64,000 nt of DNA. Origin: an uncultured Anaerolineae bacterium. GTDB taxonomy: Bacteria > Chloroflexota > Anaerolineae > Aggregatilineales > Phototrophicaceae. Positions 1-64,000 of this stretch are shown here, piece after piece. The position numbers and the translations under genes were made by a program. The notes under the pieces were generated by a model, which saw only the letters and a list, made by a program, of their open reading frames with translations, was not told where the DNA came from and searched no databases. Where the stretch lies: NCBI GenBank assembly GCA_937944445.1, contig CALDYP010000046.1, forward strand, positions 1-64,000, given 5' to 3'. Numbering within the stretch: position 1 is the first letter of the stretch; every line of letters begins with the position of its first letter.

Positions 1-1173
1 ATCTGACACCGACGCCAGCCGCGTTCCGTCTGGTGACCACGCCACACTGTTCACTTGGTCTTCGTGCTCCCTGAGGAGCGCAAGCTGATCTCCGCTTGCC
101 GCATCCCACATCCACACTGTATCGTCCCACGACCCCGACGCCAGCCGCAGCCCATTCGGCGACCACACCACGCTGCTCACCTCGCGGGTGTGCCCCCTGA
201 GAATGGCAAGCTCATCTCCGCTGGCCGCGTCCCACACCCGCACTGTGCCGTCCCACGACCCCGACGCCAACCGCAATCCATCCGGCGACCACGCCACGCT
301 CCACACCCCGCGCATATGCCCCTCAACAACAGCTAGAGGCTCCCTGCTCGCCACGTCCCACAGGCGTATCGTGCTGTCATCTGAAGCTGACACCAGCCGC
401 AACCCATCCGGCGACCACAACACGCTTTTTACCCCGAACGTGTGCCCACGAAGGATGGCTAGTTCGTCCCAATTGGTCGTGTCCCACAGGCGTATCGTGC
501 TGTCATCTGACGCCGACGCCAACTGCAACCCATCCGAGGACCATGACAAGCTGCTTACCCCGAACGTGTGCCCATGAAGGACGGCTAGTTGAGCGCCGCT
601 GGCCGCGTCCCACACTCGCACCGCGCGGTCAGACGATCCCGACGCCAATCGTAACCCGTCCGGCGACCACGCCACGCTGGTTACCCTGTCCGTGTGCCCC
701 TCAAAGACAGCCAGTTGATCTCCGCTTGACGCATCCCACACTCTGACCGTGCCGTCATCCGACCCCGACGCCAGTCGCAACCCGTCCGGCGACCACGCCA
801 CGCTGGTTACCCTGTCCGTATGCCCTGCGAGGACAGACAATTGATTTCCGCTCGCTGCGTCCCACACCCAGACTGTGCCGTTATTCAATCCCGACGCCAG
901 CCGCAACCCGTCCGGTGACCACGCTACGCTCAGGGCCTCGCGCATGTGCCTTTCAAAGACGATTAGTTCATCTGCACTCGCCGCATCCCACACTCGCACT
1001 GTGTTGTCATCCGACCCTGACGCCAGCCGCGTCCCGTCCGGCGACCACGCTACGCTGGTTACAAAGCCCGTGTGCCCCTCGATGAGGCGTGGTTCGGCGT
1101 TCAGATTGTCCGCATTATACAGCCAGATGCCAATCGACGACGCCACTGCCAGCGTCCGTCCGTCTGGCGCGTA
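1..1173 (-). repeat. Tandem 126-bp coding repeat (WD40 blades)
   Basis: The conserved WSP anchor recurs with forward-strand GACCAC/GACCAT starting at 35, 161, 287, 413, 539, 665, 791, 917 and 1043, always 126 bases apart. The degenerate first blade at 1171-1173 keeps the same phase. There is no indel in ten units. Neighbouring units share long identical DNA, for example 30 bases near 356-385 and again 126 bases later. Confidence 0.9.
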
Positions 1174-1311
1174 GGCAGTTTGTTCAATAGTGCCCCGCCC
1201 AAACCGCAGCAGCTCGGTCATGCGCGCGACGTTGTCAGCCGTGATCGGCTCGGTCTGAGCACGTAGTTCAGGCGCACTACTAGAACGAGTAAATGCCGAA
1301 CGCCACCCCAT
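1..1311 (-). CDS. WD40 repeat protein (beta-propeller), 3' end beyond window
   Basis: Reading right to left from an ATG at 1311, this frame stays open for 437 codons and leaves the window without a stop, so the C-terminus is missing. The start is fixed by an excellent Shine-Dalgarno, TTGGAGG, seven bases upstream. About 45 N-terminal residues precede a first degenerate blade (YAPDGRTLAVAS). Nine typical WD40 blades follow, each with a WSPDG...LASGS...VWDAASG pattern and spaced exactly 42 residues apart. WD40 propellers are protein-interaction scaffolds, and no enzymatic domain is visible. No signal peptide is obvious, so a cytoplasmic location is likely. Large repeat proteins of this type are common in Chloroflexota. 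The partner and role are unknown. Confidence 0.9.
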   Translation of the reverse strand, partial: MGWRSAFTRSSSAPELRAQTEPITADNVARMTELLRFGRGTIEQTAYAPDGRTLAVASSIGIWLYNADNLNAEPRLIEGHTGFVTSVAWSPDGTRLASGSDDNTVRVWDAASADELIVFERHMREALSVAWSPDGLRLASGLNNGTVWVWDAASGNQLSVLAGHTDRVTSVAWSPDGLRLASGSDDGTVRVWDASSGDQLAVFEGHTDRVTSVAWSPDGLRLASGSSDRAVRVWDAASGAQLAVLHGHTFGVSSLSWSSDGLQLASASDDSTIRLWDTTNWDELAILRGHTFGVKSVLWSPDGLRLVSASDDSTIRLWDVASREPLAVVEGHMRGVWSVAWSPDGLRLASGSWDGTVRVWDAASGDELAILRGHTREVSSVVWSPNGLRLASGSWDDTVWMWDAASGDQLALLREHEDQVNSVAWSPDGTRLASVSD

Positions 1312-1345
1312 AATTTGCCTCCAAATTATCTGAGCATGCTTCGGC

Positions 1346-1351
1346 ATCATA
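1346..1351 (-). promoter_or_regulatory. Extended -10 promoter of the WD40 gene
   Basis: The minus strand reads TGC-TATGAT, an extended -10 element, 34 bases upstream of the ATG at 1311. No convincing -35 lies 17 bases further upstream. Confidence 0.5.
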
Positions 1352-1580
1352 GCATAAAATACGTTAAGGCGCTGTGAAACCTCAGAGTGGCCAGTCGTGC
1401 GCCTGCACGGCCTTGCTAGCAGCAGATCACCGTCTTCACGGTTGACCAAGCCTTTATCTCAGACAAGAAGCCAGCGTTTTCAGTCCCGCTTCACTCATGA
1501 ATTAGAGTTTAGGGCCTAAACGCCGACCAAATTGCACATATCTGTGTTGAAAACTTTGACTGAATCTTGCCAGCAAAAAC

Positions 1581-2687
1581 TCACTGCACAAACCCGCGAC
1601 CCTCGCGCAGGCGCACACGCACTGCATCGCCCGGTTGATAAAGACGATCACCAGATGGCGCGTGTTCATCTGCGATGACTTCATCCGACTGACCCTCAAG
1701 ATGCAGGTGGTAACGGGCCACTGCGCCGAGGTAACTGCTGCTGATGACACGCCCCAGCAGGCCGTCACCCTCAGAGCTGACGATCAAATTCTCCGGACGG
1801 ATGGTGACAGTGATGGCAGTGCCTGCGGCGTAGGCACGGTTGGTAGCAACTGACACGCAATAGTCCCCGAAGCGAATGACGGCATTACCTTTCTCGCTGG
1901 TTTCGACTGTGCCATTCAAAAAGTTGCTGAGGCCGAGGAACTGGGCGACAAAACGATTGACTGGGCGTTCATAAATTTCCGCTGGCGAACCGAACTGCAA
2001 CAGTTGACCGTTGTTCATAACGGCAATCTTGTCTGAGAGGCTAAGCGCCTCTTCTTGGTCATGGGTGACGTAAAGGGTGGTAATCCCCAAACTAGTCTGA
2101 AGTCGGCGGATTTCCTCACGCATTGTGACGCGCAGCTTCGCGTCTAAGTTGCTGAGGGGTTCGTCCAGCAGCAGCACTTTGGGCCGTGTGACAAGGGCGC
2201 GAGCAAGCGCCACGCGCTGCTGCTGACCGCCGGAAAGCTGCCCGGGCTGGCGTTCTGCCATGCCATCTAGGCCGACAACTTGCAAGATGTCATCCACCCA
2301 CTGGCGCTGCTGCGCACGAGGAACGCGCTCAACTTCTAAGCCGAAAGCGACATTTTCGCGGACGGTCATATGCGGGAAGAGCGCGTAATTCTGAAACACG
2401 GTGCGCGTCGGACGTTTGTTGGGTGGCTGGTCAGTGATGCGCTCTGTGCCGATGTAAATTTCACCTTTGTCTGGGAAAAAAAACCCCGCAATCATGCGAA
2501 GCGTGGTGGTCTTGCCACAGCCCGATGGCCCTAGCAACGTAGTCAATTGCCCCGCTTCAGCGGTAAGTGTAAGGTTGTCAACTGCAACTGGCTTGCCAAA
2601 CCGTTTGGTTAATCCTTGAATGATGACCGGTTCGCTGGGAGCGCGCTCCAAAGCGTTTGAAAGGTGAGAGGATGTTGCGGTGTACAT
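1581..2687 (-). CDS. ABC transporter ATP-binding protein (Fe3+/polyamine/phosphonate-type importer)
   Basis: This 368-residue ATPase energises the importer encoded with the two upstream genes. Walker A GPSGCGKT lies at 53-60, the Q-loop Gln near 99, the LSGGQ signature at 151-155, Walker B VLLLDEP at 170-176 and the switch His at 209. A C-terminal TOBE-like segment (about 280-365) is the usual substrate-class regulatory domain of the PotA/FbpC/CysA group. The gene is last in the order binding protein, permease, ATPase, 49 bases after the permease. The family imports ferric iron, polyamines, sulfate or 2-aminoethylphosphonate, and sequence alone does not settle the ligand. The fused permease favours the ferric/phosphonate branch. 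Confidence 0.93.
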   Translation of the reverse strand: MYTATSSHLSNALERAPSEPVIIQGLTKRFGKPVAVDNLTLTAEAGQLTTLLGPSGCGKTTTLRMIAGFFFPDKGEIYIGTERITDQPPNKRPTRTVFQNYALFPHMTVRENVAFGLEVERVPRAQQRQWVDDILQVVGLDGMAERQPGQLSGGQQQRVALARALVTRPKVLLLDEPLSNLDAKLRVTMREEIRRLQTSLGITTLYVTHDQEEALSLSDKIAVMNNGQLLQFGSPAEIYERPVNRFVAQFLGLSNFLNGTVETSEKGNAVIRFGDYCVSVATNRAYAAGTAITVTIRPENLIVSSEGDGLLGRVISSSYLGAVARYHLHLEGQSDEVIADEHAPSGDRLYQPGDAVRVRLREGRGFVQ

Positions 2688-2736
2688 CTTTCCTCATTTC
2701 TGTTTCGCTGATAGCCTGTGTGCTCAAAGGCGTAAT

Positions 2737-4452
2737 TTACAATCTGAACAAGCGGTAGCCCAAACCACTTACACGCCAGATGACAGCGAGCACGGCTATG
2801 ATAATGATGATCATTAACGCGGATAACGCCGCCGCCACGCCCAACCGCCCCGCACTCACTGAGTTGTAAATGTCAATCGACATCAGCCGCCAGCGCGGTG
2901 AGACGAGGAAGATCACAGAGGTGATGTCCGTCATGGAGCGGATGAAGCAAAAGGTCAATGTGGCGAAAAACGTCGGGCGCAGCAGCGGCAGCGTGATACG
3001 CTGGAACACACGCGGCCAGTTCGCGCCTAGGTCGGCGGCCGCTTGTTCTAATGTGCTGTCAACCTGTGCCAAGGCGGATTTGCTGCTCTCGACGCCGAAG
3101 GGCATGCGGCGCACCGCAAAATCGATGAGGATAATCATGGCTGTGCCGCTGAGGATGAGCAGGCCACTGTTGAAGCCCGCCGCCAGCCCTAGCCCCATCA
3201 CCACCCCCGGCAGCGCATAAGGCAGCATCACGATGAAGTTGAAAGTTGATTTGCCCAGAAAATTCCAGCGAGTGAGAATGTACGCAATAAACACACCAAG
3301 CAGCGAGGCCACTGCTGCGCCAACTAAACTGAGCAGCAAGCTGTTGATAATGGATTGTTGATTGATGCGCAGCATCAGCTCCAAGTGGCGGGTAGTGAGG
3401 TTGTAGTTCACGCCCCAAGTCTCCGTAACAGCCCCAGCGAAAATGACTAGGTACAGGCTGAGAACGAAAAAAGTCGTAAGCGAGCAAATGGTGAACACCC
3501 CCCATTTGATGTAAGCAGGTGAGGGGCGCGGCGCGAAGGTGGTCGGCATGCCAGTCACAGTGATGTACGAACGGCGGCGCACATACCAGCCCTGAAACAA
3601 AAACAGAGCAAAACTAGGAACCAGCATGATGACTGCCAGCGTTGATCCCATTCCCCAATTGCTGTTCATCCCCAAGATTTCCAAAATGACCTCCGGGGCC
3701 AGCATGGACCCTTCGCGCCAGATCAAATTGGTGCTGCCTAGAATGGCCGGAATGCCAAAAGCACTCAGATTGAGCATAAAGATCAAAATAGCTGAGCTGA
3801 ACAGCGCGGGCGTCAGCAGTGGCAGTGTGACCCGTCGAAAGGTGTAAAGAAAACTCGCGCCCATGTCCTCAGCCGCCTCTTCCAACCGCGGATCAATGCT
3901 GCTGAGGGCAGCTGTCAAGTTGAGAAAGGCGATGGGAAACAAGGTGAAAATTTGTGCCAGCGTCACCCCATGCCAGCCATAAATAACCCACCGCGTCTCG
4001 AACAAGCTGAAGAGCACTTGGTTAAAAATGCCATTGCGTCCCAACAGCAGGATAAAAGCAAACGCACTGAAGAATGGCGGGGTAATCAAGGGAAGAATTG
4101 AGACCAGCAAAAATATATTCTTGCCGGGCATAGAGGTACGTGTCACGCCGAAGGCGAAGATCAGCCCTAAGAGCAGCGCCCCAACAGTGGCCAAGGTGCT
4201 GATGACGAGGGTATTGTAAAGGGTATATTGATAGAACAGGCTGTTAAAAAAGCGCTCATAATTGCCCAGCGACCAAATCCCATCAACCTGAAAACTGCGC
4301 AGCAGCACCTGTGATACTGGGTAGACGATAAAAATCATCAGGATGACAAGCAGTGCAAGCAGTGTGACGATGCGGAAAGGCTGTTCCTTGACGCGATTTA
4401 AACGCCGTGTGAAGGCAGTCGGGGTTGACAGTTCAGAAGGGATAGTCGCCAT
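2737..4452 (-). CDS. Fused two-domain ABC permease (FbpB-like)
   Basis: The 571-residue membrane protein holds two complete binding-protein-dependent permease domains in one chain, about 12 membrane helices. Each half carries an EAA loop that docks on the ATPase: EEAAEDMGA...LPLLTP at about 191-214 and EQAAADLGA...LPLLRP at about 470-493. This duplicated layout is typical of FbpB/SfuB, ThiP and some phosphonate permeases, which need only one gene to form the channel. It follows the binding-protein gene and precedes the ATPase gene on the same strand. No clear Shine-Dalgarno stands before the ATG, and a stable hairpin separates it from the binding-protein gene. Confidence 0.92.
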   Translation of the reverse strand: MATIPSELSTPTAFTRRLNRVKEQPFRIVTLLALLVILMIFIVYPVSQVLLRSFQVDGIWSLGNYERFFNSLFYQYTLYNTLVISTLATVGALLLGLIFAFGVTRTSMPGKNIFLLVSILPLITPPFFSAFAFILLLGRNGIFNQVLFSLFETRWVIYGWHGVTLAQIFTLFPIAFLNLTAALSSIDPRLEEAAEDMGASFLYTFRRVTLPLLTPALFSSAILIFMLNLSAFGIPAILGSTNLIWREGSMLAPEVILEILGMNSNWGMGSTLAVIMLVPSFALFLFQGWYVRRRSYITVTGMPTTFAPRPSPAYIKWGVFTICSLTTFFVLSLYLVIFAGAVTETWGVNYNLTTRHLELMLRINQQSIINSLLLSLVGAAVASLLGVFIAYILTRWNFLGKSTFNFIVMLPYALPGVVMGLGLAAGFNSGLLILSGTAMIILIDFAVRRMPFGVESSKSALAQVDSTLEQAAADLGANWPRVFQRITLPLLRPTFFATLTFCFIRSMTDITSVIFLVSPRWRLMSIDIYNSVSAGRLGVAAALSALMIIIIIAVLAVIWRVSGLGYRLFRL

Positions 4453-4506
4453 TGAGTGATCTCAAACAACATTAGGGTAAATTCAGGTGGGGGTGTCAAG
4501 CAAGCA

Positions 4507-4534
4507 GTTTCCCCCTCCATGATGAGGGGGAAAC
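4507..4534 (-). other. Perfect 10-bp hairpin between binding-protein and permease genes
   Basis: GTTTCCCCCT pairs with AGGGGGAAAC around an 8-base loop. It lies 18 bases beyond the binding-protein stop and about 55 before the permease start. No U-run follows, so it is not a normal terminator. Such stems often protect the 3' end of the upstream message, which would raise binding protein over permease. That role is inferred. Confidence 0.6.
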
Positions 4535-4551
4535 CGTATAGGGTTTGAAAC

Positions 4552-5643
4552 TTATTGAGCAGGCACTTGGACTTGAGTTTCCTCAATGAAGCGATCCAGC
4601 ACGGCGGTACGCTCCTCGCCCCAACGCTGCCAGTCATAGTCCAGCACAACCAGCTCACTCAACGGAACCGCGCCATCGGGCGGGGCGATGTCCTCGCGCA
4701 CCGAGTAGTTACCATACTTCAACAGCACTTCCTGAGCTTCCTGCGTCAGCAAGTAGTCGAAGAACAGCTTGGCGCGAGCTTCGTTGGGCGCACCAGCCAC
4801 CACTGCCGCAGTGTACGGATCGGCAAAGATCGGCGAAGGGAACACGCTCACAATGGGGAACCCGTCCACACCCAAGTAGTACACAGCATCGAAGAAGCCG
4901 ATACCGATTGGGTACTCACCTTGCGCAACGAGGTTCTGAGGCGCACGACCGCTGCGAGTGAACTGCGCGACGTTCTGCGCCAACGCTCTGATGTATTCCC
5001 AACCGTTTTCGACGTCGCCGGTTTCGTTCTCGAACCATTGCAGGAAGAAGGTCATCGCCGAGTACGATGTGCCAGAGGTAGAAGGATGCGGCATAACGAT
5101 CTTGTCTTTGTACTGCGGGTCAAGCAAATCTTCCCACGTTTCTGGCACGTCAAGGCCTTCTTCTTGCAGCGCCACTTCGTTGTAGAAGATCACCAGCGGA
5201 TACATACCAACGCCGGTGAAGAAGGAGCTATCCGGGTACTGATAAATCTCAGCGATCTCGCTCAGCGTGGTCGGCTTGTATTCAATAACCAGTGGTGGCT
5301 CATTGTTGAGCGCGTCTTGGATGATCGAAGCGCGCACGCTCAGCCAGAAATCAGCCTGCGGGTTGGCAGCCTCAGCTTGAAGGCGGCTGAAGGTTTCACC
5401 CGTGGAGATAACGATGTTACGCACTTGAATGCCAGTCAGCGCAGTGAACGGTTCTGCCAAGTCGAACATCTGCTCGTCTGGGAAAGGTGAGTAGACAATG
5501 ATCTCACCGCCGCGCAGCTCATCAGGCACGACGAATGCACTGGGCGCTTCAGGTTCGGGTGTAGTAGCAGGTTGCTGAGCGACAGCGGTCAAGTGGAGGA
5601 CGACAAACAGCGATACGAACAAAGTTGCTACACGCTTGATCAT
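4552..5643 (-). CDS. Periplasmic/extracellular substrate-binding protein (Fe3+-type family)
   Basis: This 363-residue solute receptor for the adjacent ABC importer begins with a cleavable-looking signal peptide (MIKRVATLFVSLFVVLHLTAVAQ). The mature part fits the type-2 periplasmic-binding fold: GGEIIVYSPFPDEQMFDLAEPF near 45-66, LQAEAANPQADFWLS, and a hinge region PHPSTSGTSYSAM. That pattern is shared by the FbpA/AfuA iron and 2-aminoethylphosphonate receptors. I cannot identify the FbpA iron-binding tyrosine pair with confidence, so the ligand stays open. An AAAGGA Shine-Dalgarno lies six bases before the ATG. It is the first gene of the importer operon. Confidence 0.88.
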   Translation of the reverse strand: MIKRVATLFVSLFVVLHLTAVAQQPATTPEPEAPSAFVVPDELRGGEIIVYSPFPDEQMFDLAEPFTALTGIQVRNIVISTGETFSRLQAEAANPQADFWLSVRASIIQDALNNEPPLVIEYKPTTLSEIAEIYQYPDSSFFTGVGMYPLVIFYNEVALQEEGLDVPETWEDLLDPQYKDKIVMPHPSTSGTSYSAMTFFLQWFENETGDVENGWEYIRALAQNVAQFTRSGRAPQNLVAQGEYPIGIGFFDAVYYLGVDGFPIVSVFPSPIFADPYTAAVVAGAPNEARAKLFFDYLLTQEAQEVLLKYGNYSVREDIAPPDGAVPLSELVVLDYDWQRWGEERTAVLDRFIEETQVQVPAQ

Positions 5644-5975
5644 AAGTGTTCCTTTGAATTCTTTAGACCGTGACCAATAGGCTACCCGCCAGCTGTTAAG
5701 GCTTCTCTAAGATGTTGTTAAATTGCCATGCAGCTCTTTTTTTCAGGGATTATCTGAATTGAAGCCAGAACGCCCACGGTGATGCTTCCGCAGGCACGGC
5801 ATGCAGGGACAGGGCCTGCCATGTCCGTGGTTTTCCACACCCTCGACAAACACGACAGCTCACGTCCCCACTCTACCCCTACGCGAGTGCCACACCCTTC
5901 GGAAGAAAGGGGTGAGGATGAGACCATACTGTTCTAATGAATTTTAGCAGTTAGGGAACGACATGATTGAAGACA
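5644..5975. other. 332-base non-coding stretch with one strong stem
   Basis: This is the gap between the importer operon and tRNA-Arg. On the minus strand it would be the importer leader. A 13-bp stem with two single-base bulges occupies 5795-5829 (CACGG-CATG-CAGG pairing with CCTG-CATG-CCGTG). A 69-codon minus-strand frame at 5718-5927 has no Shine-Dalgarno or recognisable domain and is not called. I see no known riboswitch motif. Confidence 0.5.
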
Positions 5976-6047
5976 TGCCCCTGACAGGACTCGAACCTGT
6001 GCTTCTGCCTCCGGAGGGCAACGCTCTATCCACTGAGCTACAGGGGC
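5976..6047 (-). tRNA. tRNA-Arg (anticodon CCG)
   Basis: The minus strand folds as a complete cloverleaf. The acceptor stem is GCCCCTG/CAGGGGC, the D-arm GCTC...GAGC, the anticodon loop CTCCGGA (anticodon CCG, reading CGG), and the T-arm ACAGG-TTCGAGT-CCTGT with discriminator A. CCA is not encoded. Length is 72 bases. Confidence 0.95.
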
Positions 6048-6058
6048 TACTACACAAG

Positions 6059-6087
6059 ATCATAGCAGATTCATCTCGTGCTTACAA
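6059..6087 (-). promoter_or_regulatory. tRNA-Arg promoter
   Basis: The minus strand reads TTGTAA, 17 bases, then TATGAT preceded by TGC (extended -10). The start would fall a few bases before the tRNA 5' end at 6047. Confidence 0.65.
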
Positions 6088-6177
6088 GCGTCCGACTAGC
6101 ATCCCAGTACCACTTATAGTACAACAGATGAAAAGCAGCGCATAAACTGAACATTCCGCAGCACAGCGCGTGTTTGT

Positions 6178-6183
6178 TATGAT
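6178..6183 (+). promoter_or_regulatory. Extended -10, possibly leaderless start
   Basis: TGT-TATGAT ends seven bases before the ATG at 6191, with no Shine-Dalgarno. This spacing would put transcription start on or next to the start codon. Confidence 0.5.
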
Positions 6184-6190
6184 AACCGCT

Positions 6191-6865
6191 ATGAAACGTT
6201 CATGGGTTTACCTTTTGGCCCTCGTGGCCATGACTTCCACAGCCTGCGGCACAATGCCGCAAGCGGCGGAGACGCTTGAGCCAATTCGCCCCTATGAAAG
6301 CATTGCCACCGAGGCTGCAAGCGTCCAGCAGACTGCCGCCGTGGATGTGCTCGCGCTGAACGCCACGATTGAGGCCGCCACCCGAACAGAAAGCCAACAA
6401 AATGCCTACAACGTCGTGCTGCTCGCAACGGTGCGCGCCAACGAAGTGCCAACCCCATCTCAACGCCTCGCCATGACTGAAGGTGGCGCGATGGCTGCCG
6501 AAATGCTCAACTTAGCTGACGGCCAAATGCGCATTCAACAGGTGGGCACTGCTGGCTTTGTTCGGCCAGAGGACAACTGTTTTGAGACCCATCAGCAGTT
6601 CTTCAACCGCGCCTCCACCAACATCATCTACATGACAGGCCTCGTCACGAATCTACAAGCTGGCACGACTTTTCGCGTAGACTGGATTTACAACAACCGC
6701 GTCGTGCACACTTCCACGTGGTCAGCGCCGAACAACGAAATTCGGCGGTGCTTGGCGCTGGCGATGCGAGCCAGCGACGTTGTGTTCACTCCGGGCGCGT
6801 GGGCAGCGCGGTTGTTCATGGACAACGTCCCTGTAGGCAACAGCGCCTTCGAAATCCTAGGATAA
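6191..6865 (+). CDS. Putative lipoprotein of unknown function
   Basis: The 224-residue product has a lipoprotein-type signal peptide ending ...MTSTAC, with the lipidated Cys at about residue 19. This favours the ATG at 6191 over in-frame GTG/ATG codons at 6170 and 6179. The middle (30-100) is Ala/Glu/Thr-rich and probably helical. The C-terminal half has two Cys and a beta-rich pattern ending WAARLFMDNVPVGNSAFEI, typical of small Ig-like extracellular domains. I do not recognise a family by name. It is followed eight bases later by the SH3/TP-rich membrane protein, so the two and the M23 peptidase probably form one cell-surface operon. Confidence 0.75.
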   Translation: MKRSWVYLLALVAMTSTACGTMPQAAETLEPIRPYESIATEAASVQQTAAVDVLALNATIEAATRTESQQNAYNVVLLATVRANEVPTPSQRLAMTEGGAMAAEMLNLADGQMRIQQVGTAGFVRPEDNCFETHQQFFNRASTNIIYMTGLVTNLQAGTTFRVDWIYNNRVVHTSTWSAPNNEIRRCLALAMRASDVVFTPGAWAARLFMDNVPVGNSAFEILG

Positions 6866-6873
6866 AACGGCAG

Positions 6874-9051
6874 ATGACCAGCCATTCAGTTTCTCTGCCG
6901 TTTTTTACAACAGCATCTAGACTCGCGCTGCTTTTCCTTGCGATGTTCACCATTGCGCTCAGTCACGCGCGCGCGCAGGAATCAGAAACTCGCAGCGTGG
7001 TCATCCCTGAGAGCATTTTCGTGCGATCAGGCCCCGGGCAGTCGTTTTCTACCATCGGCGCATTGTTTCAAGGCGACACGGTGCGTCCTCTCAACCTGAG
7101 TGAAGACAGCCAGTGGGTGCTCATTTTATACCGACGACAATACGGCTGGATTCAGCGGGACCTCGTCCAGTGGGCCGATGAAGTCGCGTTGAACGCGCTG
7201 CCTGTCCTCGCAGCCGATGTAACACCAACGCCGCTGTTCCCACCCACTACAACGCCTTTCGTCGCAACCCCCACCCCAAGCGGCAGCTACGTTGTTGTGA
7301 CAGAAGCTGCGGCGGCTTTTGTTCGGGCCGGGCCGGGGCGTGGGTATCTGCGCTTGGGTGGCTTGCGCCCGGGCGATCTTGTCGAGCCGGTCGCTCGCAA
7401 CGCAGACACCACATGGATCATGATCCGTTACGCCAACCCTATCGCTGAGTTTGACGGTTTCGGTTGGGTGCAGCGAGTGCTCGTCCGCTGGTCAGCAGAT
7501 GTTGACCTCGAGGCGCTGCCGATCATCCTCGAAACCGACTTGACCCCAACAGCCACCTTCACGGCCACGGCCACCCCTTCCGTAACGCTCACTGCGACCG
7601 CCACCCCCACGCCCACTTGGACGCGCACGCCGTCCGCCACTGCCACGCCCACGGTAACCGCTTCCGCCACGCCCACACTCACGCCTACGCCGACCGCGAC
7701 GCCCTCGCCCACCCTCACGGCCACTTGGACGCGCACGCCGTCCGCCACCGCTACGCTTACGCCCACGGTGACCGCGACGCCCTCGCCCACCCTCACGCCC
7801 ACAGTGACCGCTTCCGTCACGCCCACGCTTACGCCAACCGCGACGCCCACGCTTACGCCAACCGCAACGCCGTCGCCCACCCCCACGGCCACTTGGACGA
7901 GCACACCGTCCGCCACTGCCACGCCCACGGTGACCGCGACGCCCTCGCCGACCGTGACGCTGTCGCCCACTCCCACCGCCACGGTGACGCCGTCGCTCAC
8001 ATCAACATCGACATCAACACCTTCACCCACGACGACAGCCACGCGTTCCGCAGCACGTCCCAATCAAGCCTTTGAAACGAATACTCCGCGCCCTACCAAC
8101 ACAGCCACTCCGACAGTTGCCAGCCTGCTTGCCACCAACACACCGCTCGCTCTTTTGCCGCTGGCCACCACCCCAGCGCCAACTGACACTGCAACCAGCG
8201 CCCCAACCGCGTCAAATACCTTCACTGCCACGCCTACGCACACCATCAGCCCAACGGCGACCCAAACCGTCACAGCGACGCACACGCCGACGGCCACACC
8301 CAGCGCAACGCCCACTCTGACTGCGACGCCTACCCCCAGCCTGACGTTAACCAGCACAGCGACGCCGTCATTCACCCCGACTGCAACCGTCACACCCAGC
8401 AGCACGCCCACGCCTACCAGCAGCCCAACCGTAACTGTAACCGCCACAGCAACCATCACACCCAGCGCGACGTCTACCCACACCTTGACCGCTAGTGCAA
8501 CGCCAACCTACACATCGACTGCCACCGCATCGCCTACGACTACCCTTACACCCACTGCCACACTGACGTTTACGCCCGCTGTGGCGGCGATTCCGGTATC
8601 GCCTACGCCCACACTTCCCACCAGCGCCAGCCCATCAGCGCCGAACACGCCGCCCCTCTCGCCAGAGATCTTCTTGAGTTCGAGCATCACGCTGCTGCTC
8701 GCTGTGTATGGCGCGTTATATTGGCGCGGGACAGTCTACACGCAGAGGTATGAAAAAGGTTTCGTCATCACGCGCTGCCCTGTCTGCGAGCGGGGGAACC
8801 TAACTGTTGAAACCCGCACAGAGCGCATCTTGGGGATTCCAATCGCGCGGCACGTGGTGCGCTGCGATCAATGTCGATCACTGCTGCGCTCAACCGGCCG
8901 CGGGCGCTGGCGGTATGCAGTTGACCGCATTGAAAACCCACTTTTCTACGAAAAGTACAACGGCCAGACCATCACAGAAACTGAGTTAACCCGCTTTGAG
9001 GTGAAGCCCATCACACCTCCCACGTTCGAGGACGATACACCCAACCCATGA
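6874..9051 (+). CDS. Membrane protein: two SH3-like domains, Thr/Pro linker, TM helix, zinc ribbon
   Basis: Starting at ATG 6874, the 725-residue product has a signal peptide (1-34) and two bacterial SH3-like domains (about 41-110, [17 protein letters not shown]; and 137-215, [17 protein letters not shown]). A roughly 370-residue linker of TPTAT/TPSAT repeats follows (about 224-595), then one membrane helix (about 600-620). The tail holds a four-Cys zinc ribbon (C635/C638 and C664/C667). Predicted topology is therefore SH3 and linker outside, zinc ribbon inside. SH3-like domains often bind cell-wall polymers, and the linker resembles an O-glycosylated stalk. Its stop overlaps the M23 peptidase start by four bases, pointing to a cell-envelope role. 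The function of the ribbon is unknown. Confidence 0.85.
7540..8620 (+). repeat. Low-complexity Thr/Pro/Ala-coding repeat
   Basis: Over a kilobase of ACG/ACC/CCC/GCC codon blocks encodes TPTAT-like units. Longer units recur, such as [15 protein letters not shown] near 7604-7650 and again near 7721-7765 and 7889-7930. The bias leaves antisense frames open without implying genes. Confidence 0.85.
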
Positions 9052-9992
9052 GATTCATTCCAACGCTCATCACAATTGCTCTGTTGGCCTGCGTCAACCT
9101 CAGCATGCAGACGCCGCAGCGCGCTCAAGCCCAGTTCATGACTAACACGCCGCTGCCTTTGGATGGCGTGCTGCGTATCCAATCAACCGCCACGCCGACG
9201 CCACGCATCACCCCCACGCTCAGCGCTGACGTTCCGCCGTTTGTTGAGATGTACGCATTCGAGCGACCGATCCCGCGCGGCGCAGACTGGCAGGACTTCG
9301 CAACCCGCGTCTACCCCTACGGTGGCACTCAGTTCGGCAATTTTGACGTCCACCTCGGCCTTGATTTCATCAATCCGCGTTTCACGCCGGTGCTAGCCGC
9401 AGGGCCGGGCGTAGTCATCTTTGCCGGCAGTGACGATCAAATCGCCCTCGGGCCATACCTCAACTACTATGGCAACTTAGTCATCATTGAGCACGATCTT
9501 CTGTCAGTGGAGGGTTTGCCCGTGTTCACCCTGTACGCCCACCTCGAGCGCGTCGACGTCGCAAGCGGCGCACAGGTAGCAGCTGGTGACCCCATCGGCG
9601 CAGTCGGCGCGACGGGCATCGCGCTTGGCTCACACCTGCACTTTGAAGTCCGAGTGGGCGACCCAGCCGATCACCTCGCTACGCGCAACCCTGATTTCTG
9701 GATCAAACCCTACCCGGGCTTTGGAACGTTGGCCGGGCGCGTTACCTCAGCGTCAGGCGACGTCCGCGGGCAGGTCGTCCTCATCCGCAGCGAAGGGCGC
9801 ACGCGCGAGGCCTACGTCTACGGTGGCGACCGAGTCAACAGCGACCCATCATGGAACGAAAACTTCACCTATGCCGATCTGCCCGCCGGGGTATATGAAG
9901 TGCTCATCAGTGAGCGGGGGCGTGTGCGGTTCCGCGCTGAGGTGACGATTGAAGATGGTAAGACCACGTTCATTACAATTGATCTAGACTGA
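9048..9992 (+). CDS. M23 (LytM-type) peptidase, secreted
   Basis: This 314-residue protein has a signal peptide (about 1-28), a short TP-rich linker and a lysostaphin-type peptidase domain (about 85-205). All zinc and catalytic residues are present: H102 and D106 in HLGLD, H165 in YAH, and H196/H198 in SHLHFE. Such enzymes cut peptidoglycan cross-bridges or act as wall-remodelling scaffolds. The last 90 residues (GTLAGRVTSASGDVRGQVVL...) form a carboxypeptidase-regulatory-like beta domain. The start overlaps the preceding stop (ATGA), so translation is probably coupled to the SH3/zinc-ribbon protein, which may deliver it to the wall. Confidence 0.92.
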   Translation: MRFIPTLITIALLACVNLSMQTPQRAQAQFMTNTPLPLDGVLRIQSTATPTPRITPTLSADVPPFVEMYAFERPIPRGADWQDFATRVYPYGGTQFGNFDVHLGLDFINPRFTPVLAAGPGVVIFAGSDDQIALGPYLNYYGNLVIIEHDLLSVEGLPVFTLYAHLERVDVASGAQVAAGDPIGAVGATGIALGSHLHFEVRVGDPADHLATRNPDFWIKPYPGFGTLAGRVTSASGDVRGQVVLIRSEGRTREAYVYGGDRVNSDPSWNENFTYADLPAGVYEVLISERGRVRFRAEVTIEDGKTTFITIDLD

Positions 9993-10005
9993 TTGAGGCC
10001 TTAGA

Positions 10006-11322
10006 ATGCCCCGCTATGTCCACACCCCCCATCTTGACGACGTGCCATCAACAGCCGACGTGATCATCATCGGCGGCGGCCCGGCCGGCGCAGCAGCGCT
10101 CTGGGCGCTCTATGAGCTTGACCCAACGCTTGAGGTTGTCCTGATCGAGCGCGCCGAGCAGCTCGCCAGCGGCAGCTCGACGGCATCGCTTGAAAACTTC
10201 CGCACCTGCTGGCCAACAGCTTGCATTGCTCACCAATGTGCTGAGAGCCTCACCGTCTACCTTAACGCTGACCGCTGGATTGGTGAAGGGGCTAGCCAAC
10301 TCGTACAGCCCAAAGTGCGCGGCTACTTGTTCTGCGGCTTCACCCCCAACCAAGCAGAACAGCTTGAAGCGGATGTCGCCCATCTTCACGCTGCAGGGAT
10401 GCCCCACATCGAATTCCTCGATGAAGCCGCGCTGCGCCGTCGCTTTCCGTGGCTGGATGCCAGCGTGATCGCCGCCAAATACGATCCACAAGCGGGCTGG
10501 CTAGACAGCTACGGGCTAGTCAACGCATACGTCAAAGCCGCCGAAAAAGCCGTTGTGCTGCTCGGGGTAGAAGGTGCGACGATCTGCCACACTGACGGGC
10601 AGGTGAGCGGCGTGCAATGGCGCACAGGGCACATCCAAACCGCCCGCGTGATCCTCGCTAACGGCGCAGGCGCTGTCGAGACGGCGCGCGCGTCTGGGCT
10701 GTCACTGCCTGTCGTGCTGCGCCCACGCCAGAGCTTCACCAGCGATTTCCGCCATGAACAGTTCCCGCCAGATGCGCCGATGCTCATCAGCGCCGCGCCC
10801 TATCCACACGTCCGCCCGGAGGCCGGCAGCAGCGCGATCTTTGGCTGGGAGTATCAATGGTGTAGCCCTGAGCGCGACAGCAGCCAAGCTTTGACGGACT
10901 ATCTGACGCAGCCTCACCCCAATTTGAACGAACTCAAAGATCCACGTTTTCCGTCGATCACGCTGGCGCTGCTGGCGCGCCACTTCGGCCATGCCACACA
11001 TGGCTTTGCCGACAGCCGCTACTTGCGCGGGGTTCGGCACAACGTCGGCTACTACGTCTACCGTGACGCCACAGCCGCCTACACGGTGGCAGCCGACGGG
11101 TCACACGCCCCCTACACCAGCGAACGCGCTATCTTAGACCAGCATCCAGAGGTACGCGGCCTGTTCTTGTCTGTTGCCCACAGCGGCCACGGCATCATGA
11201 CATCCGCCGCCGCGGGTCGCATCGTGGCGCGGCACGCGCTGGGCATGGCCTTGCACGATCCACTCTACGAGCAGTTCCGCATCGGCGTTCATTGGGTCGA
11301 GCACGACGAGAACGCGCTCTAA
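10006..11322 (+). CDS. FAD-dependent oxidoreductase, DAO family
   Basis: This 438-residue flavoprotein has an N-terminal Rossmann dinucleotide motif, IIGGGPAGAAAL at 21-32, with the adenosine-ribose Glu at about 48 (LIERAE). The C-terminal SVAHSGHGIMTSAAAG box is the second FAD-binding motif of the D-amino acid/sarcosine oxidase superfamily. Members oxidise secondary amines or amino acids, but substrate residues cannot be assigned here. The ATG follows a GAGG Shine-Dalgarno by about seven bases, 13 bases after the M23 stop. It ends tail-to-tail with a thioesterase gene on the other strand (four-base overlap). Confidence 0.88.
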   Translation: MPRYVHTPHLDDVPSTADVIIIGGGPAGAAALWALYELDPTLEVVLIERAEQLASGSSTASLENFRTCWPTACIAHQCAESLTVYLNADRWIGEGASQLVQPKVRGYLFCGFTPNQAEQLEADVAHLHAAGMPHIEFLDEAALRRRFPWLDASVIAAKYDPQAGWLDSYGLVNAYVKAAEKAVVLLGVEGATICHTDGQVSGVQWRTGHIQTARVILANGAGAVETARASGLSLPVVLRPRQSFTSDFRHEQFPPDAPMLISAAPYPHVRPEAGSSAIFGWEYQWCSPERDSSQALTDYLTQPHPNLNELKDPRFPSITLALLARHFGHATHGFADSRYLRGVRHNVGYYVYRDATAAYTVAADGSHAPYTSERAILDQHPEVRGLFLSVAHSGHGIMTSAAAGRIVARHALGMALHDPLYEQFRIGVHWVEHDENAL

Positions 11323-11816
11323 GCGCTCATGATACCGCAGAGGGGCGGCTCCCACGGCAGGGCTTGATGACGCGCCAGCATTTGGGCGATGGCCTCAGCA
11401 ATGGCCGGTGGATACGGCGCTGTGCGACGCACACGCAGATCAGCAAATGAGTTCACACACTCAAAGACCGCAGCCAACGTCTCGCGCGTTTCGTTCACCA
11501 TAAACATCACATAATGGATGCGCTTGCTGCTCGCCCCGACCAACCTCGCATACACCGAGACACGATCCCCCACGTGAACCTCACGCAAAAAGTGGATGTG
11601 ATGCTCTAGATCAAAGCCGCCTGTGCCATGCTCTTTGTGAAATTCAGGCGTCATGCCCAGCGCAGCAACCAATGGATACCCCGCATCGTCGAAGATGCTC
11701 AAATAGTGCCGCACGTTCATGTGACCATTCTCATCTTGGTAAGAGATGGGAATCTCTACTGCCAAGAGCAGGTCACATAACCGAACGTGTTCTAGCGGTA
11801 TAGACGGTAGCTTCAT
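11319..11816 (-). CDS. Hotdog-fold acyl-CoA thioesterase (4HBT-like)
   Basis: This 165-residue single-domain protein has the 4-hydroxybenzoyl-CoA thioesterase signature, a catalytic Asp at 28 followed by GHMNVRHYL, with HHIHFLREVHVGD further on. Family members hydrolyse acyl-CoAs in the cytoplasm, and related enzymes act on carnitine- or betaine-CoA. The start lies three bases after the stop of the TIR-FGE gene, so the two are probably co-transcribed although no functional link is obvious. The stop overlaps the convergent FAD oxidoreductase gene. Substrate is unknown. Confidence 0.85.
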   Translation of the reverse strand: MKLPSIPLEHVRLCDLLLAVEIPISYQDENGHMNVRHYLSIFDDAGYPLVAALGMTPEFHKEHGTGGFDLEHHIHFLREVHVGDRVSVYARLVGASSKRIHYVMFMVNETRETLAAVFECVNSFADLRVRRTAPYPPAIAEAIAQMLARHQALPWEPPLCGIMSA

Positions 11817-11819
11817 TCT

Positions 11820-13322
11820 TCAGTTTCCGAAGTTGATCACGACGCGAAAGCCCACTGTGCCAAAGCACACACTGGGCTTGACATAGGTGCGCGACGTCAC
11901 GCGAATGTCCGTATACGGGCTGAGGTAAGACCCCCCTTTTGCCACCATTTCGTTCAGCAGGGTTTGGTCGCTAGCGCGGCGCTGTGTCTTGGTGAACTCC
12001 CAGCAGTTGCCTGCCATATCCATCACACCGAAGGGGCTAGCCCCCTCAGCAAATCGGTTGACCGGCAAGGTCGAATCGGCGCGGGCTTCTACGCCGTTGG
12101 CACGATTACGATAAAAGCGCGGCCCCCACGGGTACTGTCGATGGTCATCGCCTTGCGCGGCACGCTGCCACTGCTGCTCTGTCGGCAAGCTGATGCGCCA
12201 ACCAGTCTTGTAGCTCAACCAATGGCAGAAGGCCATCGCATCAAACCAGCTAATGTTGACGCGCGGATGGTCGCCATAGGGGCTGCGGGGTGGCAGCGCC
12301 GTCGGATGCTTTTCGCGCCATTGCTGCGCAGCAGGGCTGTAATTCCACCAGCGCTTGTCCTTGTAGCCATCAGGGGCATCCACAAAGATCTGATATTGAG
12401 CGTTGGTGATCGGATACTTGCTCATTTGGAACATCGGCACGTCATAGGTGACCGCTGCTTTACGATCTGGATACCGCAGTGTCACTTCACCCGCTGGGAT
12501 GACACACCACTTCAACTCTGGCAGGATGAGGGGAACGCACAGCGCGCTCAAGTTGAGAGGGTCGTAATCTGGGTATACTTGGCGATACTTCTGAAAGTTC
12601 GTCAAGCCTTGATGGCGTAGTCCTGCATCATGTGAGTTGATCATCGCAGCAATCAAGCGATACTCATGCTCACGTTCGATACGGTATTCTTGCTGCTCGC
12701 GGCGCTGCTTGGTGTCTTTGAGCAGCGCCTCAAGGTCGAACGCTGCAAATTTCAGACGACGGTTGCGTGCTTCTTCCATCAGCAGGATGGCGTGGTCGAA
12801 GTTACCGCTTTCGATAGACTTTGTAATATCTTGCATCAACGTTTCAATCTCAAAGCCCGGAACGGCCAATATCTTCGTCTTGTCCACGGACTGATTGTTG
12901 GGATTGACACGCGTGCCGCTGTTGACAGACGCAACCGAGCGAATGCGACGTTCCGCTACGATCAGTGCGTTGAGCAGCTCGCGCACAGCCGGAACTGTCA
13001 TCCCGTGGCTCATATCGACCATTTGATAACGGGAAATCAGTTGCGGGATGTATTCCACATCCTCACACTTGATCGGAATGATGAGCTTATGCTGCCTATG
13101 CGCTAATTGCAGCTCAGCATTGCAATATTTAGATTTCAACGACGCTTCAGACAGCAAGTAGATGAAACATGGTCGCGCGCTGATCTGCTTGACAATTTCT
13201 GGCCACCACTGCTGCCCAGCATACAAGCGATGATCGATCCAGACGTCGTGAGCTTCTAACAAATCACGCAGCATCAGGCAAAAATGCTGCCAGAGTCGTG
13301 GATAGCTGATGAATATTTGCAT
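11820..13322 (-). CDS. TIR domain fused to formylglycine-generating-enzyme-like domain
   Basis: Starting at the ATG at 13322 (GGGGAG Shine-Dalgarno eight bases upstream; an in-frame ATG at 13340 is less likely), the 500-residue product opens with a TIR domain (about 1-115). It keeps the conserved pattern LSEASLKSKYCNAEL, whose Glu at about 70 matches the catalytic Glu of NAD-cleaving TIRs. A charged helical region (about 165-230) leads to an FGE-sulfatase/SUMF1-type domain (about 245-498: KYPITNAQYQIFV, LPTEQQWQRAA, GNCWEF, KGGSY, GFRVV). The second active-site Cys typical of true FGE is not evident, so this half may bind ligand. TIR effectors often signal through NAD+ breakdown. Possible defence or regulatory role. 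Confidence 0.85.
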   Translation of the reverse strand: MQIFISYPRLWQHFCLMLRDLLEAHDVWIDHRLYAGQQWWPEIVKQISARPCFIYLLSEASLKSKYCNAELQLAHRQHKLIIPIKCEDVEYIPQLISRYQMVDMSHGMTVPAVRELLNALIVAERRIRSVASVNSGTRVNPNNQSVDKTKILAVPGFEIETLMQDITKSIESGNFDHAILLMEEARNRRLKFAAFDLEALLKDTKQRREQQEYRIEREHEYRLIAAMINSHDAGLRHQGLTNFQKYRQVYPDYDPLNLSALCVPLILPELKWCVIPAGEVTLRYPDRKAAVTYDVPMFQMSKYPITNAQYQIFVDAPDGYKDKRWWNYSPAAQQWREKHPTALPPRSPYGDHPRVNISWFDAMAFCHWLSYKTGWRISLPTEQQWQRAAQGDDHRQYPWGPRFYRNRANGVEARADSTLPVNRFAEGASPFGVMDMAGNCWEFTKTQRRASDQTLLNEMVAKGGSYLSPYTDIRVTSRTYVKPSVCFGTVGFRVVINFGN

Positions 13323-13347
13323 AGCACTACTCCCCAACATCCTAGAT

Positions 13348-13366
13348 ATACCCTGATTAAGGGTAT
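13348..13366. promoter_or_regulatory. Inverted repeat, candidate operator of the TIR gene
   Basis: ATACCCT-GATTA-AGGGTAT is a perfect 7-bp inverted repeat. It lies 26 bases upstream of the TIR-FGE start, just downstream of a minus-strand TATACT (13376-13381) that could be its -10, so it would overlap the transcription start. No regulator is identified. Confidence 0.4.
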
Positions 13367-13471
13367 CCTGAATATAGTATACACATGAAATGAAAAACGA
13401 TTACACATATCACAGAATTGATATGCAGACTACAATGTTCAGCTTGCCCTCGATCTATTGACACGCTTTGC

Positions 13472-13477
13472 TAGAAT
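13472..13477 (+). promoter_or_regulatory. Extended -10, possibly leaderless start
   Basis: TGC-TAGAAT ends eight bases before the ATG at 13486, with no Shine-Dalgarno. A TTGACA at 13458-13463 is only eight bases away and cannot act as its -35. Confidence 0.45.
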
Positions 13478-13485
13478 CACATGTC

Positions 13486-14652
13486 ATGCGACGACTTGAC
13501 CGACAAACCGCCACCATTGGGCTGACGTGGGCCGCTCGTCTGAGCCTGCTCGCCTTCTTGGTGACTTTCATTGCTGCCCCACGTGCGCGCGCAGTGCTCC
13601 CCCCTGCCCCAGAAGTGGTGACAAGCGAGCCGAAGCTGTGCGTCCACACGCGCTTGATTGACGAAGTCTTCGAATGGCGCATCCTCAAGTCGCTCGAGAT
13701 GGCCTACCAGATGGGGGCAGCAGCTATCGTTGAGTTCTTTCCGTGGGCATACGCTGAGGACACAGCCGGTCGATTCGAATGGCAGCGTTTCGATCTCATC
13801 ATGCGCTACGCCCAGCACTTCAACCTGCGCGTGATCGCCCGCCTCGGCCTAGTGCCCGCGTGGGCGCGCGAAAGCACCGAGCGCATCACAACGCTCAACA
13901 CGCTGCCACCAGAAGCCGATTCCGCCTTTGCTAACTTTGCGGCACAATTTGCTGCACGCTATCAGACACAGGTTGAGGCCGTCATCATCTGGAACGAACC
14001 AAACCTCGCTTTTGAATGGGGCTATGAAACTGTTAACCCGCTGCGCTACCTTCAGTTGATGCAAACGGTGTATCCAGCCGTCAAAGCAGCAGCGCCCACC
14101 GTCACCATCTTAACGGGCGCGCTCGCCCCTACCCTTGAGCCGCCGAACAGCCCCCACGGGTGGAACGATCTCGACTACCTCAACATCCTTTACGAGAACG
14201 GGCTTGCCCAGTTTTCTGACGGCTTAGCAGTACACACTTATGGGTTTACGTCTGCGGCGAATGAGCCGCCTGAGCCGTCTGTGCTCAACTTTCGCCGTGT
14301 GGAGCTTTTGCGAGAATTGATGGAAACTCACGGCGCAGGCGATCAACCGGTCTACATCACCGAAACCGGTTGGAACGACCACCCGCGTTGGTCGCTAGCA
14401 GTCAGCCCCTCGCGCCGCGTGCGCTACACGCTGGATGCGCTCGACCTCGCCAACACGTGGCCGTGGCTTGAAAGTTTGTGCTTGTGGGTATTTCGAATGA
14501 CTGCCCCCTCAAACAGCTATCCCGATGGCTTTGCCCTCGTGACGAGCAGCTTTGACCCGCGTCCGCTTTATCTTGCGCTGCAAGCGCGTGCCTTTGGCAC
14601 ACTTCAGGATGAGCTATGGCTGCCTTCACCACGCGCCGCGCAGTCGCAATAG
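13486..14652 (+). CDS. Secreted glycoside hydrolase, clan GH-A fold (GH39/GH5-like)
   Basis: From the ATG at 13486 (388 residues) a signal peptide of about 36 residues (ending APRARA) precedes a TIM-barrel glycosidase. The acid/base Glu is E171 in IIWNEPN at the end of strand 4. The nucleophile is E293 in ITETGW at strand 7, as expected for clan GH-A retaining enzymes. The protein is short and lacks a carbohydrate-binding module. It leads a five-gene plus-strand cluster with a solute-binding protein and three glycosyltransferases, so it may trim or degrade the polysaccharide made by that cluster. The exact GH family and substrate are uncertain. Confidence 0.82.
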   Translation: MRRLDRQTATIGLTWAARLSLLAFLVTFIAAPRARAVLPPAPEVVTSEPKLCVHTRLIDEVFEWRILKSLEMAYQMGAAAIVEFFPWAYAEDTAGRFEWQRFDLIMRYAQHFNLRVIARLGLVPAWARESTERITTLNTLPPEADSAFANFAAQFAARYQTQVEAVIIWNEPNLAFEWGYETVNPLRYLQLMQTVYPAVKAAAPTVTILTGALAPTLEPPNSPHGWNDLDYLNILYENGLAQFSDGLAVHTYGFTSAANEPPEPSVLNFRRVELLRELMETHGAGDQPVYITETGWNDHPRWSLAVSPSRRVRYTLDALDLANTWPWLESLCLWVFRMTAPSNSYPDGFALVTSSFDPRPLYLALQARAFGTLQDELWLPSPRAAQSQ

Positions 14653-15410
14653 CTGCGGCGCTCACTGCGGCTGTTGCTGGTTTGATGCTCGCCCTACTGC
14701 GCCCCCAGCCATCGAGCAACCAAGCCTCATCTGAGTTGTTCCTCATCACTGGGCAAATTCGCCTCGGCGTTGATCCATCTCATGCGCCCTTCGTGACTGA
14801 TAACAGCGGCCAGCTCAGCGGCTTTGACGTGGAACTCGCTGCGGCGCTGGCTGATCAAATACAAATTCCAATCATCCTTGCCGTCGTCTCGTTTGATGGG
14901 CTGTTCGATGCGCTGCTCACCGGGCGCGTCGATGCGCTTGCCTCTGTTCGCTCAGATCAGCTTGTGAAAGGCGTCTCATTCACTACGCCATATGCGGATG
15001 CGGGTTGGCTGATGTACAGCTTCAAGCAGCAGCCCTTTGTGAACTGGCGTGATCTCAGCGGGCATCGTCTGTCAGTTGAGTTCGCCAGTGAAGGTGATTC
15101 GCTCGCTCGGCTGTGGCTGCGCCGCATCGCGCCGTTTGACGTGCTGCGCTATGAGACCTCTGCTGACGCCTTCGACGCGCTGCTATTCGGCCACAGCGAC
15201 GCGGCACTCATCCCAGCGCTGACGCGCCTGCCATCTGACGCGCCGACGGAGGATCTCAGCGCGGCGTTGATCGCCAGCGTGCCGCTTAGCCTCGCAGTAC
15301 GCGAGGGGGATCGCCAAATGCTTACACACATACAGGAAGGACTCGCCGCGCTGGAAGCTGATGGCACGTTAGCTACCTTGCGTCGGCGCTGGCTGGGAGG
15401 CTTGCCATGA
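14616..15410 (+). CDS. Solute-binding protein family 3 (amino-acid-receptor-like)
   Basis: This 264-residue protein has an N-terminal membrane/signal segment (RAVAIAAALTAAVAGLMLALL) and a type-2 periplasmic-binding domain. Features include GQIRLGVDPSHAPFVTDNSG, SGFDVELAAALADQI and the DALLTGRVDALAS loop of polar amino acid receptors. No permease or ATPase gene is nearby, so it may serve a distant transporter or be a stand-alone surface sensor. Its start (Shine-Dalgarno GGATGAG) lies inside the end of the glycosidase gene with a 37-base overlap. Its stop overlaps the next gene by four bases, placing it within the polysaccharide operon. Confidence 0.82.
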   Translation: MAAFTTRRAVAIAAALTAAVAGLMLALLRPQPSSNQASSELFLITGQIRLGVDPSHAPFVTDNSGQLSGFDVELAAALADQIQIPIILAVVSFDGLFDALLTGRVDALASVRSDQLVKGVSFTTPYADAGWLMYSFKQQPFVNWRDLSGHRLSVEFASEGDSLARLWLRRIAPFDVLRYETSADAFDALLFGHSDAALIPALTRLPSDAPTEDLSAALIASVPLSLAVREGDRQMLTHIQEGLAALEADGTLATLRRRWLGGLP

Positions 15411-16525
15411 TTGCCGTTGACGCGCGCCTGAACGCTTATCGCACCGGTGGCATCGCTACTTACACCCGTGAGCTGCTCAACGGGCTGGCGAAGCTGCTCG
15501 CGCCTACCGCGCTGACTGTGCTGGAGCATCGCAAAGCAGCCCAGCCGACGTCAACCCATTTCCGCAGGCGCACTGTGTGGACGCCGCCTCACCATCGGCT
15601 AGAGCGGTGGGCATTGGGCGCTGAGGCTGCGTTGGGTCGTTTCGAACTGCTCCACAGCCCGGACTTCATCCCCCCTGCGTTTGGGGCAAAACGGTTCCTC
15701 ATCACCGTTCATGATCTGACCTTCCTACACTACCCTGAGACGCTCACGGCTGAGAGTCGGCGCTATTACAACCAACAAATTGAGTGGGCAGTGCGCCGCG
15801 CCGACCACATCCTCACCGACAGCTACAGCTCAAAAAATGACATCGTCCAAATGTTGGACGTGCTCCCCCAGCAGGTCACTGTCATCTATGGAGGCGCGCA
15901 CCCTCGCTTCCGCCCGCTGCCTGCCTCCGAGGTCAAAACGCAGTTGCAGCGGCTGGGGCTGCCGAGCGAATATATTCTGCATGTGGGCACATGGGAGCCG
16001 CGCAAAAACCTAGACCGCCTGTGCACGGCTTATCAACAGGTCATTTCAACCCTGCCAGACGCGCCGCCGCTCGTGCTGGTAGGGCGCGCCGGTTGGAACT
16101 TTGAGGCTGTTCGCCAGCGCATCGATGCGCTCAACCTGCCATCAGACTGTCTCATCTGGCGCAGCGACATTGCCGATGAGGACTTGCCCATCATTTACAA
16201 TGGGGCTTACTGCACTGTGACACCGTCGCTGTATGAAGGGTTTGGCCTGCCCGCGTTGGAAGGCATGAGCTGCGGATGTGTGCCGCTTGTCAGCAATCGG
16301 TCGTCGCTGCCTGAAATCGTCGGTGAGGCAGGCATCACCTTTGACCCAGAAAACCCTAGCGACATCGCCGCAGCGCTGCAGCGCATCCTCACGAATGAGA
16401 CGCTGCGCCAAGAGAAGCGCACAGCAGCCATCGCCCGCGCCAGCCAATTCTCATGGGATCAGTGCGCCGCGCAAACTCTCGCTGTCTATCAAATGCTTTT
16501 ACCTCAGCCTATAATGACGCTATGA
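15407..16525 (+). CDS. Glycosyltransferase family 4 (GT-B)
   Basis: This 372-residue GT-B enzyme has an N-terminal acceptor domain containing GGIATYTRELLNGL and a C-terminal donor domain with LHVGTWEPRKNLDRL. The family's EX7E-type motif is in YEGFGLPALEGMSCG. GT4 enzymes transfer sugars from nucleotide-sugar donors with retention, here presumably onto a lipid-linked or extracellular glycan. Starts and stops overlap by four bases on both sides (ATGA), suggesting tight translational coupling in the cluster. Sugar specificity cannot be read from sequence. Confidence 0.92.
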   Translation: MIAVDARLNAYRTGGIATYTRELLNGLAKLLAPTALTVLEHRKAAQPTSTHFRRRTVWTPPHHRLERWALGAEAALGRFELLHSPDFIPPAFGAKRFLITVHDLTFLHYPETLTAESRRYYNQQIEWAVRRADHILTDSYSSKNDIVQMLDVLPQQVTVIYGGAHPRFRPLPASEVKTQLQRLGLPSEYILHVGTWEPRKNLDRLCTAYQQVISTLPDAPPLVLVGRAGWNFEAVRQRIDALNLPSDCLIWRSDIADEDLPIIYNGAYCTVTPSLYEGFGLPALEGMSCGCVPLVSNRSSLPEIVGEAGITFDPENPSDIAAALQRILTNETLRQEKRTAAIARASQFSWDQCAAQTLAVYQMLLPQPIMTL

Positions 16526-17721
16526 ACAAAACTCGCTTGAAATCCCTCATCATCACCGCAGAGTTACCTTACCCGCCTGCTTCAGGCGGCAGCCTGCGCG
16601 TGTGGGGCTTGCTGCGCGGTCTGCATGCAGCGGGGTATGAGCTGACGGTTGTGTGCTGCCAACAAGGGGAAGTGCTGCCGCCGCTCGCCCAACTCGCCCA
16701 CGTGGTCACGGTTCCTGTCGCGCCGAAACGTCGCATACAGCGGTTGATCACGCTGACCACTTCCACCCAACCAGACATCGCAGCGCGGCTGTACGATAAG
16801 CGCGTCCTACAGTGCGTGGTGGACTTGCTGAGCACAGAAGATTTCAACCTCGTGCAGGTTGAAGGGATCGAGACAGCTTGTTACTTAGAGCCGCTGCGTG
16901 AGCGCTTCCCATCGCTCAAGCTCGTGTTTGACACGTTCAACGCCGAAGCGGTCATGCAGCGCACCATCGCCCAGATCGACCGCCAGTCGCTGCGTGGATG
17001 GCCGCGGGCCTTATATTCCTACGTCCAAAGCCGACGCATCGCCGCTTACGAGCGCCATCTCTGCCAGCAGGCGGATCTCGTTGTTACAGTGTCAGAAGAA
17101 GACCGCAACCATCTCGCCGCTTATGGGGCACAAACTCCGCTTACTGTCGTCCCAAGCGGCATCACAGTGAATGACTACATGCTCCCCACGCAGCCGCGCG
17201 ACGACAATCTGATCGTGTTCACAGGCAAGATGGACTATCGCCCGAATGTTGACGCCGTCGAGTGGCTGGTGAAAGAGATTCTCCCACACGTGCCGCAGGC
17301 GCAGCTCAAGATCGTCGGGCAGCAGCCGACGGAACAGGTGCGCGCCCTCGCCAGCGAGCGCGTCGAGATCACAGGTCGCGTGCCACAGGTTCAGCCCTAC
17401 TTGCAAGCCGCAGCGATCTACGTCGCCCCACTGCGCATGGGGAGCGGCACGCGCCTCAAGCTGTTGGAAGCGATGGCCTGTGGCTGCGCCATCGTCGCCA
17501 CGCCCCTAGCTGCCTCTGGGTTGACCTCAGACGTCGAGCAGGTGATGCGCATCGCCGAGGACGCTCGCGAATTTGCTGCGGCGGTTCAATCGCTACTGGC
17601 GGATCCACAAGAGCGCGCGAGGCTTGGCAGCGCGGCCCGCAACTATGTGGAACAGCACTACGACTGGTCAGTCATCGTGCCGCGCCTGCTGGCCGCTCAT
17701 CGGGAACTCATGCATGGATAG
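16522..17721 (+). CDS. Glycosyltransferase, GT4/GT1 type (GT-B)
   Basis: Starting at ATG 16522 (four-base overlap with the previous stop), the 399-residue product has the N-terminal pattern PYPPASGGSLRVWGLLRGL of group-1 glycosyltransferases. A donor-binding C-terminal domain has VFTGKMDYRPNVDAVEW and GSGTRLKLLEAMACGCAIV. The same architecture is seen in sugar-PEP-CTERM/exopolysaccharide glycosyltransferases. It works with the flanking GT4 and GT9 genes in surface polysaccharide assembly. Its end overlaps the GT9 start by eight bases. Confidence 0.9.
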   Translation: MNKTRLKSLIITAELPYPPASGGSLRVWGLLRGLHAAGYELTVVCCQQGEVLPPLAQLAHVVTVPVAPKRRIQRLITLTTSTQPDIAARLYDKRVLQCVVDLLSTEDFNLVQVEGIETACYLEPLRERFPSLKLVFDTFNAEAVMQRTIAQIDRQSLRGWPRALYSYVQSRRIAAYERHLCQQADLVVTVSEEDRNHLAAYGAQTPLTVVPSGITVNDYMLPTQPRDDNLIVFTGKMDYRPNVDAVEWLVKEILPHVPQAQLKIVGQQPTEQVRALASERVEITGRVPQVQPYLQAAAIYVAPLRMGSGTRLKLLEAMACGCAIVATPLAASGLTSDVEQVMRIAEDAREFAAAVQSLLADPQERARLGSAARNYVEQHYDWSVIVPRLLAAHRELMHG

Positions 17722-18907
17722 AGAAGCCCTTGCCGAGCGCAATCGTCTGTTGGCCGAGGCTTACCATGCGCAGTCGGTGCGCCACAAGCTGCGCTTGCGG
17801 CTGTTGAAGCTGGCCGCTGTGTTTCCATTTGCAACAGTATCGCCGTCGAGTCAGCGCATCTTGCTCATCCGACCCGATCACATCGGCGATTTGCTGCTGA
17901 CGACGCCCGCGATCCACGCGCTGAGGCGCGCGCTGCCCAACGCTGAAATCCATATGCTGGCCGGGCCGTGGGCGGCCAGCGTGCTGCAATCGAACCCAGA
18001 CCTCGATCAAGTTCTGACCGTGCGCTTCCCGGGTTTCGACCGCGCGAGCGCTCAGCAGCGCCCTCTTCAGCCCTACGCGCTGCTGCTGAAAATTTCGCGT
18101 CAACTGCGCGTCATCGGCTACAGCACGGTCATCATCATGCGCCCTGATCACTGGTGGGGGGCCTTCCTCGCGCACGCAGCGGGTATCCGTGAGCGGGTGG
18201 GCTACGCGCTGCCTGATGTGGCTCCATTCCTGACGCGCGCCATCCCATTTGCCCCAGCCCACGCCGTTCGGCAAAATTTACGCCTTGTTGAGCACATCAC
18301 AGGGGTGATCCCAGATGAAGCTGTTCAACTACAACTCCCGATTGCGCCCAACGACGCGCAGTTTGTTGAGGATTGGTTAGAGTCCATCCCAGCCGCGCGT
18401 GACAAGCGCCTTGTGTGCCTCCACACTGGCGCTGGGACGTGGGCGAAGCAGTGGGAGGCAGCGCGTTGGGCACAGTTGGCTGATGCGCTCAGCGAGCATT
18501 TCGACGCCCACGTGATCTTCACCGGCACTTCGGGCGATAAGCTAACTATCGAGCAGGTGCTGTCGCAGGCGCGCTTGCGCCACACCAGCGCCGCCGGCGT
18601 CATGGGGCTGGGCGGTCTGGCCGCGCTCTATCAGAAAAGCGCCCTTGTCGTCGGGTGCGACAGCGGCCCGATGCACATCGCCGCCGCAGTAGGAACGCCT
18701 ACCGTAACGCTCTTCGGCCCGGCCAACCCCGCTGAATTCGCCCCGTGGGGCAGCCGTGAGCGCCACCTGCTGCTCATGTCGTCCATTGCCTGCCGACCTT
18801 GCCGCGTGCTGGACTGGGGGGACGACCTGCCTGCCTATCACCCGTGCCTGCGTGACATCACAGTTCACGACGTCTTTGCAACGGCCAGCCACCTGCTGCA
18901 CAGCTAG
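17714..18907 (+). CDS. Glycosyltransferase family 9 (heptosyltransferase-like)
   Basis: This 397-residue protein starts at ATG 17714. The N-terminal motif LLIRPDHIGDLLLTTPAIHALRRALP and the C-terminal GCDSGPMHIAAAVGTPTVTLFGP box are diagnostic of ADP-heptose:LPS heptosyltransferase relatives. In bacteria without classical lipopolysaccharide, GT9 enzymes act on other cell-surface glycans, so a heptose donor should not be assumed. Last gene of the glycan cluster; it converges on ppk2 with a four-base overlap. Confidence 0.9.
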   Translation: MDREALAERNRLLAEAYHAQSVRHKLRLRLLKLAAVFPFATVSPSSQRILLIRPDHIGDLLLTTPAIHALRRALPNAEIHMLAGPWAASVLQSNPDLDQVLTVRFPGFDRASAQQRPLQPYALLLKISRQLRVIGYSTVIIMRPDHWWGAFLAHAAGIRERVGYALPDVAPFLTRAIPFAPAHAVRQNLRLVEHITGVIPDEAVQLQLPIAPNDAQFVEDWLESIPAARDKRLVCLHTGAGTWAKQWEAARWAQLADALSEHFDAHVIFTGTSGDKLTIEQVLSQARLRHTSAAGVMGLGGLAALYQKSALVVGCDSGPMHIAAAVGTPTVTLFGPANPAEFAPWGSRERHLLLMSSIACRPCRVLDWGDDLPAYHPCLRDITVHDVFATASHLLHS

Positions 18908-19707
18908 TCTGGAATGACCACCGTTTCAATCCCAGCCTCTGCCAACGGGAAGCGCAGCGGCAGCCCTCCCAAAGTTTTCACCAACGTCTCCATCACCACC
19001 AGATCACGATACCATTTTGCATTCGCCGGCACGATATGCCACGGGGCATATGGGCGATTGCACTTTTCCAGCACATCTTCATAGGCGCGCATGTACAGAT
19101 CCCACTGTTTGCGCACTTCTAGATCCCCGAGAGAGAACTTCCAGTGCTTGCCGGGGTCAGCAAGGCGCTCTTCAAACCGCTTCTTCTGCTCATCTTTGCT
19201 GATGTGCAGGAAGAACTTCAAGATCGTCGTACCGCTTTCAGCTAAGAGTTCTTCAAACTCGTTGATCTGATCGTAGCGCTTGCGCCATACGCTCTCAGCG
19301 ACTAGGCCGTTTACTCGCACCACCAGCACATCCTCGTAATGGCTGCGATTGAACACGCCGATCATCCCCTTGCGCGGCACACGCTTGTGAATCCGCCATA
19401 AGAAGTCATGGCTGCGCTCCTCCTCAGTCGGCACTTTGAAGCTGGTGACCTCAACCCCCTGTGGGCTAACCCCAGTAAAGATGCTGCGGATTGTGCCATC
19501 CTTGCCGCCTGCGTCCATCGCTTGCAGCACGATCAGCACAGCGTGCCGCCCGTCAGCGTAGAGCTTGTTCTGCAGCACACTCAACTCCTCGCGCAGCGCC
19601 ATCACGCGCTCACGCGCTGCTTCACGCTCCCATTGGCCGCGATAGTTCGGGTCATAGTCCGCCAGATTCACTTTGCCGCGTGGTGGGATTAAAGGTTGCT
19701 CAGCCAT
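18904..19707 (-). CDS. ppk2: Polyphosphate kinase 2 family protein
   Basis: This 267-residue cytoplasmic kinase transfers phosphate between polyphosphate and nucleotides. Walker A is DAGGKDGT at 65-72 and the Walker B/lid region is GVFNRSHYEDVLV at 117-129 with PRKG before it. Single-domain PPK2 proteins of this length and motif set in Chloroflexota and Deinococcota usually belong to class III, which phosphorylates both AMP and ADP. That sub-class is inferred. The start overlaps the end of rqcH by eight bases, so the two genes share a transcript. Confidence 0.92.
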   Translation of the reverse strand: MAEQPLIPPRGKVNLADYDPNYRGQWEREAARERVMALREELSVLQNKLYADGRHAVLIVLQAMDAGGKDGTIRSIFTGVSPQGVEVTSFKVPTEEERSHDFLWRIHKRVPRKGMIGVFNRSHYEDVLVVRVNGLVAESVWRKRYDQINEFEELLAESGTTILKFFLHISKDEQKKRFEERLADPGKHWKFSLGDLEVRKQWDLYMRAYEDVLEKCNRPYAPWHIVPANAKWYRDLVVMETLVKTLGGLPLRFPLAEAGIETVVIPD

Positions 19708-21412
19708 TTAGTTCACTCTCCTTCATCGGCGTTACAGGTATTGTAGTCTCGTTGCGGTACGTCACCATCCCCGGCCCAGCGCCCTTCATCTTGCGGACGT
19801 ACTTCACCCGTGTCACGTCTACATCCACGCGTGCTTCAGAACGGTTCGCGCTGTAGTAGGCGACTACTGCGGCCACTTGATGGATGAGCGCCTCAGGGAC
19901 AGCGCGGCCATCGTAGCGGATCACACCGTGCGCCCCGGGGACGCCCCGTGCATGCAGCCAATAATCCATCGGGTTGGCGTATTTGAACGTCACGATCTCA
20001 TTCTGAAGGCTGTTGCGCCCAATCCAGATGACGTAGCCGTCCTTTGTGAGGCGCATCGGCCCGGTGCGTTGGCTGCCGCGCCGCGGGCGCGCTGCCCCCT
20101 GCCACAACCCTCGCTCGGTCAGCGCGCTCACCACATCGTCAATCTCAGGGTAGCTGGCAGCCTGCTCCAAATCGAGCGCCAACTGATCGAGGAAGGCCAG
20201 CTCGGTGCGCGCTTCTTCGATCAACTGCGGCACACCTGCTTGCGCGCGCTTGGCTCGGTTGTAGCGGTCGAAGTAGCGCTGCGCATTCTCCAGCGGCGAA
20301 AGCGATGGATCAAGCGCGATCCTCATCGGTTCCGCGTCAAAGTCATACTCGGCCACTAGCTCGCGCTGGCCGGGCTGAATGGCATATTGATACGCGAGGA
20401 TCAACTCACCAGCGCGCTGCATGTGCTCGCGTTCAGCCTCGTCTTTGAGGCCGCTCTCCAGCGACGCGAGTTTGGCCTGCAACCGAGCCTTCGCCTCTTC
20501 GATCTGCGCCTGCACCGGCTTACGCGCCTCAGCATACGCCTCTGCGCCGACTGCGGCCCCATAGTAGCCAACTAGTGCCTCGCTCATCGACGCTTTGCGC
20601 TCCCAGTTTGGCAGGTGCGTCAGCGGATAGGCGCTGTAGGCAGTAGGGCTGCCGTCAAGATAGGCTGTGCCCGGCTGCCAATCGCGCCGTTTGAGCGGCT
20701 CGAGCAGCGTCTGAAGGCTCTCCCAGACGGCAGCAGGATCCACGACATCCGCGAGGCTGCCCGCGTCTTTCGTCGCCCGATAGATCACCTCACGGCTCAG
20801 CAGTGGGCTGCACCCCAACACAAGCGCGCTCAACCACTGCGACGCTTTGCGCTTCGGGTCGCTGTTGTTTTTCCACTGCGCAGCGAACGCATCAGACGAG
20901 TCGCTGAACGGGTTCAAGCGGTTCGTGATGGGCGGGGGCGGCGTATAGGGATGGTTCGGCAGGCTCACGCGGAAGCGGTTTTCGTCTGGCCCGACGCGGC
21001 GCATACAATCAAGGATGATGCCCCCCTGAACCAGCAGCAGGTTCGCACGGCGCTCCATCGGCTCCACAATGAGCTGAACCTCCCCTTCAGGGCCGCTCAC
21101 CTCAAGCGTGAGCATGCGCTCCCACGGCGGCTGGCTGACGTGGTTGAGGATGCCCCCCTCAACAAAGCGGCGCATCAGCAAGCCTAGTTGGTTGGGGCGC
21201 TCTGTGCCGCGTCGCAGTCGATCTGGCACAAGGTGAACACGCGGGGTCTGCGGGTCAGCGCTGAGGTACAAGTAGCGCCGCTGACGATGCGCATAGACTT
21301 CAAGGCCGATGCCCGTCGCGTCGGTGTTCAACACATCTTGGATGCGTCCGCCCACCAGCACATCCATCAGTTCATCTACGAGCGCGCTGATAGTGTAGAC
21401 GTCAAAGTTCAT
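19700..21412 (-). CDS. rqcH: RqcH/NFACT family ribosome quality-control protein
   Basis: This 570-residue homologue of eukaryotic Rqc2/NEMF was formerly annotated as fibronectin-binding protein. It contains an N-terminal NFACT-N domain (MNFDVYTISALVDELMD, SADPQTPRVHL), helix-hairpin-helix and coiled-coil segments (about 300-410), and a C-terminal NFACT-R domain (IWIGRNSLQNEIVTFKYANP, DYWLHARGVPGAHGVI). The family binds obstructed 50S subunits and adds C-terminal Ala tails. A GAGGAG Shine-Dalgarno precedes the ATG. A 10-bp inverted repeat lies between this gene and the cytochrome c gene upstream. Confidence 0.95.
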   Translation of the reverse strand: MNFDVYTISALVDELMDVLVGGRIQDVLNTDATGIGLEVYAHRQRRYLYLSADPQTPRVHLVPDRLRRGTERPNQLGLLMRRFVEGGILNHVSQPPWERMLTLEVSGPEGEVQLIVEPMERRANLLLVQGGIILDCMRRVGPDENRFRVSLPNHPYTPPPPITNRLNPFSDSSDAFAAQWKNNSDPKRKASQWLSALVLGCSPLLSREVIYRATKDAGSLADVVDPAAVWESLQTLLEPLKRRDWQPGTAYLDGSPTAYSAYPLTHLPNWERKASMSEALVGYYGAAVGAEAYAEARKPVQAQIEEAKARLQAKLASLESGLKDEAEREHMQRAGELILAYQYAIQPGQRELVAEYDFDAEPMRIALDPSLSPLENAQRYFDRYNRAKRAQAGVPQLIEEARTELAFLDQLALDLEQAASYPEIDDVVSALTERGLWQGAARPRRGSQRTGPMRLTKDGYVIWIGRNSLQNEIVTFKYANPMDYWLHARGVPGAHGVIRYDGRAVPEALIHQVAAVVAYYSANRSEARVDVDVTRVKYVRKMKGAGPGMVTYRNETTIPVTPMKESELNG

Positions 21413-21428
21413 GACACGCTCCTCACGC

Positions 21429-21474
21429 TGTCACGGTAGGCTGTGCCAAACCTGACCTCAATCATACCGTGACA
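21429..21474. repeat. Perfect 10-bp inverted repeat upstream of rqcH
   Basis: TGTCACGGTA (21429-21438) and TACCGTGACA (21465-21474) are exact inverted copies with a 26-base spacer. In RNA they would form a stem after the cytochrome c stop without a U-run. In DNA they could be an operator. A minus-strand TATGAT at 21461-21466 overlaps one arm. Confidence 0.6.
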
Positions 21475-21488
21475 AGCAGAGTTGCGCC

Positions 21489-21950
21489 CTAGCGCGTTAA
21501 CAAATAAGCGACCATGTCGCCGACTTGCTGCGGCTCCAGTCGTGTTGGGTAGTTCGCGGGCATCGACGCGCTGTAGCCGCTGACGACGTGCACCGATGGG
21601 TACATGATCGACTCGTAGAGGTAAGCAGCAGCAGTGAGGGGGGGCCTTTCCGTCGCGGCGCGCTGGCCGATGCCGTCAAACGACGGCGCGACTTGCCCCG
21701 CGCTCTGGACATGGCACACGTGGCACTCAAATTGACGGTTCACCAGCTCAGCCCCGCGCTCCACATCTGCGCTAGCCAGCAGTGGGCTGATGATGTCCAT
21801 GTAGGTTGAAGCGGTCAGCGTTTCCGCCGCACCCTCTGGCGTTGTTGTGGAGGTAAGCACAAATTCATAGATGAAGCCAACGGTGATCACTGCCAGCAGC
21901 ACGCCAGTGACCACCATTGGCAGTTGAGATTTTGCAGTCTTGGTTTTCAC
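21489..21950 (-). CDS. Membrane-anchored mono-heme cytochrome c
   Basis: This 153-residue protein has one N-terminal membrane helix (about 11-32), used either as an uncleaved anchor or signal. One class-I cytochrome c domain follows. The heme site is C-H-V-C-H at 76-80 and the distal ligand is probably Met130 in YSASMPANYP. It probably carries electrons to a terminal oxidase on the outer face of the membrane. It follows ctaB by 29 bases and completes a small heme/respiration operon; no oxidase subunit genes lie in the window. Confidence 0.92.
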   Translation of the reverse strand: MKTKTAKSQLPMVVTGVLLAVITVGFIYEFVLTSTTTPEGAAETLTASTYMDIISPLLASADVERGAELVNRQFECHVCHVQSAGQVAPSFDGIGQRAATERPPLTAAAYLYESIMYPSVHVVSGYSASMPANYPTRLEPQQVGDMVAYLLTR

Positions 21951-21979
21951 AATCCCTCAGAGTTTGCTGTGACGTTATG

Positions 21980-22888
21980 CTAAAGCAGGCGGTCGATGAT
22001 CATCGCCATGAACAAGCCTGCCAGATACAACGACGAATATTTGTAAAGCTGACGCGCAACGGCCTTATCCGCCACCCGTATCAGCTTCAATGACAAGTAG
22101 ATCATCCCAGCGCCCAGCAGCACCGCAGCCACCGTGTAGAACCCGCCCAGCATCGGCTGCACAGGCAGCAGCAGCCCCATCGACGGGATTAGCGTGATCA
22201 CCACCAACTGGAATGAATAGGCTAAAATCTGCCAGCGCGTCACTTCTTCGCCGCGCGCCACCGGCATCATCGGAACGTTGGCCGCGGCATAGTCTTTGTT
22301 CACCAGAATCGCCAACGCCCAACTGTGCGGCGGCGTCCAGAAGAAGACAATTGCGAAGAGCAGCCACGCTTCCCACGGCACGCTCTGCGTCACCGCCGCC
22401 CACCCCACCAAGACCGGGATCGCGCCTGCACCCCCACCGATCACGATGTTGATCACCGTGTTGCGCTTCAGCACCATCGTGTACAACACGACGTAGTAGA
22501 TAGCCCCAGCGAAGGCCAGCGCCGCCGCCAGCCAGTTCACCATGACACCCAAGATCAAGACAGCCCACGCTACCAGAGCAAGGCCAAACAAGAGCGCATT
22601 CACCGGCGCAATCCGCCCGGAAGGAATGGGGCGGCGCGCCGTGCGTGTCATGCGACGATCCATATCACGATCAACGTATTGATTCAAGGCGCTCGCGCCC
22701 GCCGCAGCCATGAACCCGCCGATGATCGTCGGCAGAATCACATGGGCAGGCGGCAGACCATCCGCCGCGACCACCATCGCCGTCACTGTTGTGAACACCA
22801 ACAACGTGACGATCGGCAATTTCATGAGTTGGCTGTACGCGCGCAGTGTATCCGCAGTTAGGCGGTTGCTTGAGAAGGCTGCTTCCAT
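21980..22888 (-). CDS. ctaB: Protoheme IX farnesyltransferase (heme O synthase)
   Basis: This 302-residue polytopic UbiA-family prenyltransferase attaches farnesyl to heme B, giving heme O for cytochrome oxidase. The first Asp-rich motif NQYVDRDMDRRMTRT lies near 88-102. The second active region is WTPPHSWALAI, with LVNKDYAAANVPMMPV after it. Eight or nine membrane helices are evident. Its first 31 bases overlap the end of ctaA, so translation is likely coupled. Confidence 0.96.
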   Translation of the reverse strand: MEAAFSSNRLTADTLRAYSQLMKLPIVTLLVFTTVTAMVVAADGLPPAHVILPTIIGGFMAAAGASALNQYVDRDMDRRMTRTARRPIPSGRIAPVNALLFGLALVAWAVLILGVMVNWLAAALAFAGAIYYVVLYTMVLKRNTVINIVIGGGAGAIPVLVGWAAVTQSVPWEAWLLFAIVFFWTPPHSWALAILVNKDYAAANVPMMPVARGEEVTRWQILAYSFQLVVITLIPSMGLLLPVQPMLGGFYTVAAVLLGAGMIYLSLKLIRVADKAVARQLYKYSSLYLAGLFMAMIIDRLL

Positions 22889-23817
22889 GTCTCTTTACTT
22901 CCACTACTTTCCAACTTGAGGTCGCCAACGTTAACAGCTTCAACAATGCACAGAGTGATCAACAGCGTCCACGTTGCGGCTGCCATGCCCACGTGCGCCG
23001 CCCCCCAGAAGGAGCCAGCCACCGTCAGCACATACATCGCGCCCACGCCTGCTTGTCCTAAGTACAGCACACAAGCGCCTAGCGCCAGTTGACGGGTAAA
23101 CCCATCCCGGTGACGCCACACCTGAACCAACATCAAGGCCAACGACACGCCCAGCGCCAGCACCGCGAACCGATGGAACATGTGCACCAACGCAAGCTGC
23201 CCCTGCCCCGCAGGGAAAATCGCGCCGTTGCACAACGGCCAATCCGTGCAGGCGAGCGTCGCGCCGCTGCCACGTACCAGCGCCCCCGTCAGCACGATCA
23301 CCAGCAAGAAGATCGCATTGGCGTACATCAACGTGGTCACTTGGTCGCGCGCGCGGGGGGTTGGTTTCACCCACGCCAGCACCCACGAGGCAATCAGCGC
23401 GCCCAGCATCAGCATGCTCGTGCCGAGGTGCAGCGTTACGAAAGTCGGCGGCAGATCAAGCACCACCACAAACGCCCCGAGTGCGCTCTGCACGACGAAC
23501 AGCGCAGCCGCCAACGCCACCGTGTTCAGCACTACGCGGTTGTTTCGCCGATAGGCCCGCCACGCTGTGGCCAGCATCCCCAACCCGAACAGCCCGATCA
23601 ACGCCGCAAACAAGCGGTGCAGCCATTCGATCCAAGCCGTCACGTTGTCCAACGGTGGGAAGATCGTCCCATTGCACAGCGGCCAGTCGCTTCCACAGCC
23701 CAAGCCGCTGTCCGTGACGCGCACCACCGCGCCAAAGACGATCAGCCCTAGCGTTAAGGCAGCAGTTGAAAAAGCCAGCACCCGAAAGGAGCCGCCCCTC
23801 TGAACAGAAGTATTCAT
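22858..23817 (-). CDS. ctaA: Heme A synthase
   Basis: This 319-residue membrane protein converts heme O to heme A for aa3-type oxidase. Two homologous four-helix halves each carry the family pattern: GLGCGSDWPLCNG early and ATLACTDWPLCNG in the second half, the conserved Cys pairs. His ligands lie in WIEWLHRLFA, LHLGTSM, HMFHRF and AAHVG. The gene opens the ctaA-ctaB-cytochrome c run and probably shares a promoter with the small membrane protein upstream. Confidence 0.96.
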   Translation of the reverse strand: MNTSVQRGGSFRVLAFSTAALTLGLIVFGAVVRVTDSGLGCGSDWPLCNGTIFPPLDNVTAWIEWLHRLFAALIGLFGLGMLATAWRAYRRNNRVVLNTVALAAALFVVQSALGAFVVVLDLPPTFVTLHLGTSMLMLGALIASWVLAWVKPTPRARDQVTTLMYANAIFLLVIVLTGALVRGSGATLACTDWPLCNGAIFPAGQGQLALVHMFHRFAVLALGVSLALMLVQVWRHRDGFTRQLALGACVLYLGQAGVGAMYVLTVAGSFWGAAHVGMAAATWTLLITLCIVEAVNVGDLKLESSGSKETWKQPSQATA

Positions 23818-23885
23818 CCTCTAACACCTATCACACTAACGACTAAACTCACCAAGATCAATCGATACGTCAACGCCCAAAAGCC

Positions 23886-24245
23886 TTACGCACTGCCTTC
23901 GCTCAGTTGCGCTTTAGACTCGTTACCAGCCGGTAAGCTTTCACTCTCAGCAGGGCGGTTCAAAATTGCCGGGGGGGTATTGGGAAGATTGCGCGCGTGG
24001 TTCGTCGCACGCCCTAAGAACCACATCACGAGCGTCAGCGTCACCCCAGCCCCTACTAGGTTGATCAGCACAAAGACAACCCAAAAGACAAACTGGTTCG
24101 CCTGCTCAGGCGTCGCCATCATCGGTGAGGCATTCGGGTCAGCCGTCTGCACAAGAAACGGCAAACTCGGCAGCAGACCTGCGCTGCTAGCCCCAAATAC
24201 AGTTAACAAGATCACAAAACCGGCCAGAATACCCAGTCGTCTCAC
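23886..24245 (-). CDS. Small two-helix membrane protein, unknown function
   Basis: This 119-residue protein has two membrane helices (about 5-27 and 50-75) and a hydrophilic C-terminal tail rich in Asn, Pro, Glu and Ser. The start is GTG at 24245 with an AGG Shine-Dalgarno five bases upstream. The first helix could be a signal peptide. It lies 68 bases upstream of ctaA on the same strand, which suggests a role in oxidase assembly or respiration. I do not recognise a family. Confidence 0.7.
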   Translation of the reverse strand: MRRLGILAGFVILLTVFGASSAGLLPSLPFLVQTADPNASPMMATPEQANQFVFWVVFVLINLVGAGVTLTLVMWFLGRATNHARNLPNTPPAILNRPAESESLPAGNESKAQLSEGSA

Positions 24246-24281
24246 AGTTGCCTACCCTTTTTAACAACGGATCGCCTGTCT

Positions 24282-24287
24282 AGTATA
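24282..24287 (-). promoter_or_regulatory. Possible -10 for the ctaA region
   Basis: The minus strand reads TATACT 36 bases before the GTG at 24245. The same bases read TATAAT on the plus strand (24284-24289), so direction is ambiguous. Confidence 0.3.
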
Positions 24288-24338
24288 ATGGTTCCGATCA
24301 CAAATTTCAGTATGCTTCTTATAAAATTTAACGAAGCA

Positions 24339-25121
24339 TCATGACACGGCGTTCGGATCATCGTAATCGGTGAAATCAGCGCCTTCTTGTGAGTCGTCGT
24401 CCAGCGCGTCAAGCTCCTCACCCGACTCATGCTGACGCTCACCTGTTGACAGTGGGATCTGCACGGTAAAAGATGTGCCCTCGTCTAGTTGGCTCTCCAC
24501 GCTGATGCTGCCGCCGTGTCGTTCAACAATCTCGCGCACCACCGCAAGGCCGATGCCGCTGCCTTCCGTCTTGCTGCCTCGAACGCGGTAAAATTTGTCA
24601 AAGATGCGGCTGAGCGCTTCCGTCGGAATGCCGCATCCCGTGTCAGTGACACGCAAGAATATCTTGCGATTTCCCTTCCACGTCTCGATGTATATGTGCC
24701 CATCCTGCTCGTTGTACTTCGCGGCGTTCGACAGCAGGTTATAGACCACATGGCGGAACCAACGCGGGTCACACACAAGTTGATGAGCATCGATGCCAAT
24801 ATCTATCTGAACAATCAGGTTCCGCTCTAAAATTAAGTGTTCGACGTGTTGAAGCGCTTCTTGCAGCAGAGAGCGAATCTCCACCGGCTGCAGATCAAGC
24901 TGCTGTGATCCAACTTGGCTGAGCACGATCATATCGTTCAGCGTTGCGACACCGCGGTCAACATTGGCGTAGATGCGCTCCAGCCAGCGCTGCTGTGCTT
25001 CGTTCAGATCACCGGTGTGTTCCAACAAGTCCGCGAAGCTTTTGATACTGCCCAAAGTGCCGCGCATGTCATGTGCGAACAGCGCGATCAAGTCATTCGG
25101 GTTCTCTGCATCCAGCTTCAT
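24339..25121 (-). CDS. Sensor histidine kinase, cytoplasmic, no sensor domain
   Basis: This 260-residue protein consists only of a HisKA dimerisation domain (about 10-75, phosphoacceptor H17 in LFAHDMRGTLGSI) and a HATPase domain. The N box is YNLLSNAAKYN, G1 DTGCGIP, the F box IFDKFYRV and G2 GSGIGLAVV. No membrane helix or PAS/GAF domain precedes the HisKA, so input must come from a partner. No response regulator is adjacent. It is last in a long minus-strand gene run, ten bases after the BtuF-like gene. Confidence 0.9.
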   Translation of the reverse strand: MKLDAENPNDLIALFAHDMRGTLGSIKSFADLLEHTGDLNEAQQRWLERIYANVDRGVATLNDMIVLSQVGSQQLDLQPVEIRSLLQEALQHVEHLILERNLIVQIDIGIDAHQLVCDPRWFRHVVYNLLSNAAKYNEQDGHIYIETWKGNRKIFLRVTDTGCGIPTEALSRIFDKFYRVRGSKTEGSGIGLAVVREIVERHGGSISVESQLDEGTSFTVQIPLSTGERQHESGEELDALDDDSQEGADFTDYDDPNAVS

Positions 25122-25130
25122 AACAAGTGT

Positions 25131-26030
25131 TCACCCTGTTGGCCGCAGCAAGCGCGGCAGCACGTCAAAGGCATAAGCAACCCGTGTCCCATGCCACGTT
25201 AGCAGCGACCCATCCACTATATGAACGCGCTTCGAACGAGCCGCTGGCACGTCCAATTTTAAGAATAAAGGCACATGAGAATCATTAAAGGCAAATGGCT
25301 CATCCGGCAGCAAGATCACGTCCGGCTGTGCCACCTCTACTTCTTCCCAAGTCACCCGTGGATAGCGCGTGTCGCGGCCAGCCACCCGCTTGTCATCAGG
25401 TGACAGCGGAGCAGCCGTTCCCAGATCAGCCGCTAGCGGGTAATAACGGTCACGATCGGCGAAGACGTTCGTTCCACCGCACACCCGAATGACATCATGA
25501 ACATACGTCTCACGGTTGATCGTCATCAACGGATCCAACCAAATCGGGCAAAACACCTTGAGCGGGTCAGTCACTTCAAGCCGCAGCGCAATCGCGTTGA
25601 GCCAATCATAAGTGTACTCGATCAGACGCACTCGCTCCACCATTGTGGTCACGTCGCACAAATACATCAAGTTCCACATGACGTTGAACGACTCTAACAC
25701 AGTCTGCGGAAACGTCACCCACACCGCGATGCCAGCCGCTTGGAGCGCCTCCACGTCTTCGCGGCGGTTTTCCTCCCGATTTGCGATCACCAGATCAGGC
25801 TTCAGCGCAATGATCTCGTCAACGCGCGGGTTCTTCGTCCCCCCCACCGACGGGATCGCTTGCACGCTGTGAGGCGGGCGCACACAGTAATCCGTGCGCC
25901 CCACCACCAGATGCCCCAGCGCCAAATCAAACAGCGTCTCAGTCATGCTCGGCACGAGCGACACGATACGGCGTGGTGGCACGTCGATCGGCAAGTCCTG
26001 CATCTGAGTGTAGTGCTTCGGTTCTGTCAT
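25131..26030 (-). CDS. BtuF-like helical-backbone metal/cobalamin receptor without signal peptide
   Basis: This 299-residue protein matches the class-III solute-binding fold of BtuF/FepB receptors (RRIVSLVPSMTETLFDLALG, VGRTDYCVRPP, IIALKPDLVIANREENRREDVEAL). However, the N-terminus MTEPKHYTQMQDLPIDVPPRR lacks any signal peptide or lipobox. It may be a cytoplasmic cobalamin-binding protein or have a moonlighting role. No BtuCD genes are near. It overlaps the end of purA by four bases and precedes the histidine kinase by ten, so it could feed information to that sensor-less kinase. Confidence 0.85.
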   Translation of the reverse strand: MTEPKHYTQMQDLPIDVPPRRIVSLVPSMTETLFDLALGHLVVGRTDYCVRPPHSVQAIPSVGGTKNPRVDEIIALKPDLVIANREENRREDVEALQAAGIAVWVTFPQTVLESFNVMWNLMYLCDVTTMVERVRLIEYTYDWLNAIALRLEVTDPLKVFCPIWLDPLMTINRETYVHDVIRVCGGTNVFADRDRYYPLAADLGTAAPLSPDDKRVAGRDTRYPRVTWEEVEVAQPDVILLPDEPFAFNDSHVPLFLKLDVPAARSKRVHIVDGSLLTWHGTRVAYAFDVLPRLLRPTG

Positions 26031-27316
26031 GATACTTGTATCAGTTGTGTACGTTCAGGCCCGACACTCAGCATCCGAATCGGCAGCTCCAACAGCTCAG
26101 AAATGCGCGAGACGTACTGACGCGCCTCAACGGGCAAATCACCCCATGAGCGCACCCCTGTTAGGTCAGCCTCCCACCCGTGGAGCGTTTCATAAATCGG
26201 AACCGCCCGCGCGAGCTGATACGTCGTGCTAGGCGGTGTGGTCACATGCTGACCATCTACATCATAACCAACTGCCAGTTGGAGCGTCTCAAACCCGCTC
26301 AAGACGTCGAGCTTGGTTAGCGCCAGTTCGGTAAAGCCGTTGACCATCGCGGCGTAGCGCAGCATCACCACGTCTAGCCAACCACAGCGGCGCGCGCGGC
26401 CAGTCGTCGTGCCGTATTCGTCCCAGAAGTTTTCCCCAGTGCCGCGCAGCCGCGCGCCGATCTCGTTCTGCTGTTCAGTCGGCATCGGCCCACCACCCAC
26501 GCGAGTGCTGAACGCTTTCGCTACGCCAATCACCCGATCAACATGAGTCGGGCCAAAGCCTAAGCCGGTCAGCGCGCCGCCTGACGTGGGCGAGGAACTC
26601 GTGACAAACGGATACGTGCCGTGATCAACGTCGAGCAGCGTGCCCTGCGCCCCTTCGCTGACGACGCGCGCCCCCTCTTGCAGCCGTTGGTTGATATACA
26701 AGGTAGTGTCTTGAATGAACGGGCGCAGTCGATCCGCCGCGTCGACATAGGCCTGCACCGCCGCTGGAACATCCACAAGCTCCGCGCCCATCTGAGCCAA
26801 CTGCGCGTTTGACCGTTCGAGCGCCGCCGTCATCGTGTCCGCGAAGACCTCAACGTCCAGCAGATCGCCCATCCGAATGCCAGTGCGGCCCGTCTTGTCA
26901 AAGTAGGCCGGGCCGATGCCGCGCAGGGTCGTTCCGATTGCGCCAGCCCCAAGCTGCGCCTCACGGGCTTTATCGAGCGCGATGTGGCCGGGCGTGATCA
27001 CATGCGCCCGCGTGCTGATGCGCAGCGTCTCAGGCGTGATGTTAATGCCCTCACCAGCCAAATAGTCCATCTCCTTGACGAGGTTCACAGGGTTGATCAC
27101 CATGCCGTTGCCCATGATCGACACAACCTCAGAGTGAAGCACCCCTGAAGGAATCAGATGGAGTTTGTACACCTTTTGGCCGACTGCTACAGTGTGACCG
27201 GCGTTGTCACCACCGCTGTAACGGGCGACCACTTGGGCGCTGCCTGCTAACCAATCGACAAAGCGGCCTTTGCCCTCATCGCCCCACTGCGCCCCAATTA
27301 GAATCGTGACTGGCAT
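26027..27316 (-). CDS. purA: Adenylosuccinate synthetase
   Basis: This 429-residue enzyme condenses IMP with aspartate using GTP, the first committed step to AMP. The P-loop-like N-terminus GAQWGDEGKGRFVDW contains the catalytic Asp, and the second conserved His is in NAGHTV. LRGIGPAYFDKTGR and STRVGGGPMPTE are the IMP- and Asp-binding segments. Length is normal for the family. It sits ten bases after the S51-like gene and overlaps the BtuF-like gene by four bases. Confidence 0.97.
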   Translation of the reverse strand: MPVTILIGAQWGDEGKGRFVDWLAGSAQVVARYSGGDNAGHTVAVGQKVYKLHLIPSGVLHSEVVSIMGNGMVINPVNLVKEMDYLAGEGINITPETLRISTRAHVITPGHIALDKAREAQLGAGAIGTTLRGIGPAYFDKTGRTGIRMGDLLDVEVFADTMTAALERSNAQLAQMGAELVDVPAAVQAYVDAADRLRPFIQDTTLYINQRLQEGARVVSEGAQGTLLDVDHGTYPFVTSSSPTSGGALTGLGFGPTHVDRVIGVAKAFSTRVGGGPMPTEQQNEIGARLRGTGENFWDEYGTTTGRARRCGWLDVVMLRYAAMVNGFTELALTKLDVLSGFETLQLAVGYDVDGQHVTTPPSTTYQLARAVPIYETLHGWEADLTGVRSWGDLPVEARQYVSRISELLELPIRMLSVGPERTQLIQVS

Positions 27317-27326
27317 TCAGCCTTCC

Positions 27327-27971
27327 TTACTGTGAATATTGACGCCCAAGCGAGATCTGAACATTCCGCTGCCCCCACACTTCGATCGAGCCGTCACCGC
27401 CCAGAACCAACGCTGACCCTTCCCCGATAGCAATGCCAATGGCTTCTTCAAAGGCCTGAAGCAGTTGATGAATTAGGGTGTTGTCATTATCCGCAGCGAT
27501 CGGCTCTACGAACACGTTTTCAATCCAGCCGAGGCCATCAACCAAATCGCCACTGTCAGTGAGAACCCATCGCCCGAATGCATTCACGGCAAGGCCTTCG
27601 ATGAGCAGCACGGCCCCACGCTCGTATAAGCGCCGCAGTGCCTGCACCACATCCTCATGAAGCGCTGCCAACACAGCATCAAGCGAGGTTCCTGTCTCAA
27701 GCACGAGCATCGTCGCATGCTCAAGCTGGTGGTCGAGCACAGCGCCGCGATCCACGTTGAAGTCTACCATGTACCCGGCGAGCGCCCCCAGATCTTCCAT
27801 GTCGTCCATGAGAGCATCGCCGCGATCTGCTGCAAAAGAAACATACACGGTGACACCCTCTGCGTCCGCACGCGCCAGCGCCTGTGATCGAATCTCGCTT
27901 TCTGGGGCAGCCGCAGAGAGCACCAGCCAGCCAGCCCCCGGTATCCAACGAAGCGGCCCCTGCTGGTTCAT
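27327..27971 (-). CDS. Degenerate peptidase S51/cyanophycinase-like protein
   Basis: This 214-residue protein has no clear named family at first sight. Its C-terminal half follows the cyanophycinase/dipeptidase E plan: DGLGWIENVFVEP where active relatives have GLGLLPGVVVDQHF, then IGIAIGEGSALVLGGDGSIEVWG where they have IGIDENTALVV. The catalytic GTSAGA box appears as GLAVNA, so the nucleophile Ser is lost. A non-catalytic role is inferred. It overlaps the M20 amidohydrolase by four bases and precedes purA by ten. Confidence 0.6.
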   Translation of the reverse strand: MNQQGPLRWIPGAGWLVLSAAAPESEIRSQALARADAEGVTVYVSFAADRGDALMDDMEDLGALAGYMVDFNVDRGAVLDHQLEHATMLVLETGTSLDAVLAALHEDVVQALRRLYERGAVLLIEGLAVNAFGRWVLTDSGDLVDGLGWIENVFVEPIAADNDNTLIHQLLQAFEEAIGIAIGEGSALVLGGDGSIEVWGQRNVQISLGRQYSQ

Positions 27972-29155
27972 GCCTCATCCATCACATAGTGCGCCACCGC
28001 CGCAGCCAGCAGCCCCGCGCTCAGCGGCAGCACGGCCTCGTCGAAGTCAAAACGCGGGTGATGATGCGGGTAGTTCAGCCCACGTTCTGGGTTAGCCGAG
28101 CCAACAAAGAAGAACATGCCGGGAATATCGGTCATGAACTCGCCCACATCTTCCGACCCCATCGTGCGATAGTTGTGGAAGTGTTCCGGTGAGACGCCCA
28201 ACGCTTCAAACACGCGGCGCACGGGCGCGGCCACTTCATCAGCGTTCGCCACAGGCTCAGTCGTAAGCTTGATCTGCACCTCGGCTGTGCAGTTCATCGC
28301 CGCGCACACGCCATCGACAATTTCGCGCATCCGCCGCTGGATCGTTTCGGCTACCGTATGCTTGAAGAATCGGAAGGTTCCGCCCATCACAGCCGTCTGC
28401 GGGATGATGTTGTTGGCCGTGCCAGTGTGCAGCCGTGTTACCGACAGCACAGCCGTGTCGAGTGGGTCGAGAGTGCGCGCGATAATCGTCTGAAAGCCTA
28501 AAACGATCTGCGCAGCGCACACCACAGGGTCAACCGCCATATGCGGGGCTGCGCCGTGGCCGCCTTTGCCAGTGATCGTGATCTCAAAATCGCCAGAGCC
28601 AGCCATGACCGGGCCGCTGGCTACCCCCAGCTCGCCAACCGGCATTTCATTCCACAGGTGCAGGCCAAGCGACACATCAGGCCGCGGGTTTTGCAGCACG
28701 CCGTCTACCTTCATCGCGCGCGCGCCGCTGCCGATTTCCTCTGCTGGCTGAAAGACAAACTTGATCCGGCCCTTCATCTGGTCTCGACGCGCTGCGAACA
28801 TGCGCGCCACCCCTAACGCGACTGCCGTGTGGCCATCATGGCCGCAGGCGTGCATGACGCCGGGCGTCTGGCTAGCGTATTCAGTGTTGATCTCCGTCGC
28901 AATGGGCAGCGCGTCCATATCAGCGCGCACGAGCACGGTTGGCCCGTCTGAGGCTCCTTCTAGCACCGCGACGACCCCCGTCTTGCCCACACCTGTTTGC
29001 ACTTCCATCCCAAGTGATTGCAGTTCTTCCGCCACGATCCGCGCGGTGCGCGTCTCTTTGAAGGCCAGTTCCGGGTGCTGATGGAAGTCTCGTCGCCAGC
29101 GCACGATTTCATCTGTCAATTTATTTGCCTGTTGCAGCCAATCGATTTTCGTCAT
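27968..29155 (-). CDS. M20 family amidohydrolase (N-acyl amino acid hydrolase type)
   Basis: Starting at ATG 29155, six bases after AGGAAGG, the 395-residue enzyme carries the M20D signature. RRDFHQHPELAFKE lies near the N-terminus, with metal ligands in MHACGHDGHTAVALG, FQPAEEIGSGARAM and TMGSEDVGEF. These enzymes remove acyl groups from N-acyl amino acids, hippurate or indole-acetyl conjugates using two metal ions. Its substrate is not predictable. It follows the PIG-L deacetylase by 37 bases and overlaps the S51-like gene by four. Confidence 0.94.
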   Translation of the reverse strand: MTKIDWLQQANKLTDEIVRWRRDFHQHPELAFKETRTARIVAEELQSLGMEVQTGVGKTGVVAVLEGASDGPTVLVRADMDALPIATEINTEYASQTPGVMHACGHDGHTAVALGVARMFAARRDQMKGRIKFVFQPAEEIGSGARAMKVDGVLQNPRPDVSLGLHLWNEMPVGELGVASGPVMAGSGDFEITITGKGGHGAAPHMAVDPVVCAAQIVLGFQTIIARTLDPLDTAVLSVTRLHTGTANNIIPQTAVMGGTFRFFKHTVAETIQRRMREIVDGVCAAMNCTAEVQIKLTTEPVANADEVAAPVRRVFEALGVSPEHFHNYRTMGSEDVGEFMTDIPGMFFFVGSANPERGLNYPHHHPRFDFDEAVLPLSAGLLAAAVAHYVMDEA

Positions 29156-29192
29156 CATCAACCTTCCTAAGTGAGGCAGCACACTGACAGCC

Positions 29193-29906
29193 TCAACGCA
29201 ATTGTATCACTCTGAACTGCTCAACATAGCGTGGAAATTCAAGGGGGCTGTTGTCATCTAACGAGCGCTCGCGCACACGCTGTGCCATTGCTTCCATATC
29301 CGCAATTTGGCTTTTGTGTTCGTGCAGGGCTTTGATTTTCAGTTCAATCGTGTCAGTCACATCCACACGCACCGTTGGATCGTTCGCGCCTGCCACATAC
29401 ACGGTGAGCACTTTGTGCGGCTGCAAGCCTTCGTCACGCTCCATCTCAGGGAAGTTCAGGCGGTCACGCGCGGTTGGGTAGATAGCTTCCAGCGTGGCCG
29501 CGCCGATTGCACGATGGTCAGGGTGGTTGATGCCAAACGTGCCGTAAAACCACGTGCGCGGGTCTAGCGTGATGACCAGATCAGGGCGCTTGTGCCTCAG
29601 CAGGCGCGTGATGTCGCGGCGCAGTTGCAGCGTGGGGAACAGCTCACCATCTGGATACCGCAGGAAGATCACCTCGTGAACGCCCAACACGGCGTTACAC
29701 GCGCGCTCCTCCGCTTCACGGATGGCCACTAAGCGCTCTGAGGTCATCTCAGGGTCAGCGCTGCCTTTGTCGCCGCTGGTCGCAACCACAACGGTTACCT
29801 CACTGCCGCTGCAAGCAAACTTTGCGAGCGTCGCGCCACAAAAGAAAGCAGCGTCGTCTGGGTGCGCAAAGATACCCATCACCCGCTGCGGTCTACTTTC
29901 TGTCAT
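29193..29906 (-). CDS. PIG-L/LmbE family N-acetylglucosaminyl deacetylase-like protein
   Basis: From ATG 29906 (AGGAG nine bases upstream) the 237-residue zinc hydrolase has the hallmark AHPDD motif at 14-18, the third metal His in INHPDHRAIG and the YPDGE segment. The family removes acetyl groups from GlcNAc-linked substrates such as bacillithiol or mycothiol precursors, inositol lipids or antibiotics. The substrate here is unknown. It sits between ricT and the M20 amidohydrolase in one minus-strand run. Confidence 0.92.
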   Translation of the reverse strand: MTESRPQRVMGIFAHPDDAAFFCGATLAKFACSGSEVTVVVATSGDKGSADPEMTSERLVAIREAEERACNAVLGVHEVIFLRYPDGELFPTLQLRRDITRLLRHKRPDLVITLDPRTWFYGTFGINHPDHRAIGAATLEAIYPTARDRLNFPEMERDEGLQPHKVLTVYVAGANDPTVRVDVTDTIELKIKALHEHKSQIADMEAMAQRVRERSLDDNSPLEFPRYVEQFRVIQLR

Positions 29907-29949
29907 AATGAGTTGCTCTCCTAAAGATGAGGCGCACGCCCTCACCTAC

Positions 29950-30924
29950 TTAATCGTTATCACCTGTGTCTTGTGGCGCGCTGTGTCGAGGGGGCTGTTT
30001 GTCAGCGCGCCGCTGGCCTTTGGGTTTGCCACAGTCACAGTCGCCATCCCCGTGCTTGTCGCATGGTTCAGCAGCTTTTTTGGCCAGCGCCTTCAACTCA
30101 TCGAGAGGAACTAAGTCCTCCCGCGCGACGATCTTCACCCCCTGCTCTTCGATGAACACACTCACCATGTCCTTCAGAGGGAAGACATCCACGACGCGCC
30201 CCTCACCAAACGGCGTGCCCACGCGCTTGTTGCGCTTCGGCAGGTGCTTGCGCGCCTCTACGTACTGCTCGTATTCATACACAAGGCAGCAGCGCAGCCG
30301 CCCACACATCCCCGTGATTTCACTCGGGTTGAGCGAGATACCCTGTGCCTTTGCCATCTTGATCGACACAGGGCTGAAGTCGGTGAGGAAGGTGCTGCAA
30401 CAGCGCTCGATGCCACACGCGCCAAACCCGCCGAGCAGCTTCGCCACGTCACGCGGCCCAATCTGACGAAAGTCCACCTTCGCCGCAAACAGCCGCCCCA
30501 CTTCTCTTTGCAGCCGGCTGATGTCCACTTTTTCCTCAGTGCTGTAGAGAAAGGTGAGCATTGTCCCTTCGTAGTTGTAGAGCGCGCCCACAAACTTCAC
30601 AGCGTCAAAGCCACCCATCGCGTTGGCTCGCTCTTGACAGATCAGCAGCGCCTCTGGCTGCTTTGCCTCCCACTCTTGGCGCAGCGCCAAGTCACGCGGC
30701 GTAGCCGGGCGTAAGATCGTGCGATACTCAATGGCAGGGTCACGCTCAGTGAAGCCCATCACCTGCCCCATCTGTCGTCCACGCGCCGTCTCAGCAATGA
30801 CATAGTCACCCGCCGAGACTTGATGACCACCCAGATCGAAATGATACAGCTTGCCCACTTTTGTAAAACGAACACCCGCCACACGCTCAGCCAGCGCGGC
30901 GGATGGAATGGCTTGATCGCTCAT
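29950..30924 (-). CDS. ricT: PSP1 domain protein RicT (YaaT)
   Basis: This 324-residue PSP1-family protein has the diagnostic Cys-rich core CGIERCCSTFL...CGRLRCCLVYE (about 168-215) and GFTERDPAIEYRTILRPA near the N-terminus. In Bacillus, RicT (YaaT) joins RicA and RicF in an iron-sulfur complex that promotes RNase Y action and development. No ricA or ricF homologue is seen here. The His/Asp/Cys-rich tail (CDKHGDGDCDCGKP) is unusual and could bind metal. It heads the minus-strand run down to the histidine kinase. Confidence 0.93.
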   Translation of the reverse strand: MSDQAIPSAALAERVAGVRFTKVGKLYHFDLGGHQVSAGDYVIAETARGRQMGQVMGFTERDPAIEYRTILRPATPRDLALRQEWEAKQPEALLICQERANAMGGFDAVKFVGALYNYEGTMLTFLYSTEEKVDISRLQREVGRLFAAKVDFRQIGPRDVAKLLGGFGACGIERCCSTFLTDFSPVSIKMAKAQGISLNPSEITGMCGRLRCCLVYEYEQYVEARKHLPKRNKRVGTPFGEGRVVDVFPLKDMVSVFIEEQGVKIVAREDLVPLDELKALAKKAAEPCDKHGDGDCDCGKPKGQRRADKQPPRHSAPQDTGDND

Positions 30925-31028
30925 AACAGTAACTACCCCATTTTCAACACTATGCCATCAAGGGGCACATTTGAACTGTAGCGTATCCAAAATGCAAATG
31001 CAATATTCGTTCACGAGAAGCGCTTTGT

Positions 31029-31034
31029 TATAAT
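31029..31034 (+). promoter_or_regulatory. Extended -10 promoter of aspartate kinase
   Basis: TGT-TATAAT at 31026-31034 is a perfect extended -10, 32 bases before the ATG at 31067. The -35 region (TTCGTT) is weak. Confidence 0.65.
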
Positions 31035-31066
31035 CAGGTTACATCACACACACAAGGGGATTGTCG

Positions 31067-32476
31067 ATGGCGAACCTCGTCATGAAGTTCGGCGGCACAT
31101 CCGTTGGCACACCGCCTGCCCTCTCGCAGGTCATCAGTATTGTGTTGCACGAACACAAACGATGGGATCATCTGATTCTGGTTGCATCTGCATTGGATGG
31201 CGTCACCGATAGTCTGCTTGAAGCCGCTTACCTCGCACAGGCAGCCAACCACCGAGGCTATCGGCGCATCGCGGCCACACTGCGCACACGGCACATCTCG
31301 CTCGTAGAACAACTGCCGCTGAGCCAAGCCGAAAGCAGTGCCCTCCAAGCAGACATTGATCGCCTGCTGCTGGAAATGATCGAGACGTGCCAAGCCCTCG
31401 CTAACACCCAGAGCGATACTCTCTCGCCAGCAGTCAGCGACAGCATTTGCAGCGTCGGCGAGCGCCTCGCTGCGCGGATCATCGCCAGCTTGCTGCGTCA
31501 AAATGATCTGCTAAGTGTTGCAATTGACGGCACAGACATACTGGTTACAGACGACGTGCACGGCAACGCTGCCCCGCTGCTAGCGGAAACGCGCCAGCGC
31601 ATCCAGCAAAACCTCATCCCAATGCTCAACCGTGGCATCGTGCCGGTGGTCACTGGCTACATCGGCGCAACCGTCAAAGGCGCTACGACCACCATCGGGC
31701 GCGGCGGAAGCGACTACACGGCCTCCATTCTGGCGATCAGCACCGCCGCTCAAGAGGTTTGGATCTGGTCAGGTGTCGATGGTATGATGAGCGCTGACCC
31801 GCGCGAAATTCCAGAAGCGCAGGTCATCGCCGAGATGTCTTACAACGAAGTTGCTGAGCTGGCCTACTTCGGCGCACGCATCCTACACGCGCGGATGATC
31901 GCCCCACTCCGTGAGCACAACATCCCACTCGTCGTGCGCAATGTCTACAAACCTCAGCGCAACGGCACACGCATTCACGCAGCGGGGGCATCGTCTACAC
32001 CTCACATCAAAGCGGTGACGTCCATTCAAGGCATCGGCTTGTTCGCAGACCGCAGCGGCTCGCTCACTCACGTGACGCAAATCGCAGACGAAACGCTTTT
32101 CGAGACAGTTGGAACCCACGCCGATGTCATGATCGCGTCCCAGTCGTCGTCCCGCTCATTTCTGTGTTTCGTCATCCCTACCAGCGTAGGCAGCGATTCG
32201 ATTGACACGATTCGCACGGCCTTGCACGTCAAGTTAAAACAGTCCAACGACACAGCTATCTGGCAGGCGCGACCTGTATCGTTGATCACTGCCATCGGCG
32301 ATCAAATCAACACCGCAACTAGCTTGATGGCCAATGTGATACACGCCTTGTCCGGCCTGCACCTCCTCGGAATAACGCTCGGCCCCTCGGGCTGCACGTT
32401 GTCGGTGATCGTGGAAGTTGACGATACCGAAGTGACTCTCCAGCGGCTGCATCGCCTCACGCTCACAACCGTGTGA
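31067..32476 (+). CDS. lysC: Aspartate kinase
   Basis: This 469-residue enzyme phosphorylates aspartate, the entry to Lys, Thr, Met and Ile synthesis. The start is ATG 31067 behind AAGGGGA. The N-terminal KFGGTSVGTP motif binds ATP/Asp. GRGGSDYTASILA and IWSGVDGMMSADPREIPEAQVI complete the kinase domain (1-285). Two ACT-like regulatory segments follow (about 315-465), implying feedback control. Length matches monofunctional ThrA-like aspartokinases, with no homoserine dehydrogenase domain. Its last 14 bases overlap the convergent glutamine synthetase gene. Confidence 0.94.
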   Translation: MANLVMKFGGTSVGTPPALSQVISIVLHEHKRWDHLILVASALDGVTDSLLEAAYLAQAANHRGYRRIAATLRTRHISLVEQLPLSQAESSALQADIDRLLLEMIETCQALANTQSDTLSPAVSDSICSVGERLAARIIASLLRQNDLLSVAIDGTDILVTDDVHGNAAPLLAETRQRIQQNLIPMLNRGIVPVVTGYIGATVKGATTTIGRGGSDYTASILAISTAAQEVWIWSGVDGMMSADPREIPEAQVIAEMSYNEVAELAYFGARILHARMIAPLREHNIPLVVRNVYKPQRNGTRIHAAGASSTPHIKAVTSIQGIGLFADRSGSLTHVTQIADETLFETVGTHADVMIASQSSSRSFLCFVIPTSVGSDSIDTIRTALHVKLKQSNDTAIWQARPVSLITAIGDQINTATSLMANVIHALSGLHLLGITLGPSGCTLSVIVEVDDTEVTLQRLHRLTLTTV

Positions 32477-33827
32477 GATAGTGCTCCAGTTCCCACGGCG
32501 TGACCTGCCGGTTGTAGGCGTCTACCTCTTGCCGTTTGGCGCTGACGTAGCGATCGCTGATGTACGGCCCAAGCGCCGCCTGAACCACATCATTCGCGGT
32601 GAGCGCCTGAAGCGCTTCATCGAGCGACGCGGGCAGCACCTCGGTCTGCCGCAGCCGCCCACGATTGCGCGCCAGCAGTGTTTCCTCGAGCGCTTCCGGC
32701 AGGGGCATCCGTTGGCGGATGCCGTCTAAACCAGTCATCAACATGACGGCTTTCGCAAGGTAAGGGTTGGCCGCCGGGTCAGGGCAGCGCAGCTCTAGGC
32801 GCGTGTGTGACTCTTTCCCCGGCGCGGTGCTCGGCACACGGATCAGCGCGCCGCGATTGATGTGCGCCCACGTCACATACACCGGCGCTTCAAAGCTCGT
32901 GCCGAGGCGTTTGTAGCTGTTCACCAGAGGGGCCAGCACGGCAGTCATCGCGCGCGCGTGAGCCAACTGCCCTGCCAAGAAGTAACGCGCCGTCTCTGAC
33001 AGGCCGTACTCGTGGCTGACATCCATGAACACGTTCTGGCCGGTCTCACAATCGTGCAGGCTCTGGTGCGTGTGCATGCCACTGCCGGGCATATCGGCCA
33101 TGGGCCGCGGCATGAACGTACACACCATGCCATGCCGCTGAGCAATCGTGCGCGCGGTGATGCGCGCGGTTAGGATGTGATCCGCTGAAACGAGCGCGTG
33201 ATTGTATTGAAAGTCGATCTCGTGCTGCCCATAGCCGATCTCGCTGTGGGTGCTGTCCACGCCGATGCCCATCTCATTCAACGCCATAATGATCTGTCGC
33301 AGCACTGCCGCCGCATGCTCATCTGCCACATCAAAATAGCCAGAGTGGTCTACTGGCGTGTTCAAGATCGGGCGACCGTGTTCATCCTGTCGAAACAGGA
33401 AGAACTCCAACTCCATGCCCGTTTTGAACACGAAGTTCATCTCTTCAGCGGCCTTCAAAGCGCGCACCAGTGCATAACGAGGGTCACCGATGAACGGCTC
33501 TCCGGCAGGCGTTGTGACAGAGCAGATCACCCGCGCAGTCTTGTGGTCGCCGTTTGTCCACGGCAGCACCGTGTAGGTAGCCAGATCAGGCCGCAGCACC
33601 ATGTCGCTCTCTGCGACGCGCGCAAACCCCTCAAGCGATGAGCCGTCAAAATGCACCCCGTTGTCGAGGATGTTCTCCAATTCGCTGATGGGGGCAAGCA
33701 CGCTTTTCACGCTGCCCATGATGTCGCAGAACCACAGAGAGATAAAGCGAACCTGCTCACTTTGGGACTGCTGGATGACATCTTGTTTGCTCATCGGCAC
33801 GTAATGCCGATTTGAATCTAATTTCAT
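32463..33827 (-). CDS. glnA: Glutamine synthetase (type I)
   Basis: The product makes glutamine from glutamate, ammonia and ATP as a dodecamer. Motifs are DIMGSVKSV and HFDGSSLEGFA (beta-grasp), MELEFFLF, GMHTHQSLHD and the ATP-site NRGALIRVP followed by ESHTRLELRCPDPAANPYLA. The adenylylation Tyr segment (NLYDLPP) of beta-type enzymes is absent, as in GlnA-alpha enzymes controlled by feedback. The start is uncertain. ATG 33827, four bases after GGGGGG, is preferred; 33839 and 33794 (best family alignment) are alternatives. It lies 70 bases after aroQ on the same strand. Confidence 0.93.
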   Translation of the reverse strand: MKLDSNRHYVPMSKQDVIQQSQSEQVRFISLWFCDIMGSVKSVLAPISELENILDNGVHFDGSSLEGFARVAESDMVLRPDLATYTVLPWTNGDHKTARVICSVTTPAGEPFIGDPRYALVRALKAAEEMNFVFKTGMELEFFLFRQDEHGRPILNTPVDHSGYFDVADEHAAAVLRQIIMALNEMGIGVDSTHSEIGYGQHEIDFQYNHALVSADHILTARITARTIAQRHGMVCTFMPRPMADMPGSGMHTHQSLHDCETGQNVFMDVSHEYGLSETARYFLAGQLAHARAMTAVLAPLVNSYKRLGTSFEAPVYVTWAHINRGALIRVPSTAPGKESHTRLELRCPDPAANPYLAKAVMLMTGLDGIRQRMPLPEALEETLLARNRGRLRQTEVLPASLDEALQALTANDVVQAALGPYISDRYVSAKRQEVDAYNRQVTPWELEHYLTRL

Positions 33828-33896
33828 CATACCCCCCATGCTATCCCAAACTGCCCAGTCAGCCCATAGACGAGGTCACTAAAATTATGGCCAGCG

Positions 33897-34367
33897 CTAT
33901 TGGCCAGAGGTGCTAAGCGCGTCACGTGCGATCCCTAGATGGCCCAGCAGCGCCTCCACCCCTAAGATGTAGCTGCGCCACCCAAACCCAGCCACCACCC
34001 CCACGCACACCGGCGCAATCATCGACTGGTGACGAAACGACTCGCGCGCGTGAACGTTCGAGAGGTGAACTTCTACCGTAGGCAGCTTGACCGCGCTGAT
34101 CGCGTCACGCAGCGCGATGCTGGTGTGGGTGTAAGCCCCAGCGTTGATGACGACGCCCAATGCCCAGCCGCGCGCATCGTGCAGCGCATCCACCAACGCG
34201 CCCTCGTGGTTGCTCTGAACAGCCCGCAGCCCAACCCCATAGGCAGATGCGGTCTGCTCACACGCCGCGTTGATGTCGGCCAGCGTCGTTGTTCCGTACA
34301 CATCTGGCTCGCGTGTGCCCAAGAGGTTTAAGTTGGGGCCGTGCAGCAGCAGCAGTTCACGCCTCAT
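33897..34367 (-). CDS. aroQ: 3-dehydroquinate dehydratase, type II
   Basis: This 156-residue type-II dehydroquinase carries out step three of the shikimate pathway. The N-terminal [19 protein letters not shown] contains the catalytic Tyr (here YGTTT) and flexible-loop Arg. [13 protein letters not shown] and the catalytic-His region [18 protein letters not shown] are intact. Last gene of the aromatic supraoperon, overlapping aroB by 11 bases. Confidence 0.96.
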
Positions 34368-35412
34368 CGACGCACATCTCCTTCAACACCGCCAACACAT
34401 CTTCAACGGGAACATCCGTTACAATGGTTGGTTCACACACGCCTTTCAGCAAAACAAAGCGTGACGCCCCCGCCCGCCACTTCTTGTCAGTGGCCATTGC
34501 GTCGTACAGCGCCTGTGGATCAAGCGCGCCCATGCGCGTTGGCAGCCCAATGCTGCGCAGAATGCCCTCCACTTGCATCACAAGCTGTTCGTCGATCATC
34601 CCAAGACGCAGCGATAGGCGCAGCGCTGCCACCAATCCCGCCGCCACCGCGAACCCGTGCAACCAGCGATACTGCGTCACTTGCTCGATTGCGTGGCCGA
34701 AGGTGTGACCAAGATTCAGGTGTGCACGGATGCCGTGTTCAAACGGATCCTGCTGCACGATGTCTACCTTCACACGCACTGCACGCGCGATCAGCTCAGT
34801 GGTACGCTCTGGTGTGTGCAGCGCGGGGTCAAGTAGGCTGGAATCCGCCAACAACCCGTGCTTGATCACCTCGGCCATGCCGGCTTGCCACTCAACCGAT
34901 GGCAGAGTAGTCAATACGTTGGGGTCGATCAGCACAAGTGACGGCTGTTTGAACGCGCCGACAAGGTTCTTTCCTTGTGGCAGGTCAACACCGACTTTGC
35001 CGCCTACGCTGCTGTCCACCATCGCTAACAAAGTTGTGGGGATTTGCACCAGCCGCAAGCCTCGCATATACGTTGCGGCGGCAAACCCTGCGGTGTCTCC
35101 CACCACGCCCCCACCCAACGCAACAATGGTTGTGCTGCGGTCGGCGCGCGCTGTCACCAGTTGATCGTAGAGCATTCGCACCGTGTCGAGCGTTTTGTGC
35201 TGCTCGCCCGCTGGCATTACAATCAAGGCCGCTTGAGGCGTCTGCTGCACCCACGGCCCACCGTACAAGTGCGCCACGTTAGTGTCCGTGATCACTGCTG
35301 GACGAGCAGAGAGATCGTAACGCTCAGGGTGCGCCACGACATCGCCTAAGAGTCCACTGCCGATCAAGATGTCATATGCCCCATCGGGCGTCGTTACAGG
35401 GATGCGTTCCAC
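34357..35412 (-). CDS. aroB: 3-dehydroquinate synthase
   Basis: This 351-residue NAD+- and metal-dependent enzyme converts DAHP to 3-dehydroquinate. The NAD loop [19 protein letters not shown], the lysines in SVGGKVGVD and KNLVGAF, and the metal ligands (E in MAEVIKHG, H in [12 protein letters not shown]) are all present. Its start lies inside the end of aroK (19-base overlap). Confidence 0.97.
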
Positions 35413-35894
35413 AGCCTGATGATCTCCTCCCCAACCTCAGACGGGGTTTTGTGATCTGTCCAAATGTGGTGCGGCAGCGATTCGTACACGGCCTGACGTT
35501 CCGCCAGCAGCGCTTGCCACTGGGTGGCCAGCGGGCGCTGTGGGCTGTCCGCGAGGCGCTGCGCTAAGGTTTCTGGACGCGCATGCAAACAAACTACAAA
35601 GGCCGATTTCACTAGCGCCTCGCGACTGAGGGGGTTCAGCAGCGCGCCACCGCCCGTCGCAACCACTAGCGCCTCGCGCAGGGACAGCTCTAGGCACATG
35701 GCATGTTCTAACGTGCGGAAGAACGATTCGCTCCGTTCAGCAAAGATGCGCGCGATAGGCCAGCCGGTGCGCTGCTCAATCAGCGTGTCCATGTCCACCA
35801 GCAGGCGATCCAACCGATCCGCCAACCACAGCGCCACCGTACTTTTGCCTGTCCCCATGAAGCCTGTCAGGACAATAGAATGGCGTTCACTCAT
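35394..35894 (-). CDS. aroK: Shikimate kinase
   Basis: Starting at ATG 35894, eight bases inside aroC, the 166-residue P-loop kinase has Walker A GFMGTGKST, the shikimate-binding Asp in DMDTLIEQRTG and Arg in FRTLE, and the glycine-rich ATGGGALL loop. Length is normal for single-domain AroK. Upstream in-frame codons (to 35960) lie within aroC and lack a ribosome site. It makes shikimate-3-phosphate for AroA. Confidence 0.96.
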   Translation of the reverse strand: MSERHSIVLTGFMGTGKSTVALWLADRLDRLLVDMDTLIEQRTGWPIARIFAERSESFFRTLEHAMCLELSLREALVVATGGGALLNPLSREALVKSAFVVCLHARPETLAQRLADSPQRPLATQWQALLAERQAVYESLPHHIWTDHKTPSEVGEEIIRLWNASL

Positions 35895-37065
35895 ACCCAA
35901 ACCGCCAAACTGCGTTGTCCATCGGCAGGTCAGCAATGCGGTTACGCCGCAGCGCTTCAAAGCGTGGCTTCATCTCGTCGATGCTGTCGCCGCCGAGCTT
36001 CTCCATCAGCGCATCCGCCAGCACAATGGCCAGCATCGCCTCGCCAATCGGGATTGCGCGCGGCAGCGCACAGAAATCGCTGCGCTCGTACACGGTGCGT
36101 TCTGCCTCGCCGGTGACGAGGCTCACGCTGTCCGCGCCACGCAGCATGGTCGCAATCGGCTTCATCGCCACCCGCGCCACAATCGGATCACCCGTCGTGA
36201 TGCCCCCTTCTAACCCGCCCGCGCGGTTTGTGCGGCGGCGGATGCCCCCCTGCCCGTCTGGCTCCATCTCATCGTGGACTTGGCTGCCCGGCAGGCCGGC
36301 GTTCTCAAACGCTCGGCCAATTTCTGCGCCTTTCATCGCCTGAATGCTTGTGAGCGCCCCAACGATGCGCGCGTCCAGCCGTCGATCCCAATGCACATGC
36401 GACCCCAACCCGGGCGGGACGCCCAGCGCCACGATCTCCATCACGCCGCCTAATGTATCCTTGTTAATCTTGGCTTGGCGGATCGTCTCGTGCATTGCCT
36501 CCTGCACGCTCACATCTGGGCAGCGCACGTCGCTCGCCTCTGCAATGGCGAACAAGGCGCGGTAGTCTGGATCCGCCGGGAGCGCGGCCACCACGTCCCC
36601 AATCTGCGTGACATAGCCCAGCACCTCCACCCCAAACTGCGCCAGATACGCCTTGCAAACCGCCCCAACCGCCACGCGCATCGTCGTCTCGCGCGCGCTG
36701 GCGCGTTCCAACGACAGGCGCAGCTCACGATAGCCGTACTTCACCGCGCCGGTCAGGTCAGCGTGGCCCGGGCGCGGCACAGTAATCGGCTCGATGTCCT
36801 TCTCTTTCCAATTCTTGAAGTCACGGTTTTGCACGGTCAAGGCGATGGGCGCGCCGGTCGTGTGGCCGGCCATCACCCCTGCCGAGATGTGCACCTCGTC
36901 GCGTTCGATGTGCATGCGCCCGCCGCTGCCATAGCCCGTTTGGCGGCGCGCTAAATCAGCGTTGATTGTCTCGGCGTTCAGCGGAATCCCAGCAGGCAGG
37001 CCCTCTACGATGGCCGTGAGGTAAGGGCCATGGCTCTCACCTGCGGTCAAAAAACGAATTGGCAT
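35887..37065 (-). CDS. aroC: Chorismate synthase
   Basis: This 392-residue FMN-dependent enzyme converts EPSP to chorismate. Diagnostic motifs are GESHGPYLTAIVEGLPAGIPL at the N-terminus, RRQTGYGSGGRMHIE, RASARETTMRVAVGAV and, near the C-terminus, GGLEGGITTGDPIV. Start follows aroE by 21 bases; the end overlaps aroK. Confidence 0.97.
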   Translation of the reverse strand: MPIRFLTAGESHGPYLTAIVEGLPAGIPLNAETINADLARRQTGYGSGGRMHIERDEVHISAGVMAGHTTGAPIALTVQNRDFKNWKEKDIEPITVPRPGHADLTGAVKYGYRELRLSLERASARETTMRVAVGAVCKAYLAQFGVEVLGYVTQIGDVVAALPADPDYRALFAIAEASDVRCPDVSVQEAMHETIRQAKINKDTLGGVMEIVALGVPPGLGSHVHWDRRLDARIVGALTSIQAMKGAEIGRAFENAGLPGSQVHDEMEPDGQGGIRRRTNRAGGLEGGITTGDPIVARVAMKPIATMLRGADSVSLVTGEAERTVYERSDFCALPRAIPIGEAMLAIVLADALMEKLGGDSIDEMKPRFEALRRNRIADLPMDNAVWRFGYE

Positions 37066-37086
37066 CTTGAACTATACTCCACACAC

Positions 37087-37917
37087 TCACGAACGACTTG
37101 ACAAAGCATCTCGACACGCTTGAAACATCACCTCAATCGGCGCAGGGCGTCCTGTCCAAATTTCGAATGCCTTCGCCCCCTGCCGCACAAGCATCCCTAA
37201 CCCGCCTAGCGCACGCCCCCCAGCCTGCTCAACCTGCGCCATCAAGCGCGTCTGCTCAGGCCGATAGATCATATCATACACAGTCACATGGTGCGGCAGC
37301 GGCACACCGTCGATCCACGGGCTGGCGTCTACATCCGGGTACATCCCGACCGGCGTGCAGTTGACGATGAGCGAGGCATTGCGCTCTGCAGCTTCATCTA
37401 GGGTCAACACTTCGGCGTCGCGCAGGCCAGCGCTGATCGTAAGCTGTGTGAGCAGGTGTTCGGCGCGTTCACGGCTGCGGTTCACGATCAAAACGCGCAC
37501 GCCCTGCTGCCACAGCCCATACACCGCCGCGCGCGCTGCCCCGCCCGCGCCCAAGACGATGGCCGTCTCGCCCTGCAAGCGCACCTCATGCGCCAGCAGG
37601 TCGTCGATCAGACCGTCCACGTCGGTGTTCGTCCCCACGTCGTTGCGGAAGTCAATCGTGTTCACCGCGCCGATTGCCCGCGCCTTCTCATCTGGCACGC
37701 AGTAGCGCATCGACGTTTCTTTAAACGGGATCGTCACGTTCAGGCCGATGTAGCCGTGACGACGCGGCTCTTCCACCGCGTGCCGTGGGATGTCCGGTGG
37801 GATCTCCATCGCATCGTAGAGCCAATCGTCCATGCCCAACGCTCGAAACGCGGCGTTGTGCATTGCTGGGCTGAGCGTGTGCGACAGCGGAAACCCGATG
37901 ATGCCGACGCGGTTCAC
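37087..37917 (-). CDS. aroE: Shikimate dehydrogenase (NADP+)
   Basis: This 276-residue AroE has the substrate site GFPLSHTLSPAMHNAAF, catalytic Lys in NVTIPFKE, Asp in NTDVDG and the nucleotide loop LGAGGAARAAVYG followed by NRSRERA. It reduces 3-dehydroshikimate. It overlaps aroA by four bases, so translation is probably coupled. Confidence 0.96.
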   Translation of the reverse strand: MNRVGIIGFPLSHTLSPAMHNAAFRALGMDDWLYDAMEIPPDIPRHAVEEPRRHGYIGLNVTIPFKETSMRYCVPDEKARAIGAVNTIDFRNDVGTNTDVDGLIDDLLAHEVRLQGETAIVLGAGGAARAAVYGLWQQGVRVLIVNRSRERAEHLLTQLTISAGLRDAEVLTLDEAAERNASLIVNCTPVGMYPDVDASPWIDGVPLPHHVTVYDMIYRPEQTRLMAQVEQAGGRALGGLGMLVRQGAKAFEIWTGRPAPIEVMFQACRDALSSRS

Positions 37918-39236
37918 GACGCGCCCCCTTCAGCCACGTTGGCCCCAAGCTGCATCATCGTCTGTGGGAAGCCGGGGAAGCTGTCCCCCGCGCAGCGAAT
38001 TTCATGCACAATCGTTTCCCCCTGCGCCACCAGCCCTGCGACGGTCATGCTCATTGCAATGCGGTGGTCATCGTGGCCTTGCACTTCAGCGCTGTGCAGA
38101 CGCTGCGGCCCCACCACGCGGAACCCGTCCTCACGTTCCTCGACGACCGCGCCCATCTTGCGCAGCTCGCCCGCCATCACAGCAATTCGATCCGTCTCTT
38201 TGACGCGCAGCTCTTTCGCGTCGCGCACCAGCGTTTCGCCCTCGGCGTGCAGCGCCGCCACCATGAACACCGGGAACTCATCAATCATGCGCACGACGAC
38301 GTCCCCGCCGACCTCGACACCCCGCAGGGCGCTCGTCTGCGCGCGGATCGTGCCTACCGGTTCGCCCGCTTCTAGCCCTGTCTCGTGGATTTCGAGCCGC
38401 GCCCCCATCGCTTGCAGAACGTCAAGAATGCCGGTGCGCGTCGGGTTCAAGTTGACATTCGTCAGCGTGATGTCGCTGTCTGGAACGAGACACGCGGCCA
38501 CGATCAAGAAAGCTGCCGATGAAATGTCGCCCGGCACAGTCATATCCATCGGTCGCAGTTGGCCGTTAGCCGTCACGCGGATCACGTTCCCCTCAGTTTG
38601 GATGTCCGCCCCCATGCTGACGAGCATCCGCTCTGTGTGGTCACGCGCTGGGCCGGGTTCAACGATCTCGGTCACGCCCTCCGCGTACAGCCCAGCCAGC
38701 AGAATCGCACTCTTTACCTGCGCTGAGGCCATCGGCAGCTCATAGCGCACGCCGCGCAGCTTGCTCGGGCGGATCGTCAGCGGGGCGCGGTCGTTGACGG
38801 CCTCAATGTCTGCGCCCATCAGCCGCAGCGGTTCGATAATGCGGCGCATCGGGCGGCGACGAAGCTGCTCGCTGCCGTCTAGGACGCTGGGAAAGGGCTG
38901 CCCAGCCAAGACGCCAGCCGCCAGCCGAATGCCCGTGCCCGCGTTGACGAAGTTCAGCGGCGCGGTGGGCTGGCGCATCGTGCCCCCGTGCACAGTCAGC
39001 GTGTGCTCATCGTGCCGCTCTACAAATACACCCAGCGCTTGCACCGATGCCAGCGTTGCCTCGGTGTCGCCAGCAGCCAACCACCCTCGCACGTGGCTCA
39101 CGCCGTCAGCCATCGCGCCCATCAACACCGCCCGATGCGACAGAGATTTATCCCCCGGAACGCTGCTCGTCCCGCGCAGCGGGTTGCCGGGCCGCACCCG
39201 CAGCAGATCCATTGTGGCCATTTCGCTTTTGCTCAT
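37914..39236 (-). CDS. aroA: 5-enolpyruvylshikimate-3-phosphate synthase
   Basis: This 440-residue EPSP synthase joins shikimate-3-phosphate and PEP. Motifs are GDKSLSHRAVLM, NAGTGIRLAAGVLAG, RRRPMRRIIEPL, and DEFPVFMVAA plus KELRVKETDRIA in the second domain. The RPM-R pattern resembles the class-II (Bacillus/CP4-like) branch, an inference from motif alone. The 5' end lies 89 bases inside tyrA in another frame, an unusually long overlap. The ATG has a weak GGAACG upstream; in-frame ATGs at 39221 and 39212 are alternatives but still overlap. Confidence 0.95.
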   Translation of the reverse strand: MSKSEMATMDLLRVRPGNPLRGTSSVPGDKSLSHRAVLMGAMADGVSHVRGWLAAGDTEATLASVQALGVFVERHDEHTLTVHGGTMRQPTAPLNFVNAGTGIRLAAGVLAGQPFPSVLDGSEQLRRRPMRRIIEPLRLMGADIEAVNDRAPLTIRPSKLRGVRYELPMASAQVKSAILLAGLYAEGVTEIVEPGPARDHTERMLVSMGADIQTEGNVIRVTANGQLRPMDMTVPGDISSAAFLIVAACLVPDSDITLTNVNLNPTRTGILDVLQAMGARLEIHETGLEAGEPVGTIRAQTSALRGVEVGGDVVVRMIDEFPVFMVAALHAEGETLVRDAKELRVKETDRIAVMAGELRKMGAVVEEREDGFRVVGPQRLHSAEVQGHDDHRIAMSMTVAGLVAQGETIVHEIRCAGDSFPGFPQTMMQLGANVAEGGAS

Positions 39237-40107
39237 ATCGTTCCATCCACTCCAATCGTGCTTGACGCACCGGGAAAAGCATCTTCGTTAGCTCTTCGTA
39301 TTCGCCGCTGATGAGCAGCGCTTCCATCAACGCTAGCTGCACGCGAAACTGCGCGAGCAACGTCGCCACCGCCCGGCTGTTGCTGCTGATGATATCGCTC
39401 ATCATCTTGATGTCGCTGGCGGCCAAGCGCGACGTATCTCGAAAGCCTCCTGCGGCAAGCTGCCAATAGGCTTCATCTTTACGGGCTTCATTGGCAATCG
39501 TCGCCACCAAAGACGCGCTCAAAATATACGGCAGATGACTGATTCCTGCCACGATCTTATCATGACGGTCGGGGTCTAGCTCGATTGGTTCCGCGCCCAA
39601 CGCCTCCACGAACGTTATCGCACGGATGCGCGTGGCCGGCGTGGTGCGCCGCGTGGCGCACAGCACGAACGGACGCCCCTCATACAGCGCGGCATCGGCT
39701 GCCTCAATGCCGCTGACTTCCTTGCCAGTCATCGGGTGGCCGCCAATAGCCTGAACGCCGATGGGCAAGCGCCCCATCGCCTCGCAGATGTCGTGCTTCG
39801 TGCTGCCGATGTCGATCAGCAAGGTGTTCGAACGCAAATACGAGCCGATCTGCATCCTCAAGATGTAGGCGATCACCTGCACTGGCGCACACAGCACCAC
39901 CGTTTCCGCGTCCATCACCCCCATGCGCAGATCGTCGGTCACGTGGTCACAGATGCCCTGCTCGATGGCGTAACGCCGCGTCTGGGGCGATGGATCGACG
40001 CCGGTAATGCGCTCAGCACGCGGTCGCAGGGCCATCGCTAGCGAAGCGCCCATCAGCCCCAAACCAACTACAGCCAAATGCCTAGTACGAAACCCCGTTG
40101 TCGTCAT
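39148..40107 (-). CDS. tyrA: Prephenate dehydrogenase
   Basis: This 319-residue NAD(P)-dependent enzyme of tyrosine synthesis has an N-terminal Rossmann motif VVGLGLMGASLAMAL. Also present are the conserved DIGSTKHDICEAM, GGHPMTGKEVSGIEAA with the catalytic His, and the HDKIVAGISHLPYILSASL helix. The C-terminal 25 residues (after about 290) are Gly/Ala/Arg-rich and seem unstructured, and lie in the overlap with aroA. No ACT domain is visible, so feedback may be absent and transcriptional attenuation more important. Starts seven bases after aroH. Confidence 0.95.
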   Translation of the reverse strand: MTTTGFRTRHLAVVGLGLMGASLAMALRPRAERITGVDPSPQTRRYAIEQGICDHVTDDLRMGVMDAETVVLCAPVQVIAYILRMQIGSYLRSNTLLIDIGSTKHDICEAMGRLPIGVQAIGGHPMTGKEVSGIEAADAALYEGRPFVLCATRRTTPATRIRAITFVEALGAEPIELDPDRHDKIVAGISHLPYILSASLVATIANEARKDEAYWQLAAGGFRDTSRLAASDIKMMSDIISSNSRAVATLLAQFRVQLALMEALLISGEYEELTKMLFPVRQARLEWMERYEQKRNGHNGSAAGAARQPAARDEQRSGG

Positions 40108-40114
40108 CGTTCGC

Positions 40115-40486
40115 TCACTTCTTGCGTGGTGTAGACAACTCCGGACGAAGTGATACCGCGCCTTTCAGATAGACATGCTCCAGCTCGTGCTGCTGCTTCG
40201 TCGTGTTCCAATGGACGAGCACGCGAATGCAAAGTTTGACGCCGTCGGGCACGTCCATTTCCTGAAAGCCCATCAGCGCCACTTGATGCCACCCCATATC
40301 GCGCGCCGCTTTCGCTGGGAACGCCGCGTTCAAGTCCGGCGTCGTGGTGAACAGCACGCTGGCCACATCCTCAGGTTGAATGCCGTTTAATCGGACGATT
40401 TCTCGCAGCACTTCAGTCGTCGCCGCGTGGATCGCCTCCGCGGTGTTGGCATCCGCCGTAATCGCGCCGCGAACCCCCCTCACCAT
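40115..40486 (-). CDS. aroH: Chorismate mutase, AroH type
   Basis: This trimeric AroH-type mutase of 123 residues converts chorismate to prephenate. MVRGVRGAITADANTAEAI aligns with the Bacillus AroH N-terminus. The start is taken at ATG 40486, eight bases after GAGG; ATG 40492 and GTG 40510 are in frame but poorly spaced. LCIRVLVHWNT carries the active-site Cys-Ile-Arg segment. It is the first gene after the Tyr-leader attenuator, so it and tyrA are the prime targets of that control. Confidence 0.95.
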   Translation of the reverse strand: MVRGVRGAITADANTAEAIHAATTEVLREIVRLNGIQPEDVASVLFTTTPDLNAAFPAKAARDMGWHQVALMGFQEMDVPDGVKLCIRVLVHWNTTKQQHELEHVYLKGAVSLRPELSTPRKK

Positions 40487-40510
40487 TAACATGCCCTCTG
40501 CCCTTTCCAC

Positions 40511-40540
40511 AAAAAAAGCGCGATGATGAACGTCTCGCGC
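40511..40540 (-). terminator. Rho-independent terminator of the aroH leader (attenuator)
   Basis: The minus strand reads GCGCGA, an 11-base loop, TCGCGC, then seven Ts, with a further A-T closing pair. It ends 24 bases before the aroH start and after the leader-peptide stop, the right place for an attenuator. Confidence 0.85.
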
Positions 40541-40592
40541 TGATTAGTCTATGGGGCTGTCTTTAGCCAAACAAACGCTAGCGACTCATCAT

Positions 40593-40649
40593 CTATCGGA
40601 TTATGTCGTAAGCGTAGTAATAAAATTGGCGGACAGCGTGCATCACCAT
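40593..40649 (-). CDS. Leader peptide rich in Tyr (MVMHAVRQFYYYAYDIIR)
   Basis: An 18-codon frame ends in TAG at 40593-40595. Codons 9-14 are Phe-Tyr-Tyr-Tyr-Ala-Tyr (TTT TAT TAC TAC GCT TAC), far beyond chance for a random 18-mer. The stop lies 52 bases before the terminator stem. An AAGG 11 bases before the ATG is a modest ribosome site; an in-frame ATG at 40643 is an alternative start. It should act only as a sensor of charged tRNA-Tyr (and perhaps tRNA-Phe) for aroH-tyrA and the downstream shikimate genes. Confidence 0.8.
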   Translation of the reverse strand: MVMHAVRQFYYYAYDIIR

Positions 40650-40678
40650 GTCAGAAGTTGCCTTGTCTACAATAGTAG

Positions 40679-40707
40679 AGAGTAGCGATGAACTAGGCAC
40701 TTGTCAA
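40679..40707 (-). promoter_or_regulatory. Promoter of the aroH leader
   Basis: The minus strand has a perfect TTGACA (40702-40707), a 17-base spacer and TACTCT (40679-40684). It lies between trpA and the leader peptide, so the chorismate/Tyr genes can be transcribed independently of trp. Confidence 0.6.
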
Positions 40708-40731
40708 CCTTTGCGCAAGCCCATCCATTAC

Positions 40732-41559
40732 TCAACAGCGATCATCGTCTTTTTGCGCCAGACCAGACACCAGCGCGCGCGTCAGCGCCTTAACCGCCGC
40801 CACGCCCTCTTGCCCAGCCCGCACTAACGCGCTGCCCACGATGAACCCATCTACCAATGACTTGATCTGCTTGACGTGTTCCGGTTTGCTGATGCCGAAG
40901 CCCAGCACCAACCGCTTGTCCGTCCGCGCGCGGATGCGCCCCAGCGTGTCGGTCAAATCAGGCGGCAGCTCAGCGCGCGCGCCGGTGATCCCCGTCAGCG
41001 CGACCACGTAGATGAAGCCCGTCGCGCGGCTGGCCACAAGGTCGATGCGGCGGTCATCGCTAGTCGGCGCGAGCATGAACACCTGCGCTAGCCCAGCCGC
41101 TTCACACGCCGCGCTGAAGTAGTGCGCTTCCTCAGCCGGCAGGTCAGGGACGATGAGGCCATCCGCGCCGGCCGCACGCGCATCTTGCACGAAGCGTTCC
41201 GCTCCGTAGGCGAGCAGCGGGTTGGCGTAGCCCATCATCATCATCGGCTGTGCGACGCCCCGCGCCCGCAGCGTCGCCACCGCGTCCAAGCATTTGCGCA
41301 CCGTCACCCCATTGTCAAGCGCGATCTGCGTCGCCATCTGAATCGCTGGGCCATCCGCGATGGGGTCGCTGAACGGGATGCCGATCTCAAACCCATCCAC
41401 CCCCTCAGCGGCCATCGCCTCAAGCGCGTCGATGCTCTCGTCATAGGTTGGGTAGCCAATCGGGAAGTAAGGCAAGAACGCCGCGCGATTTTGGGCGCGC
41501 GCCGCGTTGAACATCGCATCCAGTGCGGCAAGGCCTTGCTGCGTGCGTGTGAGTGTCAT
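40732..41559 (-). CDS. trpA: Tryptophan synthase alpha chain
   Basis: This 275-residue TIM-barrel subunit cleaves indole-3-glycerol phosphate. Catalytic Glu lies in GVDGFEIGIPFSDPIADGP with the conserved Asp in the same loop. MMMGYANPLLAYG, GLIVPDLPAEEA and LGFGISKPEHV bind substrate phosphate. Start is ATG 41559 with GAGGG about nine bases upstream. Upstream is the DUF429-like gene rather than trpB directly. Confidence 0.96.
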   Translation of the reverse strand: MTLTRTQQGLAALDAMFNAARAQNRAAFLPYFPIGYPTYDESIDALEAMAAEGVDGFEIGIPFSDPIADGPAIQMATQIALDNGVTVRKCLDAVATLRARGVAQPMMMMGYANPLLAYGAERFVQDARAAGADGLIVPDLPAEEAHYFSAACEAAGLAQVFMLAPTSDDRRIDLVASRATGFIYVVALTGITGARAELPPDLTDTLGRIRARTDKRLVLGFGISKPEHVKQIKSLVDGFIVGSALVRAGQEGVAAVKALTRALVSGLAQKDDDRC

Positions 41560-41570
41560 AAGTCGATCCC

Positions 41571-42347
41571 TCAAACTCGAACGATAATGCCTTCAACGTG
41601 TGCCACGGCCCACTCCGCTTGAGTCGCAAACAGCGGGCTGGTCGTCCAATTGTCATAAATGTGATACAGGTGCTGAGCCGCTGCCGTCGTAACGCACGCT
41701 GCGACGCTGTCGGCTATATCTTGACTGCGCACGGTTTGCAGCGCCGCGGGCAGCACCACCTCAATCACGCCCAGCGCGTTGAACGCCTTGACAAACGCGC
41801 CCACGTCAGTTGAGCGCGCCAGCCTGACGCGCGCCCACGTGTGCGATGGGTACACCTCGCACACCTGCTTATCCGTCGGCATGTCCAGCGGGTACGCGGC
41901 TACTCCCTTCTGATGCAGATACCACAGCAGTTTTGACCCCGCATACACCATCGCCACCAGCGACGGGTTGACCCGCTTCAAGCCGCTGTAAGCGCCTGAG
42001 GCGGCGTCTGTCTCGCGGCAGTAGAGCGAGGCCGCGCTGCACTTCCCTTCACAGCGCCCCACGCGCTCCGCCAGCAGTTCGGCAAACTCCGCCCGTGAGC
42101 AGTTCAAGCTCAACTCGTGCAGCCCCGCCACGCCTAGGTACTGCATCGCCTGCTGCGGCAGTCGGAACGGGAAGTCCAACCCACACAGCAGCGGCGCATC
42201 ATTCAGGGCGATCTCAGCGTACAGGTCAAGGCGGTCATCGCACGCGCGCAGCGTGTCGATTGTCAGCACGCCGTCGATCAAACTGCCGCCGACCACTGCA
42301 ATTTCTGGCGATTTTCCGCCGCTGAAGTCCGCCCCCAGAATGCGCAT
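41571..42347 (-). CDS. DUF429-like protein between trpB and trpA
   Basis: From ATG 42347, whose first base overlaps the trpB stop, the 258-residue product fits the DUF429 pattern of a predicted RNase H-fold nuclease. It has [13 protein letters not shown] at the N-terminus, CGLDFPFRLP in the middle, VCEVYPSHTWA, and SQDIADSVAACVTTAAA at the C-terminus. The acidic residues expected for metal binding (D in GADFS, D in GLDF, E in EVYP, D in DIADS) are present. The substrate is unknown. Splitting trpB from trpA is unusual because their products form one enzyme. Confidence 0.72.
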   Translation of the reverse strand: MRILGADFSGGKSPEIAVVGGSLIDGVLTIDTLRACDDRLDLYAEIALNDAPLLCGLDFPFRLPQQAMQYLGVAGLHELSLNCSRAEFAELLAERVGRCEGKCSAASLYCRETDAASGAYSGLKRVNPSLVAMVYAGSKLLWYLHQKGVAAYPLDMPTDKQVCEVYPSHTWARVRLARSTDVGAFVKAFNALGVIEVVLPAALQTVRSQDIADSVAACVTTAAAQHLYHIYDNWTTSPLFATQAEWAVAHVEGIIVRV

Positions 42348-43552
42348 CAGTTCCCCAGCAGCTTCATCACCGTGTCGAGGTCTTTGTCGCCGCGCCCGCT
42401 CAAGTTGACCAAGATGATGCTGTCTTTGGGCATAGTCGGCGCGCGTTTGATGACCTCCGCGATGGCGTGGCTGCTCTCCAACGCGGGGATGATGCCCTCG
42501 TTCTCGCACAGGACTTTGAACCCCTGCATCGCCTCGTCATCGGTGGCGCTGGTGTAAAACGCGCGCTCTAGCGACCGCAGGTAAGCGTGCTCTGGCCCAA
42601 CGCTCGGATAGTCCAGCCCGGCGCTGACGCTGTGCGTCTCGCGCACTTGGCCGTCTTCTGTTTGCATCACAAACGAGCGCGTGCCGTGCAGGATGCCGGG
42701 CCGCGCCACATCGGGGTTAGCGAAGCGCGCCGCGTGCTTCTCCGTGTGGATGCCCAAACCGCCCGCCTCCACCCCGATCAGTTCAACGTCTGGATCGTCG
42801 CGGAAGGCGTGGAACAGCCCAATCGCGTTGCTGCCGCCGCCCACGCAAGCGATGCACACATCCGGAAGCTGTCCAGTCGCATCAAGGATTTGCTGCTTGG
42901 CCTCTATGCCGATGACGCTCTGAAAGTCACGGACGATGCGCGGATAGGGATGCGGCCCCAGCGCTGACCCCAACAGGTAGAAGGTGCTGCGAACGTTCGT
43001 CACCCAATCGCGCATCGCCTCGTTGATAGCGTCCTTGAGCGTGCGGCTGCCGCTCTCCACCGGGATCACCTCCGCGCCCATCAGCTTCATGCGGAACACA
43101 TTGGGCTGCTGGCGGGCGATGTCCACGCTGCCCATGTACACATGGCACTCTAGGCCCAACAGCGCCGACGCGGTCGCGCTGGCCACGCCGTGCTGCCCTG
43201 CGCCCGTCTCAGCGATGACGCGATGCTTGCCCATGCGCTTAGCCAGCAGCGCCTGCCCCAGCGCGTTGTTGATCTTGTGCGCGCCAGTGTGCGCCAAGTC
43301 CTCGCGTTTGAGGTAAATTCGCGCGCCGCCCAGCATCTCGGTGAGGCGCTTGGCGTAGGTCAGCGGCGTGGGCCGCCCGACGTAGGTGCGCTGCAAGTGG
43401 CTCAGCTCTGTGTGGAAGCGCGCATCTTGCATCGCCTCTTGATAGGCCGCCTCCAGCTCGTCCAGCGCAGGGATGATCGTCTCAGGGACGAAGCGCCCGC
43501 CAAACTCACCGTAGTAGCCGCGTGCATCTGGAACGTTCGTTACAACACTCAT
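42347..43552 (-). CDS. trpB: Tryptophan synthase beta chain
   Basis: This 401-residue PLP enzyme starts at ATG 43552 (AGAGGG upstream, four-base overlap with trpF). [16 protein letters not shown] leads. The PLP Lys is in [37 protein letters not shown] and the phosphate-binding [15 protein letters not shown] follow. It joins serine and indole. This is the TrpB1 type that partners TrpA. Confidence 0.97.
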
Positions 43553-44214
43553 CGCAATCCCTCTTTCGCTCTTACAATAAACCGTCTCATCTTGTCGTGA
43601 TCTTTCACACCCGGGGTGCCGCTTTCTACGCCGCTGGCTACGTCCACCCCCCACGGGCGAAACTGCGCGACGCGCTCGGCCACGTTGTCCGGCGTCAGAC
43701 CGCCCGCCAACATCAAACGCAGGGTGAGCGCGCTCACGGCTGCGATCACCTCAGCGCTCGCGCCTTCCCCTGTCCCGCCGCGCAGCGTCGGATGATATGC
43801 GTCTAACACCAACGAGGGGAAGCGCTCATCGGGCTGTGGGTGCTGGCTGAAGTACATTGCGTCCTCGCGCGCCTGCGCCACGTTGGCGGGCTGAACAGCC
43901 TTGAACACGGGCAGCTTCAGCTCGCGCATCACTTCCAAGCTTTCATCGCCGGACAGTTGGATCGCGTCTAACCCAACCGTGCTGGCCGTGCTGGAAATCT
44001 CATAAGTCGCCGCGTTGACGAACACCCCCACGAACAGCGGGCACGTCGCCCCCAAGCGCCGCCGCAGCGCCTGCACCAGATCGTGCGCTGCGTTCACCTC
44101 AACGTAACGCGGCGACTTGCGATAGAAGTTGAGGCCGATCATGTCCGCGCCTGCTTCTGCCGCGGCCATGGCGTCATCTAGTTTTGTAATACCGCAAATC
44201 TTCACCACAGTCAT
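43549..44214 (-). CDS. trpF: Phosphoribosylanthranilate isomerase
   Basis: This 221-residue TIM-barrel protein has [20 protein letters not shown] with catalytic Cys at the N-terminus, [19 protein letters not shown] and [12 protein letters not shown]; catalytic Asp lies in LVLDAY. Four-base overlaps with trpC and trpB imply coupled translation. Confidence 0.96.
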
Positions 44215-45020
44215 AGGCGCGCGACCCCACTCAAACTGCGTACCTGCTCCGTCATGTTCTGCGCTGTCACCAAGCTCTCACCAACAAGGACGGCATGCGC
44301 GCCAGCTTGTGCCATGCGCTCTACGTCAGCTACGGTGTGGATGCCGCTTTCAGCGACCAGCGTCACCCCCTCTGGAATCCAACGCGCCACCCGCTCGGTG
44401 ACGTCAAGGCTCACTTGGAAGGTGTGCAAGTTGCGGTTGTTGACGCCGATCAGCGTCGCGCCGACGCGCAGCGCGCGCTCAGCTTCTAACTCATCGTGGA
44501 CTTCTACGAGCGCTGTCATACCATAGCCGGTGATGCGCTCGTGCAGATCGCGCAGCAGGTCATCCTCCAACGCCGCCGCGATCAGCAGCACAGCGTCTGC
44601 CCCATAAAAGCGCGCCTCATCCACTTGATACGGACTGATGACGAACTCTTTGCGCAGCACAGGCAAGTCAACCGCCTGCCGCACCATCATTAGGTGATCC
44701 AAATGCCCCATGAAGAACTTTTCATCGGTCAAGACGCTGACCGCGCTTGCGCCGTTGTCGGCATACGTCTTGGCGATGCGTACAGGATCAAAATTCTGCA
44801 CGAGTATTCCTTTACTCGGTGAGGCCTTCTTCACCTCAGCGATGAGCGCTACGGTCGGCTTATGCAGCGCCCCAACAAAATCACGCACCGGGTACGGGGA
44901 CTTCTCAGCTAGATTGCGCATCACTTGAAACGAGGCAACCATACTGCGCTGGCCGATCTCAGTTACTTTTCGTGCGAGAATTTGATCTAGGATCGTATTT
45001 GTCTTAGTGAAAGTGACCAT
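44211..45020 (-). CDS. trpC: Indole-3-glycerol phosphate synthase
   Basis: Starting at ATG 45020 behind AAAGG, the 269-residue enzyme has ALIAEVKKASPSKGIL with the catalytic Lys, VLTDEKFFMG, VLRKEFVISPYQV, GVNNRNLHTF and LVAESGI. It is not fused to TrpF. Upstream in-frame codons to 45143 lie inside trpD and are ignored. Confidence 0.96.
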   Translation of the reverse strand: MVTFTKTNTILDQILARKVTEIGQRSMVASFQVMRNLAEKSPYPVRDFVGALHKPTVALIAEVKKASPSKGILVQNFDPVRIAKTYADNGASAVSVLTDEKFFMGHLDHLMMVRQAVDLPVLRKEFVISPYQVDEARFYGADAVLLIAAALEDDLLRDLHERITGYGMTALVEVHDELEAERALRVGATLIGVNNRNLHTFQVSLDVTERVARWIPEGVTLVAESGIHTVADVERMAQAGAHAVLVGESLVTAQNMTEQVRSLSGVARL

Positions 45021-45030
45021 CTGCTGCCTT

Positions 45031-46074
45031 TTACTGAACTCGTTGACTATACGTAATGAGCGCTTCAAGCTTGGCCAGCGCCGCCCCACTGTCGAGCGAC
45101 TCACGCGCCATGTCGATTCCGTCCAGCAACGACGACACCACACCAGCGGCCATCAACGCTGCGCCGCTGTTTAGCAGCACCACGTCACGCTTTGCGCCGC
45201 GCACGCTGCCATCCAACACACCGCGCATGATCTGCGCGTTCGTCTGCGGGTCGCCGCCTTGCAGTTCCGTGATGTTCGCGCCCTCAAACCCGTAATCCAG
45301 CGGGTTGATCTCGGTGCGCTGCACGCTGCCATCTTCACGCAAGATCGCTACGGTGTTCGGGCCGGTGATCGTCAGCTCGTCGAGGTTGCCATAGCCGCAG
45401 ACGACCATCGCGCTTTTCGTGCCCAGCGCGCGCAGCACATGCGCCAAGAAGTCCGTCAAATCCGGCGCGAACACCCCCATCAACTGACGATTGGCTCCGG
45501 CGGGGTTCGTCAGCGGGCCGAGGATGTTGAACATCGTCCGCACGGCCATTTCTCGCCGCGGCTGGATCGCGTGTTTCATTGCAGGGTGCAGCTTCACTGC
45601 GAACAAAAACCCAATACCCACTTCATCAATGCAGTCCGCTATCTGCTCCGGCGTCAGGTCGAGGTTCACCCCCAGCGCGGCCAGCACGTCAGCACTGCCG
45701 CTCTTGCTGCTGGCGGCGCGGTTGCCGTGTTTGGCCACACGCACCCCCGCCCCTGCCGCCACAAACGCGACCGTCGTGCTGATGTTGAAGGTGTGCGAAC
45801 GATCCCCGCCCGTGCCGCAGGTGTCGAGCAGATCCCCTTCAGACTTCACGCACACAGCGTGCGCGTTGGCGCGCATGGCGCGGGCGCTGCCGATGATCTC
45901 TTCCAACGTTTCGCCCTTCATGCGCAGCCCCATCAGGTAAGCGCCAATCTGCGCATCTGACGCGCCGCCGCTCATGATCTGGTTCATCACTGCTTCGGCG
46001 TCGGCCTCTTGCAGGTGGCCAAAGCGGCTGATGATGTCGATGGCTTGCTGAATAGGTGACACTTCCATAACCAA
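45031..46074 (-). CDS. trpD: Anthranilate phosphoribosyltransferase
   Basis: The 347-residue enzyme binds PRPP through LLDTCGTGGDRSHTFNIST and contains KHGNRAASSKSGSADVLAALG, HPAMKHAIQPRREMAVRTMFN and LGPLTNPAGA. It is separate from TrpG, which lies one gene upstream across the HNH gene. trpC begins 11 bases after its stop. Confidence 0.97.
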   Translation of the reverse strand: MVMEVSPIQQAIDIISRFGHLQEADAEAVMNQIMSGGASDAQIGAYLMGLRMKGETLEEIIGSARAMRANAHAVCVKSEGDLLDTCGTGGDRSHTFNISTTVAFVAAGAGVRVAKHGNRAASSKSGSADVLAALGVNLDLTPEQIADCIDEVGIGFLFAVKLHPAMKHAIQPRREMAVRTMFNILGPLTNPAGANRQLMGVFAPDLTDFLAHVLRALGTKSAMVVCGYGNLDELTITGPNTVAILREDGSVQRTEINPLDYGFEGANITELQGGDPQTNAQIMRGVLDGSVRGAKRDVVLLNSGAALMAAGVVSSLLDGIDMARESLDSGAALAKLEALITYSQRVQ

Positions 46075-46084
46075 TCTGCTCCGC

Positions 46085-46948
46085 CTAGATGGAAACTTGT
46101 TTGTTCTTCAACAGCAGTTGGCGCAGCTCCTCCACGCTGAGCGGCGGCGTGCGCGTGTGAGCCATCCGATGACAGTTCGCACACAACAAATGCAAGTCCT
46201 CAACGCGCGTTTGCTGCTCCCCTGTGAAACTTGCCAGCTGCACCCCGTGATGCGCCTCAATGTAGGCGACCCCGTAAGCCTCTAAAAAGCTAAACCCACA
46301 CACCTCACACGATAGCTGTGGATCGCGCTGCTGATGCCGCAGCTTCGCCTCGCGGATCAGGGCGCGATTGCGCTGGCGTTCTTGCAGCGTTCGCAGCACC
46401 AGCCTGCCCTCGGTGTAGGCGCGGTCGTCCTCTGTCAGCTCGAGGTAGTCCTGCACAAAATCCTGCGCAGCGATGACCTCGTCTTGATACGCCGCCCACA
46501 GGTCGTTCAAGAGCTGCGCGCTCTCCGGGTGCAAAGCCCGCAGCGCGCGCCACCGCTGCACACCCAAATCCTCAGACGATCCCTCATCCATATGGGCAAT
46601 CTCGCTGGCGCGCCCCGTGATGTCGATCAACCGCAGCGGTTCCACATCCCGCCGATCAGAGATGGCATACCACGGGGCGTCACGCCACGGCTTGTCAGAG
46701 TTGACTAAATCGGACGCGGTGAGCGCATCCTGTGTAACTACAGCTACCTTCACCCGTCCCAGCAGGTAGAGCCGCCCACGGTGGATGTTCAGCAGCCACA
46801 GCACATCGCCGGGCTTGACACGCTCCAGATGCCGCCCAGCTGCGTAGTGCGCGTCTAGCACAGCGTTGAGGTCACGGCGCTCTTCATCTGTCAGCCGTTG
46901 GTACAGCGTGTAGTGCACCGCCTCAAAATAGGCCGGACGCCGCGCCAT
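46085..46948 (-). CDS. HNH endonuclease inside the trp operon
   Basis: This 287-residue protein ends in an HNH/McrA-type nuclease domain: CEVCGFSF, then the HH pair in IEAHHGVQL, then LHLLCANCHRMAH. That gives two CxxC zinc pairs and the catalytic His. The N-terminal 120 residues (VKPGDVLWLLNIHRGRLYLLGRVKVAVV) have a PUA/EVE/ASCH-like beta pattern of the kind that reads modified bases in some restriction enzymes, though I cannot confirm it. The middle is helical. It sits four bases after trpG and ten before trpD, so it must be co-transcribed with trp genes. No methylase is present. Confidence 0.82.
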   Translation of the reverse strand: MARRPAYFEAVHYTLYQRLTDEERRDLNAVLDAHYAAGRHLERVKPGDVLWLLNIHRGRLYLLGRVKVAVVTQDALTASDLVNSDKPWRDAPWYAISDRRDVEPLRLIDITGRASEIAHMDEGSSEDLGVQRWRALRALHPESAQLLNDLWAAYQDEVIAAQDFVQDYLELTEDDRAYTEGRLVLRTLQERQRNRALIREAKLRHQQRDPQLSCEVCGFSFLEAYGVAYIEAHHGVQLASFTGEQQTRVEDLHLLCANCHRMAHTRTPPLSVEELRQLLLKNKQVSI

Positions 46949-46952
46949 AGCG

Positions 46953-47537
46953 CTACACAGCCTCCGACGCGGTCGTCATCGCCAAGAAGTTACGGAAGAT
47001 CTGAATGCCGTTCGTCGTCAAGATGCTTTCCGGATGAAACTGCACCCCCAAGATGGGGTAGTGCTTATGGCGCAGCCCCATGATCTCATCTTCGTCCGTC
47101 CATGCCGTCACCACAAGGTCAGGCGGCAACGTCTCAGGCAGCACGACAAGGCTGTGATAGCGCGTCGCTTGGAAGGGGTTGGGCAGCCCACGGAACAGCG
47201 GATCGTCGTCGTGATGAATCATACTGATCTTGCCGTGCATCTGGCGCTTCGCATGCGACACAACCCCGCCGAACACCTCTCCGATGGCTTGATGCCCCAG
47301 ACAGACCCCTAACAGCGGCGTCGTCGGCCCCAGCTCACGGATGACGTCCGGTGAGATGCCGCTACTTTTAGGGAAGCCCGGCCCCGGCGAGATGACAATG
47401 TGAGTAGGCTGCATCGCGCGCACTTGATCAACCGTCACTTGATCGTTGCGCACAACTTCGATCTGTGCGCCCAATTCACCCATCTCTTGAACGATGTTGT
47501 ACGTAAAGCTGTCGTAGTTGTCGATTACAAGAATCAT
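46953..47537 (-). CDS. trpG: Anthranilate synthase component II (glutamine amidotransferase)
   Basis: This 194-residue class-I amidotransferase supplies ammonia to TrpE. The oxyanion strand is VISPGPGFP, the nucleophile Cys is in LLGVCLGHQAIGE, and the His-Glu pair is in VQFHPESILT. Such subunits can also serve PabB; the trp context favours TrpG. It starts five bases after the phosphatase-like gene. Confidence 0.95.
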   Translation of the reverse strand: MILVIDNYDSFTYNIVQEMGELGAQIEVVRNDQVTVDQVRAMQPTHIVISPGPGFPKSSGISPDVIRELGPTTPLLGVCLGHQAIGEVFGGVVSHAKRQMHGKISMIHHDDDPLFRGLPNPFQATRYHSLVVLPETLPPDLVVTAWTDEDEIMGLRHKHYPILGVQFHPESILTTNGIQIFRNFLAMTTASEAV

Positions 47538-47541
47538 GTTG

Positions 47542-48189
47542 CTATCTATCCTCTAATTCTCCAAACGACCTAGTGGCCAAACCTTCCAGATGCCGCGTGT
47601 CATCTAGCATGGTGATCCGCCACGGGCCATCGCCTTCTCGGCCCAAGGTCGTGACGCTCATGTTGCTGTACTTCAATTTGTTGGGTTCAAAATCAGGCAC
47701 AAGCTCTGGCAGCAGCAGCCGCATCGCGGTCGTGTGCGACAAGATGCCGACCACTTCACTCTGCTCTCTTGCAAACAAATCTGTCATGAACGACTGCACC
47801 CGCTCACGCACATCTCGCCGCGATTCGCCGCCCGGAATGCGATAGTTTTCAGGATCAGCCTGTAGTTGGGCATACTCGTCAGGATACCAACTGGCGATCT
47901 CCTGACGGGTCAGGCCTTGCCAAATCCCGACTGCCCGCTCGCGCAGGCGCGCATCCTGTACCGGCTGTAAGCCAATTACATCGGCAATAATCTGCGCCGT
48001 CTCAAGCGCGCGCCGCAGATCGCTCGTGTAGAGCGCGCTCATGCCCGTGTTGCGGATGTACTGCGCGGCGCGTTCCGCCTGCGCGCGCCCCATCTCGTTC
48101 AACGGCACAGCAACAGTGCCCTGCCAGCGCTCCATTCTGTTCCAATCCGTCTCACCCGGACGCAAGAAAACAAGTTGTTGAATGGCCAT
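47542..48189 (-). CDS. Histidine-phosphatase-fold protein lacking the catalytic His
   Basis: From ATG 48189 (215 residues) the sequence matches the phosphoglycerate mutase/histidine phosphatase family from end to end: ETDWN...RWQGTVAVPLNEMGRAQA, YTSDLRRALETAQII, RLRERAVGIWQGLT, GGESRRDVRERV and the second-His segment ILSHTTAMRLLL. However, the universal RHG is R-P-G: residue 11 is Pro (codon CCG, forward 48157-48159). His to CCG needs two base changes, so a single read error cannot explain it. The phospho-acceptor is lost, implying a regulatory or structural role. It lies between trpE (20 bases away) and trpG. Confidence 0.88.
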   Translation of the reverse strand: MAIQQLVFLRPGETDWNRMERWQGTVAVPLNEMGRAQAERAAQYIRNTGMSALYTSDLRRALETAQIIADVIGLQPVQDARLRERAVGIWQGLTRQEIASWYPDEYAQLQADPENYRIPGGESRRDVRERVQSFMTDLFAREQSEVVGILSHTTAMRLLLPELVPDFEPNKLKYSNMSVTTLGREGDGPWRITMLDDTRHLEGLATRSFGELEDR

Positions 48190-48209
48190 TTTAAGCCTCC
48201 TTGAGGTGG

Positions 48210-49724
48210 TTACAACAGGCCGCTTTCTGCGTATTGTAACGCAAGCGCAACGCCTTTGGCTTTGTTTAAGCATTCCTGATGCTCGCTGGTCGGGTCGCTG
48301 TCTGCCACCAAGCCAGCGCCGGCCTGCAAGTAGACGCGGTCGCCGCGCATCAACAGCGTGCGGATGGTGATGCAGGTGTCCATCGAGCCGTCAAAGCTGA
48401 AATAGCCGACCGCACCCCCATAAGTGCCGCGCCGTGTTCCCTCCAGTTCTTCGATGATTTCCATCGCGCGGACTTTGGGCGCGCCGCTCAACGTCCCTGC
48501 CGGAAAGGTGGCTCGCAGCAAGTCGAAAGCGTTCAAATGCGGGCGCAGCCGACCTTCTACGTGGCTGACGATGTGCATCACGTGGCTGTAGCGCTCCACC
48601 ACCATCATCTCACGAACTTTTACCGTGCCGTACTCGCACACACGACCCAAATCGTTCCGCCCCAGATCCACCAACATCACATGCTCGGCAATCTCTTTGG
48701 GGTCAGCCATCAGTTCTCGCTCCAACGCCTGATCTTCAGCCTCTGTCTTGCCGCGTTTGCGCGTGCCAGCAATCGGGCGAACGCTAGCCGTGCCGTCCTC
48801 AAGGCGCACCATGACCTCCGGCGATGCGCCGACCAGTGTCAGATCGTCGTCAAACTCCAGCAAGAACATATAAGGCGACGGATTGAGCGCCCGCAGCGCG
48901 CGATAGATCGCCAACGGAGAGGCTGATGTGCGCTGGCTGAAGCGCTGCGACAAGACGATCTGGAAGGCGTCGCCGTTGCGGATGTAGACCTTTGCCGCGC
49001 GCACGGCCTCTTCAAACTGTGCTTGTGTCATGTTCGACGTGAGGGTGTCTCCTAAAGGCGTGGGCGGAGGCGCAAACGGCGGCAGCGGCTGATACAGCAC
49101 GTTCACGATGTCCTCGATGCGCTGCGCCGCCTTGTCATACGCGGCCTTTGGGTCGCCTGTATTGTGAGCGTTGGCCAACACCAGCAGTTGGTGTTTAGCA
49201 TGATCGAAGATCACAACCGTGTCCACCAGCATGAACATCGCGTCCGGCACGCCCAACTCATCGACAGCCGTAGCAGGCAGCTTTTCAAAATGCCGCACAA
49301 TGTCGTAGGCCATGAAGCCCACCGCCCCGCCGATCAAACGCGGCAGGCCGGGCATTTTCACCGGTCGAAACTGGCGGATGTACGCCTCTACCACGTGCAG
49401 CGGGTCTTCACCCTCACGCAGCGGGCGGGTCTGCGTGCCCTCTTTCGTGCGTAAGACGACTTCGCGGTTCTGCACGCTGAGGATGCCCGCTGGGTCAACC
49501 CCGATGAACGAGTAGCGCCCGACGCGCTCGCCGCCTTCGACGCTTTCCAACAGGAAGGCGCGCTTGCCAGCGTGGGTCAGCTTCATATACACCGAGACAG
49601 GCGTTTCAAGGTCAGCTAGCAGCGTGCGATAAACAGGCACAAGATCGCCCTGTTCGAAATAAGACTGCACGTTGTCGAATGTGGGTTGCAGGTCGCTGCG
49701 GTAGCGTTGAGCGGGCATGAACAT
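48210..49724 (-). CDS. trpE: Anthranilate synthase component I
   Basis: This 504-residue TrpE starts at ATG 49724 behind a consensus AAGGAGG; in-frame codons upstream to 49826 lie within the T-box. The N-terminal Trp-feedback site has LLESVEGGERVGRYSFIG. The chorismate domain has the catalytic series RNGDAFQIVLSQRF, RPIAGTRKRG, HVMLVDLGRNDLGRV, PAGTLSGAPKVRAMEIIEELE and YGGAVGYFSFDG. It makes anthranilate with TrpG and opens the trp operon. Confidence 0.97.
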   Translation of the reverse strand: MFMPAQRYRSDLQPTFDNVQSYFEQGDLVPVYRTLLADLETPVSVYMKLTHAGKRAFLLESVEGGERVGRYSFIGVDPAGILSVQNREVVLRTKEGTQTRPLREGEDPLHVVEAYIRQFRPVKMPGLPRLIGGAVGFMAYDIVRHFEKLPATAVDELGVPDAMFMLVDTVVIFDHAKHQLLVLANAHNTGDPKAAYDKAAQRIEDIVNVLYQPLPPFAPPPTPLGDTLTSNMTQAQFEEAVRAAKVYIRNGDAFQIVLSQRFSQRTSASPLAIYRALRALNPSPYMFLLEFDDDLTLVGASPEVMVRLEDGTASVRPIAGTRKRGKTEAEDQALERELMADPKEIAEHVMLVDLGRNDLGRVCEYGTVKVREMMVVERYSHVMHIVSHVEGRLRPHLNAFDLLRATFPAGTLSGAPKVRAMEIIEELEGTRRGTYGGAVGYFSFDGSMDTCITIRTLLMRGDRVYLQAGAGLVADSDPTSEHQECLNKAKGVALALQYAESGLL

Positions 49725-49750
49725 CGGCGCACCTCCTTGATCTTGGAAAC

Positions 49751-49782
49751 AAAAAACTTCTCTCCAACACAAGGACGAGAAG
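49751..49782 (-). terminator. T-box-controlled terminator
   Basis: CTTCTC-G-TCC pairs with GGA-GAGAAG (one bulged G), loop TTGTGTT, followed by TTTTTT. It overlaps no coding sequence and stands 27 bases before the trpE start. Confidence 0.85.
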
Positions 49783-50010
49783 CAGTTTCCCGCGGTGCCA
49801 CCTTGTTTGGGCAGTTGATGCCCCACTCTGTGGGTACGAGCGGTTGACGCTGATACCCTGCGCCTTGATGACGGAGCGCTTGCCGTCGTAAGCTACTGTT
49901 CGTTCACCTACGCAACTCCCCAGCCCATTCACCTACCCTATGGCATCTTCCCCTCTCAGCATATTGGGGAATTCTCTGTCTGCTAGCAGCAGGTTACTCT
50001 TCTGGATCAC
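49751..50010 (-). promoter_or_regulatory. T-box leader, Trp specifier (UGG)
   Basis: The minus-strand leader of trpE has a full T-box layout. The Stem I base pairs CCAG (50002-50005) with CTGG. The S-turn AGTA faces GTGAA, and the specifier codon TGG follows directly at 49925-49927. The T-box proper, AGGTGGCACCGCGG, lies at 49790-49803. Its bulge TGGC complements tRNA 3' GCCA, and bacterial tRNA-Trp has discriminator G. A terminator (49757-49782, CTTCTC/GAGAAG with inner pairs, then six Ts at 49751-49756) follows. Uncharged tRNA-Trp should bind and favour read-through into the trp genes. Confidence 0.9.
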
Positions 50011-50035
50011 AGTCTTTGTGTATTCAATTGCGATT

Positions 50036-50064
50036 AAGGTAACTCGGCTGTCTGCGTTTGTCAA
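50036..50064 (-). promoter_or_regulatory. trp operon promoter
   Basis: The minus strand has perfect TTGACA (50059-50064), a 17-base spacer and TACCTT (50036-50041). Start of transcription would be about 20 bases before T-box Stem I. Confidence 0.6.
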
Positions 50065-50227
50065 GTCATTCACGACTTCGAGAGTGTTTAAAATTCGAAC
50101 AGAGGACTCATCTAGCCCCCTTCAGGGGACGTGCCTTAGCTGAGTGCTTCAGCGCTCGGCGCGACGGTGAAGGCCGATGACTGTCTGTTTATCTTTAGAC
50201 ACTCCCACGACTTCAGAACGACCGTGC

Positions 50228-50233
50228 TATAAT
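50228..50233 (+). promoter_or_regulatory. Extended -10 promoter of polX
   Basis: TGC-TATAAT is a perfect extended -10. It overlaps an in-frame ATG at 50232, which therefore cannot be the start. Translation must begin downstream, at TTG 50274. Confidence 0.65.
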
Positions 50234-50273
50234 GATAAGCGTTAGAAGCATCTTCAAAAAAGGACGAACACGC

Positions 50274-52025
50274 TTGCTCTCCAATCAGCAGATTGCCACA
50301 ATCTTCAGCAACATCGCCGACATGCTCGAAATCATGGGCGAAAGCAAGTTTCGCTTCCTGTCGTATCGCCGCGCTAGCGAGACGATCAGCGAACTGCCGC
50401 GCGACCTCGCCGCCTATGTTGAGGATGGCACGCTGGAAGAGATTCCGGGCGTCGGCAAGGCTATCGCTGACAAAATCCGTGAACTGCTCCACACCGGCCA
50501 ATTAGCCTATTACGAGAAGCTTAAAACCCAAGTGCCGGAGACGCTCGTTGAGGTGATGAAGGTGAACGGGGTCGGCCCCAAAAAAGCTAAACTGTTTTGG
50601 GATCAGCTTGGCGTTACAACGCTGACCGCCCTTCAAGAAGCGGCAGCCGCTGGCAAGCTGCGCGATCTACCGAGCATGGGGGCCAAGAGCGAAGCCAAAA
50701 TCTTGGAGAGCATCGCCGCGCTCAGTCGGCAAACAGGTCGCTTTCCCATCGGGCGTGTTCGCCCCACTGCCGAAGCTGTTTTGAAGGAACTCATGACCGT
50801 AGAAGGCGCGCTAGAGGGCACGCTGGCTGGCAGCCTGCGACGCGGCAAAACCACTATCGGCGATGTGGACATCCTCATCGCCAGCGAATCCTCTGCGCCA
50901 CTGATGGAGCGTTTCGTCAACGTCCCACGGGTGGCGCGCGTCCTCGGCAAAGGTGAGACCAAAAGCTCCATTGAAACCGACTCTGGCCTACAGATCGATT
51001 TGCGCGTGCTAAAGCCCAGCCAGTGGGGAACAGCCTTGCAGTACTTCACCGGCAGCAAGGAGCACAACATCCGCATTCGTGAGCTGGCGCTGGCCAAAGG
51101 CTACAGCCTCAACGAGAGCGCCTTCACCCCAGTCGACGCTGACGGCAGCATCATCCCTGACGCGCCCAAAGTCACCTGCGCGCGCGAGGAGGAGGTGTAC
51201 GAGTTTCTCGGCCTGCCGTGGATCCCGCCGGAACTGCGCGAGGACAGCGGCGAGATTGAGGCTGCGCTGCAAGGCAAGCTGCCCAACTTGATCACCCGCG
51301 CCGACATCGTCGCTGACCTGCACATGCACACCACATGGAGCGATGGCACGCTGTCGATCCGTGGCATGGCGGAGCAAGCCATCCAACGCGGGCATCGCTA
51401 CATCTGCATCACCGATCACTCGCGCAGCTTAGGCGTCGCCAACGGCCTCTCGATTGAGCGCCTCATGCAGCAGCACGAGGAAATCCAGCAGCTCAACGAG
51501 GAATTCGAGGGGCGCATCACGATCTTGCACGGCACTGAGATGGACATCAAAGCGGATGCCACGCTCGACTTCCCAGACGACGTGCTGGCACAATTGGACT
51601 TCGTCATCGCCTCGCTGCACGTCAGCTTGGGACAGCCGCGCGCTCAGATCACCGATCGGCTGCTGGCCGCCATCCACAACCCACACGTTGACCTCATCGG
51701 GCATCCATCAGCCCGCTACGTGCCAGACCGCGAGCCAGTCGACGCTGATTGGGATGCGGTGTTCGACGCGGCGGCCAAGACCGGCGTTGCGCTGGAGATC
51801 AACAGCAACCCGCGCCGCCTCGACCTAGACGCACCCTACGCTCGGCGCGCGATTGAGTTAGGCATCCCCCTCTGCATTAACACGGACGCCCACAGCCCTA
51901 CTATGCTAGACGATTTGACCTATGGGTTGACTGTTGCGCGGCGCGGATGGGTGACAGCCCAGCACGTCTTGAACGCCAAGCCACTTCCTGAGTTTTTAAC
52001 ATGGGCACGCGCCAGAGGGACTTAA
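50274..52025 (+). CDS. polX: DNA polymerase/3'-5' exonuclease PolX
   Basis: This family-X polymerase with C-terminal PHP nuclease acts in base-excision and break repair. The start is TTG 50274, about ten bases after AAAAAAGGA, giving LLSNQQIATIFSNIADMLE, which matches family N-termini. HhH motifs (EIPGVGKAIADKI, VNGVGPKKAK) come first. The catalytic Asp pair is D197/D199 in GDVDIL, with a third Asp in QIDLRV. The PHP domain begins DLHMHTTWSDG (D348, H350, H352) and includes ICITDHSRS and INTDAHS. Its 583 residues match the family. Three bases separate it from the next gene. Confidence 0.95.
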   Translation: MLSNQQIATIFSNIADMLEIMGESKFRFLSYRRASETISELPRDLAAYVEDGTLEEIPGVGKAIADKIRELLHTGQLAYYEKLKTQVPETLVEVMKVNGVGPKKAKLFWDQLGVTTLTALQEAAAAGKLRDLPSMGAKSEAKILESIAALSRQTGRFPIGRVRPTAEAVLKELMTVEGALEGTLAGSLRRGKTTIGDVDILIASESSAPLMERFVNVPRVARVLGKGETKSSIETDSGLQIDLRVLKPSQWGTALQYFTGSKEHNIRIRELALAKGYSLNESAFTPVDADGSIIPDAPKVTCAREEEVYEFLGLPWIPPELREDSGEIEAALQGKLPNLITRADIVADLHMHTTWSDGTLSIRGMAEQAIQRGHRYICITDHSRSLGVANGLSIERLMQQHEEIQQLNEEFEGRITILHGTEMDIKADATLDFPDDVLAQLDFVIASLHVSLGQPRAQITDRLLAAIHNPHVDLIGHPSARYVPDREPVDADWDAVFDAAAKTGVALEINSNPRRLDLDAPYARRAIELGIPLCINTDAHSPTMLDDLTYGLTVARRGWVTAQHVLNAKPLPEFLTWARARGT

Positions 52026-52028
52026 CAC

Positions 52029-55056
<3,028 letters not shown>

Positions 55057-55075
55057 AATGTAACGTTCAACCCAC

Positions 55076-55100
55076 AGGCCGCCCTCACCATGTGCGGCTT
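55076..55100 (+). terminator. Weak hairpin after ligA
   Basis: AGGCCGC pairs with GCGGCTT (one G-U) around an 11-base loop and is followed by TCTTGTCC. The U-tract is poor, so termination would be partial. Confidence 0.3.
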
Positions 55101-55120
55101 TCTTGTCCTCAGGGGGCAGC

Positions 55121-56329
55121 ATGTCCGGCATTGTCACAATCGCCAAAAACAGAGAAAAACCCGTGCGCAACCGCCATCCGTGGGTGTTCAGCGGGGCAGT
55201 TGAGCACATCCGCGGCGCGCGCGATGGCGACATCGTCACCGTGGTAGACAGCGCCGGCGGCTTCCTCGGCGCGGGCTACTTCAACTCTCGATCGCAGATT
55301 CAAGTGCGCCTGCTGACGTGGGTTGAAGAACCGATTGACGAAGCGTGGTGGCGACGCCGCATCCAACAGGCGATGGCGCTGCGTCATGAGCATTTTCCGC
55401 TCACCAAAGCGCCGAGCGGGTTCCGCCTCATCAACGCCGAGAACGACTTCTTGCCCGGTCTTGTGGTGGACGTGTACGGCGAATACCTCGTGCTGCAAGC
55501 GCAGACGCTCTTCATCGACCAGATCAAGCGCGACCTCGCCGAAATCCTGCTAGAAGAGACCCAAGCGCGGGGCATCTACGAGCGCAGCGACATCGACGCG
55601 CGAGGCCGCGAGGGGCTGAAAGACGCAAAGGGCATGCTCGCGGGCGAGCCGCTGCCTGAGACGATTGAAATCGTCGAGGATGGGCGACGCTTTGCCGTCA
55701 ACGTGGCGACTGGCCAAAAGACTGGTTTCTACCTCGATCAGCGCCCGAATCGCTCGCTGCTGCGTGACCTGCTGCTTGCGCGGGTTGGGCCACCCGCTCG
55801 CGTGTTGAACTTGTTCTCGTATACCGGCGGGTTTGGGATCGCTGCCCAACAAGCCGCAGGCAAGGTTACGCAGGTCGTCAACGTCGATTCTTCCGCGGAG
55901 GCCTTGCAGCAAGCCCAAGCCAACAGCCAACGCAGCGGTTTGGACTCGTCGTCAGCTCAATACGTCGAAGCGGACTGCTTCACTTACCTGCGCACGGCAT
56001 GGCAGCAGCACGAACAGTTCGATGTTATCATATGCGACCCGCCCAAGTTCGCGAGCAGCGCCCAACAGGTAGACAAAGCCGCGCGCGGCTACAAAGACCT
56101 CAACCTGCACGCCTTTCGCTTGCTGCGGCAGGGAGGTCTGCTGCTGACCTTCTCGTGCAGCGGGGCAGTCAGCCGCGACTTGTTTCAGAAGATCGTGTTT
56201 GGCGCGCTGGCCGACAGCGGGCGCGATGGGCAAATCCTCGCCCACCTCAGCGCAGGGCCAGATCACCCGGTCGCGCTCACCTTCCCTGAGGGCGAGTACC
56301 TCAAAGGGCTGCTCGTGCGCGTGCTCTAG
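55121..56329 (+). CDS. rlmI: Class I SAM-dependent rRNA cytosine-C5 methyltransferase, RlmI-like
   Basis: Starting at ATG 55121 behind AGGGGG, the 402-residue protein has an N-terminal PUA domain (KPVRNRHPWVFSGAVEHI, GDIVTVVD) and a RlmI-type core. The core includes FYLDQRPNRSLL, the SAM site LNLFSYTGGFGIAAQQA and the motif ICDPPKFA. The final catalytic region LLTFSCSGAVS holds the Cys expected for cytosine-C5 methylation. E. coli RlmI methylates 23S rRNA C1962; the site here is inferred. Convergent with the recombinase-like gene (four-base overlap). Confidence 0.88.
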   Translation: MSGIVTIAKNREKPVRNRHPWVFSGAVEHIRGARDGDIVTVVDSAGGFLGAGYFNSRSQIQVRLLTWVEEPIDEAWWRRRIQQAMALRHEHFPLTKAPSGFRLINAENDFLPGLVVDVYGEYLVLQAQTLFIDQIKRDLAEILLEETQARGIYERSDIDARGREGLKDAKGMLAGEPLPETIEIVEDGRRFAVNVATGQKTGFYLDQRPNRSLLRDLLLARVGPPARVLNLFSYTGGFGIAAQQAAGKVTQVVNVDSSAEALQQAQANSQRSGLDSSSAQYVEADCFTYLRTAWQQHEQFDVIICDPPKFASSAQQVDKAARGYKDLNLHAFRLLRQGGLLLTFSCSGAVSRDLFQKIVFGALADSGRDGQILAHLSAGPDHPVALTFPEGEYLKGLLVRVL

Positions 56330-57267
56330 AACCGCTTCTCTTCTCTGAGCTGACGCTCCAAAAGCTGCTTGATTTTGCCGCTCGTCTCGTGCCACGACGG
56401 GCGGCTGAGGCCCATCTTCTCGCGGATCGCGTCCTCGCTCATCCCCGCGCGCCAGTCGCACACCCCCATCGTCCAGCGCAGATTTTCGAACGACAGCTTG
56501 AACGGCACGCCCGCGCTCACGCCGATGTCTGTCAAGATGTATTCGAGGTTGCGCGTCGTGCAGGTAAAGACCTGACGAGTGGGCTGATACTGCGCAAGGT
56601 AAGCTTCATAGGCGCGCAGCAGCGCTTGACCGAACTCAATGCGCCGCTCTTTGTAGATGTTTTTCACATCGTGCCGCACGATCAACACCGGGCGCTGTCG
56701 GTTGCTCAGGTCAACATCAGCGCGCGTCAAACGGGCGGTTTCGCTCTTCTTGATGCCTGTTTCTACCAGCAATCGGAAGATAAACTCCGGGCGTGTGTCA
56801 GGCTCATCGCCGCGCACCATCTGCCGTGCCGCCTGAATGCAGTCTTCAATCTGCTGCGGCGTCAGCGCCTCAGAGAGCGGGGCCGGCCCAGAGCGCTGAA
56901 GCAGCGGCTTAGCCGGGTCAACAGGCAGAATTTCTAACGTATGCAGCCATTTAAAAAACACTTTTACACTGGTCACGCGGCGCGCGTAGGTCTTGCGGCT
57001 GCACGGCACGCCCCGTTCAAACTCCATCCAGCGCAAAAAGTCGTTAAGCATCTCCGTCGTGTAGACCCCGATCGGCGTATCACGGCCAGTGTGCTCACCG
57101 AGCAGCATCAGATCGCCGATGAAGGCCTTCACCGTGTGTTCGCTCTTGCCTTCCATGCGCAAGGCATCTGCGAACAGCTCAAGCGACGCGCTCAGTGGCG
57201 TTTGCCGCGTCATGTCTTGCGGCTGCTGCGGCTGGTTAGGAAATAAAGCCAATTGTTGATCGCTCAT
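56326..57267 (-). CDS. Tyrosine-recombinase-like protein lacking catalytic residues
   Basis: From ATG 57267 the 313-residue product has a SAM-like core-binding domain (LELFADALRMEGKSEHTVKA, VTSVKVFFKWL) and a C-terminal domain with the integrase fold. Key positions differ, however. The first catalytic Arg (GxR-S-E-L) is Lys in GIKKSETARL. The HxxR box is ENLR. The nucleophile Tyr region reads WHETSGKIKQLL without Tyr. It is therefore probably a DNA-binding protein rather than an active recombinase. No att sites or mobile genes flank it. It starts 13 bases after the lipM stop. Confidence 0.82.
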   Translation of the reverse strand: MSDQQLALFPNQPQQPQDMTRQTPLSASLELFADALRMEGKSEHTVKAFIGDLMLLGEHTGRDTPIGVYTTEMLNDFLRWMEFERGVPCSRKTYARRVTSVKVFFKWLHTLEILPVDPAKPLLQRSGPAPLSEALTPQQIEDCIQAARQMVRGDEPDTRPEFIFRLLVETGIKKSETARLTRADVDLSNRQRPVLIVRHDVKNIYKERRIEFGQALLRAYEAYLAQYQPTRQVFTCTTRNLEYILTDIGVSAGVPFKLSFENLRWTMGVCDWRAGMSEDAIREKMGLSRPSWHETSGKIKQLLERQLREEKRF

Positions 57268-57280
57268 ACTGCTGCACTTT

Positions 57281-58090
57281 CTAGCGTTTGTTCGTCCAAG
57301 TTGGATCAAGGTAGGTTTCGGCGCGGGCTGCCATTGCGGCCAGCTCTTCATCCGTCAGCACGCCTTCAGAGAATGCAACGTCAAACGCCCGCTCAAACCC
57401 AACAATCACCGCGCTGGTGGCTTCTTCGTAGCTCACCGAACGGCCTAGCGCCGCCTCTAGGGTGGTCGCGCGCGTGCGGACGTGCGAACGGGCGGCATCA
57501 CGCGCTTCATCGCTCTCGTAGGGCAGCACGTCACAAATGCGCGTGATGTCACCCGACAAGGGCAGCGTCCCATGCTGGAGCAAGCCTGCACGCCGCCGCA
57601 CCTGCGCGCTGCCGATGAGCTTGCGCCCGTGAACCGTAACTTCGTAGTGCGACGGCACTTCAAAGCAGACCGGCCCGGTGCGCGCGCCGCGTGGGCTGGC
57701 TTTCTCGCTCTGCGGCGTCAAGCCAAGTATCATGAGCGCTTCCATCAGTCCGCGGCTGATACGGCGATAACTCTCGATGATGTCCCCCTGCGCAATCTCA
57801 TCGTCCAGCGGAAGGGTCAAGCTGTAAGTCAGTTCATCCCCGTGCAGGATGGCCTTGCCGCCTGTGGGGCGGCGCACGACATCCCAGCCGCGCGCACGCA
57901 GCCGCTCCCAGTCAACATCAGCGCTCGTCTGGCCATACCCTAGCGACAGACAGAACGGATCCCAACTGTAGAGGCGCAAGGTTGGCAGGCGCGCCTTGCT
58001 GGACACTGATTCAAGCAGCGTTTCGTCAATTGCCATGTTACATGCGCCATTGTGCGGCGTGCGCTCAACGATCAACTGCCATTGACGCAT
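57281..58090 (-). CDS. lipM: Octanoyltransferase LipM-like / lipoate-protein ligase A family
   Basis: From ATG 58090 (GAGGT five bases upstream) the 269-residue protein has the BPL/LplA fold: NMAIDETLLE, RRPTGGKAILHGDELTYSL and the lysine site HGRKLIGSAQVRRRAGLLQHGTL. A Cys in GPVCFEVPSHYEV matches the acyl-accepting Cys of LipM octanoyltransferases and is not found in true ligases, so I favour LipM. It transfers octanoyl from ACP to lipoyl domains. Nearby lipA is absent. Confidence 0.85.
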   Translation of the reverse strand: MRQWQLIVERTPHNGACNMAIDETLLESVSSKARLPTLRLYSWDPFCLSLGYGQTSADVDWERLRARGWDVVRRPTGGKAILHGDELTYSLTLPLDDEIAQGDIIESYRRISRGLMEALMILGLTPQSEKASPRGARTGPVCFEVPSHYEVTVHGRKLIGSAQVRRRAGLLQHGTLPLSGDITRICDVLPYESDEARDAARSHVRTRATTLEAALGRSVSYEEATSAVIVGFERAFDVAFSEGVLTDEELAAMAARAETYLDPTWTNKR

Positions 58091-58152
58091 ATACGACCTC
58101 ACCCTATACTCACTTTATGACCTATTTTAACGGCAGAAATGTGTAAAAACAA

Positions 58153-59427
58153 ATGTTCGAACCTTCGAGCAACGATGAGCCGACCATCCGAGGGACGCAG
58201 GCAGGCGGCATGCCCACCGAACCCTCGCTACCGAAGGCCGTACCACCGACGGTTTACAGCACACGCTCTTACTCCACCCATCGCACGACGCCGCCCCCAC
58301 CGCCCCTGCCAGTCCGCCCTACCCCCACGCGCGACCGCACACGACGCAGGCGGCGCAGCGGCGGCCTTGCCGAGTGGGCATGGGTGATCGTAGCAGTGGC
58401 GATGGTGGCTGTCGTCATCCTTTCCAGCCTGAGCGTCGTCGTCGCCATCCGCGCCAACGCGCTGCCACAAGAGGTCATCCCGACTGCCGACATCGCGGCG
58501 ATACTGCCAACTGCGGTAATCGCAGACAGCATCGGCGGCGGCTCGCAGTTCCTCGCCGAGTCGCTTATCATGCCTGACGGCAGCAACATTCGCCTCACGC
58601 CGTGGGATGGGCACTCGCGGTTCACCTTCGTGCTCGCCGGGCTTGACCGCCGCCCCGGCGAGCGCGGCCTCGCCTATCGCACCGACAGCATGATGCTCAT
58701 CAGCATCGACCCCGTGAGCCAGTCTATCGGCGTTTTGAGCATTCCGCGCGACCTCTACGTGCAGATTCCGGGCTACACGAGCCTACAGCGCGTCAACACG
58801 CCGATGGTGTTCGGCGAGACACGCCAGCCCGGCTACGGCCCCACCCTGCTCATGCAGACCGTCCAGCTCAACCTCGGCATTCGCGTACATGATTATGTCG
58901 TGGTGGATTTTCAAGCTTTCATCGACATCATCGACGCCATCGGCGGCATCCAAGTCACCACCGACTACACCATCAACGACCGCACATTCCCCGATCTGGC
59001 CTACGGCTACGATCCTTTCTATCTGCCGGCTGGCACGCACCAGCTCAACGGCTACAACGCGCTGCGCTTCGCCCGCACTCGTCACGGTGACAGCGACATC
59101 GCCCGCGCCCGCCGCCAGCAGCAGACCCTGCTTGCCATCCGTGACCGCATCCTGAACTTCGGTCAGCTTCCCGCGTTGATCGGCCAAGCGCCCACCATCT
59201 GGCAATCCCTCTCGAACAACGTCTACACAGGTTTAACGTTCGAGCAGATCATCCAGCTTGCGCTGTATGTGAAGGATATCCCAGCGGAGAACATCCGCAT
59301 GGGCGTGATCAACTTCGACTACTTGATCCCATACACGACCCCCGACGGCGCATCCGTGTTGGTTCCTAATCGCGCAGCGCTCGGCAATCTGATGGTGCAG
59401 GTGTTTGGGGCCAGCTACACCCAGTAA
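58153..59427 (+). CDS. LCP (LytR-CpsA-Psr) family protein
   Basis: The 424-residue protein has a long Pro/Thr/Arg-rich cytoplasmic N-terminus (1-70, ending RTRRRRRSG), one membrane helix (about 75-98) and an extracellular LCP domain. Signature segments are FTFVLAGLDRRPGE, YRTDSMMLISID (R176, D178), LSIPRDLYVQIPG (R199, D200), LNGYNALRFARTRHGDSDIARARRQQ. LCP enzymes attach polyprenyl-linked glycans to peptidoglycan or other surface carriers. It may complete transfer of polysaccharides such as those from the 13486-18907 cluster. Divergent from lipM with a 62-base gap. Confidence 0.93.
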   Translation: MFEPSSNDEPTIRGTQAGGMPTEPSLPKAVPPTVYSTRSYSTHRTTPPPPPLPVRPTPTRDRTRRRRRSGGLAEWAWVIVAVAMVAVVILSSLSVVVAIRANALPQEVIPTADIAAILPTAVIADSIGGGSQFLAESLIMPDGSNIRLTPWDGHSRFTFVLAGLDRRPGERGLAYRTDSMMLISIDPVSQSIGVLSIPRDLYVQIPGYTSLQRVNTPMVFGETRQPGYGPTLLMQTVQLNLGIRVHDYVVVDFQAFIDIIDAIGGIQVTTDYTINDRTFPDLAYGYDPFYLPAGTHQLNGYNALRFARTRHGDSDIARARRQQQTLLAIRDRILNFGQLPALIGQAPTIWQSLSNNVYTGLTFEQIIQLALYVKDIPAENIRMGVINFDYLIPYTTPDGASVLVPNRAALGNLMVQVFGASYTQ

Positions 59428-59446
59428 AACCACTCTCACTGTCCAT

Positions 59447-59482
59447 AAAAAAAGAACCGCACGAGAGAAATTTCTCGTGCGG
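59447..59482 (-). terminator. Strong rho-independent terminator of the structured RNA
   Basis: On the minus strand CCGCACGAGA pairs perfectly with TCTCGTGCGG (6-base loop), followed by TTCTTTTTTT. There is no T-run on the plus side, so it ends the minus-strand RNA. Confidence 0.85.
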
Positions 59483-59671
59483 CTTAGATAAGGCCGACCT
59501 GCCATGCCGTGTGACGTTAACCTGTGAGACCTGCTATGCAGGTGGGAGTCCTGAGAGGCGGTTTGGTCTTGGCTGCTCGAGCCTATCACCTGAGTGCCTT
59601 ACGCAGAATCCCGATTTGAGAGAGTGTTGGCCCGCAGTGTTCGTCACGTCATCACTAACATCGCAGGTGAG
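59447..59671 (-). ncRNA. ssrS: Candidate 6S RNA
   Basis: This roughly 225-base unit between aspS and the LCP gene has its own promoter and terminator and no coding frame. It folds as a long rod. Closing stems are ACCTGC/GCAGGT and GTGACG/CGTCAC. A large central bubble follows, whose 3' side carries a small hairpin (ACCTGC-ATA-GCAGGT). The apical arm is GGGA-TTCTG/CAGGA-C-TCCC, then AGGC/GCCT, GGT/ACC and GGCT/AGCC. This is the architecture of 6S RNA, which mimics an open promoter and binds sigma-70 RNA polymerase. The identification rests on structure, not a database match; another structured RNA is possible. Confidence 0.6.
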
Positions 59672-59676
59672 CCTTT

Positions 59677-59705
59677 TTTATACCATCTTCGCTGGCAGAC
59701 GTCTA
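59677..59705 (-). promoter_or_regulatory. Promoter of the candidate 6S RNA
   Basis: The minus strand has TAGACG, a 17-base spacer and TGG-TATAAA. Predicted start is near 59670, at the beginning of the closing stem. Confidence 0.65.
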
Positions 59706-59733
59706 GCTGTAATCTGTCACAAGTTGCCCACGA

Positions 59734-61551
59734 TCACTGCGGCTGAGAGGTTTTCTTCGCTTCCGGCAGCACAACGCGGATGTGAAGCTCCTCAAGCTGC
59801 GCAGGATCAACCTCACTAGGGGCGTGCGCCATCGCATCGGAGCCGGTTTGTGTCTTGGGGAACGCAATCACCTCGCGGATGTTCGGCTCGCCTGCTAACA
59901 GCGCCACCACACGATCTAGCCCCCACGCACAGCCCCCATGCGGCGGAACCCCGTACTCAAACGCCTCAACAATGTGCCCGAACTGCTCCATGGCGTGCTC
60001 CATCGTCTGGCCGATCAACGGGAAGATCTTCTTCTGAAGCTCACGGTCATGAATGCGGATTGATCCACCAACCACCTCATGGCCGTTGCAAGCGAGATCG
60101 TATTGGCTGCCGCGCGCTGCCCCCGGATCGGTGTCGAGCAGGTGCACATCTTCCGGCATAGGCATCGTGAACATGTGCTGCGACGGATCCCAACGCTGGT
60201 TTTCCTCGTCCCACAAAAACATCGGGAAGTCGATGATCCACACGAACGACAGCACATTCGGGTCAGTCAACTTCATCTGCTCAGCCAGATGCCGCCGCAG
60301 CGTATCCGTCACGTCCCAGCACACTTCGCGTTTGTCGCTCAAGAACAGCAGCAGATCGCCCGGCTCAGCGCCAACGCGCTCAAACAACGCCAGCTTCTGC
60401 TCGACGGTGAAGTACTTGCCAATTGGGCCGCGCACTTCCTCAGATTCGTTGAGCGGCAGCGCCATCCACGCGAGGCCCTTCGCGCCGGCGCTCTTGGCCA
60501 CCTGCTCCAGCTCCGCCAAGATCTGCCGCTGGCGCGTCCCGCTCACGTCTGACGTGTACTTGGGCACACGGATCACCTTAATCGGCTTGCCTTCTGCGGC
60601 GTTGTTCACGAACACCGGAAACGCGCTGTGTGATGCAATGTCCGTGACATCGTGGGCGCGCATGTCATAGCGAATGTCGGGCTTGTCGCTGCCGTACAGT
60701 TCCATCGCGTCCTTGTAGAGCAAGCGCGGGAACGGCGTCTGATAGATCGTCTTGTCGGGCGCAACGTGGGTCACAAGGTCGATCATCAACTTTTCCATCA
60801 AGCTAATCACGTCCTCGCGCTCGACAAAGCTCATCTCAAGGTCAAGCTGGGTGAACTCAAGCTGCCGCTGGCCGCGCAAATCTTCATCGCGAAAGCAGCG
60901 CGCAATTTGAAAATACTTCTCATACCCGGCCACCATCAGAAGCTGCTTAAGTTGTTGGGGCGACTGCGGCAGCGCGTAGAATTTGCCGGGCTGAAGGCGG
61001 CTGGGCACGAGGAAATCACGCGCGCCTTCTGGCGTCGTCTTGAACAAGATCGGCGTTTCGATCTCGACAAAGCCTTCACGATCCAGCCAATCGCGGATGA
61101 ACTTCACCGCCTTGTGCCTCAGGATGATGTTCTTCTGCATCCGTGCACGCCGTAGATCAAGATAGCGATAGCGCATGCGCAGCGCTTCATCTGTCTCTGA
61201 CTCTTGATTCAAGTAGAACGGCGGCGTCTTGCTCTCAGTCAAGATGTTCAAGGCTGAGACGGCCACTTCTACTTGGCCGGTCGCCAAGTCAGGGTTGGCT
61301 GTGCCTGCTGGCCGCAGCCGCACCACGCCGATCACCTGCACCACATACTCGCTGCGAACACGGCTAGCTGTGTCGTGGGCCGCCTCTGCCTCAGCGCGAT
61401 CGACCACGATCTGCGTGATGCCCCAACGGTCGCGCAGGTCAATAAAGATCAGTCCCCCTTGATCCCGACGACGATGAACCCAACCGGCCAGCGTTACCTG
61501 TTGGCCTGCATGCTGCTCACGCAGTTCGCCGCATGTGTGCGTCTTCATCAT
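59734..61551 (-). CDS. aspS: Aspartyl-tRNA synthetase
   Basis: This 605-residue bacterial-type class-II synthetase has an N-terminal anticodon-binding OB fold (LAGWVHRRRDQGGLIFIDLRDRWG). Motif 2 is FRDEDLRGQRQLEFTQLDLEMSF, then comes the GAD insertion, and motif 3 is GLDRVVALLAGEPNIREVIAFPKT. Length is typical. The start may be either of two adjacent ATGs (61551, 61548). Whether it also charges tRNA-Asn cannot be told here. A structured-RNA gene follows its stop. Confidence 0.97.
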   Translation of the reverse strand: MMKTHTCGELREQHAGQQVTLAGWVHRRRDQGGLIFIDLRDRWGITQIVVDRAEAEAAHDTASRVRSEYVVQVIGVVRLRPAGTANPDLATGQVEVAVSALNILTESKTPPFYLNQESETDEALRMRYRYLDLRRARMQKNIILRHKAVKFIRDWLDREGFVEIETPILFKTTPEGARDFLVPSRLQPGKFYALPQSPQQLKQLLMVAGYEKYFQIARCFRDEDLRGQRQLEFTQLDLEMSFVEREDVISLMEKLMIDLVTHVAPDKTIYQTPFPRLLYKDAMELYGSDKPDIRYDMRAHDVTDIASHSAFPVFVNNAAEGKPIKVIRVPKYTSDVSGTRQRQILAELEQVAKSAGAKGLAWMALPLNESEEVRGPIGKYFTVEQKLALFERVGAEPGDLLLFLSDKREVCWDVTDTLRRHLAEQMKLTDPNVLSFVWIIDFPMFLWDEENQRWDPSQHMFTMPMPEDVHLLDTDPGAARGSQYDLACNGHEVVGGSIRIHDRELQKKIFPLIGQTMEHAMEQFGHIVEAFEYGVPPHGGCAWGLDRVVALLAGEPNIREVIAFPKTQTGSDAMAHAPSEVDPAQLEELHIRVVLPEAKKTSQPQ

Positions 61552-61701
61552 GGTCTATCATGCTCCTGAGTGTCGGCTTGTTCGCGTTTCTGATTGTAAC
61601 GCACATCCCGCAGCGCGAGAAGACGATGCGCCAGAAATCGCTATACCCACACTGCCCCAGTCTCAGCTATGATCACAGCACAGTCAACACAAGGTAACGG
61701 T

Positions 61702-61950
61702 ATGTCAAAGTTCAGTCAGGGGTGGTGGTGGCGCATTTTTGCCGCCGACTTTTCCTTCAGCAAGCGCCAGTTAGGGCAGCTTCTGCTTGTCAGTGGGCTG
61801 CTGTTGGGCGCTGCCATTCTCGCAATTGACCTGATCGACATCGGGCGTGAAGGTGGCATCGGCCCAGCACAGCGCGCCGCGTTGATCGTCTGCGGCGTGG
61901 TCGCCCTGCTCGGCCTCACTTTGATCCCACTAGGAGATGACCCCGCGTGA
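61702..61950 (+). CDS. Small two-helix membrane protein, unknown function
   Basis: Starting at ATG 61702 (AAGG seven bases upstream; an in-frame ATG at 61669 is less likely), the 82-residue protein has an aromatic N-terminus (SKFSQGWWWRIFAADF). Two membrane helices follow at about 25-42 and 57-75. Its stop overlaps the start of the glycosyltransferase-like gene, so the two may form a membrane complex. No family recognised. Confidence 0.7.
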   Translation: MSKFSQGWWWRIFAADFSFSKRQLGQLLLVSGLLLGAAILAIDLIDIGREGGIGPAQRAALIVCGVVALLGLTLIPLGDDPA

Positions 61951-63533
61951 CCTTGCTGCCACGTGTCCAAACTGGGTTTTACGCGGGCGCGTTCCTCATT
62001 TTAGGGTTTGCGCTCGTCATTTACGCCCTCTATGCAGTGAACTTGATGCAGTTTCCCTTTGATTACGATCAAGGGGAAGGGTTTGAACTCGTGGACAGCA
62101 TCATGCTGGCGCGCGGTGAAAGCCCCTATCGCAGCGTTGAGGAGTTCCCCTTCTACGCCAGCAACTACCCACCGTTGTACCACGTGCTAGCGATCCCGTT
62201 CGTGTGGGCGTTCGGCCCAGAGTACTGGTATGGCCGCCTGCTGAGCTTCCTCTCGACGCTTGTCACCGCCAGTGTGATCGGTTATACCGTGTGGCGCGAG
62301 ACCAAGCATTGGCCTGTGGCTGCTCTCGCAGGCCTCGCCTTCCTCAGCGCAAACACGGTCTACCACATCGGGCCGCTGTTCCGCCAGCATATCAGCATGG
62401 TGATGTTCGAGACGCTGGCGGTTGTTGTGCTGTGGCGCGCTTTCCCCAAGCGAGACACGCGCGGCGTTGCGCTCGGTTTCTTCCTGCTCATCTGTGCTGG
62501 CTATACGAAACAACTCGCGGCCATCACAGCCGTCGCCGTGGTCTTGTGGCTGTTCGTGCAGAATCCGCGCCGCGCCATCTTGTGGACAATCGGCTTTGGC
62601 ATCGCTGGCGGCGCGATCTTCCTGTGGCTGACGTGGATCACAGACGGGGAGTGGTGGCGGCAGACCATCGTCGCCAACGTCGGCGGCATCAACGCCGTGC
62701 AGGTTTTCGCCCTGTTCAACCTCTACTGGAAGCTCTACGGCTTTTTGATCGTCCCGGCAGTGTTGTGGGTCGCTTATGAGCTTTACTTCAGCCGCATCTC
62801 GCTCATCAGCGTGTGGTTCGTGGTGTCGCTGCTCTTGGGCGGCAGCGCTAGCGGCACATGGGGCGGCGGTGACAGTTACTTCGCCACGTCGATTGCCGCC
62901 TTGTGCATGGTCAGCGGCTTCCTGCTTGGGCGTCTCGCCAACGGAGCGCTTACCTTCCCCGACAACGTCTACAGCCGCCTGCTGCGCCCACTGAGTCGAT
63001 TTGCGCCCACCCTCTTCGCCGCCGCCGCGCTGATCGTGCCGTTGCTCTACCTCGGCTATGGCCGCGCCACGTTCAAGATGCCCACAGACGGCGCGTTCGC
63101 GCCGCTGGCGCAGGCGCTGAACGTCCAGCCGAATGCGCTCGGTCGCTTCTACGACAGCGCTGGCTACGACGTGGGCGGCTACGCGCAGATCGGGCACTTC
63201 ACCACCCCAGAGGACATCGCCAACGGCTTCCGCATCGTTGAACTCATCCGCAGCAGCGAACAGCCCACCCTCAGCGAAGAAGCGGGTTTCAGCCTCGTCG
63301 CAGGCCGCGACGTCATCACCAACCCTACTCAACTGCTGAACTTGTGGCGCGCCGGCCAGTTCGATGGCAGCACGCTGATCGAGATGATCGACGCGCGCGC
63401 GTTCGCGTTCATCGTGCTGCGCGCCCGCTTCTACCCTGACCCTGTCCTGATCGCCATCGACACGCACTACGAGCTGGATCAGATCATCCCAATGAACGGC
63501 TTCAACTACGAAATTTTGCGCCCACGAGATTAG
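61947..63533 (+). CDS. Polytopic membrane glycosyltransferase (GT-C fold, PMT/GT39-like)
   Basis: This 528-residue protein starts at GTG 61947. About ten membrane helices and a large first loop with FDYDQGEGFELVDSIMLARGESPYRS precede a YPPLYHVLAIPF segment. Acidic residues in this first loop are the catalytic hallmark of GT-C enzymes that use polyprenyl-phosphate sugars. The C-terminal third (after about 390) is soluble, presumably extracellular. It may mannosylate lipids or proteins such as the Thr/Pro-rich surface proteins of this genome; that link is inferred. Confidence 0.8.
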   Translation: MTLLPRVQTGFYAGAFLILGFALVIYALYAVNLMQFPFDYDQGEGFELVDSIMLARGESPYRSVEEFPFYASNYPPLYHVLAIPFVWAFGPEYWYGRLLSFLSTLVTASVIGYTVWRETKHWPVAALAGLAFLSANTVYHIGPLFRQHISMVMFETLAVVVLWRAFPKRDTRGVALGFFLLICAGYTKQLAAITAVAVVLWLFVQNPRRAILWTIGFGIAGGAIFLWLTWITDGEWWRQTIVANVGGINAVQVFALFNLYWKLYGFLIVPAVLWVAYELYFSRISLISVWFVVSLLLGGSASGTWGGGDSYFATSIAALCMVSGFLLGRLANGALTFPDNVYSRLLRPLSRFAPTLFAAAALIVPLLYLGYGRATFKMPTDGAFAPLAQALNVQPNALGRFYDSAGYDVGGYAQIGHFTTPEDIANGFRIVELIRSSEQPTLSEEAGFSLVAGRDVITNPTQLLNLWRAGQFDGSTLIEMIDARAFAFIVLRARFYPDPVLIAIDTHYELDQIIPMNGFNYEILRPRD

Positions 63534-63542
63534 GAGCACCCC

Positions 63543-64000
63543 ATGAGCGTTGGCTATCTCACGCATCCCAGCTTCAGCAAACATGCCATGCCCGGCTACA
63601 ACCACCCTGAAAGCCCAGAGCGGATCAAAGCCGTCTGGAACGCGCTCGATCACGCACAGCTTACCCCTCGGCTGACGGCCATCGAACCCGTTGAAGCGAC
63701 GCGCGAAATACTGCGCGCTGTGCACACGGAAACGTTCATCCGCCTGCTGGAACGGCTCGAGGCTGAAAATCGTCCCGTGCTCATCGATCAAGACACCTAC
63801 GCGCTGCCGCGCTCGTTTCAGATTGCACGGTTGGCGGCGGGCGCGTGCGTGCGCGGGGTGGAAGCCGTCGTGCGCGGCGACGTCCACACTGCTCTAGCAG
63901 CTATCCGACCGCCCGGCCACCATGCCACCCCCAACAATGCGATGGGCTTCTGCCTGCTCTCCAACGTGGCAATTGCCGCACGCTATGCCACGCAGCAGCT
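63543..64000 (+). CDS. Histone deacetylase/AcuC family protein, 3' end beyond window
   Basis: The first 152 residues are visible, starting at ATG 63543 behind GGAG. The family pattern is clear: GYLTHPSFSKHAMPGYNHPESPERIKAVWNAL at the N-terminus, AVHTETFIRLLERL, and the active-site RPPGHHA with MGFCLLSNVAIAA. The HH pair acts in zinc-dependent deacylation. Bacterial members deacetylate acetyl-CoA synthetase (AcuC) or polyamines. The zinc-ligand Asp residues lie beyond the window. Confidence 0.92.
   Translation, partial: MSVGYLTHPSFSKHAMPGYNHPESPERIKAVWNALDHAQLTPRLTAIEPVEATREILRAVHTETFIRLLERLEAENRPVLIDQDTYALPRSFQIARLAAGACVRGVEAVVRGDVHTALAAIRPPGHHATPNNAMGFCLLSNVAIAARYATQQ

Follow-up and report, generated by a model that had tools for sequence, protein, structure and literature searches.

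The trpA-aroH gap of the window (the whole 64,000-nucleotide stretch of DNA analyzed in this study, from an uncultured Anaerolineae bacterium) raises the question of how the chorismate mutase and prephenate dehydrogenase genes behind it are regulated. A first-pass annotation of the same DNA had described in this gap a promoter (TTGACA-17-TACTCT), an 18-codon mini-gene with Phe-Tyr-Tyr-Tyr-Ala-Tyr at codons 9-14, a terminator and an exact 8-base complement (40586-40593 with 40522-40529), followed by the two genes within a supraoperon, and had read them as a Tyr attenuator of this genome. We found these parts in place, with the terminator at 40541-40511. The attenuator reading is supported by our analysis, but the element also occurs in other genomes, as a member of a predicted phylum-wide family, for which the signal is best described as Tyr plus Phe. 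The element in the window is very probably a ribosome-mediated transcription attenuator responding to Tyr (clade-wide, Tyr plus Phe) and controlling aroH-tyrA and the genes behind them; translation, stalling, transcript ends, amino acid response and effect on read-through are predicted parts of this reading. The features concerned are as follows.

40732..41574, minus strand: trpA, the final trp gene before the putative attenuator (PF00290, TIGR00262)
40702..40707, minus strand: -35 box TTGACA of the promoter within the trpA-aroH gap
40679..40684, minus strand: -10 box TACTCT (TATGCT in most relatives)
40593..40649, minus strand: leader peptide mini-ORF MVMHAVRQFYYYAYDIIR, 18 codons, ATG at 40649 to TAG at 40593 (a Y/F-rich mini-ORF lies at the equivalent place in relatives)
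40608..40625, minus strand: control codons Phe-Tyr-Tyr-Tyr-Ala-Tyr (TTT TAT TAC TAC GCT TAC), codons 9-14 (Y/F run conserved)
40556..40637, minus strand: predicted 1:2 (protector) hairpin, GCTGTC...GACAGC with inner stems (leader MFE; own-partner pairing across loci)
40574..40593, minus strand: segment 2, predicted 5' strand of the antiterminator, core GATGATGA at 40593-40586 (duplex, complement and folding tests; own versus permuted terminator)
40522..40541, minus strand: segment 3, predicted 3' strand of the antiterminator (from the 5' arm of the terminator through the loop into the 3' arm), core TCATCATC at 40529-40522 (duplex, complement and folding tests)
40511..40541, minus strand: intrinsic terminator AGCGCGA-GACGTTCATCA-TCGCGCT, 7-bp stem, 11-nt loop, then T7 (sequence and folding; homologues covary)
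40115..40510, minus strand: aroH, type I (AroH-type) chorismate mutase, ORF from GTG 40510, likelier start ATG 40492 (PF07736, E 3e-46; TIGR01796, E 4e-42)
39148..40107, minus strand: tyrA, prephenate dehydrogenase (PF02153 and PF20463)
49768..50019, minus strand: T-box leader of trpE, opening the trp section of the supraoperon (Rfam RF00230, 105.6 bits against a gathering score of 93)

Leader region and its genomic context

The genes after tyrA are aroA, aroE, aroC, aroK and aroB-like ORFs, named by eye from their translations. With trpA upstream, aroH-tyrA and these aro ORFs downstream and a T-box heading the trp genes, the putative attenuator is therefore an internal checkpoint inside a trp-aro supraoperon. 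The supraoperon would thus carry a tRNA-binding switch at its head and a predicted ribosome-stalling switch mid-way. Two ORFs with no NCBIfam match (41571-42509 and 46085-46948, minus strand) are inserted between the trp genes, and the latter has HNH endonuclease-like residues by eye.

The promoter of the window has a 17-nt spacer between its -35 and -10 boxes, and the mini-ORF is preceded by a weak Shine-Dalgarno sequence (AAGG, 11 nt 5' of the ATG). The terminator has a stability of -11.0 kcal/mol. The usable antiterminator is longer than the exact 8-base complement of the two cores, pairing about 40593-40574 with 40541-40522 at -21.6 kcal/mol as a duplex. The promoter and terminator of the leader were not listed by a generic promoter/terminator scan because it requires a TATAAT-like hexamer with 9/12 matches and a loop of at most 8 nt.

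Among 200 dinucleotide shuffles of the window leader, two gave an equally good Y/F-dense mini-ORF. The 8-nt complement by itself was modest (p = 0.037), the whole leader had a folding z of -2.7 against shuffles, and its predicted ribosome-dependent switch was equalled by 14 of 500 shuffles. These single-locus statistics are suggestive, not overwhelming, and the doubt about the window element is removed because its relatives conserve it.

Conservation of the leader in the family and order

Of 61 genomes from the GTDB family and order of the window, 52 yielded an AroH, and the upstream region was read in every one of these. A Tyr/Phe-rich mini-ORF precedes aroH in 49 of these loci, so that the conservation of Tyr codons named in the first-pass annotation as a check on its reading is borne out, and a G+C-rich terminator was detected in nearly all of the 49. 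The three loci that lack a leader (L006, L019 and L030) have aroH directly after trpA. Examples of leader peptides in relatives are NDYFYFYFYSDIEASRALP, FNYYYYFYFSN, YFGYWFSYFTGE and FYFYYYFGN, and a named Anaerolineae record (L056) has a similar AroH and leader. Queried with the AroH protein, the named genomes yielded just two loci. Leaders with Y/F runs are also present where the gene upstream of aroH is not trpA.

Among the 48 scored leaders, 42 were better than at least 198 of 200 shuffles, and 45 had a promoter-like site near the mini-ORF (TTGACA-like, N16-18, TAnnnT, mostly TATGCT). The mean Y/F score was 5.2 before aroH versus 2.1 before the aspartate kinases of the same genomes (p = 3e-7). 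Tyr codons across the leaders are TAT (91) and TAC (84), with variable third bases; this near equality indicates that the Tyr residue is kept, not the nucleotide letters.

Amino acids sensed by the leader

Clade-wide, the 10-codon core holds 3.3 Tyr and 2.6 Phe on average; none of the scored leaders is without Tyr, and one is without Phe. The window leader contains four Tyr and one Phe, and the run of the congener leader MTKHTFKTYYYCGKHALRTGGLLWFGH has three consecutive Tyr; tyrA comes directly after aroH in both. Most relatives have DAHP synthase (aroF), tyrA or pheA after aroH, usually aroF and then tyrA or pheA. From these mixed codons and the aroF, tyrA or pheA genes that follow aroH in most relatives, the signal is best stated as Tyr and Phe clade-wide, with Tyr probably dominant in the window and the congener.

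An attenuator that responds chiefly to phenylalanine, with the Tyr codons secondary, is unlikely. Across the clade, Phe codons fall only slightly short of Tyr codons in number, pheA follows aroH in some families, and AroR of Corynebacterium glutamicum (Phe-Tyr-Phe) responds to Phe, not Tyr, as far as the description in PMC11802643 goes. Against this reading, every scored leader has Tyr and one does without Phe, and Tyr prevails in the leaders of the window and its congener, where tyrA is the gene after aroH.

The order and number of Y/F codons also bear on whether the ribosome would stall on uncharged tRNA at the Tyr/Phe codons or be arrested by the nascent chain, as with TnaC. In the window's own family, a conserved stretch with HI/DI residues follows the Y/F run, as an arrest peptide might require. 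However, the runs vary freely in order and number (YYYY, FYFYFY, YFGYWFSYF), the rest of the peptide differs from family to family, and conserved nascent-chain residues at a fixed stall distance were not found in the leader peptides compared. Additionally, the CATA motif conserved behind the run lies in one reading frame at 21 loci and in another at 7, and is therefore conserved as RNA. Stalling set by the nascent chain is thus improbable, and codon-dependent stalling at Tyr and Phe remains the preferred reading.

Alternative helices and predicted switching

Covariation is seen in the homologous terminator, where both bases have changed in 9 of the 12 pairs of the alignment, a level reached by none of 500 shuffles. 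In most loci, the 5' segment of the antiterminator lies about 14-25 nt beyond the final Y/F codon, and in most of the family it is GGGCGTTGCC; its partner is the terminator, from the 5' arm through the loop to the 3' arm. Among loci, the antiterminator changes wholesale yet stays complementary, as in GGTGTAGA/TCTACACC, CAGATGT/ACATCTG, GAGCTTG/CAAGCTC, GAGGCGTTGA/TCAACGCCTC and GGGCGTTATC/GATAACGCCC, besides the GATGATGA/TCATCATC pair of the window.

Helices were compared as per-locus duplexes with permuted partners. Segment 2 paired with its own terminator at -19.7 kcal/mol versus -17.3 +/- 0.4 kcal/mol for permuted partners, a result also obtained within the window's own family alone, and segment 1 paired with its own segment 2 (the 1:2 hairpin) at -28.5 versus -24.4 +/- 0.5; the p values (2e-4 each) are not fully corrected for relatedness between families. 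The covarying stems that the first-pass annotation had also put forward as a check were thus present among the relatives, as mutually exclusive ones. Counts of antiterminator pairs in the fixed MAFFT register were no better than shuffles because the register shifts by one base between loci, which masks them, and the longest perfect complements taken locus by locus reached p < 0.05 alone in only 12 of 48.

Switching was modeled by equilibrium folding with a ribosome footprint ending 11 nt beyond the A-site codon. For the window leader, the probability of the terminator was 0.17, 0.01, 0.01 and 0.01 with the A-site on Tyr codons 10, 11, 12 and 14, 1.00 with the ribosome at the stop codon, and 0.87 without a ribosome. 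The direction of switching was the same across 48 leaders (p = 6e-11). Only 17 of the 48 switch by more than 0.2 at thermodynamic equilibrium; in this model, the other leaders would need co-transcriptional kinetics.

The leader has the parts of classical attenuators. It has a short ORF, predicted to be translated, with clustered codons for the end products of the pathway (F-YYY-A-Y in the window; Y/F runs conserved), and an intrinsic terminator between this ORF and the first structural gene. The spacing and folding in the window and the own-partner pairing across loci indicate an exclusive antiterminator, whose 5' strand would be masked by a ribosome at the stop codon and free with a ribosome at the control codons. 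Leader MFE, matched pairing and the terminator probability without a ribosome indicate that the 1:2 hairpin sequesters the antiterminator strand when no ribosome is present. By gene content, the element precedes genes for biosynthesis of the sensed amino acids (aroH and tyrA, with aroF and pheA in relatives). By all sequence criteria, it is a real attenuator, and the predicted family is new, old and widespread within the phylum.

In the proposed mechanism, the promoter in the trpA-aroH gap would start a short leader RNA, and the mini-ORF would be translated by a ribosome trailing RNA polymerase. Under a shortage of charged tRNA-Tyr (and, across the clade, of charged tRNA-Phe), this ribosome would stall on the Tyr/Phe run and leave segment 2 (GATGATGA...) free to pair with segment 3 (TCATCATC...), so that the terminator could not form and aroH-tyrA and the genes behind them would be transcribed. 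With plentiful charged tRNA, a ribosome reaching the stop codon would cover segment 2 and the terminator would form; in the case of no translation, the 1:2 hairpin would hold segment 2 and termination would win too. Read-through transcripts from the T-box-controlled trp operon would pass the same aroH checkpoint.

A plain operon boundary, with a trp terminator, a constitutive aroH promoter and a chance Tyr-rich ORF, would account for the presence of both promoter and terminator, and the ORF and the 8-base complement individually reach only p of about 0.01-0.04. Nevertheless, such a boundary is highly improbable, given that the terminator lies downstream of the promoter, i.e., between the promoter and aroH, and that Y/F runs occur in 49/52 loci and in other classes, also without trpA upstream.

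Comparison with known regulatory systems

Tyrosine genes are usually regarded as being under the control of TyrR or T-boxes, and tyrA of Escherichia coli is controlled by TyrR. The leader of the E. coli thrL attenuator covers a pair of end products from the same pathway (Thr and Ile), as the leaders described here would read Tyr plus Phe, although its amino acids and genes are different. The enterobacterial pheA/pheL and trp/trpL systems share with the aroH leader a control-codon leader peptide, 1:2, 2:3 and 3:4 hairpins and a terminator before biosynthetic genes, but they use Phe or Trp codons only and belong to Proteobacteria.

In the open literature, we found no report of ribosome-mediated attenuation in Chloroflexi or Chloroflexus, and an earlier mention in subscription papers is possible. 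T-boxes at trpE were reported for Chloroflexi in 2008 (PMC2494555). A survey of Actinobacteria described tyrosine genes as T-box controlled elsewhere and no RNA elements for Phe or Tyr in Actinobacteria (PMC1262725), and Lopatovskaya et al. (2010) is cited in PMC4833913 as a wide comparative survey. The DAHP synthase genes of E. coli are under TyrR and TrpR (PMC11802643).

The closest precedent for a Tyr/Phe leader is aroR-aroF of C. glutamicum (Neshat et al. 2014), for which we rely on the description in PMC11802643. As far as that account extends, it resembles the aroH leader in having a leader peptide with Phe and Tyr codons and transcription attenuation of an aromatic pathway gene, and it controls DAHP synthase, the gene that comes after aroH in most relatives here. 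Compared by description, it differs in its occurrence in Actinobacteria, its Phe-Tyr-Phe codons only, its response to Phe and not to Tyr, and its position before aroF, not aroH.

T-box leaders (RF00230), found at Tyr genes elsewhere and at trpE here, likewise sense tRNA charging and control a terminator, but they bind tRNA directly and do not need translation. A T-box of this kind, or a different riboswitch that binds tRNA or a metabolite and senses Tyr directly, is the least probable explanation of the aroH leader, since, for all that T-boxes are known in the phylum (PMC2494555) and one stands at trpE in the window, the leader is short, its conserved part is the ORF, and no Rfam 15 family, the T-box model included, matches it in the window at gathering thresholds or matches nine homologous loci up to E = 1.

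Distribution across the class and phylum

A covariance model of the leader gave matches in 75 of 298 genomes of the class, and 17 of 18 matches in a phylum sample adjoin aroH. Twenty matches outside the order or at second sites were opened, and most precede aroH. The others include leaders before a stand-alone DAHP synthase (L057 and L067), a LysE-type gene ahead of aroH-aroF (L062 and L071) and an aspartate kinase (L058). In one genome (L059, G192:C16), a Tyr/Phe leader MIQSNSAPTFAFLFFGYFYFYADASTRGRIVTH and a terminator lie before an NMT1/SsuA-like ABC substrate-binding protein, which may belong to an aromatic amino acid uptake system. A clear leader in another class is MVGSRFYTYFFYFTSRKPDWSLRISWR, in a genome that we take to be Chloroflexus aurantiacus; another leader-bearing genome is presumably Herpetosiphon aurantiacus. 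On these sequence matches, the predicted leader family spans at least two classes of the phylum, which is probably Chloroflexota. Other families with aroH immediately behind trpA (f75, f102, f107 and others) have no leader there; tight placement of aroH in the trp operon seems to go with loss of the attenuator, or with its never having been acquired.

The window leader and that of the congener were left out of the building of an independent covariance model. With this model, the window leader ranked first in the 64 kb (E = 0.0075), and whole-genome searches gave 1e-4 for the congener, 2e-5 for the Chloroflexus-like, 6e-7 for the Herpetosiphon-like and 2e-4 for the Roseiflexus-like genome. The window's own copy fell below significance in the genome-wide search, which marks it as a divergent member of the predicted family. 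Its antiterminator block is unlike the GGGCGTTGCC of the clade, and its distance from stop codon to terminator is 51 nt, against 18-46 nt in nearly all others.

By eye, no such leader was seen at the window aspartokinase gene lysC (31061). The DAHP synthase gene of the same genome (L078, G000:C55:199-927), which lies apart from aroH, is also without a leader, and its N-terminal sequence, read by eye, suggests a fusion to an AroQ-type chorismate mutase domain.

Thr/Met leaders and the CATA motif

A leader rich in Thr and Met codons, MLSHSMTTMTMTTTTMAHLRAHGRFRLV, lies with a terminator before an aspartate kinase gene of the window's own genome (L131, G000:C26, kinase at 92506-93903, minus strand). 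Analogous Thr/Met mini-ORFs precede other aspartate kinases (L129, L130, L132, L134-L138 and L145). A Thr/Met score of at least 7 of 10 was found in 9 of 17 aspartate kinase leaders and in none of the aroH regions. These leaders look like a second family of putative attenuators in the same clade.

It is an evenly balanced possibility that the phylum runs a translation-coupled attenuation network, in which leader peptides combine codons for several of a pathway's end products, namely Tyr with Phe ahead of chorismate mutase or DAHP synthase and Thr with Met ahead of aspartate kinase. If so, one leader would integrate two amino acids beside a Trp T-box in the same supraoperon. The predicted Tyr/Phe attenuator itself is the rule across a deep phylum for which the literature searched showed only T-boxes. 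This suggests that transcription-translation coupling serves to control amino acid genes in the phylum. In addition, the leader could serve as a ready RNA family for Rfam, and the control is predicted in genomes matching cultured species.

The CATA motif, just past the predicted stall codons, may be an added, undescribed RNA part. It is present just behind the Y/F run of 28 of the 48 aroH leaders, compared with 25 of 471 background windows. Examples of CATA(G) are found in L007, L020, L044 and L045, and in the window as CGACATAA at about 40608-40601.
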